Source of the DNA: Cognatundibacterium rivi
Lineage (GTDB): Bacteria; Pseudomonadota; Gammaproteobacteria; Burkholderiales; Burkholderiaceae_D
DNA: 64,000 nt
Direction: 5' to 3'
NCBI RefSeq assembly: GCF_018139565.1
Contig: NZ_JAGSPK010000002.1
Coordinates: 744,001 to 808,000, forward strand
The first letter of the stretch is position 1. Each line of letters begins with the position of its first letter. A model generated the notes under the pieces. It saw nothing but the letters and a program-made list of their open reading frames with translations. It made no database searches and had not been told where the DNA came from. The position numbers and the translations under genes are program-made. Of the stretch, positions 1 to 64,000 are shown piece after piece.

Positions 1-128
1 CGAACGCCCTGAATACCGGCAAGATCTTTCAACCTTTCTGCATGACATTCTGCAGTCAGCGTCATACCCATTGTCAGAGTAATGAGCAGAGTGCAAAGTG
101 ACGACCTCAACTGTGTAATTTTTTTCAT
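1..128 (-). CDS. flgI: Flagellar P-ring protein FlgI (N-terminal part only)
   Basis: Only the first 42 codons are in the window; the gene runs off the left edge. FlgI forms the periplasmic P ring around the flagellar rod. The visible product has a basic start, a hydrophobic signal-peptide core (LLITLTMGMTL) and then RLKDLAGIQGVR, the conserved opening of mature FlgI. It is the next gene after flgH in the same direction, 21 bp downstream, as expected for flgBCDEFGHI. The family assignment rests on that short motif plus context. Confidence 0.85.
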   Translation of the reverse strand, partial: MKKITQLRSSLCTLLITLTMGMTLTAECHAERLKDLAGIQGV

Positions 129-149
129 ATCTAACCTCTTTTCAGTTTC

Positions 150-812
150 TTACATAGGAAGAAAACTGAGGAAGAAACGCGTCAGCATGGAATTCGCCTC
201 GGCCTTATCGATTCTCGTCGTTGAGCGATATTCAAATCTGGCATCGGCCACCTGCGTGGAAGGTACGACATTGCCCGCTGCGATGGTCTGAGGATTGATC
301 ACGCCGGAAAACCGGACGAATTCAGCACCCTTATCAAAGGCAAGTTGCTTTTCACCACTGACCAGCAAATTACCATTAGGCAAAACATCAATGACAGTGA
401 CAGCAATCGTCCCGGTAAAACTGTTGCTCGCCGTTTCCGCACCTTTTTCATCAAATTTTGAAGAACCGTTGGTACTCAGTCCCAGCTGTGCCGTGGTTGA
501 AGACTTCAAACCAAATACGGTCGGAGCAGCCAGCGATAAACCAGAAGATTTACTGGAAGAACTCGCGCTGCCTTTTGCGGCTGACGTTCTTTCACTGATA
601 GAGATTGTCAATACATCGCCCACCATTCTGGGCTTCGCATCTTCATATAAAGGGCGATAACTTGCCGACTGAAAAATCGCACCATTAATTTCTTTGTGCG
701 GTTTGGCAGACTGCGCCGGCAACGATGTTGGCTGATGCACGATGGCAGGTGGAGTTACCGCACAACCGGACAGCAACAACGCGACACTACCGGATAAGAT
801 TAAAGCCTTCAT
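150..812 (-). CDS. flgH: Flagellar L-ring lipoprotein FlgH
   Basis: Builds the L ring in the outer membrane that acts as a bushing for the rod. The 220-residue product, near the family's usual length, begins with a lipoprotein signal (MKALILSGSVALLLSGC), so Cys17 is the predicted lipidated residue. The central part has the family pattern VGDVLTISISERTSA followed by a Ser/Ala-rich stretch, and the C-terminus contains GVINPQTI, FEYR and a final TRFFLSFLPM, typical of FlgH. It lies between flgG and flgI in the rod/ring operon. Confidence 0.95.
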   Translation of the reverse strand: MKALILSGSVALLLSGCAVTPPAIVHQPTSLPAQSAKPHKEINGAIFQSASYRPLYEDAKPRMVGDVLTISISERTSAAKGSASSSSKSSGLSLAAPTVFGLKSSTTAQLGLSTNGSSKFDEKGAETASNSFTGTIAVTVIDVLPNGNLLVSGEKQLAFDKGAEFVRFSGVINPQTIAAGNVVPSTQVADARFEYRSTTRIDKAEANSMLTRFFLSFLPM

Positions 813-836
813 GATGTCCTCAACTAGTTACCAAAA

Positions 837-1619
837 TCAGAGTTGCGTTAATTTTTGCAGCATCTGATCAGAGGTCGTAATCGCCTTACTGTTAATTTCA
901 TATGCACGCTGCGTCTGTATCATGTTGACCAATTCTTCAGCAACATTCACGTTCGAGGTCTCGACAAAATTTTGCATCAGTAACCCTGCGCCGTTTGTGC
1001 CTGGTGTATTCGTTCCGGGATTGCCTGACGCCGCCGTCTCTGAGTATAAATTTTCGCCCAGAGCCAACAAACCTGTCGGGTTAATAAACGTCGCGAGCTG
1101 AATGGAGCCAACCTGCACCGGCGCGCTGGAGCCTGGCTGTGTTACAGAAACTGTGCCATCGCGTCCCACCGTAATCGACTGCGCGTTAGCAGGAATCGTG
1201 ATTGCGGGCTGAATCACAAAGCCGCTCGACGTGACTAATTGCCCCTGACTATCCATCTGAAAAGAACCATCGCGGGTGTAAGCAGTCGAGCCATCAGGCA
1301 TCAACACCTGAAAAAAGCCCTGACCTTGAATCGCCACATCTTTCGCGTTGCCAGTTTGTTGCAGATTGCCTTGTGTGAAAATTTTCTCGGTTGCGACTGT
1401 ACGAACACCTGTGCCTAACTGCAGCCCTGAAGGCAGTTGCGTTTGCTGCGAACTTTGCGCACCTGGCTGACGTATTGTCTGATACAACAAGTCTTCGAAA
1501 ACGGCACGTGAACGCTTAAATCCGGTAGTGCTGACGTTCGCCAGATTATTGGTAATCACATCCATTTGTGTTTGCTGTGAATCCAGGCCAGTCTTGGCGA
1601 TCCAGAGTGAACGTATCAT
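837..1619 (-). CDS. flgG: Flagellar distal rod protein FlgG
   Basis: Distal rod subunit that crosses the P and L rings. I chose the ATG giving [16 protein letters not shown] because AGGAG sits about 7 bases upstream; a start five codons earlier would include the ribosome site. The product is 260 residues. The N-terminal rod motif ([24 protein letters not shown]) and the C-terminal coiled-coil segment ([23 protein letters not shown]) are both clear. It follows flgF and precedes flgH. Confidence 0.96.
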
Positions 1620-1691
1620 TGATTTCTCCTGCACGCCTTGCGGCGTAATTAACAGCTTAATTTGCTACCGGTTATTCTGCGCCTAAAACGA

Positions 1692-2432
1692 CTAACCCAA
1701 ACTGAGGATCTGACTGGCTTTTGTCGCGTTATTCTCCGCATTCTGCAAAAGACGCATTTGCATTTCAAATTGCCGACCAAGGTTAATCATGGTCACCATC
1801 GATTCCACCACACTGACATTACTGTTTTCCAGCATGCCGCCAGCAACGCCAACGGCAGCATCCGCATCAGCCACAGTGCCATCTTTCGTTTTAAATAAAC
1901 CGTCATCGCCGCGTACCAGATTTTCTTCTGGCGGATTTACCAGCTTTAAGCGACCGATCACTTGCACTGCATTTGGATTTGAGCCTACCGGCACAGTTGA
2001 AACAGTACCGTCCTTGGCGATTGCAATCGACACGTCCGGCGGAATCGTAATCGGACCGCCGTCGCCAATCAGATTTAAGCCATTCTGCGTTTGCAAAACT
2101 CCGTTTTCGCTTAATTTCAAGCTGCCACTGCGGGTGTAGCCTTCAGAACCATCCGGCTTTTCTACCGCCAGCCAGCCCTTGCCCTGAACCGCAACGTCGA
2201 GTTCACGCCCGGTCAATTGCAAACTACCTGCAGTGAAATCTGTACCTACCGTCGCGTCAACAACAAACGCACGGGTTGGCAGCTCCGCCCCCTGCACCGG
2301 CACTGCCCTGAAGGAATCTAATTGGGCACGAAACCCTGTCGTCGTCGCATTGGCCAGGTTATGCGCGTTCGTCGCCTGCTGCTCAAGGATGTGCTTGGCG
2401 CCCGTCATCGCTGTATAAATCAACCTATCCAT
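1692..2432 (-). CDS. flgF: Flagellar proximal rod protein FlgF
   Basis: Proximal rod component. The start is set at the ATG giving MDRLIYTAMTGAKHI because an AGGAGGT site lies 4-5 bases before it; an in-frame GTG two codons earlier overlaps that site. The product is 246 residues. It has the N-terminal flagellar rod motif (AHNLANATTTGFRAQLDSF), a middle region similar to FlgG (GYTRSGSLKLSENGVL), and a C-terminal helix (SVVESMVTMINLGRQFEMQM). It sits between flgE and flgG. Confidence 0.95.
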   Translation of the reverse strand: MDRLIYTAMTGAKHILEQQATNAHNLANATTTGFRAQLDSFRAVPVQGAELPTRAFVVDATVGTDFTAGSLQLTGRELDVAVQGKGWLAVEKPDGSEGYTRSGSLKLSENGVLQTQNGLNLIGDGGPITIPPDVSIAIAKDGTVSTVPVGSNPNAVQVIGRLKLVNPPEENLVRGDDGLFKTKDGTVADADAAVGVAGGMLENSNVSVVESMVTMINLGRQFEMQMRLLQNAENNATKASQILSLG

Positions 2433-2486
2433 GATCACCTCCTGAAAAGCACGTACTCAATTCAATTTCCATTTTTATTCAGTTGA

Positions 2487-3839
2487 TTAACGCAGATTCA
2501 CGATTGTTTGCAAAATCTGATCCTGCGTTTTAATGGTTTGTGAATTTGCCTGATACACACGTTGTGCCGTAATCATGTTGACCAGTTCACCTGTAAGATC
2601 AGTATTCGAGTCTTCGGTTGCCGACGCCGTTAACGCACCGAGACCACCTGAATTTGGAGGACCAACCAGAGGCTGACCAGATTCTGAAGTCTCCGCCCAC
2701 TGGTTATCACCCAGCGATTGCAAACCATTAGAATTGGTAAATGACGCAAGTACGACTTGCCCTAACACCTTCGTCTGGCCGTTGGTATAACTGCCGACAA
2801 TCGTGCCGTCTTTCGCGGTATTGAACTTGGATAATTTGCCAGAGGTAAAGCCATCCTGCTTCATGCTGCTGACGCTGAAATCCGAGCCGAACTGCGTCGA
2901 ATTCGTGTAATCAAATTTGATGTTTGCTGTCGTATTAATCGGCGTCACAGCACCTGAAGCAACAGGCACGATCATCTGCAATGCACGCGGATCAGTCGCA
3001 GCGTAAGCGGGAATCGCACCAGTCAACTTACCCATATTGTCAAATGCCAGCTTACCAATCGGTGTTGGTGTCGTCGCTGCCGGTGTCAAAGCACCCGTCG
3101 CATCGAAAGGATTGCCATCAACGGTTGCAAAGACATTCCATTCTATGGTGCCTGCTGTTGCAGGAGGCGTAGTAACCGGATCAACGCGCACATAGTAAGT
3201 TTGTAAAACGTGAGAATTACCCAGACTATCGAACACAGTTACCGATGTCGATTTATTGTAGGACGTAGGATCAGTCGGAGAAAAAGCAATCGGCGTAATG
3301 ACAGGTGGAATCGTCACTGGCTTTTGCGTCCCTGGCACGTATTCGCGTGAATCCAGATTCATCACGCCGCTGACCTTTGCTGTTTGCGCCGGTGCGATAT
3401 CCGCAGTATTAATCGTGATTGGCGACGCTGATCCGGTTGAAAGCACACCCGCCGCATTCGCAATATAACCGGTCAGTTGCTGACCTTGTGCATTGACCAG
3501 ACCACCGTTTTTATCCAGTTGAAACTGACCATTGCGAGTATAAGTGACAGCGCCGTTTTTAATCATGCGAAAAAAACCGTTACCGTTAATCGCCGTATCG
3601 AGTGGGTTATTGGTCGAGCTGATATTCCCTTGGGTAAATTGCTGAGCAATCGTCGATACCCGTACACCGATACCAACTGCATTCGCAGACGCGCCACTCA
3701 ATGAGTTCGCATAAACATCCGCGAACTGTACTTGCGCCTGCTTAAAGCCGACTGTATTTGCATTCGAAATATTGTTACCGATCACATCCAGTGATTTCGA
3801 TGCCGCGTTTAATCCACTAAGACCTTGCTGAAAACCCAT
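2487..3839 (-). CDS. flgE: Flagellar hook protein FlgE
   Basis: Subunit of the flexible hook. The 450-residue product has the N-terminal rod/hook signature (LDVIGNNISNANTVGFKQAQ), a FlgE D1/D2 region (TRNGQFQLDKNG), and the C-terminal LVNMITAQRVYQANSQTIKT helix. The central third is rich in Thr, Pro and Ala and is the variable surface domain. A GGGAG ribosome site precedes the ATG. It is downstream of flgD, which supplies the hook cap. Confidence 0.95.
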   Translation of the reverse strand: MGFQQGLSGLNAASKSLDVIGNNISNANTVGFKQAQVQFADVYANSLSGASANAVGIGVRVSTIAQQFTQGNISSTNNPLDTAINGNGFFRMIKNGAVTYTRNGQFQLDKNGGLVNAQGQQLTGYIANAAGVLSTGSASPITINTADIAPAQTAKVSGVMNLDSREYVPGTQKPVTIPPVITPIAFSPTDPTSYNKSTSVTVFDSLGNSHVLQTYYVRVDPVTTPPATAGTIEWNVFATVDGNPFDATGALTPAATTPTPIGKLAFDNMGKLTGAIPAYAATDPRALQMIVPVASGAVTPINTTANIKFDYTNSTQFGSDFSVSSMKQDGFTSGKLSKFNTAKDGTIVGSYTNGQTKVLGQVVLASFTNSNGLQSLGDNQWAETSESGQPLVGPPNSGGLGALTASATEDSNTDLTGELVNMITAQRVYQANSQTIKTQDQILQTIVNLR

Positions 3840-3890
3840 GATTTTTCTCCCTAACTTTAAATACTGCGATTACCTGAGTAATCAGCAATC

Positions 3891-4559
3891 TCAGAAAATT
3901 TGCTTCACATCTGCCATTGAAATTTCACCCACACCAGAGACAGTCAGCTTTACGCCTTGCGACCCCGAACTCACACTATTCACCATACCAAAACATAATT
4001 TGGTCACGTCCAATGCTTTCTCGCCTGAGCTCGCTGCTACATCAAACGTATAAGTACCATCTGCGACCGCCGCTCCAGAGTCATTTTTTCCATCCCAGGT
4101 CAGATCGTTCACACCCGCTGGCAAAGCACCAAGACTCAACTTGCGCACCGTTGCACCAGATGCGTCTTTAATCACCACTTCGACCTTATCTGCGCCCTGC
4201 GGCAAATCCACAGCGTAGATCCCCTTCGCGCTGGAGAGCGGCAGGGAATTCCCTGCGGTCATCACACCATGACCAATCATGTTTGCCGCCTGCAAATTCT
4301 GGCTTGCCTGCATATTGCTGCTGAGTGCCGCGAACGATGCATTCAATTTCTCAATTCCGGATACCGTCGACAATTGCGCCATCTGGCTTGTCACCTGAGC
4401 GTTATCCATAGGATTCAACGGATCCTGATTCTTCATTTGCGTGACCAACAGATTCAAAAATGTGCTCTCTGAAGTTTTTGCGGCTGATGTGCTGCTGGTC
4501 GTACCATTCATGGTATTGAGCAAGCTCTGATCAACTGTATTACTTTGTATCGTTGTCAT
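3891..4559 (-). CDS. flgD: Flagellar hook-capping protein FlgD
   Basis: Scaffold that caps the growing hook and guides FlgE assembly. The 222-residue protein has the diagnostic N-terminal FLNLLVTQMKNQDPLNPMD motif at about residues 34-52, followed by ~100 residues that look like the FlgD Tudor/FnIII region (LTWDGKNDSGAAVADGTYTF). It lies in the usual place between flgC and flgE and has the usual length. Confidence 0.95.
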   Translation of the reverse strand: MTTIQSNTVDQSLLNTMNGTTSSTSAAKTSESTFLNLLVTQMKNQDPLNPMDNAQVTSQMAQLSTVSGIEKLNASFAALSSNMQASQNLQAANMIGHGVMTAGNSLPLSSAKGIYAVDLPQGADKVEVVIKDASGATVRKLSLGALPAGVNDLTWDGKNDSGAAVADGTYTFDVAASSGEKALDVTKLCFGMVNSVSSGSQGVKLTVSGVGEISMADVKQIF

Positions 4560-4580
4560 TACATTTCCTTTTTATGAAGG

Positions 4581-4985
4581 TCACTGACCCAAAGTCAGCG
4601 TTTTCAGCAACATTGTTTTCGCCGCATTCATTGTTTCAACGTTGGTCTGATAAGAGCGAGACGCCGAAATCATATTTACCATCTCTTCCACCACGTTGAC
4701 ATTTGGCATTGCCACATAACCTTTTTCATCTGCGAGCGGATGTTTAGGGTCGTACTTCATTTTTGCTGGCGTTGCATCCTCAACCACTTCCGTTACTTTC
4801 ACTCCGGTAGAAGGTGAACCCGCAACTGGCACCGCACTGAATACAACCTGCTTAGCCTTATAGGGCTTACCATCAGAACTGGTCACACTGTCTGCGTTGG
4901 CCAGATTACTGGACACCACATTCAGACGCTGAGCCTGAGCACTCATGGCGGAACCAGCCACATTAAAAACATTAAAAAGCGACAT
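4581..4985 (-). CDS. flgC: Flagellar proximal rod protein FlgC
   Basis: Proximal rod subunit. The 134-residue product has the N-terminal [22 protein letters not shown] motif split over two helices, the FlgC-specific [24 protein letters not shown] segment and the C-terminal [18 protein letters not shown] helix. The gene starts 5 bp after the flgB stop, so the two are almost certainly translated from one message. Confidence 0.96.
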
Positions 4986-4990
4986 GATAA

Positions 4991-5392
4991 TTACCCCTGA
5001 ATTGCTGCAAGCATGTTACGAATTTGCATATTAATAATCGTCAGACTCGCTTCATATCGAAGTGAGTTTTCAGCAAACTGATTGCGCTCAACATCCATAT
5101 CCACAGTATTGCCATCGATATTGCCTTGAGAAACCGTGCGATACATGGGCTCAGCACCCGCCACGGTTGATGCGCTACCCAAATGCTGCGCATCCGTTTT
5201 ATTCAGACTTGCCGTCGCCTGCTTGGAATCGAGATGCAGCGCGTTATTCAAAACCGATGTGAAATCAATATCTCTGGCTTTGTAATTCGGCGTATCCGCA
5301 TTGGCGATGTTAGAAGCAAGCAATTGCTGCCGCTGACCACGAACAGATAACGCTGTTTCGTGAAAACGCATGAAATCATCTAATTTAGTCAT
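4991..5392 (-). CDS. flgB: Flagellar proximal rod protein FlgB
   Basis: Proximal rod subunit and first gene of the minus-strand operon. The 133-residue product shows [21 protein letters not shown] near the N-terminus and a C-terminal [23 protein letters not shown] helix, both diagnostic. It is divergent from flgA, with 195 bp between the two starts. I did not find a convincing promoter for this side by eye. Confidence 0.96.
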
Positions 5393-5537
5393 CCGAAGCC
5401 CCTCGCCAGTCCAAAGCCAGCCTTCTGCCAGCCATATAACGGTTTTCCATTATTGGCATCTTATATCCATCAAAGACAATTCAATTCATTGAGTAAAGGC
5501 GAAAAACCTCTTCTATTCAAGCCTTAACAAACCAACC

Positions 5538-5566
5538 TTGACATCTACAATGGCAACACGTTAAAA
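5538..5566 (+). promoter_or_regulatory. Possible sigma-70 promoter of flgA
   Basis: A perfect TTGACA at 5538-5543 is followed after 17 bases by TTAAAA at 5561-5566, 21 bases upstream of the flgA ATG. The -10 match is poor (3 of 6), so this is a weak call based on spacing and position. Confidence 0.35.
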
Positions 5567-5587
5567 GTTATCTGTATCCACCCAGCT

Positions 5588-6295
5588 ATGAAACAACTTT
5601 TCAGGTCAATTATTTTTTTGTTAGTGCTGACGTCGGCCTATGCTCAGGCGCAGACTCAAACCGCGGCTGCTATGCAAGATCACGAAATCATCAGAAAACT
5701 GGCGACCGACTTTTTAAATCAGCAGGCAAGAACTCAACCGGGTGAGAGTACGGTGACAATGGGGCAAGTAGATAAGCGGCTTAATCTGGCGGCGTGCCAG
5801 TCTCCCACAGCATTTCTGCCAAACGGAAGTAAGGCCTGGGGTAAGATCACAGTCGGCGTACGTTGCACAGCACCTGTCAACTGGGTTATTTATTTGCAGG
5901 CAAACGTACAAATCACTTCTGAATATTACGTCGCGTCGCGCGCCTTGAGTCAGAGGCAACTCGTCACTGTGGATGATATGAGTAAAATTAAAGGCGATAT
6001 ATCAAATTTACCTGCTGGCATTATTACCAACCCTGAACAGGTCATCGGCAAATCCTTGCAAAGCTCCATTTCATCTGGCACACCTTTACGCCAGGAATTA
6101 CTCCGAAGCCCGGCAGTAGTGCAACAAGGGCAATCTGTCAGAGTTGTCAGCAATGGTCCGGGATTTCAGGTTGCGACAGATGCGCAAGCGCTGAGTAATG
6201 CGGCAGAAGGCCAGGTAGCTAAGGCTAAAACAAGTTCAGGGCAAACTGTCAGTGGCATTGCCAAAGCCGGTGGCGTCATCGAAATAACATATTAA
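5588..6295 (+). CDS. flgA: Flagellar P-ring assembly chaperone FlgA
   Basis: Periplasmic chaperone for FlgI polymerisation into the P ring. The 235-residue product starts with a Sec signal peptide (MKQLFRSIIFLLVLTSAYAQA). The C-terminal half is an SAF-like domain (SRALSQRQLVTVDDM, GKSLQSSISSGTPLRQELL, ending SGQTVSGIAKAGGVIEI). It is divergent from flgB and followed by flgM, the normal order in beta- and gammaproteobacteria. Confidence 0.94.
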   Translation: MKQLFRSIIFLLVLTSAYAQAQTQTAAAMQDHEIIRKLATDFLNQQARTQPGESTVTMGQVDKRLNLAACQSPTAFLPNGSKAWGKITVGVRCTAPVNWVIYLQANVQITSEYYVASRALSQRQLVTVDDMSKIKGDISNLPAGIITNPEQVIGKSLQSSISSGTPLRQELLRSPAVVQQGQSVRVVSNGPGFQVATDAQALSNAAEGQVAKAKTSSGQTVSGIAKAGGVIEITY

Positions 6296-6331
6296 CAAGC
6301 ACAACAGTTGGAATATATTTGTACGTAAAAT

Positions 6332-6358
6332 TAAAGTTTAAAAATACCTGGCCGATAA
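6332..6358 (+). promoter_or_regulatory. Sigma-28 (FliA) promoter of flgM-flgN
   Basis: TAAAGTTT at 6332-6339, an 11-base spacer and GCCGATAA at 6351-6358 match the enterobacterial sigma-28 consensus exactly. It lies 44 bases upstream of the flgM start. It implies that the anti-sigma factor gene is itself transcribed by the sigma factor it inhibits, the standard late-gene feedback. Confidence 0.92.
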
Positions 6359-6402
6359 CCGGATTGTAGAAGTAGACCATTCCCACTTTCGAGGGTATCG
6401 CC

Positions 6403-6708
6403 GTGAAAATTGATGACACACTAAATAAAGCTGCAAGCTTACCAAGCCAGCAGCCCGTACGGACTGAAAAAGCGCCAGAGAGAGCAGTCTCCACTCCGTC
6501 GCCTTCAATTAACGTACAAATTTCCCCTCTGTCTACGCAATTGCAAGCTTTGCAAAGTACACAAGCAAGTAATGGCGTATTTGAGGCAAAAAAGGTTGAA
6601 GAAATCAAATTAGCCATTTCTGAGGGGCGCTTTCAAGTGAACTCTGAGAAAGTTGCTGATGGACTTCTGGAAACCGTGAAAGATTTACTTAACTCCAGAA
6701 AACGTTAA
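6403..6708 (+). CDS. flgM: Anti-sigma-28 factor FlgM
   Basis: Binds FliA and holds late flagellar genes off until it is exported through the finished hook-basal body. The start is a GTG (MKIDDTLNKAA) preceded by GAGGGT. The 101-residue protein has a disordered, Pro/Ser-rich N-terminal half and the conserved C-terminal FliA-binding part (KVEEIKLAISEGRFQVNSEKVADGLL). It is followed 2 bp later by flgN, and a sigma-28 promoter precedes it. Confidence 0.94.
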   Translation: MKIDDTLNKAASLPSQQPVRTEKAPERAVSTPSPSINVQISPLSTQLQALQSTQASNGVFEAKKVEEIKLAISEGRFQVNSEKVADGLLETVKDLLNSRKR

Positions 6709-6710
6709 AG

Positions 6711-7190
6711 ATGACCAATACAAGCGCAAATAGTGACTCTATTCTGCATTGCTTAAAAGAAGAAAAAGAAGCAATGGCAGCACTGGCTGACTTACTCAAA
6801 GAAGAGCAAGCTGCGCTTGTAGATGGTGACGTGTCCCTGTTGGCTCAGACTTCTACGCAAAAAAGTGAATTAGTCCGCAAACTGTCTGAGGCAGAAAAGC
6901 TGCGGAACTCTTATCTGAAACAGCAGGGTTTCGGTGACGATGCAGAAAGCACTTTAAAATTTGTACGCCAGACGCCTGAGGCGCAATCGCTTTGGGATGG
7001 TTTGCTGGAATTATCGGCTCAAGCCAAAGAAGACAATAAAACCAATGGTCTGATGATCACGCGCAGACTATCGCAAAATCAGGCTGCACTCAGTGCGTTT
7101 CAGCAAGGAACGACAACCGGCTCCTTATATGGCCCCAATGGGCAGTCGTCTATCAGAACAACTCCCGCCAAAGGACTCATTGTCCGCTGA
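6711..7190 (+). CDS. flgN: Flagellar export chaperone FlgN
   Basis: Type III export chaperone for the hook-filament junction proteins FlgK and FlgL. The 159-residue product is mainly helical: an N-terminal coiled-coil-like stretch (LKEEKEAMAALADLLKEEQAAL) and a C-terminal segment with NKTNGLMITRRLSQNQAAL, the FlgN pattern. It starts 2 bp after flgM and ends just before a strong terminator. Confidence 0.9.
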   Translation: MTNTSANSDSILHCLKEEKEAMAALADLLKEEQAALVDGDVSLLAQTSTQKSELVRKLSEAEKLRNSYLKQQGFGDDAESTLKFVRQTPEAQSLWDGLLELSAQAKEDNKTNGLMITRRLSQNQAALSAFQQGTTTGSLYGPNGQSSIRTTPAKGLIVR

Positions 7191-7207
7191 TCGCTCACAA
7201 GCACATG

Positions 7208-7237
7208 AAAAAAGCCCCGATTGTTCGGGGCTTTTTT
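7208..7237. terminator. Bidirectional rho-independent terminator between flgN and motD
   Basis: A 7-bp stem GCCCCGA/TCGGGGC with a 4-base loop has six A's before it and six T's after it, so it can stop transcription from both flgMN (plus) and motCD (minus). Confidence 0.93.
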
Positions 7238-7251
7238 ATTTACGCTCTTTG

Positions 7252-8031
7252 TCAGGGCGTAATTGGCGCTTGAGTCGCAACAGGAATATCCACTACTGGC
7301 TCAGGCAATACCGATAAGATAGTGACACTCACTCGGCGATTACGCGACCGTCCTTCAGGCGTATCATTTGAATCCACCGGTAATTTTGCTCCTTGCCCAA
7401 CGGCAGTAACCCTGAAATCATCAACACCGTTTTCCGTTAAAAGACGCGCCACCGTACTTGCCCGAACCGCTGATAATTCCCAATTCGAAGGAAAAACCGG
7501 ATTTTTGATTGGTACATTATCCGTGTGTCCTTCAACCTGAATTGCATGATTATCTAATTTCAATACAGAGGCAATCGCGGTCAGTGCCTGTACGGAGTCT
7601 GCATTTAACTTAGCTTCACCAGGTGGAAACAACAAACTTGCATTGATTTCTATCGTCACACCTCTGGCTGTCTGTGTCACTCTGACTTTACCCTCTTTGA
7701 CCAAAGGCTCCAGAGCGGCAAGTACATCTTTTGCTAAGCCTGTCATTACCTCCCGCTCTTTACGTATATTTTCAGTTGATTTCCGCTTCACTATTGGCAG
7801 AGGATCCAGCTTCACCACCTGCGGAGTTACTCCGGCAGCGACAGGAGATGTAGGGTCGTTACTAAATGCGCCAGTCAAGGAGCTGGACAATACGCGATAC
7901 TTTCCCTCATTCAGCGAAGAGATCGCATACATAACGACAAAAAAAGCAAACAGCAAGGTAATAAAATCAGCATAAGACACCATCCACCGCTCGTGGTTTT
8001 CTGGCTCTTCGTGATATTTTTTTCTTGCCAT
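7252..8031 (-). CDS. motD: Flagellar stator protein MotD (MotB family)
   Basis: Peptidoglycan-anchored stator subunit. The 259-residue protein has the MotB-type N-terminal segment (HERWMVSYADFITLLFAFFVVMYA) with the proton-channel Asp in YADF, one membrane helix, a linker, and a C-terminal OmpA-like domain (VEGHTDNVPI, NWELSAVRAS, GRSRNRRVSVTI). Pairing with the MotC gene 2 bp upstream and the position after fliA match Pseudomonas-type motCD rather than motAB. The C-terminal tail is short and Pro/Val rich. Confidence 0.9.
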   Translation of the reverse strand: MARKKYHEEPENHERWMVSYADFITLLFAFFVVMYAISSLNEGKYRVLSSSLTGAFSNDPTSPVAAGVTPQVVKLDPLPIVKRKSTENIRKEREVMTGLAKDVLAALEPLVKEGKVRVTQTARGVTIEINASLLFPPGEAKLNADSVQALTAIASVLKLDNHAIQVEGHTDNVPIKNPVFPSNWELSAVRASTVARLLTENGVDDFRVTAVGQGAKLPVDSNDTPEGRSRNRRVSVTILSVLPEPVVDIPVATQAPITP

Positions 8032-8033
8032 AT

Positions 8034-8780
8034 TTAAACCTGACTGCTGTGGTTATCAACCCGCTCTTCCACAATACGAGGGCTATCTCCAACAGCAATA
8101 CTATAAAAAATATCGGACAACATCTCGCGTCGGGTAATTTCTCTACCAATAATTTCTTTCAACTTATTGCTGACAGGCAGAAAAAATAAATTAGCCAGAC
8201 CGACGCCGTAAATCGTCGCCACAAATGCCACGGCAATACCGCCACCAAGTTTCGCAGGGTCGGTCAGGTTTTCCATAACGTGAATCAGTCCAAGCACCGC
8301 CCCTAAGATTCCGATGGTCGGGGAGTAACCACCCGCTGCCTCCCAGATTTTGGCGGCCTGACGTTGCTCAATTTCATACAACGAAATATCCACATCCAGA
8401 ATGTCTTTCAGTCGCGAGGGGTCAACACCATCAATCACCAACCGTAATCCCTTACTGATAAAGGCATCGTCAGAGGCATCCATATAACGCTCTAGACTTA
8501 AAAATCCCTCGCGCCGGGCAACTGCACTCCAGATCAATGCGTCCTGAATATTTTTACGGCTATTATCTTGCGGCTCAGAAATGATCCATTTCAACATGCG
8601 TAAACCGCGTCGAAAAGTACTCATACGACTCTGCAGGAGCACTGCCCCCAGCGTGCCGATCACAACAATCACAAATGCCGCTGGTTGCACTAATGAAGAA
8701 AGACGCCCTCCCTCCATCAACTGACCGGAACTGATGCCGACAACGACCAGAATAAATCCTACTAAGCTAGCCCAGTCCAC
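8034..8780 (-). CDS. motC: Flagellar stator protein MotC (MotA family)
   Basis: Proton-conducting stator subunit partnered with MotD. The 248-residue product begins MDWASLVGFILVVVGIS and has four predicted membrane helices, including AAFVIVVIGTLGAVLL and the pair GGYSPTIGILGAVLGLIHVM / GGGIAVAFVATIYGVGLANLFFLPV that is diagnostic for MotA/ExbB-like proteins. The start is a GTG that overlaps the end of fliA by 19 bp, suggesting translational coupling. Confidence 0.9.
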   Translation of the reverse strand: MDWASLVGFILVVVGISSGQLMEGGRLSSLVQPAAFVIVVIGTLGAVLLQSRMSTFRRGLRMLKWIISEPQDNSRKNIQDALIWSAVARREGFLSLERYMDASDDAFISKGLRLVIDGVDPSRLKDILDVDISLYEIEQRQAAKIWEAAGGYSPTIGILGAVLGLIHVMENLTDPAKLGGGIAVAFVATIYGVGLANLFFLPVSNKLKEIIGREITRREMLSDIFYSIAVGDSPRIVEERVDNHSSQV

Positions 8781-9493
8781 GCTTTCTCCCTTAAATGCGC
8801 ACGCATACGTGCAACCGCCTGGCTATGCAACTGCGAAACGCGGGACTCAGAAACGCCCATGACCGCGCCGATTTCTTTCAGATTTAACTCCTGTTCGTAA
8901 TACAGCCCCATTAACAATTTTTCGCGTTCGGGCAAACTGTCGATCGCCCCAATAACCGCATCGCGGAAATCGTCATTCAGCAGATCCTGTAAAGGATCAC
9001 CGGAACTATCGGAAGAGTAATGATCGAGGAAATGCTCTTTTGTTTCTGCGTCATGGAAGTCTTCGTAATACACCAACTGATGTCCGCCGCTATCCCCCAA
9101 AAGTCCCTGATACTCTCCAAGGGATAACTTAAGCGACTTGGCCACTTCTGTTTCTGTCGGCGGCCGCCCCAGTTTTTGCTGCATCTGGTTCATCGCATTT
9201 TCGATTTTCCGCATATTCTGCCGAACCCCGCGCGGCAACCAGTCCGTGTTGCGCAGCTCATCAAGCATCGCGCCACGAATCCGCTGGACAGCATAGGTTT
9301 CGAATTGTGCACCATGCGTGTCTTCGTAACGACTGATCGCATCAAGCAGACCAATCATTCCAGCTTGCACCAGATCATCCACCTCAACACTGGGAGGCAA
9401 GCGCGCCTTTAATTGGTAAGCCAGTCGCTTAACCAAAGGCGCATGCTCCCTGAGGAGAAAATTTTTATCTGATTTTCCGCTGGCCGTGTACAT
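8762..9493 (-). CDS. fliA: RNA polymerase sigma-28 factor FliA
   Basis: Directs transcription of late flagellar and chemotaxis genes. I start it at the ATG giving MYTASGKSDKNFLLREHAPL (243 residues), 7 bp after the flhG stop. Longer in-frame readings would lie inside flhG. Region 2 (VDDLVQAGMIGLLDAISRYE, FETYAVQRIRGAMLDELR, DWLPRGVRQNMRKIE), region 3 and the region 4 helix-turn-helix (LKEIGAVMGVSESRVSQLH) are intact. A matching target promoter is visible upstream of flgM. Confidence 0.95.
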   Translation of the reverse strand: MYTASGKSDKNFLLREHAPLVKRLAYQLKARLPPSVEVDDLVQAGMIGLLDAISRYEDTHGAQFETYAVQRIRGAMLDELRNTDWLPRGVRQNMRKIENAMNQMQQKLGRPPTETEVAKSLKLSLGEYQGLLGDSGGHQLVYYEDFHDAETKEHFLDHYSSDSSGDPLQDLLNDDFRDAVIGAIDSLPEREKLLMGLYYEQELNLKEIGAVMGVSESRVSQLHSQAVARMRAHLREKAWTGLA

Positions 9494-9500
9494 ATTCAAA

Positions 9501-10346
9501 TTAGATTCCGAGAGCGATGCCCTGTTGTCCGGATACACTGTCCAGACACAATGCAGAGCGCGCACTGACAGCAAGCCGCTCTGCCAGTTGAAAAAAAGCC
9601 ATGGAAGAGCGCGCTTTTGGAAAAGCATCAATCACTGACCGCCCCTGATGAGCAGCTCTTCTGACGAATTCATCATCCGGCACATAACCAATGAAATTTA
9701 AGGGTACCGCAAGATATCGTTGAGACGCCTGAGCCATATTTGTATAAATCAACATTGCTTCTTTCTCAGATACACCGGACACCAAAATGCTAAAAGAGCG
9801 TCGTCCCAGACGAGCACTCATACGCTTAATCAGCCCATACGCAGATTTAATTGCTGACGGTTCTGAAGAAACCTGAATCACTACTTCACTATCATCCAGC
9901 GATGCCAGTGGAAACGCATCGCACGCATCGATATCACAATCAACCACGACCATATCGGCACGATGTACTGCCAGATCAAATACTCTCGACAATCGTCTCG
10001 AATTCTCGGCAGACAAGCTGGATGACAAAGTCCTTTGGCGCGATAACATCGATACTGACAAGCCAGATGCCACCATTTTTACTGCCTCGTGCATTGTACG
10101 CTGTTGTTGCGCGACATCCAACAAGGTGCACTCTCTACTCGCATTGAGCCACGCGCCTACACTATCAGAAGACGAACGCGCGTCCATCATCAAGATTTGC
10201 TGCCCCTGCCGCGCCACCGAAACACCCAGATTCACCAGCATTTCGCTTTTTTCATTATCTTTCAACGCTGATAGAAAAGTAAATACACGCGGCTTTGGTC
10301 CAGCCAGCATGCGACGCAGTCCCTCTGCCTGATCAACATTAGCCAA
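9501..10346 (-). CDS. flhG: FlhG/MinD-like flagellar number regulator with an atypical P-loop
   Basis: FlhG is normally an ATPase that stimulates the FlhF GTPase and limits flagellar number. I choose the TTG start giving MANVDQAEGLRRML: GGGAGGT lies 6 bases upstream and the start overlaps the flhF stop, whereas an earlier ATG lies deep in flhF. The product is 281 residues. The N-terminal DQAxxLR FlhF-activating motif is present. Where MinD/ParA proteins have a KGGxGKT P-loop, this one reads LSALKDNEKSEMLVNLG, lacking the glycines and the signature lysine. A Walker-B-like MVVVDCDID is kept. Assignment is firm from context and the ParA-like fold pattern; ATP binding is doubtful. Confidence 0.82.
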   Translation of the reverse strand: MANVDQAEGLRRMLAGPKPRVFTFLSALKDNEKSEMLVNLGVSVARQGQQILMMDARSSSDSVGAWLNASRECTLLDVAQQQRTMHEAVKMVASGLSVSMLSRQRTLSSSLSAENSRRLSRVFDLAVHRADMVVVDCDIDACDAFPLASLDDSEVVIQVSSEPSAIKSAYGLIKRMSARLGRRSFSILVSGVSEKEAMLIYTNMAQASQRYLAVPLNFIGYVPDDEFVRRAAHQGRSVIDAFPKARSSMAFFQLAERLAVSARSALCLDSVSGQQGIALGI

Positions 10347-11610
10347 GAGACACCTCCCGCGCAGCAGCTTGTCCACCAGTCGCAGCAGTTCCCACACCAG
10401 CCATCAGCAAAGGTAGCTCTTCATCCAGGTAACGGAACGGCGCCGTTTCACGTTTTAACTTAAAGGCGCGATCAATCAGATACTGCTTGTTTGCCACATG
10501 CAAGTCTTCCGGTACACGTTGCCCATTCGCAATGTAATACAGACTTAATTTTTGGCGGATCACGATATCCAGCGCACCACCTATCGTCGCCGCCTCATCA
10601 AGTTTAGTCAGAATACATCCAGCGAGGCCTGTCCCCTGATAAGCACGCACCACTTCACTCAGCGTTTCACCAGTCGATGTCGCATTCAGGCACAGCAACC
10701 GCTTCACTTCAGTGCCAGAACCAGACAACATCGCAACCTGATCCGTCACCATTTTGTCGCGCTGGCTGACCCCGACAGTATCAATTAAAACGGTATGTTT
10801 ATTCTTGAGCTCGGACAAAGCAATCCGCAAATCACTTTCGTCTTTGACTGCATGAACCATCACTCCAAGAATTTTCCCATAGATTCGTAACTGTTCATAG
10901 CCGCCGATACGATAGCCATCGGTGGTAATCAACGCCAGTTTCGACGGACCATGACGCATCACACAACGCGCTGCCAGTTTTGCAGTTGTCGTCGTTTTGC
11001 CAACGCCGGTCGGCCCGACCAGAGCGTACACACCACCCTTTTCTAAAATTTCATTTTCATTATCGATGGTCGTCAGATTGCGGGCCAGAATAGACTTTAT
11101 CCATTCAATACCTTGCTCACCTGTTTCATTTTCCGGTAACTTTGCAACCATGAATCGCGACAAGCTCGCACTCAGACCTGTTGCCAGCATCTCTTTCAAC
11201 ACCAGTGCCTTCTGCGGCTCGCGTTTTTGCGTATTCGCCCATGACAACTCCGCCAGTTGCGACTCCAGCATATTGCGCATGGAACGGATTTCGTTCATCA
11301 CATCACTTAACTCACCTGTCACAGAAGCCGGTGCTGCAGCATATTCCTGTGGCTCGACGGTTATGCCACGCGGTGTAAATATCCGTGTTTCATGTTGGAA
11401 CGATGGCGCCGCTCTGGTGTGATCGGATGCGATCTGGCGTTCATCCCTGGTCGGCGCGATCGACTGTATCGCTTCATCGGCCATCGCCATAATCTCGACC
11501 TTACCGTCAACATTCCGGTTGGACAAAATCACCGCATCCGCACCCAATGCTTCCCTTAATAAGCGAAGCGCCTCGCGCGAGGTGTTAGCAGTAAATTTTC
11601 TGACGTTCAT
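10339..11610 (-). CDS. flhF: Flagellar SRP-type GTPase FlhF
   Basis: SRP-family GTPase that fixes where the flagellum is built. The 423-residue protein begins with the FlhF B domain (MNVRKFTANTSREALRLLREALG), has a linker rich in Ala, Glu and Arg, and then the NG domain with P-loop GPTGVGKTTTTAKL near residue 198, the ITTDGYRIGGYEQL motif, the G3 region (LIDTVG) and TKLDEAATIGG. It overlaps flhA by 4 bp and runs into flhG. Confidence 0.95.
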   Translation of the reverse strand: MNVRKFTANTSREALRLLREALGADAVILSNRNVDGKVEIMAMADEAIQSIAPTRDERQIASDHTRAAPSFQHETRIFTPRGITVEPQEYAAAPASVTGELSDVMNEIRSMRNMLESQLAELSWANTQKREPQKALVLKEMLATGLSASLSRFMVAKLPENETGEQGIEWIKSILARNLTTIDNENEILEKGGVYALVGPTGVGKTTTTAKLAARCVMRHGPSKLALITTDGYRIGGYEQLRIYGKILGVMVHAVKDESDLRIALSELKNKHTVLIDTVGVSQRDKMVTDQVAMLSGSGTEVKRLLCLNATSTGETLSEVVRAYQGTGLAGCILTKLDEAATIGGALDIVIRQKLSLYYIANGQRVPEDLHVANKQYLIDRAFKLKRETAPFRYLDEELPLLMAGVGTAATGGQAAAREVSLG

Positions 11611-13709
11611 GATTGCCCTCCAACAAGGCTGGTAACTCTAATGGTTTTTGTTTCAGGTAATTCGGCATGCGACAACACTTTGAGTTGCGGCAATGTACGG
11701 CGTAAGAATTTAGACAGCAAAGCACGTAGTGGCGCAGGCACCAGCAAGACTGGCGTCATACCCATTTCCTCCTGATGTTTGGCCGCAGTTTCAGTTTGTG
11801 TTGTCAGTGCCTCAGCCAAACCAGGCTCCAGCGCAGCGCCATCGCCACCACCGGCATGGATCGCCTGCATCAGCAAACGTTCAAGGCGACTATCCAAAGT
11901 CATGACAGTCAGCTCATTCGTTGCCGGGAAAATTTGCTGAACAATCGCACGGCCAAGCGCGATACGTACTTGCGCGGTCAGTTCATTGGCATCCTGAGTA
12001 TGCATCGCCTGCTCAGACAAGGTCTCGATAATGGTGCGCATATCACGGATGTGTACGCCTTCCAGCAGCAGGTTTTGCAAGACTTTTTGCAGTACCGATA
12101 AAGGAATCAGTTTAGGTACCAGATCTTCAACCATTTTTGGCATTTCTTTTGCCAGATGATCCAACAGCTGCTGCACTTCCTGACGACCTAATAATTCAGC
12201 GGCATGGGTCGTGATCAGATGATTCAGGTGGGTGGCGATTACTGTACCGGCATCAACCACGGTGTAACCCATCGCCTGTGCTTGTTCGCGTGCACTGGCA
12301 TCGATCCAAATCGCAGGTAAGCCAAACGCGGGATCAGTCGTTTCCACACCCGGCAAAGGCCCGGACACCATGCCGGGATTAATCGCCAGATATTGGCCGT
12401 TCATCGCTTCACCAGCGCCAACCTCAACGCCTTTCAACGCGATGCGATAAGCAGATGGCTTCAGCTCAAGATTGTCGCGAATGTGCACCGGCGGCGATAG
12501 AAACCCCACCTCTTGCGCGAATTTTTTACGTATTCCTTTAATACGACGCAGCAACTCGCCGCCCTGCGTTTTATCGACCAGAGGAATCAGGCGATAGCCA
12601 ACCTCCAGCCCCAGCGTATCGACAGGCAGAATATCCTGCCAGGTAGCTTCTTCAACTTCAGGTGCCGGTGCATTCTGTGCTTCCGCTTGTGCCGCCGCTT
12701 CGGCAGGAGAAATACCCGCTGCCTGTTGCGCCTTCTGACGTGCCAGATAACCGGCACCGGCCAGCAATCCAGCTAACAAGACGAAAGCAATATGCGGCAT
12801 ACCTGGAATAATGCCCATGCCACCGATAATGCCAGCGGTGATAAACATGACCTGTGGTTTGGCAAACAACTGTCCTATCAACTGACCGCTGATATCTTGC
12901 TCACTGGCGACACGTGAGACCACCACACCAGCTGCAGTAGAAATAATCAGTGACGGAATCTGCGCAACCAGACCATCACCGATGGCCAGCAAGGTGTAAT
13001 TCTTCAGCGCAGAACCAAAATCCAGATCATGCTGCACCATACCCACAATCAGACCGCCGACGATATTAATCACCGTCACCATGATCCCGGCAACCGCATC
13101 ACCGCGCACGTATTTAGATGCACCGTCCATCGCACCGTAGAATTCAGCTTCCTGCGCCACTTCGGTACGGCGACGACGCGCCTCTTGCTCGGCAATCAGA
13201 CCGGCATTCAGATCGGCATCAATCGCCATTTGCTTACCAGGCATCGCATCCAACGCAAAACGCGCGCCGACTTCAGCGATACGACCCGCACCTTTTGTCA
13301 CTACGGTAAAGTTAATGATCGTCAGAATCACAAACACCACGATACCGACGGTATAGTTGCCGCCAATCAGAAAGTGACCGAAAGCCTCAATCACCTTACC
13401 TGCAGCGTCCGGGCCTGTATGCCCCTCAGTCAACACCACGCGGGTAGACGCGACGTTAAGCGATAAACGCAGCATAGTGCTGACCAGCAGCACCGTTGGG
13501 AACACCATGAAGTCCAGCGGCTTCACTGTGTACAAACTCGTCAGCAAAACAATGATCGCAATCGCGATATTGAAACTAAAAAAAACGTCGAGAATAAATG
13601 CTGGCAATGGCAACACCATCATAGCCAGCATCAGAATAATCAAGATAGGCGCTGCCAGCGCCCTGCCATTGAGCCCGTTCATCCACAAAGGCAATTTCAG
13701 GCTGTTCAT
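11607..13709 (-). CDS. flhA: Flagellar export gate protein FlhA
   Basis: Large integral membrane component of the flagellar type III export gate. The 700-residue product has about eight membrane helices in the first ~320 residues. The FHIPEP signature is present at about residues 140-175 (GRIAEVGARF, LDAMPGKQMAIDADLNAGLI). A ~350-residue cytoplasmic C-terminal domain binds chaperone-substrate complexes. Four-base overlaps with flhB upstream and flhF downstream indicate one operon. Confidence 0.97.
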   Translation of the reverse strand: MNSLKLPLWMNGLNGRALAAPILIILMLAMMVLPLPAFILDVFFSFNIAIAIIVLLTSLYTVKPLDFMVFPTVLLVSTMLRLSLNVASTRVVLTEGHTGPDAAGKVIEAFGHFLIGGNYTVGIVVFVILTIINFTVVTKGAGRIAEVGARFALDAMPGKQMAIDADLNAGLIAEQEARRRRTEVAQEAEFYGAMDGASKYVRGDAVAGIMVTVINIVGGLIVGMVQHDLDFGSALKNYTLLAIGDGLVAQIPSLIISTAAGVVVSRVASEQDISGQLIGQLFAKPQVMFITAGIIGGMGIIPGMPHIAFVLLAGLLAGAGYLARQKAQQAAGISPAEAAAQAEAQNAPAPEVEEATWQDILPVDTLGLEVGYRLIPLVDKTQGGELLRRIKGIRKKFAQEVGFLSPPVHIRDNLELKPSAYRIALKGVEVGAGEAMNGQYLAINPGMVSGPLPGVETTDPAFGLPAIWIDASAREQAQAMGYTVVDAGTVIATHLNHLITTHAAELLGRQEVQQLLDHLAKEMPKMVEDLVPKLIPLSVLQKVLQNLLLEGVHIRDMRTIIETLSEQAMHTQDANELTAQVRIALGRAIVQQIFPATNELTVMTLDSRLERLLMQAIHAGGGDGAALEPGLAEALTTQTETAAKHQEEMGMTPVLLVPAPLRALLSKFLRRTLPQLKVLSHAELPETKTIRVTSLVGGQS

Positions 13710-14857
13710 ACTGCTACTCCTACTTGATTATTCGGGTCCAACTCTGCGGGAACTTCTAATTCGCGTGGTTCTTCCGGTCTGATGCCACCACGTTCGCGGT
13801 AACTGCGAAGCTGGAATACATACGCAAGAACTTCAGCGACGGCGGCATATAAGGCTTCCGGAATTTCGTCACCTAACTCGGTGTGCTTATACAGCGCACG
13901 TGCCAGCGGTGGCGCTTCAAGCAAAGGAACATTGTGTTCGGCACCAAGCTCACGGATTTTTGCAGCAACTTCATCCGCGCCTTTGGCGACCACTTTCGGT
14001 GCGCCTCCACCACCTTCGGTGTATTTCAGCGCTACGGCGAAGTGGGTCGGATTAGTCACAATAACGTCGGCAGTCGGAATTTCGGTCATCATCCGGCGAC
14101 GCGCCATTTCACGTTGTTGCTGGCGAATCTTCGCTTTAATTTGCGGATTACCATTCGATTCTTTCGATTCCTGCACCACTTCCTGATGCGTCATCTTCAA
14201 TTTGTTCGCGTAATGCCACATCTGATAAGGCGCATCTATCGCCGCAATCGCAACCAAAGCAGCAACGATAGACATAAAACACACGGCCATCATGTGGCCA
14301 ACGTGTGCGATCCCCGCATGCAGATTTTCCAGAGGCAAACCAAAGATCGCCTCTTTTTGTCCCATGATGACAACCCAGGCAACGCTACCGACAAGCAGGG
14401 TTTTTACAATCGCCTTCAACAATTCAACACCAGCACGAGCAGAAATCATGTTTCCCAAACCGGAAATCGGATTCATGCGTCCGAAATTAGGTTGCAGCGC
14501 CTTAGCACTAAATAGCCAGCCACCAATCAACAACGGCGAGCCCAATGCCACCAGCAACAGCACCAATACGACAGGGGAAAATGCCAACAGAACATCCAAT
14601 AAATTGACGCCGATTTTTCCGATTAACAAATTAAAATCAAAGGCAGCTTCACGCTCCAGAGTCAGACCTGTAATCAGATTTTTATTCAATTGCTGAACCA
14701 GAGTGCCACCCATTGCCCAGAGTGCACCACCTGCCGCCAACAAAATAGTGCAGGTTGACAGCTCACGCGAACGCGGAACATCCCCTTCCTCACGCGCCTG
14801 TTCAAGGCGCTTCTCTGAGGCCGGTTCTGTTTTTTCGAGATCGCTATCTTCGGCCAT
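13706..14857 (-). CDS. flhB: Flagellar export switch protein FlhB
   Basis: Autocleaving export-gate protein that switches substrate from hook to filament. The 383-residue product has the N-terminal KTEPASEKRLEQAREEGDVPRSREL motif split around residue 20, four membrane helices, and the cleavage motif NPTH at residues 269-272. The C-terminal tail (EPRELEVPAEL) is longer than the minimal domain. GGAG precedes the ATG. It is the first gene of the flhB-flhA-flhF-flhG-fliA-motC-motD run. Confidence 0.96.
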   Translation of the reverse strand: MAEDSDLEKTEPASEKRLEQAREEGDVPRSRELSTCTILLAAGGALWAMGGTLVQQLNKNLITGLTLEREAAFDFNLLIGKIGVNLLDVLLAFSPVVLVLLLVALGSPLLIGGWLFSAKALQPNFGRMNPISGLGNMISARAGVELLKAIVKTLLVGSVAWVVIMGQKEAIFGLPLENLHAGIAHVGHMMAVCFMSIVAALVAIAAIDAPYQMWHYANKLKMTHQEVVQESKESNGNPQIKAKIRQQQREMARRRMMTEIPTADVIVTNPTHFAVALKYTEGGGGAPKVVAKGADEVAAKIRELGAEHNVPLLEAPPLARALYKHTELGDEIPEALYAAVAEVLAYVFQLRSYRERGGIRPEEPRELEVPAELDPNNQVGVAV

Positions 14858-15098
14858 TGCCGACTCCTGTCATTTCCACAAAGCAAGTAATGCTTCGATT
14901 ACGTAAATTTACAGATGAGATTATTGAACGCGCTGCTCAACTTGGATGCGAGGAATAAAGGAGTAAATACCCTTTTATTCACTTTAAAGAACACGAGAAG
15001 ACGCCTCATTTCAGATGCGATCAATTGAATACCCCTTTAGCAAAGGTCTCTGGCGTAGTTGCAGAACGGTTTCAGGCTTCGGCAAATTTTTAAATATC

Positions 15099-15115
15099 AT
15101 GCTAATATTTAGCAT
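15099..15115. promoter_or_regulatory. Likely MarR operator (ATGCTAA-TAT-TTAGCAT)
   Basis: A perfect 7-bp inverted repeat with a 3-base centre lies 22 bases upstream of the marR start, in an AT-rich stretch where the promoter should be. Size and position fit a MarR dimer site and autorepression. Binding is inferred. Confidence 0.6.
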
Positions 15116-15136
15116 ACTAAGTAAATTAATCGCAAA

Positions 15137-15586
15137 ATGACTCCTTACGATAAAACCCTGATGTCGTTGACACACACACTGATACAGGTTGGTCGCGCTT
15201 ATAAAGCTGCCGCAGACCAAATGACAGCTGACTTTCATCTTTCGCATGCAAGCGCCTGGCCTGTACTGATGATTTCCCGCCTGGGTGATGGTGTGCGCCC
15301 GGGCAAAGTCGCTCAGGCAGTTGGCATAGAGCCTCCGTCGATGGTGCGACTGATCGATCAGCTAATCGATAGTGGTCTTGTCTTAAAACAGGATGACCCT
15401 ACAGACCGGCGAGCAAAGGCACTCTTTCTGACGGCAGAAGGAAAACAAGTGGCGGAACGTTTAGAAGAGGCACTTTTACCATTTCGCAGGGAACTGTTCA
15501 GCGACATTCCACAGGCCGACGTCGAAGCCTGCCTGCGTGTGCTCAACAAACTCAATGGGCAACTGACCGAGATACCGGCAGAATAA
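15137..15586 (+). CDS. MarR-family transcriptional regulator
   Basis: Winged-helix dimer that probably represses the efflux genes behind it. The 149-residue product has an N-terminal dimerisation helix, the DNA-reading helix-turn-helix (PGKVAQAVGIEPPSMVRLIDQL) and the wing DPTDRRAKALFLTAEG, which is the conserved MarR DxRxxxxxLT motif. It is separated by 15 bp from the FUSC gene. In family analogues the ligands are phenolic or aromatic compounds; that is inference here. Confidence 0.9.
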   Translation: MTPYDKTLMSLTHTLIQVGRAYKAAADQMTADFHLSHASAWPVLMISRLGDGVRPGKVAQAVGIEPPSMVRLIDQLIDSGLVLKQDDPTDRRAKALFLTAEGKQVAERLEEALLPFRRELFSDIPQADVEACLRVLNKLNGQLTEIPAE

Positions 15587-15601
15587 GACTGCAGCATTAT
15601 C

Positions 15602-17635
15602 GTGAAACTCCCCTTGCCTTCTCACCTGCTGTTTTCTGCAAAATGCTTTGTTGCGGCCATGCTGGCGTTATATATCGCAATGGCCTCCGGTTTACCCCGA
15701 CCATTCTGGGCGATGATGACCGCGTATATCGTCGCCAATCCGTTTGCCGGAGCCGTTCGTTCCAAAGCGGTTTACCGGGTTTTTGGTACGATTCTGGGCT
15801 CGCTGTTCACCATTTTGATCGTGCCGCAGTTAGCGAACGCGCCTGAACTACTATCCTCTGCGATCGCCTTGTGGGTGGGACTATGTCTGTATATTTCCTT
15901 ACTAGACCGCACACCCCGCTCCTATGTTTTTATGCTGGCCGGTTATACCGCCGGTCTGATCGGTTTTCCCGCGGTCTCAGATCCGACATCAATCTTCGAT
16001 ACTGGCCTGTCCCGCGTTGAGGAAATCTGTATTGGTATTCTTTCCGCCAGCTTCATCCACTCCGTTGTATTTCCGCAAGCGATAGGTCCCGGCATTTTAA
16101 ACAGACTGGATGCGGCGATCCGTGATGTGCGGAGCTGGATGTACGACGTGCTGCAACAGACGCCCGACAGCGCATCCGCATTCGGAACTGCGCGACTCTC
16201 CCTCGCCGCTGAAATTACCGATCTGCGTGTTATGTCAACGCACCTGCCATTTGACACTTCTAATTTGCGACTGACCTCGGGGCTGGTTCACAGATTAGCC
16301 GACAACATCACCAAAATGCTTGCCCTGCTACTGGCAGTAGAAGACCGGCTAAACACATTGCAACACCTGAGTCCGGCGAGCTTAACGCCGCGCTGGCAAA
16401 AGCTGCTAAATGACGTCGCGGCCTGGCTGCAAGAGGAAAATAACGAGACGCCTGAACGCTTAACCGCACTCCAAGAGGAACTTGAACACCTGACGCCGAA
16501 GTTCAGCGCAGCCTCAAGTTGGAGCGATATTCTGTGCTTGAATCTGATCAGGCGCCTCAGCAAACTGATTGCCATCTATGCAGAAGTGTTGGAGTTAAGA
16601 AGGCAGATTACGCTCGCGATGGAAGGAGGCGTCACTACCGCTCAGGAACATGCCCATACATCCGTTTTGCACCGCGATCATGGCATGGCATTCCGTTCTG
16701 CTTTTGCTGCGGTCGTCGCCATCTCCGTCTGCAGCGCATTCTGGATACTCACCGCATGGCCTGCCGGTGCCGCCGCGCCCATGATGGCTGGCGTGTTCTG
16801 CTCATTTTTTGCAACGCAGGATGATCCGGTTCCGGCGATTAAGATGTTTATCAAATACACCTTGCTGTCGGTGCCTGTTGCGATGTTTTACATCATCAGC
16901 ATTATTCCGGCGATTCACAGTTTTGAAATGCTGCTGCTTTGCATGGCCCCTTTATTTATCGTCGCTGGCAGCTATATCCCCAATCCTGCAACCGGGGGCA
17001 AAGCACTCGCATTTGTTATTGGAGTTGCCGGTGCGTTGTCACTGCAAGACACAGGCACGCTGGAAATCACCAGTTTTCTTAATGGTTTGCTTGCACAGCT
17101 TTTCGGATTTGTAACAGCAGGTGTTGTCACCAGCCTGATTCGCACGGTCAGCAATGACTGGATGATTGCCCGGATGATGCAAACCGTCCATCGCGAATTT
17201 GTAGAAATGAGCCACTTATCAGCGCCACCATTACGTGACATCGCAATCCGCACTGTCGATCGTATCGGTTTGCTGATGCCGCGATTATCGAAACGTCACC
17301 CCAACCCCGATGAACGCAATCACACCATTCATCATTTACGTGAACTGCGTGCAGGAATTCATATTACGCAATTACGTGAGATGAATACGGAATTAAAAAT
17401 GAACGGCATTTTGTTGTCGCCGCTATTCACCAGTATCGGCAATCACTTTACTAATCCGGACAACGCCACCGCCAGCGCGTTGAATAATCAGATCGATCAA
17501 ACGCTGCGTATGATCTGTGCTAGCGATAGCAAACCCACTCATCTGGCAGCAATTTCAGCGTTAACCAGCATGCGTCGTGATCTGTTTCCCGATGCCCGTA
17601 CATACAACCCGTTTGCAAAGGAAAAGATAGCGTGA
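15602..17635 (+). CDS. FUSC-family inner-membrane efflux protein (AaeB-like)
   Basis: Inner-membrane component of an aromatic-acid type exporter. The 677-residue product starts at GTG (MKLPLPSHLLFSAKCF). It has the FUSC architecture: an N-terminal membrane half (about residues 15-160, e.g. ALYIAMASGLPRPFWAMMTAY), a long soluble helical region, a second membrane half (about residues 360-520) and a soluble C-terminus. The start has only a weak ribosome site. With the DUF1656 and HlyD genes behind it, the set matches aaeB-aaeX-aaeA. The substrate is not determined by sequence. Confidence 0.88.
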   Translation: MKLPLPSHLLFSAKCFVAAMLALYIAMASGLPRPFWAMMTAYIVANPFAGAVRSKAVYRVFGTILGSLFTILIVPQLANAPELLSSAIALWVGLCLYISLLDRTPRSYVFMLAGYTAGLIGFPAVSDPTSIFDTGLSRVEEICIGILSASFIHSVVFPQAIGPGILNRLDAAIRDVRSWMYDVLQQTPDSASAFGTARLSLAAEITDLRVMSTHLPFDTSNLRLTSGLVHRLADNITKMLALLLAVEDRLNTLQHLSPASLTPRWQKLLNDVAAWLQEENNETPERLTALQEELEHLTPKFSAASSWSDILCLNLIRRLSKLIAIYAEVLELRRQITLAMEGGVTTAQEHAHTSVLHRDHGMAFRSAFAAVVAISVCSAFWILTAWPAGAAAPMMAGVFCSFFATQDDPVPAIKMFIKYTLLSVPVAMFYIISIIPAIHSFEMLLLCMAPLFIVAGSYIPNPATGGKALAFVIGVAGALSLQDTGTLEITSFLNGLLAQLFGFVTAGVVTSLIRTVSNDWMIARMMQTVHREFVEMSHLSAPPLRDIAIRTVDRIGLLMPRLSKRHPNPDERNHTIHHLRELRAGIHITQLREMNTELKMNGILLSPLFTSIGNHFTNPDNATASALNNQIDQTLRMICASDSKPTHLAAISALTSMRRDLFPDARTYNPFAKEKIA

Positions 17636-17841
17636 CAGCAGAAATAAGTATTTTCGGGCTGTACGTTCCCGTCCTTTTACTACTCGCCATCGTCGCTTTT
17701 CTGTGCACGATGCTGACCGGACGTTTCCTGATGCGCACCGGCTTTTACCGCTTTCTATGGCATCCGGCTCTATTTGAACTGGCCTTGTTTTTCATTTTCT
17801 TAGGCAGTTTTTCACTTGTTCTGACAAACTCAGGTTATTGA
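17632..17841 (+). CDS. DUF1656 small membrane protein (AaeX-like)
   Basis: A 69-residue protein with two predicted membrane helices (LYVPVLLLLAIVAFLCTML and LALFFIFLGSFSLVL) joined by a short basic loop, as in the DUF1656/AaeX family that accompanies FUSC efflux pumps. It starts at a GTG overlapping the FUSC stop by 4 bp and ends 3 bp before the HlyD gene. Its exact role in the pump is not known. Confidence 0.88.
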   Translation: MTAEISIFGLYVPVLLLLAIVAFLCTMLTGRFLMRTGFYRFLWHPALFELALFFIFLGSFSLVLTNSGY

Positions 17842-17844
17842 TTT

Positions 17845-18732
17845 ATGCAACTGAATAATTTAAAAAAAACTCTCGCAATTTACTCTCGCGTCGCATTGAC
17901 CTGCATTTTTGTCGTCATCGCGAGCTTTCTGGCCTGGCGTCTTTGGTCGCACTATGAAATGGATCCCTGGACACGGGACGGACGCATCAAGGCAAACGTG
18001 ATTCAGGTTGCACCGGATGTTTCTGGCCAAGTCACCAAGGTCCTGGTTCACGACAACCAGCAAGTCAGCATCGGTGATGTGCTGTTCGACGTTGACACGG
18101 CACGCTTTGAGCTGGCTTTACGGCAGGCCGAAGCAGCTGAGTTATCTCAGCGGATCGCACTTGAGCAGGCAATCAAAGAAGCACGCCGCAACAACGCGTT
18201 ACGCGAACTGGTTTCAGATGAAAACAAGGAACAAGGCAGTGCCCATGTCGAACAACTGCGTGCAGCACTGACTCAGGCAACGATTAACCGGGATCTGGCA
18301 AAACTGAATCTGAAACGGACTCATGTACTGTCACCCGTGAATGGCCGCATTGCCAATCTTGATTTACGAACTGGCTCCTACGTTACTGCCAGTCACGCGG
18401 TTCTGGCACTGATCGATACCGATTCTTACTATGTCGAAGGCTATTTCGAAGAAACGAAACTGCCCCGCATTGCTGCTGGTGATGCCGTCACGATTATTCC
18501 TATGGGCGGAACAACCAAGCTGCCCGGGCACGTCGATAGTATTGCCAGCGGGATTGCCGAACGCGATCGTCTTACCTCGCCCAATTTATTAACCAGCATT
18601 AATCCGACATTTAACTGGGTTCGGCTCGCACAACGTATTCCAGTCCGTATTACATTCGACAAACTGCCGCGGGGAACCACACTGGTCGCTGGGCAAACCG
18701 TGACTGTCGATGTCCGCAACAGCCGCACCTGA
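17845..18732 (+). CDS. HlyD-family periplasmic adaptor subunit (AaeA-like)
   Basis: Membrane-fusion protein linking the inner-membrane pump to an outer-membrane channel. The 295-residue product has an N-terminal membrane anchor (LTCIFVVIASFLAWRLW), the motif DPWTRDGRIKANVIQVAPDVSGQV typical of EmrA/AaeA lipoyl halves, a short coiled hairpin of about residues 90-155, and the second lipoyl half (LKRTHVLSPVNGRIANLDLRTGSYV). It is co-transcribed with its neighbours on both sides. Confidence 0.92.
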   Translation: MQLNNLKKTLAIYSRVALTCIFVVIASFLAWRLWSHYEMDPWTRDGRIKANVIQVAPDVSGQVTKVLVHDNQQVSIGDVLFDVDTARFELALRQAEAAELSQRIALEQAIKEARRNNALRELVSDENKEQGSAHVEQLRAALTQATINRDLAKLNLKRTHVLSPVNGRIANLDLRTGSYVTASHAVLALIDTDSYYVEGYFEETKLPRIAAGDAVTIIPMGGTTKLPGHVDSIASGIAERDRLTSPNLLTSINPTFNWVRLAQRIPVRITFDKLPRGTTLVAGQTVTVDVRNSRT

Positions 18733-18745
18733 GTAGATTTTTAAA

Positions 18746-20191
18746 ATGAAATCCGTCCTTGCTTACACACAGGCGACCTGCTACGCAGCCATTCTTCTGC
18801 TGTCCGGCTGCACGACTTCCGGGCCGCAGTATTCACTACCATCGCAGTCCGTGGCACAACGGCCTGCTGCTGCCGCACCTTTTCTGGCCGCGGGCGAAAC
18901 TGTCTATCGCTCCGCGCCATTGCCAGACAACTGGTGGCAACTTTATGATGAACCGGTACTCAACGCGTTAATACAAGAGGCGCTGAACGCAAATGCAGAT
19001 CTGAAAGTTGCTGCCGCAAACCTTGCACGAACCCGTGCAGTAGAAAAAGAAACTGCGGATGCGACATCGCCCACTATCGGTCTCAGCGCAGCACCATCTG
19101 CCGGGCGAGCTTCCGCAGCGGCAAGAGGTTTGCCAAATGCTCTGCCGGATAGCTGGAGTTACGATAGCACTGTCAGCGTTTCTTACCAGACAGATTTGTT
19201 CGGCAAAATTGCCCGCGCAACTGAAGCTGCCAATGCAGATACTCAGGCGGCGCAGGCAGGTTACGATCTGGTCAGAATCAGCGTTGTCGCCGATACAGCC
19301 CGGGCCTATACCGAAGCCTGCTCGGCAATACGGCAAATTACCATCGACCAGCAGTCGATCGATTTACAGAAAAAATCCACCGATCTCATTGCAAAACGCA
19401 TTCAGCTCGGGCGGGGAACCGAAACCGAGCATACGCGTTCACTTGCGCAACTTGCACTGTTGCAATCGGCACTGCCGCAATATCAGTCGCAACAGCGCGT
19501 GGCTTATTACAAGCTGGCAGTATTAACCGGAAAAACTCCGCAAGAAATGAATCTGAACCTGCTTCAGTGTCACGACGTACCCAGATTAACGTCACCGCTG
19601 CCCGTAGGCGACGGTGCCGCCCTTCTGCGCCGCCGCCCAGATATCCGTCAGGCAGAACGTAATCTGGCGGCAGCAACCGCCCGCATCGGCGTTTCAATCG
19701 CTGATCTCTATCCTCACGTTTCGTTTGGCATATCCGCCGGAAGCAGCGGCTTGTTAGATCACTTTGGCGCAGGAAATGCCTTTCACTGGAATCTCGGCCC
19801 ACTGATCTCATGGAGTTTCCCATCTGCTGGCGCCCGTAGTCGCGTCTCAGCAGCAGAGGCCGGCGCAGAGGGCGCACTGGCTCACTTTGACGCAGTCGTT
19901 CTGAATGCACTGAAAGAAGCAGAAAGCGCGCTGATTATCTACGCCAGAGAAAAAGACAGAAATACCGCACTGCAGACCGCCCGCGACGAAAGCGTCAGGG
20001 CGGCACAGCAGATTCGTCATTTGTTTGAAAGTGGCCGCACAGATTTTCTGTCTGTACTGGATGCAGATCGCAGCGCCACTTCATCAGAAGCGGCATTAGC
20101 GGCATCAGATGCACAACTGACGAACGATCAGATCAGCTTATTTCTGGCACTTGGCGGCGGCAATACTCAGCCAGTTACCACGCATCAGTGA
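18746..20191 (+). CDS. NodT-family outer-membrane efflux lipoprotein
   Basis: Outer-membrane channel of the exporter. The 481-residue product carries a lipobox (LLLSGC) near residue 22. It has two OEP repeats with NWWQLYDEPVLNALIQEAL near the start, DLFGKI, and LLRRRPDIRQAERNLAAATARIGVSIADLYP in the middle, the NodT signature region. Its placement 14 bp after the adaptor gives a complete tripartite pump in one operon. Confidence 0.92.
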   Translation: MKSVLAYTQATCYAAILLLSGCTTSGPQYSLPSQSVAQRPAAAAPFLAAGETVYRSAPLPDNWWQLYDEPVLNALIQEALNANADLKVAAANLARTRAVEKETADATSPTIGLSAAPSAGRASAAARGLPNALPDSWSYDSTVSVSYQTDLFGKIARATEAANADTQAAQAGYDLVRISVVADTARAYTEACSAIRQITIDQQSIDLQKKSTDLIAKRIQLGRGTETEHTRSLAQLALLQSALPQYQSQQRVAYYKLAVLTGKTPQEMNLNLLQCHDVPRLTSPLPVGDGAALLRRRPDIRQAERNLAAATARIGVSIADLYPHVSFGISAGSSGLLDHFGAGNAFHWNLGPLISWSFPSAGARSRVSAAEAGAEGALAHFDAVVLNALKEAESALIIYAREKDRNTALQTARDESVRAAQQIRHLFESGRTDFLSVLDADRSATSSEAALAASDAQLTNDQISLFLALGGGNTQPVTTHQ

Positions 20192-20227
20192 ATGCAATGT
20201 CGGCACAACTATGCGAGCCTACAGCAA

Positions 20228-21115
20228 TCAGGTTTTCTTTAAATTCCACAGTAAGGACTGACGTGCATGCGCCACCCTCGGCTGCCTTAACACTGACGGT
20301 GTCCACACCAGATAGTAATCAAGAAAGGTGGAGCCGACGGGAGCCGGGATTTCTATTAATTGACCATTCTCCAGATACGGCACACACAAATATTCGGGCA
20401 GCGCAGTCCAACCGAAATGCTTGCATAAGAGATTACGAAGTGACCGTAAATCCTGACCCGTCATCGCCGGATTGATCTGTCCATGATCAATTTTATTTTT
20501 CCCCAGCCAACGATCTATCATCGACAATTCAAGGTTGTACGCAAGTAAAGGCTCAGCCAGTAATGCCTGGCGAAAATCCGGTGCGCGGATAATCCTATCG
20601 GCAACCTGAGGCGAAGCGACCGCAAGCACCCGCTCATTTCGGATCAACTCACAATGCAGGCGCTTATCGTTTGCCGGGTAAGCGGAAATCCCCAGATCAC
20701 AATGCCCCTCCGTCAGCATATGGGTAATCAGGTCACTATCTCCCGTATGCAGCCGGACTTTCATGCCCGCTTCAAGCAAAGGTTGCAAATGTGCTGTCAC
20801 CACTTCGGCCAGAAAGTCGCCGTGCCCAATAATACGCAGCGCACCGGTAAGTTCAATCGACCTGGCTCTGGCGGAGGATAAGGCCGCTTCTGCATCATCC
20901 AGTTTATTGCCAAGATCGGCAGCCAGCTCGTCCGCGGCTGCCGTCGGCACGACACCACGCACCTCCCGCTCAAACAATTTACGACCGATCGCTACTTCCA
21001 GTCCGGCGATGTGCTGAGACACCGCTGGCTGGGTCAGATTCAGGCTACGCGCCGCATTCGTAACAGAACGCTGTCTGTACACTTCAATAAAAGTCCGAAG
21101 ACGCTGTAGAGACAT
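20228..21115 (-). CDS. LysR-family transcriptional regulator
   Basis: The 295-residue product has the LysR N-terminal helix-turn-helix (NAARSLNLTQPAVSQHIAGLE) and a substrate-binding C-terminal domain. It is divergent from the aldehyde dehydrogenase gene with 176 bp between starts, so that gene is its likely target. It is convergent with the efflux operon, 36 bp from its end. The inducer cannot be read from sequence; an aromatic aldehyde or acid would fit the surroundings. Confidence 0.9.
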   Translation of the reverse strand: MSLQRLRTFIEVYRQRSVTNAARSLNLTQPAVSQHIAGLEVAIGRKLFEREVRGVVPTAAADELAADLGNKLDDAEAALSSARARSIELTGALRIIGHGDFLAEVVTAHLQPLLEAGMKVRLHTGDSDLITHMLTEGHCDLGISAYPANDKRLHCELIRNERVLAVASPQVADRIIRAPDFRQALLAEPLLAYNLELSMIDRWLGKNKIDHGQINPAMTGQDLRSLRNLLCKHFGWTALPEYLCVPYLENGQLIEIPAPVGSTFLDYYLVWTPSVLRQPRVAHARQSLLWNLKKT

Positions 21116-21124
21116 GAGTGAGGT

Positions 21125-21138
21125 ATAAATTTATTTAT
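21125..21138. promoter_or_regulatory. Possible LysR operator
   Basis: An ATAAA-N4-TTTAT inverted repeat lies 10 bp upstream of the lysR start in the divergent intergenic region. The position suits autoregulation, but AT-rich palindromes are common, so this is weak. Confidence 0.3.
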
Positions 21139-21291
21139 GGCACCACTAAGATAGTCTAATTAGCCAGCACTGTCACCACCCAGTAAGATGTTTCCCATGC
21201 CGACGAGGTGTGCGTAGCACGAATGACGCTCACCTTCATGAGACAAATGCAGCACCCCTGACATCATTTTTTTAAAAGAATATCTGACATC

Positions 21292-22716
21292 ATGCTTAAT
21301 CCTCAGACGAACCAAGACTTAATGACGATACTCGGCGCGATGAAAAAAGCACATCTCGCGCACGGGCATGTGAACGCAGCGACACGCAAAGACCGTCTGC
21401 TGCGTGCCGCAAAATTAATCACGGACAATCACGATCAGTTAGTTAAGGCCATAAGCACCGATTTTGGTAACCGCAGCCACTATCAGTCCTTAGCCGCTGA
21501 CATACTGACGACAACAAATATGCTGCGCCACTCCGCGGAACAACTGGAAGGCTGGATGCAAGCAGAACCGGTGGCATCCCCTTATCCGGGAATGCAAAGC
21601 TGGATTCAATATCAGGCTCTGGGAGTGGTTGGTATCATCAGTCCTTGGAACTTTCCGGTTAATCTGGCGTTTGGCCCACTTGCCGGCGTATTTGCTGCAG
21701 GCAATAGCGCACTGATTAAACCTTCCGAACTGACACCACGAACATCAGAAGTCCTGGCGGAACTCATCGCCCGGTATTTCGACCCGATGGAGCTCGGCGT
21801 TGTATTAGGAGACGCATCTGTCGGTGCTGCATTCAGTGCACTGCCATTTGATCATCTGGTCTTCACCGGCAGCACCACCGTCGGACGTCATGTGATGAAA
21901 GCTGCCGCAGAAAATCTTGTACCCGTCACACTCGAGTTAGGTGGTAAATCCCCCGTGGTCATCGAGGAAAATGCCGATATCAGCTTAGCTGCAGAACGGG
22001 TAATGACAGTAAAAACCTTCAATGCCGGGCAGATTTGCCTTGCGCCTGACTATGTCCTGATCAGAAACGATAAAGCCGATGCATTTGTTGCTGCGGCCAA
22101 ATCCCTGATTGCAAACAGCTATCCGGAAATACAGGCGAATAAAGACTATACATCCATCATTAACGAACGACATTTTCAGCGCCTTATCAGTCTGATCCAG
22201 GACGCCAAAGACAAAGGCGCCCGCATCGTGAGTCTGGCGCCAGAAGGTGAACCAGATTACGACATTATCACAGGGAAAATTGCGCCTCATCTGATTCTGA
22301 ACGCGAATGACAGCATGGCGGTTATGCAGGAAGAAATTTTCGGACCACTCCTGCCGCTGGTTGCGGTTGACTCAGTCACTGATGCCATCCGCTTTATCAA
22401 TGCACGTCCGCGTCCGCTGGCCGCTTATTACTTCGGCAACGACACGGAAAAACAAAACCACTTCGCAGAGAAAACAACGTCCGGCGCATTGGTGATCAAT
22501 GATGTAATGACGCATGCCTCAGTAGAGACATTGCCGTTCGGCGGTGTCGGTGCATCAGGTATCGGCGCATATCATGGCATACACGGCTTCCGACAATTCA
22601 CACACGCCAAAGCAGTGGTGCGGCAGAGTGAAGATGGTGCATCCAACCTGCGTTTAAGAGCGCCTTATGAAGAAAAACTCGGCGCTGCAGCTGCGCTACT
22701 GAATGGTAACAAATAA
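21292..22716 (+). CDS. Aldehyde dehydrogenase, coniferyl-aldehyde type
   Basis: NAD(P)-dependent oxidation of an aldehyde to its acid. The 474-residue product has the ALDH catalytic pair: Glu215 in LELGGKSPVV and Cys249 in FNAGQICLAPDYV. It also has the cofactor motifs ISPWNFPVNL and FTGSTTVGRHVM. The length, the short N-terminus and the NAGQICLAPDYV signature are those of coniferyl aldehyde dehydrogenases. With the neighbouring efflux operon it suggests handling of lignin-type aromatics, which is inference. The ribosome site is weak. Confidence 0.85.
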   Translation: MLNPQTNQDLMTILGAMKKAHLAHGHVNAATRKDRLLRAAKLITDNHDQLVKAISTDFGNRSHYQSLAADILTTTNMLRHSAEQLEGWMQAEPVASPYPGMQSWIQYQALGVVGIISPWNFPVNLAFGPLAGVFAAGNSALIKPSELTPRTSEVLAELIARYFDPMELGVVLGDASVGAAFSALPFDHLVFTGSTTVGRHVMKAAAENLVPVTLELGGKSPVVIEENADISLAAERVMTVKTFNAGQICLAPDYVLIRNDKADAFVAAAKSLIANSYPEIQANKDYTSIINERHFQRLISLIQDAKDKGARIVSLAPEGEPDYDIITGKIAPHLILNANDSMAVMQEEIFGPLLPLVAVDSVTDAIRFINARPRPLAAYYFGNDTEKQNHFAEKTTSGALVINDVMTHASVETLPFGGVGASGIGAYHGIHGFRQFTHAKAVVRQSEDGASNLRLRAPYEEKLGAAAALLNGNK

Positions 22717-22747
22717 CACCCCTCTTTTTACAGAACTGGAAAATAAA

Positions 22748-23425
22748 ATGAAAATCTTAATGGTACTGACATCCCACGATCAACTCGGCGACACTGGCAA
22801 AAAAACCGGTTTCTGGCTGGAAGAATTTGCCGCACCGTACTATACGTTTGCCGATGCGGGCGCAGACATCGTTCTGGCATCACCTGCTGGCGGACAACCA
22901 CCATTAGATCCAAAAAGTGATCTGCCGGAATTTCAGACCGACTTAACCCACCGTTTCAAAAGCGATGCAAAGGCTCAGCTTGCGTTGGCAAATACAGTCG
23001 TGCTCTCGTCCGTCAATGAGAAAGACTTTGATGCCGTATTCTATCCGGGTGGACATGGTCCATTGTGGGATCTGGCCGAATCACAGACATCTATTGCATT
23101 GATCGAAGCATTTGACCGCGCAGGAAAACCGATCAGCTTTGTTTGCCACGCGCCCGGCGCATTGCGCCACGTTAAAGCCGCTGACGGACAAGCATTGATT
23201 CATGGTCGCAGAGTCACCGGTTTTACCAACGGTGAAGAAGATGCTGTTCAACTGACGGATGTCGTTCCCTTTTTGATCGAAGACGAGTTTAAAGCGCTTG
23301 GTGCGCGCTATGAAAAAGGACCCGACTGGCAAGTATTTGTGATTGCCGATGGTAATCTGATTACTGGTCAGAATCCGGCAAGCTCTGAAGAAGTCGCAAA
23401 AACGGTGTTGGCTCAGTTGCGCTGA
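22748..23425 (+). CDS. DJ-1/PfpI family protein (Hsp31/glyoxalase III-like)
   Basis: The 225-residue product (start MKILMVLTSHDQLGDTG) has the class I glutamine-amidotransferase-like fold with the nucleophile elbow VCHAPGAL; the cysteine is residue 133. Other conserved patches are GKKTGFWLEEFAAPYYTF, SPAGGQPPLDP and FYPGGHGPLWDL, typical of the Hsp31/YhbO/HchA-like subgroup that detoxifies methylglyoxal or repairs glycated products. It follows the aldehyde dehydrogenase by 31 bp, so an aldehyde-stress role is plausible. Confidence 0.85.
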   Translation: MKILMVLTSHDQLGDTGKKTGFWLEEFAAPYYTFADAGADIVLASPAGGQPPLDPKSDLPEFQTDLTHRFKSDAKAQLALANTVVLSSVNEKDFDAVFYPGGHGPLWDLAESQTSIALIEAFDRAGKPISFVCHAPGALRHVKAADGQALIHGRRVTGFTNGEEDAVQLTDVVPFLIEDEFKALGARYEKGPDWQVFVIADGNLITGQNPASSEEVAKTVLAQLR

Positions 23426-23485
23426 TATCTGGGCAAAATAAACGACCCCTGCTAAGCCCGTATTTATCGTGGTTCAGATAAATAA

Positions 23486-23533
23486 AAGCGTACCCACTCT
23501 TGCCCAGTTAAAAGGGGAAAAGTGGGTACGCTT
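23486..23533. terminator. Long perfect stem-loop between the DJ-1 gene and katG
   Basis: A 13-bp perfect inverted repeat, AAGCGTACCCACT at 23486-23498 and its complement at 23521-23533, is separated by 22 bases. It sits between two convergent genes, so it could terminate both, but there is no clear T-run on either side. It may instead be a dispersed repeat. Confidence 0.5.
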
Positions 23534-23571
23534 CTGCTACTGAAGGACTAGCGTTAGAGAATCAATCTGGA

Positions 23572-26427
<2,856 letters not shown>

Positions 26428-26577
26428 ATGCGTATGCGGAAAAAATCAGAGTTGCCGACCAAACTCTGCCTTCAATGCGACAGACCATTTGCATGGCGCA
26501 AGAAATGGGAAAAAGTGTGGAGCGAAGTGAAATACTGCTCCGACCGATGCCGCCAAGATAGCAAGCGAAAGACATGA
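26428..26577 (+). CDS. DUF2256 zinc-ribbon-like micro-protein
   Basis: A 49-residue protein, basic at the N-terminus, with two CxxC-like pairs (LCLQCDRPFAWRKKW and VKYCSDRCRQ). This is the DUF2256 pattern, a small family commonly encoded beside cryptochrome/photolyase genes. The ATG at 26428 is preferred because AGGA lies 8 bases upstream; an ATG at 26419 in the same frame would sit on that site. The stop overlaps the following photolyase remnant by 4 bp (ATGA). The function is unknown; zinc or iron binding is inferred from the cysteines. Confidence 0.85.
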   Translation: MRMRKKSELPTKLCLQCDRPFAWRKKWEKVWSEVKYCSDRCRQDSKRKT

Positions 26578-26741
26578 CGCGACCGATAATCGATTATGAC
26601 GTCTATAGCAATCAGGGCAATTGGCTATACATCTCCGGGCGCGGTACCGATCCTCGCAACGGCAGAAGATTCAACATACAAAAACAAATCCATGATTACG
26701 ATCGCGATGGTACATATCAGCGACTCTGGAACACTCAATAA
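26574..26741 (+). pseudogene. C-terminal remnant of a DASH-type cryptochrome/photolyase
   Basis: A 55-codon open frame starting ATG ACG and overlapping the DUF2256 stop encodes IDYDVYSNQGNWLYISGRG, then DPRNGRRFNIQKQ and YDRDGTYQRLW. These match the last ~50 residues of cryptochrome-DASH proteins, which are normally over 400 residues long. Nothing of the FAD or antenna domains is found upstream. The simplest reading is a deletion that fused the tail of a cry gene to the DUF2256 stop. The frame is still open, so expression cannot be excluded. Confidence 0.8.
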
Positions 26742-26747
26742 AAATAG

Positions 26748-28328
26748 ATGGTAAGCACACAAACGATGAAACACACTATCACCCAGACGCCCCTGCCACA
26801 CAGAACGCTCAGACTGATTCTGGGTGACCAGCTCAACCCTCAGCATCGCTGGTTCCGAGAAGTCGATGAGGCAACAACTTATGTCTTGATGGAAGTCCGG
26901 CAAGAGACCGATTATGTTTTGCATCACGCACAAAAAATTCTGGCGATTTTTGCGGCGATGCGAGATCTGGCGCAGCAGTTACGCGAGGCGGGACATCACA
27001 TGCATTACATCGCGATTAACGATCCCGATAATCTGCAATCTCTGACAGCCAATATTGACGCGCTGATCGGGCAATATCAGGCGACGGTATTTGAGTATCA
27101 GGCGCCTGATGAGTGGCGCTTGGATCAGCAGTTATATCAGCATGGTCGCCGTGCAAATATTCCGTGGATCATGGTTGATAGTGAACATTTCTATACAACG
27201 CGCAATGAAGTATCTGACCTCTTTACCGGACGCAAACAATGGTTAATGGAATTTTTTTATCGCCAGATGCGTGTGACTCATCACGTATTAATGGAAGACA
27301 CGAAAAAGCCCCTGGGCGGACAATGGAACTACGATCACGACAATCGCAAGCCGTGGCGCGGCGATCCGCCTGAACCACGAGATACGCGAACTTTGCATGA
27401 TCACTCTGATTTGTGGCAAACCATTGTCGATGCAGGTGTAAAAAGTTTTGGTAATCCTCAGGCCAGGCAATTGGCATGGTCACTTAACCGTCAGGAAGCA
27501 TTACGACACTTGGACGCTTTCATCGATAATGCGCTGCCGCAGTTTGGTGATTTTCAAGACGCGATGAGTGTTAAATCATGGCGCTTATTTCATTCGCTGT
27601 TGTCGTTTGCCTTAAATGTAAAAATGCTGAATCCGCGCGAAGTGGTCGCAAAAGCAGAGGCGGCATATCGCGCCGGACATGCGTCTCTCGCTGCAACAGA
27701 GGGCTTCATTCGACAAATATTAGGCTGGCGCGAATACGTACGCGGGGTGTATTGGGCAAACATGCCGGGGTATGCAGAGAAAAATTTCTTCGGACACAAC
27801 CATCAGTTACCGGGCTGGTTCTGGAATGGCGAAACCAGAATGAATTGTCTGTCGCATGCCATTACACAATCGCTGGAGCACGCACATGCGCACCATATCC
27901 AGCGCCTGATGGTCATCGGTAATTTTGCGCTGCTGGCGGGTCTGAACCCGGCGGAGGTACATCGCTGGTACCTCGGCATTTACATCGATGCATTTGAGTG
28001 GGCGGAACTGCCGAACACGGTAGGTATGAGTCAATTTGCCGACGGCGGATTGTTAGCAACCAAACCTTATGTCTCGAGCGCCGCCTACATTGACCGCATG
28101 AGTGATTATTGTAAAGGCTGCCGTTACGATAAAAAATTACGCGTCGGCGAGAACGCATGCCCATTCAATGCCCTGTACTGGGATTTTTTTCAGCGCAACA
28201 CAGATGCCCTGGCCAAGAATCCACGTATCGGCATGGCCTATCGCCAATTAGAAAAAATGGATGCTGCCACAATTGCAGAGTTCCAGAAACAGGCGAAAAT
28301 TATGTTAGAGAATATCGATAAGCTGTGA
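26748..28328 (+). CDS. Iron-sulfur bacterial cryptochrome/photolyase (FeS-BCP, (6-4) photolyase-like)
   Basis: Light-driven DNA repair flavoprotein of the prokaryotic PhrB/CryB group. The product is 526 residues from the first ATG, or 520 from the ATG at 26766 (MKHTITQ), which is equally plausible; neither has a strong ribosome site. The N-terminal TLRLILGDQLNPQHRW is the group signature. Cysteines expected to bind the 4Fe-4S cluster are visible in RMNCLSHAI and in DYCKGCRYDKK followed by ENACPFNALYW. The FAD-domain pattern GFIRQILGWREYVRGVYW is intact. It starts 6 bp after the cryptochrome remnant. Confidence 0.92.
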   Translation: MVSTQTMKHTITQTPLPHRTLRLILGDQLNPQHRWFREVDEATTYVLMEVRQETDYVLHHAQKILAIFAAMRDLAQQLREAGHHMHYIAINDPDNLQSLTANIDALIGQYQATVFEYQAPDEWRLDQQLYQHGRRANIPWIMVDSEHFYTTRNEVSDLFTGRKQWLMEFFYRQMRVTHHVLMEDTKKPLGGQWNYDHDNRKPWRGDPPEPRDTRTLHDHSDLWQTIVDAGVKSFGNPQARQLAWSLNRQEALRHLDAFIDNALPQFGDFQDAMSVKSWRLFHSLLSFALNVKMLNPREVVAKAEAAYRAGHASLAATEGFIRQILGWREYVRGVYWANMPGYAEKNFFGHNHQLPGWFWNGETRMNCLSHAITQSLEHAHAHHIQRLMVIGNFALLAGLNPAEVHRWYLGIYIDAFEWAELPNTVGMSQFADGGLLATKPYVSSAAYIDRMSDYCKGCRYDKKLRVGENACPFNALYWDFFQRNTDALAKNPRIGMAYRQLEKMDAATIAEFQKQAKIMLENIDKL

Positions 28329-28428
28329 CGAACCACGTTGCACTGAGTACAGTAACCTCGCTGTAATAGCCTAAAAATGGGGCCGCGTTTAAACCGACAA
28401 GCATGTAACAAAGGTCAAACGGCGCTCA

Positions 28429-29064
28429 TTACCCCAAGTCTATCCTCGCCGCCAGCGGTACATTCGCTGGTGCCTGATAGTCCCCCAACACCAGTGCACG
28501 CTGCCCAGCCTGCGCCAAAGCTGCCATCTGAGATAACACAAACGTCGCAGAACTTTTATCGAGTGCCGCTAGCGGGTCATCCAGCAAAGTCAGCGCAGCA
28601 CCACTCGCAAACGCTGCGGCAATCCACACCTTGCGCCGGGTACCGGCCGATAACATCAGTATCTGCTTGAACAAATGCGGCTCCAGCGCCAGCCCGTCTA
28701 TCAAGTGCAACAGCGCAGCCTGATCAAAACCAGCATAGCGACTTGCCTGCAAGGAAAAAAATCCTTCTACGGTGAATTCATCATACTCTGCAGCTAATGG
28801 CTCGATCCAGAATACCTGCTGCCTGTAAGCAGACATATCAGCATGCTGCGCCACACCTTGTAAACTCAGACTGCCCGCAGCGTACGGCAACTCAGCCGCC
28901 AGCAAACGCAGAAAATCCGTCTTGCACTCCCCTTCCTCATCACACACCAGTGTCACGCCAGCATAAATCGCTGTCGACCAGTCTCGCAAGACGAGGCGCC
29001 GATGCGCAATATGCAAACCATCAATCTGTAAAATTGCCGTGTTTTCAGGAGATATAGCAGACAT
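28429..29064 (-). CDS. Solitary ABC-type ATPase with degenerate nucleotide-binding motifs
   Basis: The 211-residue product (start MSAISPENTAIL, preceded by AAGGA) has the layout of one ABC nucleotide-binding domain: an A-loop region, a Walker A position, a signature LSAGTRRKVWIAAAFASG and Walker B LTLLDDPLAALD. The Walker A reads CDEEGECKTDFLRLL instead of GxxGxGKST, and the catalytic Glu after Walker B is Asp. No permease or binding-protein gene is adjacent. It may be a weak or inactive ATPase, or a regulatory or decaying gene. It lies just outside the integrated element. Confidence 0.65.
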   Translation of the reverse strand: MSAISPENTAILQIDGLHIAHRRLVLRDWSTAIYAGVTLVCDEEGECKTDFLRLLAAELPYAAGSLSLQGVAQHADMSAYRQQVFWIEPLAAEYDEFTVEGFFSLQASRYAGFDQAALLHLIDGLALEPHLFKQILMLSAGTRRKVWIAAAFASGAALTLLDDPLAALDKSSATFVLSQMAALAQAGQRALVLGDYQAPANVPLAARIDLG

Positions 29065-29188
29065 CAATAATCCTTGTTAAGTAGAGAAAAGCAAGCCCCG
29101 TGGCTGGCCAGTCAGACAAACGTTAAGTTGGCAAACTAAGCACGCGACAATCTGGAAGTAATGATATCTGGCATTTGAAACAGACAAC

Positions 29189-29226
29189 AAAAAAACCGCA
29201 AACTCCAAAGAATTTGCGGTTTTTTA
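29189..29226. terminator. Displaced tRNA-operon terminator
   Basis: A 9-bp stem AACCGCAAA/TTTGCGGTT with A-run and T-run on both flanks works in both directions. Read on the minus strand it comes about 20 bases after the tRNA-Leu 3' fragment at 29247-29269. It is therefore best explained as the original terminator of the tRNA operon, now 9.3 kb from the tRNA gene. Confidence 0.75.
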
Positions 29227-29246
29227 TACTTGCTAAGATGTCGATA

Positions 29247-29269
29247 TGGTGCCGAGGCCGGAATCTAAC
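29247..29269. repeat. Distal attachment site: 3' fragment of tRNA-Leu
   Basis: On the minus strand this reads GATTCCGGCCTCGG-CACCA, matching the T-arm and acceptor end of the tRNA-Leu gene at 38508-38600 except for one missing G. The uninterrupted shared core is GAGGCCGGAATC (29254-29265 and 38516-38527 on the plus strand). The right-hand copy is the intact tRNA end. Confidence 0.85.
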
Positions 29270-29322
29270 TTTATTGAAATTTCCATTTAAATCAAATACT
29301 TATATTTTTCAACTTAAAGCAA

Positions 29323-29342
29323 TACCGTCAAATATACCGTCA
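29323..29342 (+). promoter_or_regulatory. Left integrase arm-type sites
   Basis: Two direct copies of TACCGTCA at 29323-29330 and 29335-29342, 12 bp apart start to start. An identical pair with the same spacing and orientation occurs at 38376-38395, next to the other attachment site. Paired short repeats flanking att cores are the usual arm-binding sites of P4/lambda-type integrases. Confidence 0.7.
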
Positions 29343-29966
29343 AAAAAATTTGCGTCTCTGTTTTTGTAACTTAATGACAATTAAATTTAAACCCCTAGGG
29401 GGTAGTTTTCTCTCTCCATAAATTCACAGTTAAGCTAACGGTTTCCGCCTGTGCTTTTTTAGACTTTTGCCCCCCCACAAAATTAAGAAACACACCGTCT
29501 ATTTCAAGCGATACGCCGCCAAACAAACAATCTGGACTAAACCAATCCCCAGCAGGTCAATGCCTCTATTTTTGACTCCCCCCCCTATTGAAAAATACTG
29601 CCCACGGAAAGATAGAGGAAACGGACGGTCTAGGCTCCTAGTCTTACAGACATTTCATCCCCCCCTGTGTCACACAGCACAACCCCCTTAGCGTAAGTCA
29701 TTGACTAGAGTCTGGTCGGGGTTTGAATTACCCTTGATCTGTTGAAGTGAGGAAGTACCTTGATAGGGGGTGTAAGAACTAAGGTGGGTGAAGCCTCACA
29801 AGGCATTCTCTCTGATAACCCTCATGGATAGTAGTTATACGTCAAACGTAGCACTGGCGCAGCCTGCAAGCCGTTTTTGCCTTGAAACCTATATCTGGTG
29901 CAGCCTCATTAAAATTCCAGAAAACAGGGGTATTATCGAAATGAAGTAGGAATGTACCTTTAAACC
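29343..29966. other. Gene-free left arm of the element, rich in C-runs
   Basis: About 620 bp without a credible gene. It contains several plus-strand C-runs of 6-8 bases (near 29469, 29577 and 29658), a CCCCTAGGGG palindrome at 29392-29401 and a CTGTGT-C-ACACAG palindrome at 29665-29677. A stretch at about 29850-29890 shares a TTTTGCCTTG motif with the right iteron region. It could hold a packaging site, a small RNA or decayed genes; I cannot tell which. Confidence 0.5.
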
Positions 29967-30079
29967 GGTGTACCGGTGTACCACGGCATACAAACAGGCC
30001 GCAAACCCGCATGGGCATTGTGTTTACGTGGTACACATCTGAGGTGTACCACGTCACTTTTGAGGTGTACCGGTGTACC
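29967..30079 (+). repeat. Left iteron cluster (GGTGTACC)
   Basis: Five exact GGTGTACC copies at 29967, 29975, 30043, 30064 and 30072 plus one variant on the other strand at 30030 (GGTACACA). Two are tandem 16-mers (29967-29982 and 30064-30079). The copies at 30026-30036 and 30044-30054 form an 11-bp perfect inverted repeat. The cluster lies about 170 bp beyond the end of the primase-helicase gene. It probably binds the replication protein, as P4 type I iterons bind the alpha protein. Confidence 0.8.
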
Positions 30080-30247
30080 AGAATCATTGCTTTTCAGCAT
30101 GAATATGTGCATTTAAGGCAATGCGGGGTTTCAGTGCCGTTTGATTGGACTGTTCTGGAATAGAAATGCAAAACAGCAGCGTTTTTGCAGCGCGAAGGGG
30201 ATTCTCACCCCACCACCACAGGCCGCGCCGCCGGTTCGCTACGCTGG

Positions 30248-33214
30248 TCAGGCAGTCAGTGAATCAAGTTTATCGCTCGGTATTTTGTAGTATCTGGCTT
30301 TGGTTCCAGCGAATCGTTCAAGGATGCTGCTCTTGCCTTCCTTGTCTTTTTCAAAGACCCCCATTTCTGTCATCTTGGCTGCTACCAGTCTGGCATCATA
30401 GCCTTTACAAACTTCCTCTTTAAACACTTTTGGCAGCAGGAAGTATTCAATGCTTGCACCTTCGGCTTCTTCTGGATGCACCTTGTCGCCGTATTCCTTG
30501 TGCCAGTCTGTATTATTCCTAATGGGGTTTCCTGCCTTGCTGACCATGCGTTTAAAGCCCGCCTGATTAATAGTTTTAGGTGCGTGGTCATCCATCGCTC
30601 TGTGCGCCCATTCAAAGCGGGAACTGCCATTGACCTGAATGAAGTCAGGCAGCAGCGCCAGCATACGATCATGCTCAATATCCCCCGCCGTGCCGCGACT
30701 CGATAGCCAGTCATTAAAGCAGGTCGTGGCCGCTTCGGTGGCTTCACCATCTGCCCATCCTGTCACACCCGCAGCGGTCGCTAATTCACCGCCAGCCGCC
30801 ACCAACGAAAAGAACTCAGACACGCGCTTTACTTGGCCGTGCGCATTGGCCGGACAAAGTTTGCCAGCCGTGCTGCCTATCGCTTGCCGCAACATCTCTG
30901 GCAATAGCGCCACATTGCCCACCAGCCATTCAATGAACGATAAACCCGCAGTGCCGTGATATTGCTGCGCCATACTGACCAAGTGACGGGACAGTGCAGC
31001 GCCATCAGTAAAGCTGTGCACGGTATCAAACACGCCTAAGCCTTTGCCCGCGTCCGCATGAATATGTGCCATGCGTACATCTTGGCCACCTTTGGTGGCT
31101 TTGCCTGCTTCGGCCATTTTGGCCTCTAAAGACAATTCGCCATCACTGATAAAGATCAGCCGCCATGTAGCGATCTTCTTGGCAGTCGCGTTCTGTGTGG
31201 CGCGGCCTTTGCCTTTTTCATTACTGAGCATGTAGGCGATATTGCCCACCATCTTAGGGTCAGCCTGCCCGAGTTCATCTAATACCAGTAAGGCATCAGA
31301 ATGCTTTTGCGCAGTCGCTTCTAACGAATTGTCAGTGACGTGCCAGCTTTGCGCATAATCAGCACCACCAAACACCGAGGCAGCCACTTTCATGGCGGTA
31401 CTTTTGCCGGTGGAACTACTGCCCATCAGATGCAAGCCAAAACTCTGCACTTTCGCGTGATGCAGTAATACTGACGCAAAACCAGCCGATACAAAAAACA
31501 ATAGCCGCGAATTACCCCGACAATAGGCCGATACATGGGTTTGCCACTCTGCCAGCGTACCCTTTTGTTTAAATTGCGAAGTGGTACTGCCATTCGCCTG
31601 AAACAGCACCGTCTCTGCCCCTTGCCCTATGCTGCGATCTGGCAGCACATACACGTCATCATGCCAGCCTGTGCGCTCAACACACCGCACACGATCTGGC
31701 ACGTCCGCCGTTTGTATGTAGGTCGTCAGCAGGTTTTTAACCTTCAGGCCAGGTTCAATCATCAAGCCCAGCGAAAGTAAATCAGCACGATATTGCGTAC
31801 CATCGCCAGACAACATGCGGGACGACATCGGCCAGCGTTTGATATTGTCGTCAGGGTCGTTTAATTCCAATAGATAACCCCATTCACTGCTGGCCGCGTC
31901 TCGCGTTCTGGCGATCACATACAAGGGTGAACAGATTTTAAGGGCGGGTAAGGCTTCGCCTTCATGGAAGGCATGATAAAACACACCCTCACCACTCACA
32001 GTAAAAAATGGCTTACTCGATTGACCAGCGCCAGCAGGTTTGCTGCCTCGATTCTGGCGCGGCGCATTAGCTGGCTTTTGAGGCGTTTTTTGTACGCTGC
32101 CCTTATCAGTCTTTACCGCGTCAACGTCGTGCGCCTGTGCCGTGATCTGGCTCACTTCCTGCCCGTTTATTGGCATTGCATTGACTGCTGCACTGGCTGG
32201 CGCTGTTCCGTTCATTGCGGCCTCGATCTGGCTTTTAACTTCGGCCAGCCCACGCGCCACCGCAAGATCATTAAAATCATTACCGCCCGCTGGTAAATTC
32301 AGCGGTTTGCACCACAGGCCGCCAATCGCGGCGGCGGCTTCTTTGGCAGCGATCACGCCCGTATTCTTGCCGGTGTTCTGTTCCGTCTCTCTGTCATCGT
32401 CAGCACATAGCAACAGGCGCTTATCTGGGTAACGCTGCCGCATCAGGGCGGCGATATGCTTCAGATTGCTGGCGCTGAAGGCAATCGCCACAGGGTAGCC
32501 GGTCGCTTCATATAAGGCCGCGCCGGTGGCGTATCCCTCTGCAATCAGTAGCCAGCCAGCAGCGCCAGCAGCATCAACACCGCCAATTAAATGAAAGCCG
32601 CCCGACACTTTGCCACCGGTATAAAAACGTTTATCGCCATTAGCAAACACCCGCTGAATGTTGCAAAGCTGGCCGCTGGTATCCATGACAGGAATCAGCA
32701 ACGTATCGCCTTTGCTATGACGGGCAAACCGCACACCATGCCCAGTAATGCCTTTTCTTTGCAGATAGTCTGAATGGCCTTGTTCGCTGGCGCTGTCCCA
32801 CTGCTTTTGTGCCATGCTGGCAGCGGCTGCCTGTTTGCGTTCTATCTCTGCTTGTTCTGCTGCTAACTTGGTGGCTCTTTCCTGCGCCATGCTGGCCGCC
32901 TGTTCCGCACTGACAGGCGCTGCCGGTGCATGGTCTTTGATATGAAAGCCGCGTTGTTTTGCCTCATACAACACCGTGCCGATACCGATCTTGCCGCCCG
33001 CTTTAAAACTGCGCCAGCTTGTTTTTACAGCCGCCGCATCATAGTTGCTGCCGCTCTGACTCCAAGAGTCAAACAGGTCAAAACCGGCTTCATCAAATTC
33101 ATGTTTAATCCCCATGCCGATCTTTAACCATAACTGCCGGTCATCGGACGGAATAAAGCTCAGGGCGGCTTGTATGGCCTCTGGCGTAGGCCGTTCAATA
33201 GGTTTTCTGGTCAT
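30248..33214 (-). CDS. Primase-helicase replication protein (PriCT-2, Toprim, DUF927)
   Basis: A 988-residue multidomain replication protein analogous to P4 alpha. Residues ~10-85 are PriCT-2-like (FIPSDDRQLWLKIGMGIKHE, FDSWSQSG). A primase/Toprim module spans ~170-320, with catalytic Glu in LLIAEGYATG (about 221) and the acidic LCADDDRE patch (about 270). A Pro/Ala linker carrying basic residues follows. A DUF927 P-loop helicase spans ~430-760, with Walker A GSSSTGKST near 597-605 and Walker B LLVLDELGQ near 642-650. The C-terminus (~800-988) may bind DNA. AAGGA precedes the start. It should synthesise primers and unwind the element's origin. Confidence 0.9.
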   Translation of the reverse strand: MTRKPIERPTPEAIQAALSFIPSDDRQLWLKIGMGIKHEFDEAGFDLFDSWSQSGSNYDAAAVKTSWRSFKAGGKIGIGTVLYEAKQRGFHIKDHAPAAPVSAEQAASMAQERATKLAAEQAEIERKQAAAASMAQKQWDSASEQGHSDYLQRKGITGHGVRFARHSKGDTLLIPVMDTSGQLCNIQRVFANGDKRFYTGGKVSGGFHLIGGVDAAGAAGWLLIAEGYATGAALYEATGYPVAIAFSASNLKHIAALMRQRYPDKRLLLCADDDRETEQNTGKNTGVIAAKEAAAAIGGLWCKPLNLPAGGNDFNDLAVARGLAEVKSQIEAAMNGTAPASAAVNAMPINGQEVSQITAQAHDVDAVKTDKGSVQKTPQKPANAPRQNRGSKPAGAGQSSKPFFTVSGEGVFYHAFHEGEALPALKICSPLYVIARTRDAASSEWGYLLELNDPDDNIKRWPMSSRMLSGDGTQYRADLLSLGLMIEPGLKVKNLLTTYIQTADVPDRVRCVERTGWHDDVYVLPDRSIGQGAETVLFQANGSTTSQFKQKGTLAEWQTHVSAYCRGNSRLLFFVSAGFASVLLHHAKVQSFGLHLMGSSSTGKSTAMKVAASVFGGADYAQSWHVTDNSLEATAQKHSDALLVLDELGQADPKMVGNIAYMLSNEKGKGRATQNATAKKIATWRLIFISDGELSLEAKMAEAGKATKGGQDVRMAHIHADAGKGLGVFDTVHSFTDGAALSRHLVSMAQQYHGTAGLSFIEWLVGNVALLPEMLRQAIGSTAGKLCPANAHGQVKRVSEFFSLVAAGGELATAAGVTGWADGEATEAATTCFNDWLSSRGTAGDIEHDRMLALLPDFIQVNGSSRFEWAHRAMDDHAPKTINQAGFKRMVSKAGNPIRNNTDWHKEYGDKVHPEEAEGASIEYFLLPKVFKEEVCKGYDARLVAAKMTEMGVFEKDKEGKSSILERFAGTKARYYKIPSDKLDSLTA

Positions 33215-33347
33215 TGCTATTCCTTATCCTTTGCGCCTTTGTTTTCATCAACAGGCGGGAACACACATTGAGATGCAAAATGTACAGACGTATGCACACC
33301 CAGCGCATTGACGAATCAATGCGACTCTTTAACTGTTTCGGGGTCAT
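33195..33347 (-). CDS. Possible 50-residue basic micro-protein ahead of the primase
   Basis: An open frame MTPKQLKSRIDSSM... of 50 codons starts after GAGG 6 bases upstream and lies between the 122-residue gene and the primase, overlapping the primase start by 20 bp. The product is basic with no recognised family. It may be a coupling leader for primase translation. The call rests only on ribosome-site position and tight packing. Confidence 0.4.
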   Translation of the reverse strand: MTPKQLKSRIDSSMRWVCIRLYILHLNVCSRLLMKTKAQRIRNSNDQKTY

Positions 33348-33356
33348 GTCTGCCTC

Positions 33357-33725
33357 TTAGTGCATCGCGGCAGCGTGGCGCTGGCGTGGTGGAGACGGTC
33401 GTATCAGGCGTAATTCCTGCTGAATGCGGCCAAGATAACCAGCGCAAAAAGCATCACGGCTGGCCTGTTCATGTTGCTGCCAGACCGTTTCTGCTGGTGC
33501 CAGCAAAGCACAGGCTTGCCGTACCATTTGCAGATAGTGATGCAGACAGGCTGGCAAATGAGCGTGAAGGCTGATTGCATCGTCTTCACAGAAAAACGCC
33601 TGTGCAGCCCGTACACCGCAATCAACGGCTTGCTGATAACGGGCATCCACTGGCAAAGTCATTACTGGCAAACCAGCGCCAGCAGGGTCTGGCAACGTAG
33701 CATACTGAAAAGATGAGTTAGACAT
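33357..33725 (-). CDS. Unknown 122-residue element protein
   Basis: I do not recognise this family. The 122-residue product starts MSNSSFQYATLPDPAG, has a His- and Cys-containing central helix region (HAHLPACLHHYLQMVRQACALL) and ends in a basic RPSPPRQRHAAAMH tail. It overlaps the upstream gene by 8 bp and lies just before the replication gene in the same operon, so a replication or regulation accessory role is possible. Confidence 0.65.
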   Translation of the reverse strand: MSNSSFQYATLPDPAGAGLPVMTLPVDARYQQAVDCGVRAAQAFFCEDDAISLHAHLPACLHHYLQMVRQACALLAPAETVWQQHEQASRDAFCAGYLGRIQQELRLIRPSPPRQRHAAAMH

Positions 33726-34185
33726 GTTGACCCCCTCTCATGGCCTGACCGACTACATCTAATATCCGGTTATTGGTATGCTGAATTTCTTTCACCTTCT
33801 TGTCAGCGTATCCGGCAAAACAGCAAATTGCATTCACTGCCGCCGCGCCCTCTCTATCTAAGCTGTCTATTCCAATTGCATCTATCTTGTCGAGTATCGA
33901 CTCCACAAACACCACCAGATCAAATAAGGTGCACTCAATCTCGAACCCTAAAGATTGAGTTTTTTTAACGACATCAATAGAAACGAATGCCGGTTTTTCT
34001 GCTATCGATGATGCAGATGCTGGCGCTGCTGGAAATTTTAAAGCGAATGTTTTAGCTATTCGCAGCACATGTGCTTGCGAATCACTATTCATCCCGCGAA
34101 GGGCTTTTAGCAGTTCTTTTTCTGCCTCAGATAATGGGAGTAGTTCTTCTTTGCGGCTTTGTTTGGATGTGCGTGGTTCAGTCAT
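33718..34185 (-). CDS. Unknown 155-residue element protein
   Basis: No family recognised. The product begins with a charged, Lys/Glu-rich helix (TSKQSRKEELLPLSEAEKELLKALRG), then an Ala/Ser linker, and a hydrophobic helical C-terminal half (FDLVVFVESILDKIDAI, AAAVNAICCFAGYADKKVKEI). No membrane span is convincing. The ATG overlaps the stop of the Ash/Icd-like gene (ATGA), so the two are translationally coupled. Confidence 0.7.
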   Translation of the reverse strand: MTEPRTSKQSRKEELLPLSEAEKELLKALRGMNSDSQAHVLRIAKTFALKFPAAPASASSIAEKPAFVSIDVVKKTQSLGFEIECTLFDLVVFVESILDKIDAIGIDSLDREGAAAVNAICCFAGYADKKVKEIQHTNNRILDVVGQAMRGGQHV

Positions 34186-34484
34186 GGCAGACTCCTTTGT
34201 GTAGTGGTTGCACTGCGCCCGTCGCCAAACGGGTGGGCAGCAAATGACGGGGTTGGCGAACCGGACACAAAGGAACCCGGCATACCCGAAGGTATCCCCG
34301 CCACTGCCGCCCGCAAAGAGGATGCAATGACATACGCACGTAAAAAAGCCGCATTGCGCGGCCTGTGCGCCTTTGTGAAATTCGAGTCGCCAAACTCGTT
34401 CCCTTTTTTCTTAGGGACACGCACAGAATAAGCCCTGTCTATGCGAATTGCAAGCGCCTTGAAATAAGAAAAATAGTTAGGCAT
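34182..34484 (-). CDS. Ash/Icd-like small phage protein
   Basis: A 100-residue product from the ATG giving MPNYFSYFKAL, behind a GGGGG ribosome site; a TTG start 13 codons earlier is possible. The C-terminal half has the recurrent pattern of the Ash / host cell division inhibitor Icd-like family: RPRNAAFLRAYVIASSLRAA, AGIPSGMPGSFVSGSPTPSF, AHPFGDGRSATT. Such proteins occur in P4-like and other temperate elements. The Icd name comes from phage P1 and does not prove division inhibition. It overlaps both neighbours by 4-8 bp. Confidence 0.75.
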   Translation of the reverse strand: MPNYFSYFKALAIRIDRAYSVRVPKKKGNEFGDSNFTKAHRPRNAAFLRAYVIASSLRAAVAGIPSGMPGSFVSGSPTPSFAAHPFGDGRSATTTQRSLP

Positions 34485-34905
34485 GTTTATGCCCCCAATG
34501 CTCAGGAATTCTAAAACCCCCAATCACTACAATAGGCGAAGGGTTAGGCTCATCGAAACAAATTGCCAGGTACACTTGATTTCGTAACCAGCAATCCCCG
34601 CCACGCAGACATATCAACAATGACCGGCCAAAGTAACGAAAACTGACCTTATCTTGCTGGCGCTGTATTTCATCCAAAGTCAAGCCACGCAGATGCTTTT
34701 TACAGGCTTCAAATAATTCCAGCATGAGCGGGTAAGCATCAGGCGTCATCTGCAATTCTGGATAAATCTTTTTGTTGGTCTTGTAGCGGTCATATTCCGC
34801 CATAAAATTGCGACGCTGCTTATCCTCTGCATTGATCTTTGCGGCGAGTTTGTCAGAGGCTGTTATCGCAATGACCTTGTTCATTTTTTCAATTGTGGCG
34901 CTCAT
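34477..34905 (-). CDS. Unknown 142-residue element protein
   Basis: No family recognised. The start (MSATIEKMNKVIAITASDK) has AGGAG 8 bases upstream and overlaps the alpA stop by 4 bp. The N-terminal half is charged and probably helical (NAEDKQRRNFMAEYDRYK). The C-terminal half looks like a mixed beta region (VSFRYFGRSLLICLRGGDCWLRNQVYLAICF). Placement between alpA and the Ash/Icd-like gene in an overlapping gene string supports that it is real. Confidence 0.7.
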   Translation of the reverse strand: MSATIEKMNKVIAITASDKLAAKINAEDKQRRNFMAEYDRYKTNKKIYPELQMTPDAYPLMLELFEACKKHLRGLTLDEIQRQQDKVSFRYFGRSLLICLRGGDCWLRNQVYLAICFDEPNPSPIVVIGGFRIPEHWGHKHA

Positions 34906-35102
34906 TTTGCGGACTCCTGCGCCAGCTTTTGAATGTACTGTTCAATGTCCGATTCCAGCCAAGCGACAGCGCGCGAACCCAGCCGAACGGGGGCAGGGAA
35001 TGTACCGGCTTTAATGCGGCGATACGTCTCAGATTTACTGAATGGAACGCGCCCTAAGACGCTGGGGAGTCGCAATAATCTTGCGGGGGATGATGTTTGC
35101 AT
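34902..35102 (-). CDS. AlpA-family transcriptional regulator
   Basis: A 66-residue helix-turn-helix protein of the AlpA/MerR-like excisionase fold: LLRLPSVLGRVPFSKSETYRRIKAG, then FPAPVRLGSRAVAWLESDIEQYI, which is the family signature. The start MQTSSPARLL is chosen because AAGGA lies just upstream. In P4-like elements such proteins switch on integrase/excision or the replication operon. It heads the overlapping string that leads to the primase. Confidence 0.9.
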   Translation of the reverse strand: MQTSSPARLLRLPSVLGRVPFSKSETYRRIKAGTFPAPVRLGSRAVAWLESDIEQYIQKLAQESAK

Positions 35103-35193
35103 GTTCGTCCTTTCTGGTTTCATGAGTCCCATTAGGAATTAGCGGGAACCCGATCACTTCAGGACGAAGTTTATTTTTATGGTGTCTATTTGT

Positions 35194-35236
35194 ACCTACT
35201 GTTTGATAGCAAAAACCGAGGTATCAAACAGTAGGT
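35194..35236. repeat. 15-bp perfect inverted repeat upstream of alpA
   Basis: ACCTACTGTTTGATA at 35194-35208 is exactly complementary to 35222-35236, with a 13-base loop, and abuts the stop codon of the 254-residue gene. Neither side has a T-run long enough for a standard terminator. It is either a terminator-like processing hairpin or an operator controlling alpA and the replication genes. Confidence 0.65.
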
Positions 35237-36000
35237 CACTTACCTTCTTTCGCTTCACGAACTGCTTTAGAAACTTCGTGAGCTGTAAATTGTTCATTCA
35301 TTTCCAGCCCTAATGCTTGGAAGAAGCGAAAAAAACACCCCTCTTTTGAATGCGGTGGCCATTTCCCGAAAATCAAATGCCAGCTTTTAGCTGATCTTTT
35401 CAAAAATCCTTCGTTAAAATACGTCGATGGTTTATTTTTCTTTGAGATAGTGATTCGTTTGGCCGCATATTGGAGCGTGCTTTGCACATCATCTAAATGC
35501 AGCCATGTTCTGGCAAACATTGAGCTGACGAAACCGCCATAGTCATCTTTTAAACGTAACTTAAAAGCTGCATTATCTGAATTCCGCGCCCACAGAAAAG
35601 CCATTTCAGCGTGTATTAAAGGCATATCTCGTATGCCCTCTAAGTTCTTTTTTGTTTCTTTGATTAATTTCACAGCATCAAGTAACCGCTCTTTTTGTTG
35701 GGCTGGCGTTAAACCTGTCTGAAAGTGTTCTTTTGTTTCATTTCGATCAAAAAGAAAACCGTCGATTTCATCTAAAAAAACTCTCTTTTGATCTTCACTT
35801 GCACCCTCAGGCCAAATAGACTCGCTGCTGCTAATTAATCCAGCAATTTGTTCCTGAGTGAGAACATCCTCAACAAGGCCACCTCGAATACTTTCAAGCC
35901 CCCAATCTGGAATAGGTTCAAGATTCATATCCTGTGCCTCAAGTCGCTTTTTAAGAACGAATCTATAATCCATGGCAATCGCAGATTTTTTTAAATCCAT
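35236..36000 (-). CDS. Unknown 254-residue protein (possible cargo gene)
   Basis: No family recognised. The product is soluble and charged, with several Trp residues, beginning MDLKKSAIAMDYRFVLKKRLE. The middle is helical (RLLDAVKLIKETKKNLEGI) and the C-terminal third has KSWHLIFGKWPPHSKEGCFFRFFQAL. It sits alone between yoeB and alpA, outside the overlapping replication string, the sort of place where satellites carry variable cargo. A host-defence or regulatory role is only a guess. Confidence 0.7.
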   Translation of the reverse strand: MDLKKSAIAMDYRFVLKKRLEAQDMNLEPIPDWGLESIRGGLVEDVLTQEQIAGLISSSESIWPEGASEDQKRVFLDEIDGFLFDRNETKEHFQTGLTPAQQKERLLDAVKLIKETKKNLEGIRDMPLIHAEMAFLWARNSDNAAFKLRLKDDYGGFVSSMFARTWLHLDDVQSTLQYAAKRITISKKNKPSTYFNEGFLKRSAKSWHLIFGKWPPHSKEGCFFRFFQALGLEMNEQFTAHEVSKAVREAKEGK

Positions 36001-36027
36001 GTATTCACCTGTTAAGTTCTTTCTGAT

Positions 36028-36294
36028 TTAATCCCCATAGTGATACCGGCAAGCCAGCACCGTAAATGCGTCATCATCCACCGCATAGACTAACCGGTGA
36101 CGCTCATCAATACGCCTAGACCAGAAGCCGGACATATCCCCTAATAGCGCCTCTGGCTTGCCTATGCCTGTGAACGGGTCACGGCTGGATGCTTCGATCA
36201 GGGTATTAATACGCTTCAAGGTCTTTTTGTCTTGCCCTTGCCAGTAGAGATAATCTTCCCATCCATGCGGGGTAAAGCAAATTAACCGACTCAT
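36028..36294 (-). CDS. yoeB: YoeB-type ribosome-dependent mRNA endonuclease toxin
   Basis: An 88-residue RelE-superfamily toxin. It matches YoeB throughout: HGWEDYLYWQGQDKKTLKRIN, the KPEALL segment with the catalytic Glu, SGFWSRRIDERHRLVYAV with the catalytic Arg, and C-terminal CRYHYGD with the His-Tyr pair. It overlaps the antitoxin gene by 4 bp. It probably stabilises the element in its host. Confidence 0.95.
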   Translation of the reverse strand: MSRLICFTPHGWEDYLYWQGQDKKTLKRINTLIEASSRDPFTGIGKPEALLGDMSGFWSRRIDERHRLVYAVDDDAFTVLACRYHYGD

Positions 36295-36548
36295 TCCGAC
36301 GTCACCAATGTGCGCTTTGCTGTCTTGCCTGCACGATATTGCTTAATAGATTCGGCCAGTCGTTGCGCATTCGCTGGCGCTGATAGCAGATACAAGGTCT
36401 CTGCCATTTGCTGGTAATGATCTAGCGACATAACAACTGCATCGCCACCATCGCGCCTGTTAATCACAGTGATGTCAGCATCGTCAATGACGCTATCAAT
36501 GACGGATTTCAAGGAATTACGGGCTTCTGAATAGCTGATAACGCGCAT
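36291..36548 (-). CDS. yefM: YefM-type antitoxin
   Basis: An 85-residue Phd/YefM antitoxin, with the N-terminal DNA-binding part MRVISYSEARNSLKSVIDSV, the core RRDGGDAVVMSLDHYQQMAET, and a flexible C-terminal tail that would wrap YoeB. It is the upstream gene of the pair, as usual, and should repress its own promoter; a TGTACA site lies 16 bp upstream of the start. Confidence 0.95.
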   Translation of the reverse strand: MRVISYSEARNSLKSVIDSVIDDADITVINRRDGGDAVVMSLDHYQQMAETLYLLSAPANAQRLAESIKQYRAGKTAKRTLVTSE

Positions 36549-36563
36549 GGCGGCCTCTCTATA

Positions 36564-36587
36564 TGTACAAATAACTGTTCAAGTATA
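36564..36587 (-). promoter_or_regulatory. yefM-yoeB promoter/operator
   Basis: A palindromic TGTACA at 36564-36569, the core hexamer recognised by E. coli YefM-YoeB, sits between the yefM start and a TATACT -10-like box (36582-36587, minus strand). No good -35 box is seen. Autoregulation is inferred from the E. coli system. Confidence 0.6.
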
Positions 36588-36771
36588 GCGCAAACATTTT
36601 GTTTGATTGCTCGCCGCTGGGTGTTGCGCAAGAAAATTCCCCTTGCGCGGCATTCCAGAAGGTGCAGGCTGGTTTCAAAACAAGACCATTTCAATCAAAA
36701 CTCATAGCCGGTGCAGCCTTTCACCGCTTTTGCCTTGCAAACCCGCATGAAATGGAAGGCCGTTTTTAGCT

Positions 36772-36874
36772 GGTACACATTTGGTACACCTTTGGTACAC
36801 CTATTTATATATATTGTGTTCCATGGAAAGCTAAGGCTGGCGCTGGTTTCCGCTGTTTGGTACACCGGTACACC
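36772..36874 (-). repeat. Right iteron cluster (GGTACACC)
   Basis: Exact GGTACACC at 36783, 36794, 36859 and 36867, with a variant GGTACACA at 36772. The last two are a tandem 16-mer, the reverse complement of the tandem 16-mers in the left cluster. An AT-rich stretch (TATTTATATATATTG, about 36802-36817) lies between the groups and could be a DNA-unwinding region. It is located between integrase and yefM. Confidence 0.8.
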
Positions 36875-36925
36875 TGTTTTTACTGAGATAAGGCTTCTAT
36901 TTTTTGTGGCTTTGGTGGTGGGCAT

Positions 36926-36949
36926 AAAAAAAGCCGCACAAGGCGGCTA
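36926..36949 (-). terminator. Rho-independent terminator of the integrase gene
   Basis: Read on the minus strand: a GCCGC/GCGGC stem with a 5-base loop followed by seven T's, about 70 bp after the integrase stop. It insulates the integrase from the toxin-antitoxin genes. Confidence 0.85.
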
Positions 36950-37015
36950 TATTTCATGCGGGTTTGCAAGGCAAAAATGCTGGTAAGCTGCGCCAGCAAT
37001 CAGGCTTACTGTTTA

Positions 37016-38284
37016 TCAGGCCGTGCGTAGCGGGATAATCGTTGCACCTCGCTTTAACTGGTCAACGTAATTCGCCCATGCCTGCATCATTTTGCGCCGG
37101 TCTTCTATGTATTTGGCTTTCTGGTACACGCCTTTTACACCTTGCACCACGTGCGACAATTGCCGGTCTATGGTGTTTTCATCCCATCCCATTTCGGCCA
37201 GCATCGTCGCGGCGGTATGCCTGAAGCCGTGCGGGTGAATGATGTCACTGGAATAGCCCAAAGCCTTGAGGGCTTGGTTAATCGTGCCTTCTGACAATGG
37301 CCGCTGGCCTGATCTGACGCCGAACACATATTCCCCCATGCCGGTCAACGGCTGCAATGCGCGTAACTGTGTCAGCACTTGCTCAGATAACGGTACGATG
37401 TGATCTATCTTTGTTTTAGGGCTGAAGTAGCGCCACTCTTTCGCCTCTAAATCAATATCCTGCCAACGTGCCGCCCTGAATTCGCCAGGTCGCACAAACA
37501 CCAAAGGCAGCAGGCGCAACGCCGCTACCGTCACCGGCGCGCCACCGTAGCCCTCAACATCGCGCATAAGCTGACCTAACAATTTCGGGTCGGTGATATG
37601 TGAAAAGTTTTTCTGTACATGCGCCTCTAACGCACCGCGCAAGTCAGCAGCTATGTCACGCTCTGCCCTACCGGTGGCAATGGCAAAGCGCCATAACTGC
37701 CCCATTTGCTCGCGCACACGGTTTGCAGTTTCCGTAATGGTTTTGCCCTGATTGTTTTTTCTGACAGCGATACGGCGTAAGCATTCCAGTAAAACAGGTG
37801 CCTTGATTTCGGCCATAGGTAACTTACCGAGATACGGTATCAAGTCGTTTTTCAGATAAGCGGTAGTCCGTGAACGGTGACTATCTGACAACGGCTTAAT
37901 TTTTGCCTCAAACCACTCCCATGCTACTGCTTCAAAAGAGTCAATCACCGGCAAGCCCTCTGCATCGCGTTTAGCCGCTACCTTTTGTTGACTGACTTGC
38001 ACCCGCTCTGATCTGCGCAGGTCGCTGGGGTCAATGCCAGAAGCAATTTGCTCTTTCGCTTCGGCACGCTTTGCCCGCGCCACTGCCAGCGAAACATCAG
38101 GATATTTACCGAAAGACAGCGTAAGGCGTTTTTCATTAAATCGGTAATCCATGCGCCATAGCTTTGAGCCATCCTTACCCACCATCAGATAGAGGCCACC
38201 ACCGTCTGCCAATTTATAGGGCGCATCTTTGGCCGCTGCACTCTTTGCCTTGATATCGGTAAGCGGAATAATTTTCTTTGGCAT
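37016..38284 (-). CDS. int: P4-type tyrosine integrase
   Basis: Site-specific recombinase that inserts the element at tRNA-Leu. The 422-residue product has the N-terminal DUF4102-like arm-binding part (PLTDIKAKSAAAKDAPYKLADGGGLYL split around residue 20), the core-binding region, and the catalytic domain. Arg is in VRPGEFRAARW (about residue 264), His-x-x-Arg in HGFRHTAATML (about 352), then QLSHV and the Tyr region VYQKAKYIEDRRKMMQ (about 384-398). Its 3'-to-5' position next to the tRNA and the arm sites in its own promoter are typical of P4-type islands. Confidence 0.95.
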   Translation of the reverse strand: MPKKIIPLTDIKAKSAAAKDAPYKLADGGGLYLMVGKDGSKLWRMDYRFNEKRLTLSFGKYPDVSLAVARAKRAEAKEQIASGIDPSDLRRSERVQVSQQKVAAKRDAEGLPVIDSFEAVAWEWFEAKIKPLSDSHRSRTTAYLKNDLIPYLGKLPMAEIKAPVLLECLRRIAVRKNNQGKTITETANRVREQMGQLWRFAIATGRAERDIAADLRGALEAHVQKNFSHITDPKLLGQLMRDVEGYGGAPVTVAALRLLPLVFVRPGEFRAARWQDIDLEAKEWRYFSPKTKIDHIVPLSEQVLTQLRALQPLTGMGEYVFGVRSGQRPLSEGTINQALKALGYSSDIIHPHGFRHTAATMLAEMGWDENTIDRQLSHVVQGVKGVYQKAKYIEDRRKMMQAWANYVDQLKRGATIIPLRTA

Positions 38285-38312
38285 GTCGGTTCCCCTATGG
38301 TGCGATACCGAA

Positions 38313-38395
38313 TACCGTCAGGGAAGCGCTGTTTTGACGGTATTTGATTTTTGGCGGTATCTGATTTTCGCTGAATACCGTCATATATACCGTCA
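38313..38395. promoter_or_regulatory. Right integrase arm-type sites and int promoter region
   Basis: TACCGTCA at 38313-38320, 38376-38383 and 38388-38395, its complement at 38335-38342, and a variant (GGCGGTAT) at 38353. The pair at 38376-38395 copies the left pair at 29323-29342 in spacing and orientation. The sites lie directly upstream of int, so integrase binding could also repress its own transcription. Confidence 0.7.
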
Positions 38396-38436
38396 AAAAT
38401 CTGGGCTGTCAAAGAACTTCATGGAACGTCAGGGAA

Positions 38437-38473
38437 CAAAAAACCCGCATTCTCTCTATGAAGAAGGCGGGTT
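38437..38473 (-). terminator. Element-supplied terminator downstream of tRNA-Leu
   Basis: On the minus strand AACCCGC pairs with GCGGGTT and is followed by a T-run (38438-38443). It comes 35 bp after the tRNA-Leu 3' end, inside the element, replacing the native terminator that insertion moved to about 29.2 kb. Confidence 0.75.
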
Positions 38474-38507
38474 ATTGTATTTCTTGGTACTGCTTGAAAC
38501 GTAGTTT

Positions 38508-38600
38508 TGGTGCCCGAGGCCGGAATCGAACCGGCACGCCCGCTATTAACGAAGCGGCGGATTTTAAGTCCGATGTGTCTACCTATTTCACCACTCGGGC
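38508..38600 (-). tRNA. tRNA-Leu (anticodon UAA)
   Basis: Read on the minus strand: acceptor GCCCGAG pairs with CTCGGGC, encoded CCA is at 38508-38510, the anticodon loop ACTTAAAAT gives UAA, and a long variable arm (GCTTCGTTAATAGC) marks a class II tRNA. Its 3' half is the integration site of the satellite element; the mature sequence is intact. Confidence 0.96.
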
Positions 38601-38613
38601 CCATCACTACAAC

Positions 38614-38631
38614 ATGCAGCCGAAGCTGCAT
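38614..38631 (-). other. UUCG-capped hairpin upstream of tRNA-Leu
   Basis: A 7-bp stem ATGCAGC/GCTGCAT with, on the minus strand, a C(UUCG)G tetraloop, 13 bases before tRNA-Leu. A very stable RNA hairpin here may guide RNase processing of the tRNA transcript. Confidence 0.6.
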
Positions 38632-38637
38632 GCTCTG

Positions 38638-38663
38638 AAAAAAAAGCGCTTAACAGCGCTTTC
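38638..38663 (-). terminator. Terminator-like hairpin between tRNA-Cys and tRNA-Leu
   Basis: On the minus strand AAAGCGCT-GTTA-AGCGCTTT is followed by a further run of T's. It would stop much of the transcription coming from tRNA-Cys before tRNA-Leu. Confidence 0.75.
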
Positions 38664-38670
38664 TTAAAAC

Positions 38671-38744
38671 TGGAGGCGGGGGTCGGGATCGAACCGGCGT
38701 CTACGGCTTTGCAGGCCGCTGCATAACCACTTTGCTACCCCGCC
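38671..38744 (-). tRNA. tRNA-Cys (anticodon GCA)
   Basis: Read on the minus strand: acceptor GGCGGGG with its partner at the 3' end, anticodon loop CTGCAAA giving GCA, T-loop GGTTCGATCC and encoded 3' CCA. Length 74 with CCA. It lies between terminator-like hairpins. Confidence 0.96.
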
Positions 38745-38794
38745 AAGGGTGCTGTTTCAATCATGAAAACTGAAACGCGGCAAAACAACTTTAA

Positions 38795-38820
38795 GAAAAA
38801 AGGGAAGCGCTGCTTCCCTT
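38795..38820 (-). terminator. Terminator-like hairpin between tRNA-Gly and tRNA-Cys
   Basis: AAGGGAAGC (38800-38808) and GCTTCCCTT (38812-38820) form a 9-bp stem with a 3-base loop; on the minus strand it is followed by a T-run. It should terminate or attenuate transcription after the tRNA-Gly array. Confidence 0.75.
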
Positions 38821-38827
38821 CAGAATC

Positions 38828-38903
38828 TGGAGCGGGAAAAGAGTCTCGAACTCTCGACCTCAACCTTGGCAAGGTTGCGCTCTACCAACTGAGCTATTCC
38901 CGC
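38828..38903 (-). tRNA. tRNA-Gly (anticodon GCC), copy 3 of the array
   Basis: On the minus strand: acceptor GCGGGAA, anticodon loop TTGCCAA giving GCC, T-arm GAGTTCGAGACTC, encoded CCA. It is identical in sequence to the two copies at 38941 and 39051 and is the most promoter-distal of the three. Confidence 0.96.
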
Positions 38904-38940
38904 ATTTTGCACTACAAATAAATCAGGCACTACTAAAAAC

Positions 38941-39016
38941 TGGAGCGGGAAAAGAGTCTCGAACTCTCGACCTCAACCTTGGCAAGGTTGCGCTCTACCA
39001 ACTGAGCTATTCCCGC
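38941..39016 (-). tRNA. tRNA-Gly (anticodon GCC), copy 2 of the array
   Basis: The same 76 bases as its neighbours, including encoded CCA. The spacers on each side differ in sequence, so the identity is confined to the tRNA itself. Confidence 0.96.
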
Positions 39017-39050
39017 ATTTTTACTGCTATTTTTTCGTTTCAAAAGAACT

Positions 39051-39126
39051 TGGAGCGGGAAAAGAGTCTCGAACTCTCGACCTCAACCTTGGCAAGGTTG
39101 CGCTCTACCAACTGAGCTATTCCCGC
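39051..39126 (-). tRNA. tRNA-Gly (anticodon GCC), copy 1 of the array
   Basis: Promoter-proximal copy, identical to the other two. It lies 18 bases downstream of the -10 box of the array's promoter. Confidence 0.96.
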
Positions 39127-39143
39127 ATCAACGAAAGACCAGA

Positions 39144-39171
39144 ATTATATAGTATCCGTAAATTCTGTCAA
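39144..39171 (-). promoter_or_regulatory. Sigma-70 promoter of the tRNA cluster
   Basis: On the minus strand TTGACA (39166-39171), a 16-base spacer and TATAAT (39144-39149), both perfect hexamers. It lies in the short gap between pgsA and the first tRNA-Gly, so the tRNA genes have their own strong promoter. Confidence 0.92.
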
Positions 39172-39176
39172 GCGAG

Positions 39177-39764
39177 CTAACTGAGTTTTTCAGTTGATTC
39201 TTTAATCAGAGGCCATGCTTTTCGTAAATAATAAAACATAGACCATACCGTCAACACGGCGGCAATAAGCAACAACCAGGAACCAGTCAAACCGCTGTCA
39301 ATATAATTAAATAAAACAAAATTTGGACTCAGAAGCAATGGTATTGCCATCATTTGAGCCGCCGTTTTAATTTTGCCTATCGAGCTGACGGCAACCGACT
39401 TTGAGGCGCCAATCAGCGCCATCCATTCACGTAAGGCAGAGATGGTAATTTCGCGACCAATAATCACGAATGCGACAACGGCGTTGACCCGGTCAAACTC
39501 CACCAGCACAAGCAATGCACCGGCGACCATTAACTTATCTGCGACCGGATCAAGGAAGGCACCGAACGAAGAAGTCTGATTCCAGCGACGCGCAAGAAAG
39601 CCATCAAACCAATCTGTCACCGCTGCAATAATAAAGACAAGGCTAGAGGCAACCCCTTTTTCAAAAGGACTCAACCATGTATCAGGTAAATAAAATACAC
39701 CGACTACCAACGGAATCAGGGCGACACGTAACCACGTCAACAAAATAGGAAAATTAAATGGCAT
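39177..39764 (-). CDS. pgsA: CDP-diacylglycerol--glycerol-3-phosphate phosphatidyltransferase
   Basis: Makes phosphatidylglycerol phosphate in the inner membrane, the committed step to phosphatidylglycerol and cardiolipin. The 195-residue product has several membrane helices and the CDP-alcohol phosphotransferase signature [27 protein letters not shown], written here in two pieces ([10 protein letters not shown] and [11 protein letters not shown]), with all catalytic Asp residues. It lies downstream of uvrC with a 38-bp gap. Confidence 0.95.
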
Positions 39765-39802
39765 AAGTTTTTATTCAGATTATTTCCGGTAATTATATTG
39801 GG

Positions 39803-41677
39803 CTAACGCAATCGCTTGTAAATTTCTTCTGCCAACTGACGGGATATGCCGTCAACGCTGGCCAGCTCTTCAACACTGGCATCACTGACTCCCTTCAAAC
39901 CACCAAAGCGCACCAGTAATTTTTGCCTACGCTTCGGCCCCACTCCCTCAATCTCTTCTAATTGCGATGCCTGTCTGGATTTATCGCGCTTTGCCCGCAT
40001 TCCAGTAATGGCAAAGCGATGCGCCTCATCGCGAATCTGCGCAATCAGCATTAATGCGGCGGACTCTTTTCCCAATTCTTTTGGTTCTCGCCCATCAACA
40101 AAAACCAAAGTTTCGAGACCAACCTTACGCCCCTCGCCTTTGGCGACACCCACAATTCTGCTGGTATCCAAGCCAAGTTCGACGAATACCTGGCGCGCCA
40201 TCTCCACCTGCCCCTTGCCGCCATCAATCAAAACAACATCTGGCAAAGTTCGTACGTTTTCGTCCTGATCACTGACAATTTTTTCATAACGACGGAACAA
40301 CACCTGCCGCATAGCCGCGTAATCATCGCCTGGGGTAATATCTTTGATGTTGTAGCGTCGGTATTCTCCACTTTGCATTGCATGATGGTGGAATACCACG
40401 CATGAAGCCTGAGTCGCTTCACCTTGCGTATGACTGATGTCAAAACACTCGATTCGCAACTGTTCAGGATTGTCAGCATCCAGATCAAGAACCGCCGCCA
40501 GCGCCAGCGTACGCGCTTGCTGCGAGCCTTGTTCCGATAGTAATCTGGTCAAGGCTAAAGCAGCGCCCTTCACTGCCATTTCAAGCCAGATACGTCGCTG
40601 CTCCTGAGGTTGAAAAGATAAATGGATTTTGTGTCCGCACTGTTCGGCAAGTGCCAACATCAAATCTGGCTCATCCAACTCGACATTCATCACTATCGTT
40701 GATGGAATGAACTGATCAACATAATGCTGTGCGAGAAAAGCGGCGACGATTTCCTGCTCAATCGACTCTTCTGCAGTCGATCTGACATCATCAACATGAC
40801 TAGGAAAATACGCGCGGTCGCCAAGATGCCGTCCACCCCGCACCATCGCGAGATTGACGCAAGCACGCCCCCCCTCGACTATCACAGCGATGATATCGAC
40901 ATCCGCATTGCCAGTGGTTTCCATGCTTTGCTGATGCAATACCTTAGACAAGGCAGACATTTGATTGCGGACGAATGCTGCCTGCTCGAATTTCAGCTCG
41001 GAGGAAAAAGTCAGCATTTTTTTCTCCAACGTCTGCATGACTTCTAATTGCCGTCCACGTAAAAAATCGGCAGCATTTTTAACGTCTAACAAGTAATCTT
41101 CAGGCGCAATAAAATCGACACAAGGCGCGCTGCAACGCTGGATCTGATGTAAGAGACAGGGTCTGGTGCGATTCGCAAATACGCTATCCTCGCAGCTACG
41201 CAACAAGAACACTTTCTGCAGAATTTGCATCGATTCCTTGACCGCCCACCCGGATGGAAAGGGGCCAAAATACTGGTGTTTTTTATCGATAGCACCACGA
41301 TAGTAGGTCATTCGCGGCGTCTTTTCTGACGTGATTTTCAGGTAAGGATAAGACTTATCATCCCGAAATAAAATATTGTAGCGAGGCCGCAAAGCTTTGA
41401 TCAGGTTATTTTCCAGAATCAGGGCTTCGGCTTCACTGCGTGTCACTGTCGTTTCCAACCTGACGATTTTTGCCACCATCATGGCAATGCGCGGACTCGA
41501 CAGCGTTTTTTGAAAATAGCTGTTGACACGCTTCTTCAGATCACGCGCCTTACCCACATACAAGACCTGTCCCTGCTCATCAAAGTAGCGATACACACCG
41601 GGTAAATGAGGAAGTTTCGATACCGTATCTAAAACAGACTGACGAGCATCACTTGCCGGAGTTTGATTTGTATCCAT
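39803..41677 (-). CDS. uvrC: Excinuclease ABC subunit C
   Basis: Makes both incisions in nucleotide excision repair with UvrA and UvrB. The 624-residue product has the N-terminal GIY-YIG nuclease ([20 protein letters not shown]), a UVR motif ([16 protein letters not shown]), the RNase H-like C-terminal nuclease ([22 protein letters not shown]) and a helix-hairpin-helix pair ([28 protein letters not shown]). The start overlaps the acpS stop by 1 bp. Confidence 0.96.
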
Positions 41678-42084
41678 CAGATAGCCGCACCGGATTTTTT
41701 TTCAACAATCACAAATGCCAAAACGTGATCGGTTTCGTCGCTGAGGGAAATATGAGTCGTCAGGCAACGCGATGCCATCCATTCATGCAAGGTGCCGGTC
41801 AGCGTCACAACAGGCTTTCCTTGATCGTCATTCAGCGTTTGCATGTTATGTAAGGTCATAGGTGCTGTAATGCCCGTACCAATCGCCTTTGAGAACGCCT
41901 CCTTCGCGGCAAATCTGGTCGCCAGATAGCGCGTGCCACGTAGCAGATTTTGCTCTCGTCGCTGAAAAAAAATACGCAGCTCATCTTCACCCAGAATTTT
42001 TCTGGCGAACTGCTCGCCACTTCTGGCTAGCGCGCGTTCAATTCGGGTAAGTTGAACGATATCAGTGCCGATACCATAAATCAT
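41677..42084 (-). CDS. acpS: Holo-[acyl-carrier-protein] synthase
   Basis: Transfers phosphopantetheine from CoA to apo-ACP. The 135-residue product has the N-terminal [16 protein letters not shown] with the Mg-binding Asp, and [19 protein letters not shown] with the catalytic Glu/Lys. It is packed between pdxJ (1-bp gap) and uvrC. Confidence 0.95.
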
Positions 42085-42085
42085 C

Positions 42086-42847
42086 TCAAGCCCTCTGCAT
42101 TAGTCCTGAACGGACTAAAATCGCTTTCATCTCTTTCAGCGCGACATTCCATCCCACGAACAGAGCCCGGGAAAAAATCGCATCGCCGATATTGATTTGC
42201 GTCACGTCCGATAATGAGGCAAGAGCTGCAATATTTTGGTAATTCAGGTTGCCACTGATTTGCACTGATAAGCCTTGCCGAATACTCTCAATAGCCATCG
42301 CCTCCAACTCCCCCTGCGCCTGATTGCGCGTCGCATCATTATCAGCCTGAACATATCGCTCAGCACTCAGCACGATCGCATTCGCACCCGATTCAGCACA
42401 TGCCTGAACTTGTTCTGCTTTTGGATTTACAAAGAGAGATGAGCGATGTCCGGAACGATGTAACTGACTGACAAACGACTGTAATAGCGAAAAGTCCGCT
42501 ACAACATCCACTGGTGCGAATCTCTCATCGGCCATGCCATCAGGCACAACCAGACATACATTCGCAGGACGAATTTCAGACACGATAGCCAGTGTTCGCG
42601 CATTTGCCGCTGCGTTGATTTTCAAACGTCCAACAAATTGCTGCGACATGGTTTGCATCAATGCTTGCCGGACATTTGCATTTTTCTCTGACAAATAAAT
42701 AGATAATCCATCTGCACCAGCTTCCTCCGCAGCAATTGCAAATGCGAGAGGATCAAGAACATTGTCTTTGCGGTCATCCAGAAAGCTGAGCAGTGGATCA
42801 AGGCTGACTTCAAACAAGGTGGATTGCTGATGTGAATGAACGTTCAT
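42086..42847 (-). CDS. pdxJ: Pyridoxine 5'-phosphate synthase
   Basis: Condenses 1-deoxyxylulose 5-phosphate and aminoacetone phosphate in vitamin B6 synthesis. The 253-residue product has the expected barrel segments: [44 protein letters not shown] and the C-terminal [18 protein letters not shown]. It lies between recO (4-bp overlap) and acpS, the usual beta/gammaproteobacterial order. Confidence 0.94.
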
Positions 42848-43686
42848 AAATTTTGCAAATCGATCAGAATCTGCCGGGTATTGAGAGATGTGCCATGCAA
42901 GTGGTGGCCGAGCAAAAAACGCATCAACATCTTACTTTGAAATTGCGTGACCGTATCAGCGTAATCTGCTTGCGCCATATCCAATAAAGTTTTACCACTG
43001 ACAATGGGAATATGATCTGATGTCGTTGCAATCCGTGTACCGACCTCAGGATCGACAACATAATTCAACGCTGCATTCACTTTGCTTCTGGAAACCGTGC
43101 AAAACGTCAGATCGCCCAATAAGCCTGATTCCCGCAACAACGCCAGTTCAAACTGACGCAAAACGGTCGGTGCGGGCTCATCATGAGCCAATAAATTCAG
43201 TGTGTTTATATAGTGTTCAAACAGTGCTGTATGGGGCTCATCACGCACCAGAAACTTAACCAACAACTCGTTGAGATAAAACCCGCACAGTAATGCTGAT
43301 CGTTCGAGCGGCAACATGCCGCCGACCCAGTCAGCCCCGGTGAGTATTCTAATTTCGGACTTTCCAGTCCATCCTAACTGCAAAGGCTGGAAGGTTTGTA
43401 ACACGCTGCGCAACTGAGAATGAGGTCGCTTGGCCCCCTTGGCTACAAGAGCAATGCGACCAAAATCACGCGTGAATATCTCTACGATCAGGCTGGTTTC
43501 TTTATACGGCCAAGAGTGCAATACAAAACCAGGCTGGTGAAGTATTTTTCGATCGCGTGGCAAAACACTGCCAGCAATCGTCTGAGATTTTTTTTTTGAA
43601 TGAGCAGGAACCGGATCATTAGCAGTGGCGACCTTATTGAAAGCATCGCCATGCTGAGTTAGAACGACTGTATGAACATCAGTCAT
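42844..43686 (-). CDS. recO: DNA repair protein RecO
   Basis: Recombination mediator that loads RecA with RecF and RecR. The 280-residue product has the OB fold beginning [41 protein letters not shown], given here only for position (about residues 49-90), and a helical C-terminal domain with [14 protein letters not shown]. The first ~45 residues are an unusual Lys/Ser-rich extension; a later start is possible but no better ribosome site stands out. It is followed by pdxJ with a 4-bp overlap. Confidence 0.92.
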
Positions 43687-43694
43687 GCGGCGAA

Positions 43695-44597
43695 CTATTC
43701 GTAACCGTAGGCTCTTAAACCTGCTTCGTTATCTGCCCATCCGGATTTTACTTTGACCCAGATTTCAAGATAAACAGGACCGCCGAAAAGCTTCTCCATA
43801 TCCACGCGAGATTGCGTGGAGATATCTTTCAGACGCGCACCTTTATTACCAATCACCATCGATTTATGCCCGTCACGATCAACCAGTATAGCGACAAAAA
43901 TCCGGCGCAAATTTCCTTCCTGCTCAAATTTCTCAATCAGCACGGTACTTGTATACGGCAGCTCATCGCCGACAAAACGGAATAATTTTTCGCGAACAAT
44001 TTCCGTGGCGAGAAATTTTTCACTGCGGTCAGTAATATCATCTTCCGCAAACATAGGCGGATTAAGTGGTAAATATTTTCTCGTTTCGCCTTCCAGATTT
44101 TCAAGCTGGAAACGCAAAGTCGCCGAAACCGGAACAATTGCGGCAAATGGAAACAGTGCAGCAAGCTTCTGTGCAAACGGCATCATTACTGCTTTATCTT
44201 TAATGCGATCAGATTTATTAATCACCAGAATGCAAGGCACATTTTTTGGCAATAAATCGATTACTTGCTGATCGGCAGGGCCAAAAGTACCAGCCTCGAC
44301 CAGAAACAGAATGACGTCCGCCGCTGTCAGCGTTGTCGTCACGGTTCTGTTCAGTGTGCGGTTTAAAGCATTGGAATGACGCGTCTGAAAACCCGGCGTA
44401 TCAACGTATACAAACTGTGTATTGTCTTTAGTTTGAATTCCGGTAATACGATGACGGGTAGTCTGGGCCTTACGAGAAGTAATGCTGACTTTTGCTCCGA
44501 TCAATGCATTCATCAAGGTCGATTTACCTACGTTAGGACGGCCGACAATAGCAATATACCCACAGCGAAAATCAGGGTTATCAATTAATTCATTCAT
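43695..44597 (-). CDS. era: GTPase Era
   Basis: Essential GTPase for 30S ribosome maturation. The 300-residue product has G1 GRPNVGKST at residues 19-27, G3 DTPGF, G4 NKSD and a C-terminal KH domain with [15 protein letters not shown]. The order rnc-era-recO is the conserved operon. It starts 7 bp after rnc. Confidence 0.97.
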
Positions 44598-44604
44598 AGA
44601 GTGC

Positions 44605-45471
44605 TCATGCTGTTTTTGGGTGTTGATTAGAATCTCCGCCTGTATCAGGCGAGCTCGTCGAAGCAGAGTCAGCTATATCTCGTTGAGTCTCTGGCAAATC
44701 TGTAAGCGGAGGTGCACTGTCAATTTGCGCCGTCGCTATTCCTGCCAATTTCAATTGCGCCGCTCTCGGTTTAGATTTACGCGCGCCGGGTGTTTTCGCT
44801 AACGCCAATATTGCCGCCTCAAGGGCGAGTTTAGCAGCAGCCTGCTCACCAGCACGGCGACTACCGCCAGTACCAAAAACCTGAATATCCAGTTTAGGAA
44901 CCAGACACGCAATCTCAAACTCCTGATTGTGCGCGGCGCCGTGAGTGGCAACAACATTGTACTGAGGTAAAGCGATTTTTTTACTCTGCAAAAATTCCTG
45001 CAGCAAAGTCTTGGCATCCTTACCTAAGGTTGTCGGATCAATCGCAACCATAACCGGCGCATAGAGGGCACGAATCACCTCTTTCGCGGCATCAAAACCA
45101 GAATCAAGAAAGATTGCTCCGAACAAAGCCTCCAAGGCATCCGCAAGAATGGATGGGCGGCGAAAACCACCAGACTTTAGTTCACCCTCACCCAACCTTA
45201 AAAATTGGGACAACTCTATTCTTTGCGCGATTTCATAAAGCGACTGCTGCTTGACCAAGTTGGCACGAACCCGAGATAAGTCACCCTCATCAATATCCGA
45301 GAAACTTTCAAACAACAGCGATGCAACAACACAATTCAAAATGGAGTCGCCCAGAAATTCCAATCGCTCATTATGTAAAACGCTGTGACTGCGATGCGTC
45401 AAAGCCTGCTGCAATAAAGCCGGATTACAAAACTGGTGTCCCAGCCTTTTTTGCAATAGTTGAAGATTCAT
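44605..45471 (-). CDS. rnc: Ribonuclease III
   Basis: Double-strand RNA endonuclease for rRNA and mRNA processing. The 288-residue product has the catalytic signature [12 protein letters not shown] at about residues 34-45, a second metal-binding region ([15 protein letters not shown]), a double-strand RNA-binding domain (about 155-225), and an extra Ser/Pro/Asp-rich C-terminal tail of about 50 residues not needed for catalysis. Confidence 0.96.
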
Positions 45472-45482
45472 ACGTGTTCTGC

Positions 45483-45878
45483 TTATTCTGGCTTTTTAGC
45501 GGAGACGCCATTTTTTGCCGTTGTACCTTCATATTCCAGCAACAATGTTGCTGGACCAAACAAAGGGATTTTTTTCTGATAGGAGAAACTCACTTCTATA
45601 TTCCCATTATCCCGGGTAATTACCAGATCCTTACCTGTGATTGAAGTAATGTAACCAACATCTGCTTGTTTATCAAAAACATTTTGGATCTCATTAACAG
45701 TCGTTCCACCTGTTTTAGCAACACTGATCGCTTTCTTTATCGATGTGTACTCAATCACGGTTGGCACTACTTTCATTGCCAGCATCGCAATCAATACAAT
45801 CACGCCCAAAGATAAAATGAGCCCGATCAAAGAAATACCATGCTGCGACTTTAAAGAAAAACGTTGAGCTGTTTGCAT
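45483..45878 (-). CDS. DUF4845 family membrane protein
   Basis: A 131-residue protein with a pilin-like N-terminus ([27 protein letters not shown]) and a small periplasmic domain. This family is regularly found between lepB and rnc in beta- and gammaproteobacteria; its function is unknown. A role near protein export is only suggested by the neighbouring signal peptidase. Confidence 0.88.
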
Positions 45879-45907
45879 AATTTCTCTTTCTTTATTATTC
45901 AGTTATT

Positions 45908-46819
45908 TTAATTAAAACTACCGATGCGCTTGATATTTCCCAAATTCATCCAGATGAAAAATGCCTTACCAACGATATTTTGATCAGGAACGAAACCCCA
46001 GTACCTGCTATCGAGACTATTGTCGCGATTGTCGCCCATCATGAAATAATGCCCTTCGGGAACCACGCAGGAAAACCCTTCAGTATCATATGTGCAATTT
46101 TCTCTTTTGGGAAAATTGAAAGGATCCCGGACAAACGCAGGTGCTTGCTCATCGTTCAAAATCCGGTGTGATACGCCAGTAAGATTTTCTGTATATTGTT
46201 TTGAATAATTCAAATGCTCTTCATCGAGGAAATCTGGCATCGCCTGATAAGAGAGAGTTTTACCATTAATCAAAAGCCGCTTATTTCTATAGGTAACTTT
46301 ATCTCCCGGTACACCAACCACACGTTTAATATAGTCGACCGTCGGATCCACGGGGTATTTAAAGACCATCACATCGCCACGCTGTGGGTTGCTTACCTCA
46401 ACAACTTTTTTATTAATGATAGGTAAGCGAATACCATATTCAAACTTATTTACCAAAATCAAGTCGCCGACAAATAAGGTTGGCAGCATAGAACTCGATG
46501 GAATTTTGAATGGTTCGTAAAGAAAAGAGCGGAGAAAAAAAACCAGTGCGATCACAGGAAAGAAACTTCCCGAGTATTCGATCCATACAGGTTGGCGTAA
46601 TATGCTTGCCTCTATTTCAGCACGTTTCCCTTGCTCAACGCGGATGCCATCTGCTTCCAGCTTTGCTGTTCTCGCATCAAACTCAGCCAGCGCTTTATCT
46701 GCGGCAAGACGCCTTTGCTTGGATAAAAAAAACACATCAAGGAACCAGACTATTCCAGTGCCCACCGTCAACACAAACAGAATCAGGGCAAAATTCCCTA
46801 AAATTGACTGAAAACTCAT
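45908..46819 (-). CDS. lepB: Signal peptidase I
   Basis: Cleaves Sec and Tat signal peptides at the outer face of the inner membrane. The 303-residue product has two N-terminal membrane helices, the catalytic Ser110 in PSSSMLPTL, the general-base Lys165 in [11 protein letters not shown], and box [18 protein letters not shown]. It overlaps lepA by 4 bp. Confidence 0.96.
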
Positions 46820-48609
46820 TTTTCATCCACTTGTAAAATTGCCAAAAATGCTTCTTGAGGAATTTCTACAGAACCGACCTGTTTCATTCGTTTTTTACCC
46901 GCTTTTTGCTTTTCAAGCAATTTTCGTTTACGACTGATATCTCCACCGTAGCACTTCGCCAACACATTTTTGCGCAGTGCTTTTACATTCTCACGGGAAA
47001 TAATATTAGAACCGATCGCAGCCTGAATCGCCACATCAAACATTTGCCTTGGAATCAGTTCGCGCATTTTAGCGGCCACAGCACGACCCCGGAAGTGACT
47101 GTTTGATCGATGAACGATAATCGCCAAAGCATCTACTTTTTCGCTGTTAATCAGCATATCCACTTTAACAACATCAGCAGCACGGTTTTCTTTGAATTCA
47201 TAATCCATGGACGCGTATCCCCGCGACGTCGATTTCAAACGATCAAAAAAATCCAGTACGATTTCTGCCATCGGCATTTCGTATGTCAATTTAACCTGAC
47301 GACCGTGATAGCTCATATCCAGTTGAACACCACGCTTTTGCGTACACAAGGTGATGACCGCACCGACATACTCCTGCGGCATATACAAATTGACAGTGAC
47401 GATCGGTTCCCGAATTTCCCCGATCTTAGACGGGTCTGGCATTTTGGATGGATTATCAACCATTTGGATTGAGCCATCCGCCATCACCACTTCATAGACG
47501 ACGGTTGGCGCTGTCGTGATGAGATCCATGTCAAATTCGCGTTCGAGACGCTCCTGAACGATCTCCATATGCAGCAAGCCCAGGAAACCACAACGGAAAC
47601 CAAACCCGAGCGCCTGCGATACTTCTGGCTCATACATCAGGGCCGCATCATTGAGCTTTAATTTTTCCAGTGAATCACGTAAAGCATCGTACTGATTTGC
47701 CTCAACAGGAAACAGTCCGGCAAAAACTTGCGGCTGAACTTCCTTAAAGCCTGGCAACGGCTCGGTTGCCGGTTTATTCGCAATCGTAATTGTATCGCCG
47801 ACCTTTGCTGCTTTCAGCTCTTTAATCCCTGCGATAACAAAGCCCACCTGCCCCGCCGACAATTGGTCCCGCGACAATGACTTCGGCGTAAAGACACCAA
47901 CGCTTTCCACCAAGTGCTGCGCTTCCGTCGCCATAAACAGAATTTTGTCTTTTGGTCGCAAGGTACCATTCACAATTCGTACCAGCATGACAACGCCAAC
48001 GTAATTATCAAACCAGGAATCGACGATCAACGCTTGCAATGGCGCAGCAGGATCACCTTTTGGCGGCGGAACTTTGGAGATCAGAGACTCGAGCACATCG
48101 ACAACGCCCAGCCCTGTCTTAGCTGAACAATGAACTGCATCAGAAGCGTCAATACCAATGACTTCCTCGATTTCAGCACAAGCATTGTCTGGATCGGCAG
48201 ATGGCAAGTCAATTTTATTCAACACAGGAACAACTTCGACACCCAACTCAATCGCGGTATAACAGTTTGCAACGGTTTGCGCTTCAACACCTTGAGATGC
48301 GTCCACCACCAGCAACGCACCTTCGCAAGCAGACAATGAACGACTGACTTCATAGCTAAAGTCAACGTGTCCAGGGGTATCAATTAAGTTCAGGTTATAG
48401 ATCTGGCCGTCACGGGACTTATAGTGCAACGCTGCAGTCTGCGCCTTAATTGTAATTCCGCGCTCGCGCTCAATATCCATAGAATCAAGGACTTGCGCTT
48501 CCATTTCGCGATCTGACAAGCCACCACAAATTTGAATAATCCGATCCGCAAGCGTGGACTTACCGTGATCGATATGGGCGATAATAGAGAAATTCCGGAT
48601 ATTGTTCAT
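46816..48609 (-). CDS. lepA: Elongation factor 4 (LepA)
   Basis: Ribosome-bound GTPase related to EF-G. The 597-residue product has the P-loop [15 protein letters not shown], switch [23 protein letters not shown] and NKIDLP, plus the LepA-specific C-terminal domain with [21 protein letters not shown] split near residue 565. It heads the lepA-lepB-DUF4845-rnc-era-recO-pdxJ-acpS-uvrC run. Confidence 0.97.
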
Positions 48610-48647
48610 TGAAATTACTAATATTTACTGAGGTGAGGCAAAGGGCT

Positions 48648-48692
48648 AAAAAAAAGCGCTCCAGTCTGGGCAACAGTCCCCAGGCGAGCGCC
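48648..48692 (-). terminator. Hairpin with T8 tail between truA and lepA
   Basis: On the minus strand GGCGCTC pairs with GAGCGC, with a second inner stem CTGGG/CCCAG and loop GACTGTTG, followed by eight T's. It ends 38 bp before the lepA start. It may terminate truA, or, because a TAAAAT -10-like box (around 48718-48723) lies upstream of it, act as an attenuator in the lepA leader. Confidence 0.7.
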
Positions 48693-48775
48693 TTCAGTTC
48701 TGGTTTTGCAAACCGCCATTTTACCGGATTTCAAGATGGGTAACTGAGAATTCACATAAAGCGCACGACTAAATA

Positions 48776-49591
48776 CTATAAAAGAGATAAGAAACCGGGA
48801 AGATCTGAACTCTCCTGCTGAGGCAATCCCCACCTCTCTTCATAATCAATTTTTGCCAGATATAAACCATCCGGCATAAACGTAGGTGCAGCGATGCTTC
48901 GATCTTTGCTTGCAAGGACATCTGCAATCCAGGACGGTTCACGCTTACCAGTTCCAACAAAAATGAGAGAACCAACGATATTACGCACCATATGATGCAA
49001 AAAAGCACTTGCTTTCAAAGTAAAAACAATCAACTCACCTTGCTGCCTGATCCTGATGTCATACATTTGCTTGACCGGAGTCTTCGCCTGACAACCAGAC
49101 GCACGAAAAGCAGAAAAGTCATGTTCTCCAAGCAAATACACAACCGCCTCGCGCATTCTCGTAACATCGAGTGGGCGAAACACCCATCCGGCTCGACCAA
49201 ACCACATGGGAGACCGTATTTTACTATTACTTAATACATAGTGATAGGTTCTGGCTCTGGCACTGAATCTGGCGTGAAAATTATCTTGAGAGTCCTCATC
49301 CAAAACCAACTCTTTCGCCCACTGTATCGCTATGGTTTCCGGCAAGAAAGCATTCACGCCATTGACCCAGGAATAAGGCGCGCGCTCAAGGTTAGTATCA
49401 AAGTGCACAATCTGCTCAAGGCCATGCACTCCCGCGTCAGTTCGCCCGGCACAGACGGTATCAACCGTTACCCCGCAAAATTGAAACAACGCCCCTTCTA
49501 AGACATCCTGTATGGTCTCACCAGACGGTTGCGTCTGCCAACCATGCCAACTACTTCCGTCGTACTGCACTCCCAACACAAGACGTTTCAC
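48776..49591 (-). CDS. truA: tRNA pseudouridine synthase A
   Basis: Forms pseudouridine at positions 38-40 of tRNA anticodon stems. The 271-residue product has the start RLVLGVQYDGSSWHGWQTQP, catalytic Asp52 in CAGRTDAGVHG, and RARTYHYVL and FLHHMVRNIVGSL in the C-terminal half. It lies downstream of fimV, a conserved pairing in this order. Confidence 0.96.
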   Translation of the reverse strand: MKRLVLGVQYDGSSWHGWQTQPSGETIQDVLEGALFQFCGVTVDTVCAGRTDAGVHGLEQIVHFDTNLERAPYSWVNGVNAFLPETIAIQWAKELVLDEDSQDNFHARFSARARTYHYVLSNSKIRSPMWFGRAGWVFRPLDVTRMREAVVYLLGEHDFSAFRASGCQAKTPVKQMYDIRIRQQGELIVFTLKASAFLHHMVRNIVGSLIFVGTGKREPSWIADVLASKDRSIAAPTFMPDGLYLAKIDYEERWGLPQQESSDLPGFLSLL

Positions 49592-49610
49592 AACAAATCA
49601 CCATTCAAAA

Positions 49611-49642
49611 TAAAAACGGGCGCAAGCAATCGCTGCGCCCGC
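49611..49642 (-). terminator. Rho-independent terminator of fimV
   Basis: CGGGCGCA (49617-49624) pairs with TGCGCCCG (49634-49641); on the minus strand five T's follow. It lies about 20 bp after the fimV stop. Confidence 0.9.
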
Positions 49643-49661
49643 AAAAAAACTCAAGAGAAGA

Positions 49662-52463
49662 TTATGCCATTTGAGCCAACATCGCGCTTGCACGCTCTTT
49701 CTGAGATGCAGTCCCACCTTTCAAGACCTCATCAAGTAGTTCTCTAGCACCATCCTTATCTCCAATCTCATGATAGGCAACCGCCAAATCAAGCTTGGTA
49801 GACATTTCAGCATTTTCCTCAATCTGCTCCTCAACAACAGCGGGCGCCGATTCAACCTCAGCAGATTTATGCGCATCGTCTGACGGCAAATCAAGATCGA
49901 TTCCCGACAAATCAAACTCAAATGCAGACCCAAGGTCCTGCTCACTAGCCTCAGAAGACTCAGCAACAACCTCCACAACTGGTGCTACATGCTCATCTGC
50001 GACTGGCGCATCAAGTAAGCTATGCTCAATCGGAGCAGCTTCAATCGCAGGCACATCAAAGTCCAGCGAAGCAAAGTCAAGATCTGCAACTGCATCACTG
50101 GTAATCTCTTGATCCGCTGCAGACTCAGCTACCGCAGCGACTTCTTCCACGACAGGCTTATTGTCGCCAAAATCAAAATCAATACTACCAAAGTCCACGT
50201 CAGGCACTTGCTCATCAGCAGCGGCTGCAGACGCAACTGGTTGAGCCTCGGGAATCTGAGGCACATCAGCCTCACTCAAGCCCAGATCAAAATCAAGACT
50301 AGCTGCATGATCAGCGTCAATGTCCGAGACAACCTCTTTCCCAGCCTCTGGCGCTGCAGCCTGCCCGTGCGATGCCGTGTCTATAATACTAATGGCGTCC
50401 AGCATATCTCTGGATAAGGAATTTGCCAGCAAAGCATCTGGATCAAGATCCTCTAAAGGTTGCGTTGTGGCCCCCAAACCACCTTGCACACTGGCTTCTG
50501 GTATAGCTTTACCGCCAGCATACAAAGGATTACTTGGTTCCAAAGCAATACCCATTGACGCTGCCTGCGCCCATTCCTCACCTTCGCCACCAGTCATGCC
50601 GTACAGCTCACTCGCCAGTCGTTCAAACAACTTAGTGTCTTTTCTGGAAGAATAAATCTCCAGTAGCTTAACCCTGACCGCATGACGTTCAGGCTGAGTT
50701 CGCAGTGCTTCTTTTAAGATTTCTTCTGCCTGAGAATCACGTCCGTAAGCAATGTAGACATCAGCCTCGGCAACAGGGTCAACCTCATTCGCATCCAACT
50801 GGCTGGCGGATGGAGCAAAATTTGAATTAAAGACACTATTATTTGTATCGACGCTCTGACCACCAGTCGAACCAAACATAGAGTTTGCCTTCATGCTGGA
50901 GCCGGTCAGAATACTATCTTCAAACTGTTGTGCTTTTTTCTTCTTATTGTTAAACCACAAACCAGCACCAGCAAGAAGTGCCAAAGCTACAGCGCCACCT
51001 GGAAGCAAGAAATCAGAAATACTTTCAAAGAAGCTAGGTTCTGGCGGAGGTGGCGGAGGCGCAACAGGTTTACGTTTAGCTGGCTTGTTCACCGCAGCTG
51101 GTGAGCTCGCGGAAGAAGCGTCAACTACCGACGCCGGAGCTGGGGCAACATCAGTGCGCCCAGGTGACGACACCGCATTTGATGCTACTTCCGTTTTCTC
51201 AGCCGCAGCAACAGTTGCACTTGCGGGCACGGATTTCTGCTCAGCTTTTGCCTTCGCATTTAACTCAAGCTCTTTTGCAGCAAGATCTTTGTTCTTTACA
51301 TCAAGCAATCGCTGCAGATCGCTGACATTCTTTTCCAATTCTTTCAAGCGACCAGCAGCCTCTGCCGCAGCCTTATTTTTTGCCAGCTTATCCTCTTCAG
51401 ACAAACCTTTGCCTTCATTGGTTTTGGTCGCAGCATTTGCTGATTTTGACAGTTTTAACTTATCAGCAGACTCGCTGGTAGCAGTGGGAGTCTCTTTAAC
51501 CTTTGCCGTGATTGTTCCGCTTGCCGTTTGCTTTGCGACCTGTCCTTTTTCTGCAGGAGCACGATCAACATGATCCGCAAGTTTATTGCGATACGCATTG
51601 AAGTCAGCAGCGTGAGCCAATACGACAGAATGCGCGCCAGAGGCATTTCCGGCACTCGCCTGTATGGCATCACTATCTGGTATCGATAAAATCTGACCAG
51701 CTTTCAGGCGATTCATATTCTGACCAACGAACGCCTGCGGATTTGCCTTGTACAAACTCACCAACATCTGATCCAGAGACACACCTTCAGAGCGATAGGC
51801 TGCAGCGACCTTCATCAGGGTATCGCCTTTTTTTACCGCATAATCACCCGCCTTGGTTTGCGCTTGAGCTGGAGCGCCACCCTCTTTTGCCTGCACAGAT
51901 GATTTCGGATTCACCGCAGCGGTCATCTGCGCCGGAGCACGGGTTGCGACTTCAGAAGTCGTTCCAACCTGTCGCTTATTTGCCACAACCGTCGGATTTG
52001 CCAACTGAGGGGACTGACTGTTTCTCAATTCTGCAGGATCAAGCAGGAATGTGTACTCACGAAGCAACTTCCCGTTTGAGGAATTCATTTCCAGCAACAT
52101 ATCAACAAACGGCTCATTCATCGCTTGCGACGACGTCACCTTGATCACATAGCCCGAGCCACGCTGCTCCACGGCAAAACGCAACGACAGAAGTGCCGCA
52201 TTAAAATCGATATTTGCCTGACGAAACGCTTCAGCGGAAGCCAATTTAGGCACCAGCGAGCCAATTTCGTCCTTACTAGGCGAGGTAAGTTCAATTTCTG
52301 CGCGGAGTGGTTGCCCCAGAGAAGACAACACTGTCAGACGCCCCATACCTGTCGCATTTGCCTGCGACATTAACAGCAAGCTCGAAGTTACCGCAATGCT
52401 CAAGACTTTGCGTCCCAGGGAAGTCACAGATGTTCTTTTTTGTTTATGCATTTTGTCAGACAT
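49662..52463 (-). CDS. fimV: FimV-like pole-organising protein with LysM domain
   Basis: Large inner-membrane protein that in relatives organises the cell pole and type IV pilus or twitching functions. The 933-residue product has an N-terminal signal (about residues 15-37), the FimV N-terminal domain (GQPLRAEIELTSPSKDEIGSL), a LysM domain at about 208-262 (YAVKKGDTLMKVAAAYR), a coiled coil (LKELEKNVSDLQRLLDVKNKDL), a membrane helix (LLPGGAVALALLAGAGLWF), a long acidic region, and a C-terminal TPR-like motif (MSTKLDLAVAYHEIGDKDGA) that is the FimV signature. Confidence 0.92.
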   Translation of the reverse strand: MSDKMHKQKRTSVTSLGRKVLSIAVTSSLLLMSQANATGMGRLTVLSSLGQPLRAEIELTSPSKDEIGSLVPKLASAEAFRQANIDFNAALLSLRFAVEQRGSGYVIKVTSSQAMNEPFVDMLLEMNSSNGKLLREYTFLLDPAELRNSQSPQLANPTVVANKRQVGTTSEVATRAPAQMTAAVNPKSSVQAKEGGAPAQAQTKAGDYAVKKGDTLMKVAAAYRSEGVSLDQMLVSLYKANPQAFVGQNMNRLKAGQILSIPDSDAIQASAGNASGAHSVVLAHAADFNAYRNKLADHVDRAPAEKGQVAKQTASGTITAKVKETPTATSESADKLKLSKSANAATKTNEGKGLSEEDKLAKNKAAAEAAGRLKELEKNVSDLQRLLDVKNKDLAAKELELNAKAKAEQKSVPASATVAAAEKTEVASNAVSSPGRTDVAPAPASVVDASSASSPAAVNKPAKRKPVAPPPPPPEPSFFESISDFLLPGGAVALALLAGAGLWFNNKKKKAQQFEDSILTGSSMKANSMFGSTGGQSVDTNNSVFNSNFAPSASQLDANEVDPVAEADVYIAYGRDSQAEEILKEALRTQPERHAVRVKLLEIYSSRKDTKLFERLASELYGMTGGEGEEWAQAASMGIALEPSNPLYAGGKAIPEASVQGGLGATTQPLEDLDPDALLANSLSRDMLDAISIIDTASHGQAAAPEAGKEVVSDIDADHAASLDFDLGLSEADVPQIPEAQPVASAAAADEQVPDVDFGSIDFDFGDNKPVVEEVAAVAESAADQEITSDAVADLDFASLDFDVPAIEAAPIEHSLLDAPVADEHVAPVVEVVAESSEASEQDLGSAFEFDLSGIDLDLPSDDAHKSAEVESAPAVVEEQIEENAEMSTKLDLAVAYHEIGDKDGARELLDEVLKGGTASQKERASAMLAQMA

Positions 52464-52688
52464 ATTGGGAATTTGGCGAACAAAGTCCGCTGGGATAGGC
52501 TTAATAAATTGCCGGGCTAAGCGTCATATTATTTCACGATAACATTACCAACTTAGCGGTGCAAGCTTAACCCGATTTGCAAGCATGGTAAATACAAGAA
52601 GAAGAGAATGCGGGCACGATTTGTCAATATCGTTGCTGTCATTTAACAATGCAAGTAACTTAGGGGGGTATTTTGTAATTATTTGTAA

Positions 52689-52723
52689 GAAAAAAAGGGG
52701 AAGGCATTTACCCTCCCCTTTTT
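52689..52723 (-). terminator. Rho-independent terminator of asd
   Basis: AAAAGGGGA pairs with TCCCCTTTT around a 12-base loop; on the minus strand a run of seven T's follows. It lies about 20 bp beyond the asd stop and ends the leu-asd run. The opposite strand also has T's, so it may act both ways. Confidence 0.9.
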
Positions 52724-52740
52724 GCAACATCAGACCAATA

Positions 52741-53868
52741 TCAGTCAATCAGAATACGCAGCATGCGGCGCAGAGGCTCAGCAGCACCCCACAACAGCTG
52801 GTCGCCGACCGTAAATGCACCCACATATTCTGGCCCCATTGCCAGCTTACGAATACGTCCGACAGGAATTGTCATTGTGCCTGTTACAGCAATCGGTGTC
52901 AGGTCACGAACACTGGCTTCGCGTGTATTTGGTACCACTTTCACCCATTCGTTATCGGCGGCGATCATGGCCTCAATGTCCGCAACCGGAACATCTTTTT
53001 TCAGCTTAAAAGTCAGCGCCTGACTATGGCAGCGCATTGCACCAATACGGATGCAGAAGCCATCCACCGGAACTGCAGCAGTGCCGAAACCTTCACCCTG
53101 ACCAAGAATTTTATTCGTCTCAGCCATGCCCTTCCATTCTTCCTTAGACATACCATCACCGAGATCTTTGTCTATCCATGGAATCAGGGAACCGCCCAAT
53201 GGCACACCGAAATTGGCAGTCTCAGCAGCAGACAGCGAACGTTGTTTTGCAATGACCTTGCGATCAATTTCCAGAATCGCGCTCGTAGGATCATCCAGCA
53301 AATCTCTTACTTCGGCATTCAGTGTCCCGTATTGTGTCAGTAATTCACGCATATGCTGAGCACCGCCACCAGACGCGGCCTGATACGTCTGCGTACTCAT
53401 CCAGTCAACCAGACCCGCTTTATACAAAGCACCGACACCCATCAACATACAACTGACGGTACAGTTGCCGCCGATCCAGTTTTTCTGGCCTTTGGCTAGC
53501 GCATCTTTAATCACTGGCAAATTGACAGGATCCAGCACGATCACGGCATCATCGTTCATACGCAAGCTCGACGCAGCGTCAATCCAATGACCGTTCCAAC
53601 CGGCGGCACGCAATTTCGGGAAAACTTCGTTCGTGTAATCACCGCCCTGGCAGGTAATAATAATTTCGCATTTTTTCAATGCATCAATATCATTTGCGTC
53701 TTTCAGCGTCTTCTCATTTTTTGCCATCGCAGGCGCTGTGCCGCCCGTATTCGATGTTGAAAAGAATACTGGTTCTATATGAGCAAAATCGCCTTCTTCC
53801 TGCATACGCTGCATCAGAACCGATCCCACCATCCCACGCCAACCTACCAAACCCACCAGTTTCATCAT
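52741..53868 (-). CDS. asd: Aspartate-semialdehyde dehydrogenase
   Basis: Reduces aspartyl phosphate to the semialdehyde for Lys, Thr, Met and diaminopimelate. The 375-residue product has the NADP-binding [16 protein letters not shown], the catalytic Cys136 in GGNCTVSC and the conserved His region [15 protein letters not shown]. It is the Gram-negative (E. coli-like) type and follows leuB, the usual Burkholderiales order, with a MITE-like insertion in between. Confidence 0.96.
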
Positions 53869-53906
53869 TTTTCCCTAAAAATTGCAGGACATCCCTGCAT
53901 CAACAA

Positions 53907-54010
53907 TAGGACTTACGCAAAATTGTCCCCGCAAGGCATGGCGACGAAGACAGTACGAATAGTACGACAAGGAGCCATAACACCGCTGGGGCGGTTTTGC
54001 GTAAGTCCTA
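53907..54010. mobile_element. MITE-like element between leuB and asd
   Basis: TAGGACTTACGCAAAA (53907-53922) is the exact complement of 53995-54010, giving a 104-bp unit with 16-bp terminal inverted repeats. The inner parts continue as an imperfect palindrome (TTGTCCCCGC against GCTGGGGCGG). Taking GGACTTAC as the true tip, a TA dinucleotide flanks each end, which suits IS630/Tc1-type target duplication. It encodes no protein. Only one copy occurs in this window. Confidence 0.75.
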
Positions 54011-54020
54011 AATAAAAACC

Positions 54021-55094
54021 TTAATTCGCCAACGCATTCACCACCGCGCGCCCCATCTCCGCCGTACCGACCTTGGTTGTACCCGCTTCGTAAATATCCG
54101 GTGTGCGCAAGCCTTGAGCCAGTACCTTCTTCACCGCATTTTCGATACGATCTGCCTGCTCTGCTTTATTCAGAGAGTAGCGCAGCATCATTGCTGCAGA
54201 CAGAATAGTTGCCAGCGGATTTGCCACGCCTTTACCAGCGATATCTGGCGCAGAACCGTGCGAAGGCTCATACAAACCCTTGTTATTCGCATCCAGCGAA
54301 GCCGATGGCAGCATACCGATAGAACCGGTCAGCATCGCCGCAGCATCGGACAAAATATCGCCGAACATATTGCCGGTCACGATCACGTCGAACTTTTTAG
54401 GCGCACGTACTAATTGCATCGCTGCGTTATCGACATACATGTGATCTAACGCGACATCCGGATATTCTTTATGCACGTCGGTTACGATGTCTTTCCAGAA
54501 CTGAAAAGTCTCAAGCACGTTCGCCTTGTCAACGCTAGTCAGACGCTTGTCACGCTTTTGCGCAGTCTGGAAAGCAACGTGCGCAATACGACGGATTTCA
54601 GTTTCAGCATAGCGCATGGTATCGAAACCCTCGCGCTCGCCTTTGAATGGACCGTCAGGACATTCACGCACGCCGCGCGGCTGACCGAAATAAATGTCGC
54701 CAGTCAATTCACGGATAATCAGAATATCCAGACCCGACACAACTTCCGGCTTCAGCGTCGATGCGCCCGCCAGCTCAGGATATAAAATCGCCGGGCGCAA
54801 ATTAGCAAATAATTTCAGATTTTTACGCAAGCCCAGAATCGCTTGCTCAGGACGCAAAGCGCGTTCCAGCGTGTCGTATTTCCAATCACCGACAGAACCA
54901 AACAATACTGCGTCAGCTTCTTGTGCCAGCTTCAGGGTCGCATCCGGCAGCGGATGACCCGAGGCTTCATAACCAGCACCGCCAACTGGTGCGGTTTCCA
55001 TTTCAAATGACTCACCCAGCGCATTCAGCACTTGTACTGCCTGTTCAACGATTTCAGGACCGATACCATCACCTGGCAAAATTGCTATCTTCAT
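54021..55094 (-). CDS. leuB: 3-isopropylmalate dehydrogenase
   Basis: Oxidative decarboxylation step of leucine synthesis. The 357-residue product has [16 protein letters not shown], the substrate-binding [13 protein letters not shown], the conserved metal/NAD region [26 protein letters not shown] and [14 protein letters not shown]. It follows leuD by 15 bp. Confidence 0.97.
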
Positions 55095-55109
55095 TTTCTC
55101 TGTTCTTTA

Positions 55110-55757
55110 TTAAATCGTATTAGCCAGCCACGGTTGGGCGGCAATGTGACGCTCTTCAAACGCACGGATTTTGTCTGCCTGACGTAAGGTCAGACCAATA
55201 TCATCCAAGCCATTCAACAGGCAATATTTACGGAACGCATCAATTTCAAACGGATAACTGACACTGCCGTTCGATGTCGTGACCATTTGTTTTTCAAGAT
55301 CTATCACCAGACGAAAACCTGGAAAAGCTTTAACCTCGTTAAATAAATGATCGACTTGCGTCTCACTCAGAACGATAGGCAGCAGCCCATTTTTATAGCA
55401 GTTATTGAAGAAAATGTCGGCAAAACTCGGCGCGATAATCGCGCGGAAACCGTATTGCTCCAACGCCCACGGCGCATGTTCCCGCGACGAGCCGCAACCA
55501 AAATTTTTGCGTGCCAGCAAGATTGAAGCGCCTTGATAACGCGCCTGATTCAACACGAAATCCGGATTCAGCGGGCGGGTGCTGTTATCCATGCCCGGCT
55601 CGCCGTGATCCAGATAACGCCATTCGTCAAACAAGTTCGGACCGAAACCAGTACGTTGTATCGATTTCAGAAACTGCTTGGGGATGATGGCATCGGTATC
55701 CACATTCGCCCTGTCCATCGGCGCTACGACGCCATCGAGTAAAGTAAACTTTTCCAT
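55110..55757 (-). CDS. leuD: 3-isopropylmalate dehydratase small subunit
   Basis: Swivelling small subunit of isopropylmalate isomerase, partner of LeuC. The 215-residue product has [35 protein letters not shown] and [17 protein letters not shown], all diagnostic. It is 8 bp after a small lipoprotein gene that separates it from leuC. Confidence 0.96.
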
Positions 55758-55765
55758 ATAGCGAC

Positions 55766-55897
55766 TTATTTTTTCCCCGCGCCCTCAACCACCTCACCGG
55801 CTTTTTTGACATCCTTACCGATGCCCTGCACGGTATTGCAAGCAGACAAAGTGAATACACAAGCCACACAAGACAAAATGACGAAGATTTTTTTCAT
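55766..55897 (-). CDS. Entericidin-like small lipoprotein
   Basis: A 43-residue protein with a lipoprotein signal ending in TLSAC (Cys20), followed by [20 protein letters not shown], the entericidin EcnA/EcnB pattern of a short amphipathic helix. It lies between leuC and leuD on the same strand, a position where such genes are often found in Burkholderiales. In E. coli the family is linked to stationary-phase lysis and its antidote; here no partner gene is seen, and the function is unknown. Confidence 0.88.
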
Positions 55898-55918
55898 GAT
55901 AATTCCTTTTGAAAATAT

Positions 55919-57322
55919 TTATGACAAGCGACGTACGTCAACAAAATGACCTTCAATTCCTGCAGCAGCAGCCATCGCCGGAGACACAAGATGAGTGCGC
56001 CCACCCTGCCCCTGACGTCCTTCAAAATTACGATTAGATGTGGATGCGCAACGTTCCCCCGGCTCCAGACGATCTGCGTTCATGGCCAGACACATAGAGC
56101 AACCCGGCTCACGCCATTCAAAACCGGCGTCACGGAAAATTTTATCCAAGCCCTCGCGCTCCGCCTGCTCTTTCACCAGACCAGAGCCCGGCACCACCAG
56201 CGCCAGTTTTACGTTTGAGGCGCGGAATTTGCCACGCACAACAGCGGCGGCAGCACGCAAATCCTCGATCCGTGAATTAGTACACGAACCGATAAAAACC
56301 TTGTCAATACGAATGTCAGCAATGGCCGTATTTGGTTTCAATTCCATGTAGGCCAGCGCTTTTTCAATCGCGTCACGCTTGACTGCATCTCTTTCCTGAT
56401 CCGGATCAGGAACGCGGCTATCAATCGCCACCACCATTTCCGGTGACGTACCCCAAGTGACCTGCGGTTTGATTTCTGCCGCATTCAAGGTCACCACCAG
56501 ATCAAACTTGGCACCAGCATCTGAATGCAGGGTTTTCCAGTATTCAACGGCACGATCCCAGTGCGGGCCAACCGGTGAGAATGGACGACCTTTCACATAA
56601 TCTATCGTCGTCTGATCGACAGCCACCATACCGGCGCGGGCACCAGCCTCAATCGCCATATTGCAGATGGTCATCCGCCCTTCCATCGATAAGCTGCGTA
56701 TTGTCGAGCCGGCAAATTCAATGGCGTAGCCAGTACCGCCAGCGGTGCCGATTTTGCCGATAATCGCCAGCACGACATCTTTTGCAGTCACACCAGCAGA
56801 TAATGCGCCGTCTACCTGTACCAACATGGCTTTGGATTTTTTCGCAATCAGGGTTTGCGTTGCGAGTACATGTTCCACCTCAGAGGTGCCGATACCGTGC
56901 GCCAAGCAGGCAAATGCGCCATGCGTCGATGTATGTGAATCTCCACACACAACCGTCATACCTGGCAAGGTTGCACCTTGTTCAGGGCCGATAACGTGGA
57001 CGATGCCCTGACGCTTATCCGCCATGCTGAAATACGTCAGATCATATTGTTTCGCGTTCTTATCCAGCGTTTCGACCTGCAAACGAGACGTAGGGTCATC
57101 AATGCCATTGATACGGTTCGTGGTTGGCACATTGTGATCGGCGACCACCAGATTTGCTGCATTACGCCAAGGCTGGCGTCCGGCAATCTTTAAACCTTCA
57201 AACGCCTGCGGGCTCGTGACTTCGTGTAGCAAATGACGGTCGATATACAGAATGGCTGTGCCGTCGTCTTCGGAGTGAACTACATGAGATTCCCACAATT
57301 TGTCGTAAAGCGTTTTGAGCAT
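55919..57322 (-). CDS. leuC: 3-isopropylmalate dehydratase large subunit
   Basis: Catalytic [4Fe-4S] subunit of isopropylmalate isomerase. The 467-residue product has the aconitase-family motifs [30 protein letters not shown] in the middle (about residues 125-155), [17 protein letters not shown], and [12 protein letters not shown] supplying cluster cysteines. It is the first gene of the leuC-lipoprotein-leuD-leuB-asd run. Confidence 0.97.
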
Positions 57323-57727
57323 AATCTGAAGCCTGAAGAAGTCGTGATGAATTTGAACCGCGAAACCGCATTGGGTCTGTTTTTTGCATTTGATTATGCC
57401 ACAATTGTGCTATGCAAAACCACGCTGAAAGCCAAAAATGGGATTCCAAATCAGTAGAAAAGTCTGAAATTTAAAAAAATTACCGAATTTTCATCTGCAT
57501 GAAAAGGAATTTTCACAGAATAACCAATATTTATTCCGTCACAAATAAAACGGTAAGGGAATGGAAATGGGAGAGACAGTACTCGTGGAAAGTCAAAATA
57601 TACTCCCCCCAGTATATTCAGAGACCCAGTCTTTATGCCGAGATAAAGGCAAAAAGACCGGATACTCCCAAAAAAATACTAAATGAGCGGTAACTTTGAG
57701 GGCAGGCTGAGGAAGTACCTGCCTGTT
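57323..57727. other. Intergenic region between aroC and leuC
   Basis: About 405 bp holding the presumed leuC promoter and leader. I see no convincing gene; open frames of up to 64 codons have no family match. A GGCAGG/CCTGCC inverted repeat at about 57700-57726 follows the aroC stop but has no T-run on the minus strand, so it is a doubtful terminator. Confidence 0.5.
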
Positions 57728-58822
57728 TTAGCGTGCAAAAAAGTCCGGACTGACGACATCGCCACATTGCGCCCGGTGACGCAGTGCATGATCCATCAGG
57801 ACCAATGCCAGCATCGCTTCTGCAATCGGCGTTGCACGGATGCCGACACAAGGATCATGCCGGCCAAAAGTTTCCACCATCACAGGTTTGCCGTCTTTAT
57901 CAATCGACTGGCGCGGGGTACGAATTGATGAGGTCGGCTTAATCGCAATTGACACCGTAATATCCTGCCCGGTAGAAATACCACCCAGAATTCCACCCGC
58001 ATTATTGCCAACAAAACCTTGCGGTGTGATTTCATCGCCATGCACAGAGCCACGCTGCGCAACCGATAGAAAACCGGCGCCGATTTCCACGCCTTTGACC
58101 GCATTGATGCCCATCATGGCAAAGGCAATATCGGCATCGAGTTTGTCGTAAATCGGCTCCCCCAGCCCCACCGGCACATTGGTCGCCACCACGTCGATTT
58201 TCGCCCCAATGGAGTCGCCGTCTTTCCGCAAGTCATCCATGTAATTTTCCAATTGCGTAATCAAGGCGGCATCGGCAGTCGGCGCGAAAAAAGGATTTTC
58301 CGCCGCGAACTCCCAGGCCTGAAACGGAATCGCAATCTCGCCCAGCTGGCTCATACCACCTTTAAATTCCGTACCGAATTTTTGCTTCAGCCACTTTTTC
58401 GCAATCGCTGCCGCACCAACCACCGGCGCGGTCAGACGTGCCGACGAACGCCCACCACCGCGCGGATCACGAATGCCATATTTGCTCCAGTAGGTAAAAT
58501 CGGCGTGACCAGGGCGAAAGGTTTCAGTGATATTGCCGTAATCTTTACTGCGTTGATCCTGATTGCGAATCAGCAATGCAATCGGCGTTCCAGTGGTTTT
58601 ACCCTGATAGACACCGGACAGTATCTCTACCGTGTCTGGCTCCTGGCGCTGAGTAACGTGGCGGGATGTTCCGGGTTTACGACGATCCAGTTCAGGCTGA
58701 ATATCGGCCTCAGACAAATCCATACCGGGCGGGCATCCGTCAATCACACAACCGATCGCAGGACCATGAGATTCACCAAACGTAGTAACAGTAAACAGCG
58801 TTCCAAAAGTGTTGCCAGACAT
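57728..58822 (-). CDS. aroC: Chorismate synthase
   Basis: Last step of the shikimate pathway, FMN-dependent conversion of EPSP to chorismate. The 364-residue product has [18 protein letters not shown] at the N-terminus, [36 protein letters not shown] split near residue 125, and [16 protein letters not shown]. It is complete and of normal length. Confidence 0.97.
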
Positions 58823-59087
58823 AATATTTTGCGAGAGAAGTTAAAAACAGAATTTAAATCATTCTAACAGCTTAATGCGGGCTTGCCGCCCGTGTACGCA
58901 CCACATCCGTACTCGCTTTGCGCTGAAAAGCAGGCATTTGATGTTTTCCACACCAATAATGCTTTTTTATTGATAAAGAAAAGGCCGGAGGCTTGGCTTA
59001 GGTGATTTTTAATGTCATAGTTCGAGCAGAAGACAAAATCACGCAATCTGAGTATAAAGATATGCAACGCATGGAGCCGCATTTCCG

Positions 59088-61337
59088 ATGATTTCACCGA
59101 CTCACCCTGCCGAAGATAACCTGATTTTCCTTGATGAACACGATCAGGAGCCATCCCCGGCAGAACCTAAAGCGCGCTCCAGCTGGAGGATCATGATCAT
59201 CGACGATGATCCTGACGTCCATTCGGCAACGACGTTCGCGCTTGGCAGCCTCGAAATACAGCACAGGCCGTTGAGCTTTCTCCATGCCTATTCAGCCTCG
59301 GAAGCGCGGGCCATACTGGAAACAGAATCCGATATCGCCATCATTTTGCTCGACGTTGTGATGGAGCAGGAAGATGCCGGCTTACAACTCGTTAATTACA
59401 TCCGCAAATCACTGAGGCTGAGCGATGTCCGTATTATTCTGAGAACCGGGCAACCTGGCTATGCTCCCGAGATTGATGCGATCCGGGATTACGACATCAA
59501 CGATTACAAAACCAAGTCCGAACTGACCCGCACCAAGCTTTATACCGCAGTAACATCTGCGATACGTTCATACGAACAAATCTGCGACATCAACGCCAGC
59601 CGGCACGGACTTGAGAATGTCATCAATGCCAGCACTGAATTAATGGCGCTGCATGGATTGTCACATTTTGCCGAGGGTGTACTCACACAGATCAATCATT
59701 TGCTCGGCATCAGTGCAGAGGGTTTTATCTGCGCCCGGCAAAACCCGCTCGTTAAAGACGAGCGCCCCGATGATCTGCATATCGTCGCCGCCACAAAAGC
59801 TTTTTCTGACCTGCTGGAACAACCGATTTCGGCCATCAGACAAACAAAAGCGATCGACATCATCACAAAATCGCTCGCGGAAGGGCAAAGCATATACGGT
59901 AGCGATGCCACCGTACTCCGTTTCAATAATCCGGCCAGAAAAGACTTTACGCTGTATCTTGAAAACGGCTTGCGTCTGAATGACATGGATAAGCGCCTGC
60001 TGGAGGTGTTTTGCAGTAATGTTTCCGTAGGACTGGACAATGTGGTACTGACGTCGCGCCTGCACAATTACGCCTTCTACGATGTGCTGACAGGCCTGTC
60101 AAATCGCTTAAAGTTACTCCAGACACTCAATGAAATCATTGCCTCCCCGCTCAAGAATCACAGCACGCTGTCGCTGATCGATATTGATCATTTTGCCGAA
60201 ACCAACGATGCGCTGGGCCATCATTTCGGCGACCTGCTGCTGTATTCCGTCGCGCAGCGCCTGAGCAATCATTTTGGCTGCGAATGTAAGTTAGCCAGAG
60301 TCGGCAGTGACACTTTCGCTCTGGTCGGAGATCAGAAACTGGTTTGCCCGGAGAATATTCTGGCGCTGTTTACCAAACCGTTTGACGTTGATAATCAGGA
60401 AGTACAACTTTCTGCCACAATCGGCCTGATTAAACTCGACGAATACGACGGCGACGGCTCTGAAGCATTAAAAGACACCAACATCGCACTGAAACGTGCA
60501 AAGACGCATCAGCGTGGCGGTTACGAATATTTCACCAGAAGTATGGGGGTTGAAATTCGTGAACGCGTACTTTTAATGCATGCTTTGCGCGCCGCATTTG
60601 AGCATCAACGCTTATTTGTCGTCTATCAGCCGCAGATCGACATACGAAGTGGCAAAATTCTTGGTGCCGAAGCTTTATTACGCTGGAGAACGGATGATGG
60701 CAAGTTTATCCCTCCCGATCAATTTATCCCGATCGCAGAATATTCTGGCCTGATTGTCGATATCGGCGAATGGGTGCTGCGCAGCGCCTGCCATGAATTA
60801 GTGTACCTGCGCGGCCTTGGCTACACCGACTTCCAGATGGCAGTCAACGTTTCTCAGGTACAGTTCTCGCACCCGCTGTTCTTGCAAACACTCAACAAGG
60901 CGCTTGAAGACACCAAAGCACCGCCACAATTCGTCGAACTTGAAATCACCGAATCGATGGCGATGAAAGATCCTGAATTACTGATTAAAACGCTGCGTCA
61001 GATTAAGCAACTTGGCGTCAGTATTTCAATTGATGATTTCGGCACAGGATTCTCTTCATTAAGTCACTTGCAAAAACTCGATATCGATAAACTTAAAATC
61101 GACAGAGCCTTTGTCAATGACATTCAGGAAAACGCAAGCGAAGGCAGCATCGCAAAAATGATCGTTCAGCTCGGTCAGAATCTGGGTCTGGCTGTCATTG
61201 CTGAAGGCGTGGAAAATCAGATGCAGGCGGATACCTTACTGTCTTACGGCTGCAATCTGGCACAGGGCTATTTTTACGCAAAGCCGCTGACGCGCGCCGA
61301 TCTTCACGCATGGCTGGAAAACAGACCATCGCACTGA
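59088..61337 (+). CDS. Response-regulator cyclic-di-GMP phosphodiesterase (REC-DUF3369-GGDEF-EAL)
   Basis: A 749-residue signalling protein. Residues ~33-160 are a receiver (MIIDDDPDVHS, phospho-acceptor Asp89 in ILLDVVME). DUF3369 spans ~175-320. The GGDEF domain (~330-485) is degenerate: the catalytic site reads RVGSDTFAL, so it should not make c-di-GMP. The EAL domain (~500-745) keeps Glu528 in GAEALLRW, NVSQVQF, ELEITESMA, IDDFGTGFSSL, KIDRAFV and AEGVE, so hydrolysis of c-di-GMP is expected. No kinase gene is adjacent upstream. It could lower c-di-GMP in support of motility. Confidence 0.92.
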   Translation: MISPTHPAEDNLIFLDEHDQEPSPAEPKARSSWRIMIIDDDPDVHSATTFALGSLEIQHRPLSFLHAYSASEARAILETESDIAIILLDVVMEQEDAGLQLVNYIRKSLRLSDVRIILRTGQPGYAPEIDAIRDYDINDYKTKSELTRTKLYTAVTSAIRSYEQICDINASRHGLENVINASTELMALHGLSHFAEGVLTQINHLLGISAEGFICARQNPLVKDERPDDLHIVAATKAFSDLLEQPISAIRQTKAIDIITKSLAEGQSIYGSDATVLRFNNPARKDFTLYLENGLRLNDMDKRLLEVFCSNVSVGLDNVVLTSRLHNYAFYDVLTGLSNRLKLLQTLNEIIASPLKNHSTLSLIDIDHFAETNDALGHHFGDLLLYSVAQRLSNHFGCECKLARVGSDTFALVGDQKLVCPENILALFTKPFDVDNQEVQLSATIGLIKLDEYDGDGSEALKDTNIALKRAKTHQRGGYEYFTRSMGVEIRERVLLMHALRAAFEHQRLFVVYQPQIDIRSGKILGAEALLRWRTDDGKFIPPDQFIPIAEYSGLIVDIGEWVLRSACHELVYLRGLGYTDFQMAVNVSQVQFSHPLFLQTLNKALEDTKAPPQFVELEITESMAMKDPELLIKTLRQIKQLGVSISIDDFGTGFSSLSHLQKLDIDKLKIDRAFVNDIQENASEGSIAKMIVQLGQNLGLAVIAEGVENQMQADTLLSYGCNLAQGYFYAKPLTRADLHAWLENRPSH

Positions 61338-61374
61338 GTATTCTGGCGCCAAACTCACTTAGAAAAAAACCAGG

Positions 61375-61411
61375 AAAGACGACACACCACACAGTCGTGT
61401 CGTCTTTTTTT
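61375..61411 (+). terminator. Rho-independent terminator of the phosphodiesterase gene
   Basis: AAAGACGACAC (61375-61385) pairs with GTGTCGTCTTT (61397-61407) and is followed by more T's, 38 bp after the stop codon. Confidence 0.92.
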
Positions 61412-61561
61412 CATTCTGCCCCCTGTTTCTGACGGACTATCGCATACCGATGGCGTGTTGGCGTCATTTTTGTCAAAGTCTGACCATCAACAAGAAAACG
61501 CCTCTGCATTGAAATACATGTTGGGCGCAACGGCACAGAGCAACAGACAGGGAGATCATCC

Positions 61562-62920
61562 ATGAATCCAACAACGACACAAACCATTAAAGACCTGATC
61601 AGCGAATTCAGTAACTGGCTGAGTAAGCGTTTCGATCAGACGGCGGCATGGGTAACCAAATTATCCTGGTGGAAGTTTTTACTGTTCGCCGCTATCACCA
61701 TGCTCGCAGGGGCAATACTGCAAGACATGTTGTTTACGTCGGAAGAAAGTGTTGTCGTCACAAAAAACGTTCCCTCAAAAAAAGCAAACAAGAAATCCCA
61801 GGTCATTGACAACGATACCAGCATAGAAATCGACGACACCGGGATCCGCATCCGCAAGGCCAATTCGAATGGTAAAGGTAAGCAAATCGAAATCGATGAG
61901 AATGGCATCCGTACAAAAAGTGATATCGATTTAACCTCAGGTGCCAACACATTACCGACGCCTGAGGCGCCTAGTGTTCCTGCCACCCCGGCTACTCCTG
62001 CAACACCCGCAGCACCAGCAACGCAGGCAACACCTGCTGCAACTGAGAAATCAAGCCCGACGACAGAAGACATACACATAAAACTTCCGCCCGAAGTCGC
62101 CAAAGAAATCAGCGAAGATATCAATAATGCGGTGGCAGATGCGGCCGATGAAGAAGTGCGCAGCTACAAAAAAACATCGTCGAAGTGGTTTGTTAACTTT
62201 GTTCTGCTTCTGGTATTCGGACTTTTCGGCATGAAAATACTGATGGGCGGCAAAGTCAGAGCGGAAGAAAAAGCGGAAGAGGCAGGCCTCGCAGCGGAAA
62301 GAGAATCTTTACTGCGTCAGGTCAGCGAGGCAAAGATGCAAATGATGCAGGCACAGGTAGAGCCACATTTTCTGTTCAACACACTGGCATCTGTCGAGCA
62401 CTTGATTGAAACCGATCCACCTCGCGCAGCAGCAATGCAACGCAGTCTGATCAGCTATCTGCGCGCCGTCTTACCACAGATGCGCGAGAACGCATCCACA
62501 ACGAATCTGGGACGCGAAGCTGACATGATCAAAGCTTATCTCGATCTGCTGAAAATGCGGATGGAGGAAAGGCTCAACGTCGACTTTGTAATGCCTGAAG
62601 GCTTACGCAGCGCGTCTTTCCCTCCTATGATGCTGCAATCACTGGTAGAAAATGCGATTAAACATGGTCTCGAATGCAAAGCCGAAGGTGGCACAATTAA
62701 ATTCAGAGTCGAGGTTGCTCACAATAAGTTGCGAGTTTCCGTCACCGATGATGGCCTGGGATTTGGTGCAATGCCAAGCAACGGAACAGGACTTGGTCTG
62801 CAAAATATACGTGAACGCCTGAAACTGATTTACAAAGAAAAAGGACAAATGATCATTACACCGAATCAACCCAGCGGCGTTTGCGTTACCATAGAAATTC
62901 CTTACGAATTAGCCAATTAA
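61562..62920 (+). CDS. LytS/AlgZ-type sensor histidine kinase
   Basis: Membrane sensor of the His_kinase (PF06580) class that pairs with LytTR regulators. The 452-residue product has two membrane helices (about residues 39-60 and 212-232). Between them is an unusual extracytoplasmic segment with IEIDDTGIRIRK and IEIDENGIRTK repeats and a Pro-Ala-Thr-rich linker. The cytoplasmic part has the phospho-accepting His269 in QAQVEPHFLFNTLASVEHL, the N-box VENAIKHGLE and the G-box DDGLGFG / GTGLGLQNIRERL. GGGAG precedes the ATG. Confidence 0.92.
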   Translation: MNPTTTQTIKDLISEFSNWLSKRFDQTAAWVTKLSWWKFLLFAAITMLAGAILQDMLFTSEESVVVTKNVPSKKANKKSQVIDNDTSIEIDDTGIRIRKANSNGKGKQIEIDENGIRTKSDIDLTSGANTLPTPEAPSVPATPATPATPAAPATQATPAATEKSSPTTEDIHIKLPPEVAKEISEDINNAVADAADEEVRSYKKTSSKWFVNFVLLLVFGLFGMKILMGGKVRAEEKAEEAGLAAERESLLRQVSEAKMQMMQAQVEPHFLFNTLASVEHLIETDPPRAAAMQRSLISYLRAVLPQMRENASTTNLGREADMIKAYLDLLKMRMEERLNVDFVMPEGLRSASFPPMMLQSLVENAIKHGLECKAEGGTIKFRVEVAHNKLRVSVTDDGLGFGAMPSNGTGLGLQNIRERLKLIYKEKGQMIITPNQPSGVCVTIEIPYELAN

Positions 62921-62925
62921 TAATC

Positions 62926-63684
62926 ATGATGCCAACCGCAATCCTTGCAGATGATGAACGACTGATGCGCGAGCAGCTAAGGTCACGCCTTGAACAAGTG
63001 TGGCCAGAACTGCAAATTCTGGACGAAGCAAAAAATGGAGAGGAAGCGATACAACTGGTTGAAAAACACCAGCCTGATCTGATTTTTCTCGACATACGAA
63101 TGCCAATTAAAACAGGGCTTGAGGCAGCAAAAGAGATCGGCAATAAAGCGCACATCGTATTCATTACTGCCTACGATCAGTACGCGATTCAAGCCTTCGA
63201 TCATGGCGCTGTAGACTATGTATTGAAGCCAGCGGATGTGGAGCGACTCAGCAAAACCGTAGAACGCCTGAAATCACGCTTAAAAGCGCATGATCAGCCC
63301 GCAGACATGAGCAATCTGTTGTCGCAACTGGCGAAACAGATGGGCATGTCCAAACCCAACTATCTGCAATGGATACAAGCATCCATCGGGCAAGAGTTGC
63401 GCTTAATTCCGGTGGAAGAAATACTCTTTTTTCAGTCAGACGAAAAATACACCCGGGTACAGACGGCGAATTACGAAGCACTGATCCGAAAACCCGTGCG
63501 TGATTTATCGGAAGAACTGGATCCGGCTTTATTCTGGCAAATCCACCGTTCGACACTGGTCAATGCAAAAGCAATTTCCGGCGTCGTCAGAGACTTGCGC
63601 GGCCGCCATCTGGTACAAGTCAAGGGGCTGACAGAAAAACTGGAAGTCAGCAGAAGCTTCGTTCACTTATTTAAACAGATGTAA
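62926..63684 (+). CDS. LytTR-family response regulator
   Basis: Partner of the histidine kinase, starting 5 bp after its stop. From the ATG at 62926 the product is 252 residues; the next ATG at 62929 is equally possible. The receiver has TAILADDERLMREQL and the phospho-acceptor Asp56 in LIFLDIRMP. The C-terminal LytTR DNA-binding domain (~150-250) has EEILFFQSDEKYTRV, FWQIHRSTLVNAKAI and LEVSRSFVHLF. The target genes are not visible in the window. Confidence 0.94.
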   Translation: MMPTAILADDERLMREQLRSRLEQVWPELQILDEAKNGEEAIQLVEKHQPDLIFLDIRMPIKTGLEAAKEIGNKAHIVFITAYDQYAIQAFDHGAVDYVLKPADVERLSKTVERLKSRLKAHDQPADMSNLLSQLAKQMGMSKPNYLQWIQASIGQELRLIPVEEILFFQSDEKYTRVQTANYEALIRKPVRDLSEELDPALFWQIHRSTLVNAKAISGVVRDLRGRHLVQVKGLTEKLEVSRSFVHLFKQM

Positions 63685-63712
63685 AAACTCTGCTCAGATT
63701 CACCGCATCAAC

Positions 63713-63743
63713 AAAAAAGCGCCAGCTTAACTGGCGCTTTTTT
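63713..63743. terminator. Bidirectional terminator between the response regulator and pit genes
   Basis: AAAAAAGCGCCAG (63713-63725) pairs with CTGGCGCTTTTTT (63731-63743); T-runs on both strands serve the two convergent genes. Confidence 0.94.
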
Positions 63744-63766
63744 CTATCGCTGAATACCGATGTCAG

Positions 63767-64000
63767 TTATAAGATTTTAGTTCCTACCCACCACGCAATC
63801 GAAGCGACAAAAGCCGACGCTGGAATAGTTAATACCCACGCCCATACGATGTTGCCAGCAACGCCCCAGCGAACTGCAGACATTTTTTGCGCGGAACCAA
63901 CCCCGACAATCGCCCCCGTAATGGTGTGCGTCGTCGAAACAGGAATGCCCAGTGCAGTAGCAATAAACAAGGTAATCGCACCGCCAGTCTCTGCGCAAAA
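63767..64000 (-). CDS. PiT-family inorganic phosphate transporter (C-terminal part)
   Basis: The last 78 codons of a gene that extends past the right edge. The readable sequence ETGGAITLFIATALGIPVSTTHTITGAIVGVG is the conserved second PiT repeat (given here for identification in part: IPVSTTHTITG), followed by AVRWGVAGNIVWAWVLTIP and a final hydrophobic helix. It should be a low-affinity phosphate or metal-phosphate symporter. The start is outside the window. Confidence 0.93.
   Translation of the reverse strand, partial: FCAETGGAITLFIATALGIPVSTTHTITGAIVGVGSAQKMSAVRWGVAGNIVWAWVLTIPASAFVASIAWWVGTKIL

Follow-up and report, generated by a model that had tools for sequence, protein, structure and literature searches.

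Results

An FlhG ortholog without P-loop in a flagellar operon

The window analyzed here, a 64,000-nucleotide stretch of the Cognatundibacterium rivi genome, encodes an ortholog of FlhG/FleN, identified as such by synteny, sequence, fold and the presence of a DQAxxLR motif, in which the canonical P-loop of the family is absent. The P-loop-less FlhG variant is old, widespread and under selection. Our favored interpretation, to which we assign a probability of roughly 0.7, is that these proteins constitute a conserved, functional FlhG pseudo-ATPase operating as a nucleotide-independent GTPase activator of FlhF.

The coordinates given for the gene in a preliminary description (9501-10346) proved correct; the strand, unstated there, is the minus strand, with the gene running from 10346 down to 9501 (Table 1). 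The TTG start of flhG and the end of flhF share 8 bases, and flhG lies between flhF and fliA in a flagellar operon of betaproteobacterial type with the order flhA-flhF-flhG-fliA. The listed start of fliA is mechanical, and the real fliA start probably lies beyond the flhG stop codon. The FlhF protein encoded in the window contains both GPTGVGKTT and DTVG. A search at an E-value of 10 returned no further flhG copy in this genome, leaving a single FlhG.

Table 1. Position of the flagellar genes and FlhG sequence features in the window.
Feature	Position	Strand	Basis or remark
flhA	11607..13709	minus	FHIPEP family, E 1.2e-274
flhF, SRP-type GTPase, partner of FlhG	10339..11610	minus	TIGR03499, E 3.5e-83, 279.9 bits against a cut-off of 174.15
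GGGAGG, likely flhG ribosome-binding site	10353..10358	minus	6 bases ahead of TTG, read directly
flhG	9501..10346	minus	281-aa ORF, TTG start
DQAEGLRR, residues 5-12; FlhF-GTPase enhancer helix in studied FlhGs	10311..10334	minus	predicted helix 6-14 in model
LKDNEKS, residues 28-34, where KGGxGKT is expected	10245..10265	minus	gap-free alignment
DAR, residues 55-57, where switch I DAD is expected	10176..10184	minus	alignment
DCDID, residues 136-140, where DTAAG (Walker B / switch II) is expected	9927..9941	minus	alignment
C-terminal tail, residues 260-281, without amphipathic membrane-targeting helix	9504..9569	minus	residues 268-276 with pLDDT <50
fliA (sigma-28), 3' of flhG	8762..9631	minus	Sigma70 regions 2, 3 and 4

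Sequence searches against solved relatives matched the protein to FleN (E 2.5e-22) and to the FlhG of 4rz3 (E 1.7e-14), and the sole Pfam family above its cut-off was Fer4_NifH (30.6 vs 25 bits), a relative within the same superfamily. Structure prediction, which had been proposed as a check, yielded an AlphaFold2 model with a pLDDT of 90.2 and a pTM of 0.86 (input of 65 own plus locus proteins) and a FleN/FlhG fold. The best PDB matches of this model were FleN (Foldseek E 1.8e-17) and FlhG, with Z scores of 26.6 and 25.5, respectively, in the fold comparison. Scores against the NCBIfam MinD models fell far under the respective cut-offs (minD_bact, 38.9 vs 212.9 bits; minD_arch, 53.7 vs 201.75 bits).

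Two defining features of FlhG/FleN proteins were absent from the window protein: the deviant Walker A motif KGGxGK[ST], which is occupied by LKDNEKS, and the C-terminal amphipathic membrane-targeting helix, for which the sequence pattern was not found. Judging from its motifs, we class this protein as a P-loop-less variant rather than as a classical FlhG ATPase.

Relative to the gammaproteobacterial KGGVGKT, the signature lysine is replaced by leucine and the three glycines by lysine, aspartate and glutamate. The earlier claim that the P-loop had been replaced hence holds for the glycines and the signature lysine, but it overlooked that lysine and serine still occupy the Walker A Lys and Ser/Thr sites (K33 and S34), which is where the match to FleN sets in. 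A normal P-loop formed by another nearby segment, which the preliminary description had named as the observation that would speak against a loss, was not found: no KGGxGK[ST] occurs in the 85 distinct sequences of the family, and no G-x4-GK[ST] in the first 70 residues. In the predicted structure, strand 1 extends to residue 26 and helix 1 starts at residue 30, so that a loop of 3 residues remains; the control model of an intact FlhG reached a pLDDT of only 58, too poor to serve as yardstick for loop length.

A sequencing, frame or assembly error was considered as the origin of the unusual loop and rejected on the following grounds. Single-protein searches matched flhG in 38 of 39 genus genomes (and in 122 of the 145 family genomes), all 30 genus loci that were fetched lack KGGxGKT, and the independent record of Undibacterium aquatile (L055) contains an FlhG that is 96-97% identical and has an identical loop. 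From this identity the host can be assigned to Undibacterium, which NCBI places in the Oxalobacteraceae.

Distribution of P-loop loss

The comparative analysis was based on 164 distinct proteins bearing the DQA motif: 85 from the family of the window genome (f1), 12 and 5 from two further Burkholderiales families (coded f33 and f24), 35 from other Burkholderiales families and 27 from the Gammaproteobacteria. Five loci were left out of this alignment, namely L136, a placeholder, and L091, L165, L173 and L174, which did not match the motif pattern. Since the last three are Gammaproteobacteria that carry KGGVGKT and were dropped for failing the pattern, DQA conservation in the Gammaproteobacteria is conditional on that pattern; among the Burkholderiales loci of the set, only the paralog L091 failed it. 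The 5' neighbor of flhG is flhF in 84 of the 85 family loci and in 163 of the 164 loci overall.

The alignment of Oxalobacteraceae FlhGs that had been suggested as a test of a lineage-wide loss revealed no KGGxGK[ST] in any of the 85 family proteins, and the decay was found to extend past Oxalobacteraceae. The motif was likewise absent from all 52 Burkholderiales proteins outside the family (f33, f24 and the 35 others) and present in 27/27 gammaproteobacterial sequences. The decay is graded, from GKRGVGKT or GRNGVGKT through GARDGLGAT to a loop of the form x-D/E-D/E-E-K-S. Switch I (DAD) retains its second aspartate in 27/27 Gammaproteobacteria vs 2/85 family sequences, and DTAAG gives way to a D-A/G-E-L-D consensus in the main clade of the tree described below. 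The sequence pattern of the membrane helix was detected in none of the f1 (0/85), f33 (0/12) and f24 (0/5) proteins, and in all 27 Gammaproteobacteria. The motifs of the ATP site and the membrane helix have been lost in concert, and lineage-wide. The label pseudo-ATPase does not extend to the entire order, because among the 35 proteins of other families GK[ST] is retained in 14 (it is found in none from f1, f33 or f24), 5 still have lysine at the site of the signature lysine, and the membrane-helix pattern persists in 18.

The hits of the first order-wide set had been ranked with a degenerate profile (A1, from which L047 was excluded due to a stop within its stretch) and mostly comprise one or two sequences per family, with a bias towards degenerate forms. 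For this reason, the order was searched again with an intact-FlhG profile, which matched 249 of 399 genomes at an E-value of 1e-20. Among the best 30 loci of this search, some of them shared with the first set, 23 carry the DQA motif and 0/23 have KGGxGK; the other 7 present KGGxGK and lack DQA. Several matches to the intact-FlhG profile are MinD/ParA-like and have no flhF in the fetched stretch (L214, L215, L217 and L219-L222).

A quick IQ-TREE reconstruction on 113 rows, with the motif columns removed, placed f33, f24, L084 and 37 of the 47 sampled f1 rows in a single clade (SH-aLRT 99), and the Gammaproteobacteria on one side of a branch with a support of 100. The number of changes on this tree was one for KGGxGK, at least six for GK[ST] and at least five for the membrane-helix pattern. 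Loss of GK[ST] and loss of the membrane helix were associated across the 35 rows of other families in a plain Fisher test (12, 2, 6, 15; p 0.0016), and on the tree only 3 independent pairs on well-supported branches were available, too few for a correlated loss to be demonstrated there. Ten f1 rows fall outside the main clade. Four are strongly diverged (L094-L097), and the remaining six (L099, L100 and L104-L107) have a VGSSPxVGVTS-type loop and group with f30, a placement that may reflect horizontal transfer or retention.

Conserved residues and selection in the remodeled protein

The N-terminal DQAEGLRR motif, reported as intact in the preliminary description, was confirmed (Table 1), and its D, Q, A, L and R residues (DQAxxLR) are conserved in 137/137 Burkholderiales sequences. 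Among 39 representatives with less than 70% identity, a count that excluded 12 f1 rows of other types, DQAxGLRR is invariant, as are N39 and D55. All 39 have K or R at position 33; an acidic residue occupies position 32 in 35 and position 138 in 34, and D136 is found in 36. Loop positions 29-31 rank with the variable sites (79th-84th percentile). By these frequencies, the old pocket has kept a conserved set of charges and is no random remnant. In genus g5, two FlhG proteins are truncated, at 226 and 218 residues (L089 and L090), and end ahead of the last conserved block.

The gene is under strong purifying selection. In 11 pairs of our choosing, some of them with synonymous sites near saturation, dN/dS ranged from 0.024 to 0.168, and loop codons 25-36 accumulated 46 synonymous vs 10 nonsynonymous differences, summed over the same pairs.

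With K or R at position 33 and D at position 55 throughout the representatives, the remodeled pocket could still bind something. The protein might then be a non-canonical switch, in which a rebuilt pocket made up of K33, E32, D55, D136 and D/E138 binds a nucleotide or another ligand and FlhG cycles between two states. The conservation of precisely these positions and the selection on the loop codons are in line with such a switch, which we nonetheless regard as unlikely: the window protein has no glycine at any of the three P-loop glycine positions, positions 29-31 vary, the model has a helix from residue 30 and a loop of 3 residues, and the membrane helix is lost. Another, tentative account of the same residues is that the ATP site was rebuilt into a permanent charge cluster that replaces Mg-ATP and locks FlhG in one state. 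In the Oxalobacteraceae and related families, K/R33 and D55 would be surrounded by the acidic loop, with D/E at 30-32, and by the E-L-D that follows Walker B. FlhG would then serve as a rigid platform for the helix that activates FlhF, and flagellar number would depend on nothing but how much FlhF and FlhG is present.

Co-occurrence with FlhF

FlhF scored above its family cut-off in 123 of the 145 family genomes, and an FlhG-like ORF was found in all 123, of which 120 match FlhG by single-protein search; of the 23 family genomes without such a match, three were identified by inference. The remaining three FlhF-bearing genomes (G046, G087 and G067) have an ORF between flhF and fliA with DQAAGLR near its start that is recognized as FlhG by profile (best E-values of 3e-29, 9e-18 and 3e-12 when profile A3 was run against the three loci). 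These highly diverged ORFs lie in L176 (1597-2439), L177 (1604-2527, split by a run of N) and L178 (1487-2410), and no Pfam family was matched in two of the three. The FlhF P-loop pattern was detected in 102/102 f1, f33 and f24 loci; the pattern is strict and missed 4 of the 27 Gammaproteobacteria.

These data bear on two further interpretations. FlhG could be a decaying gene on its way to being lost, with little function and held only by operon structure, as might be read from L176-L178, whose divergence hides them from a single-protein search, and from enteric flagella, which are thought to be of betaproteobacterial origin and are described as lacking FlhF and FlhG (PMC12826062). The low dN/dS values, the universal conservation of DQAxxLR among the Burkholderiales sequences and the presence of an FlhG ORF in every FlhF-bearing family genome make this very improbable. 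Alternatively, the main role of the protein could be to bind the C-ring or another protein, FlhF activation being secondary. Residues distant from the helix are invariant (Y170, K174, G181, L212, G220, P223, D225, A231, G235, V238 and P243), and Geobacillus and Shewanella FlhG are described in passages of PMC7226244 as binding FliM/FliY with no need for nucleotide; yet the most diverged family versions (L094-L097 and L176-L178) differ domain-wide and retain the helix, and we consider such a role doubtful.

A second type of cluster, in mirror-image arrangement, was observed at six loci (L091, in the same family as the window genome, and L209-L213), with a divergent flhF followed by flhG. The FlhG proteins of these loci have KGGxGK and lack the DQA helix, and their FlhF proteins keep the P-loop and, at further GTPase motifs, depart from the window FlhF. 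In L091, TTDGYRIGGYEQL of the window FlhF is replaced by SWCDQRAGAWSQ, and DTVGVSQRD by DTPGVE; we take the altered motifs to be SRP-GTPase hallmarks. If it holds up, the joint occurrence of the helix and ordinary FlhF GTPase motifs would support the task proposed for the helix. Two genomes with an FlhG match and no FlhF above the cut-off (G084 and G155) belong, by position, to this second cluster type.

Regulatory context

FlhC was detected in all f1 genomes examined (21/21), in 3/4 from f33, 3/3 from f24 and 12/33 from other Burkholderiales, with one weak match in 19 Gammaproteobacteria, and flhD and flhC are adjacent in the window genome. The gain of FlhDC was considered as a trigger of P-loop decay and fits only in part, as P-loops have decayed in genomes lacking FlhC as well; because FlhC is missing from 21 of the 33 genomes of the other families, FlhDC does not explain the decay there. 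The FleQ domain (PF06490) scored 38 bits or more in 15/19 Gammaproteobacteria vs 0/61 Burkholderiales genomes, at a line fixed after the scores had been seen. The Pfam cut-off of 22 bits does not discriminate, with many Burkholderiales genomes matching at up to 37.1 bits, and 4/19 Gammaproteobacteria score below 38. The absence of FleQ fits the P-loop decay better than the gain of FlhDC does.

Discussion

In our favored reading, the SIMIBI (MinD-like) fold would be kept, with no loop left around the nucleotide phosphate and no membrane helix, and because both these elements are missing the classical ATP-driven monomer-dimer and cytoplasm-membrane cycle is probably gone. According to PMC12826062, the DQAxxLR glutamine of studied FlhGs is co-catalytic for FlhF, completes its GTPase site and promotes the transition from active FlhF dimer to inactive monomer, and ATP drives FlhG dimerization and membrane binding. 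With the helix retained, its glutamine would still act in the FlhF GTPase site, and FlhG would most likely be a soluble GTPase activator, competent at all times, that switches FlhF off, a putative monomer that would not bind ATP and would activate FlhF independently of nucleotide. Function without ATP is what we strongly infer.

Work in Vibrio, as described in the corresponding parts of PMC7226244, outlines what such a change would involve. Walker A mutants of FlhG lose ATPase activity, polar localization and control of the activator FlaK, and are hyperflagellated, whereas D60A, which binds and does not hydrolyze ATP, is nearly normal; wild-type FlhG behaves as a monomer in vitro. Inhibition of the FleQ/FlrA-type activator in Vibrio seems to require ATP-bound FlhG. 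That the Vibrio P-loop mutants are non-functional speaks against our reading, under which the role of FlhG would have to have been rebuilt. The D60A and monomer data make plausible a monomeric, ATP-independent FlhG acting only on FlhF, provided that FleQ-type control has become unnecessary. The ATP cycle could have become dispensable because FleQ/FlrA-type activators are absent, with the loss of FleQ as the presumed cause.

The flhA-flhF-flhG-fliA operon may itself be under FlhDC control. In Burkholderia glumae, where, according to the relevant part of PMC3885665, flhBAFG and fliA are co-transcribed and flhF depends on FlhDC, a flhF mutant misplaces its flagella, and FlhF can therefore be regarded as functional in operons of this kind.

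In the literature FlhG is an ATPase, and flagellar control is attributed to its cycle of ATP-dependent dimerization and membrane binding (PMC12826062); no title or abstract on a P-loop-less FlhG was found in the open-access PubMed Central literature. A family without the P-loop motif that has flhG, the activating helix and FlhF provides a natural separation of the two FlhG activities, so that the one responsible for counting flagella could be told apart by experiment. The absence of FlhF and FlhG from enteric bacteria may be viewed in the same light, as FlhG in such systems may have been confined to a single task beforehand.

Comparison with known systems

The closest structural relative, FleN of Pseudomonas aeruginosa (5j1j, 7ejw, 8p53, 8pb9), shares a common fold with the window FlhG (rmsd 2.7 over 244 residues). 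The position 3' of flhF is common to the window gene and the Gammaproteobacteria sampled, and presumably also to P. aeruginosa fleN. FleN binds nucleotide (5j1j) and FleQ (7ejw, 8p53), whereas the window FlhG lacks the P-loop, switch I and the membrane helix, and its genome has no FleQ domain reaching the cut-off (best match 21.5 bits, cut-off 22).

The FlhG of Geobacillus thermodenitrificans (4rz2, 4rz3) likewise shares the MinD-like fold and, according to the literature, the FlhF-activating helix. It is described as forming an ATP-dependent dimer and binding lipid through a C-terminal helix (PMC12826062 and PMC7226244, in the parts on this protein), neither of which would be expected of the window FlhG. 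MinD, which has the same SIMIBI fold, is described in PMC12826062 as carrying the deviant Walker A motif but lacking a DQAxxLR helix. Outside the flagellar systems, the regulator BcsE likewise has, in its N-terminal domain, a Walker A motif so strongly diverged that ATP binding is judged unlikely (PMC7439463), and differs in being predicted as RecA-like rather than SIMIBI and in serving cellulose secretion instead of flagella.
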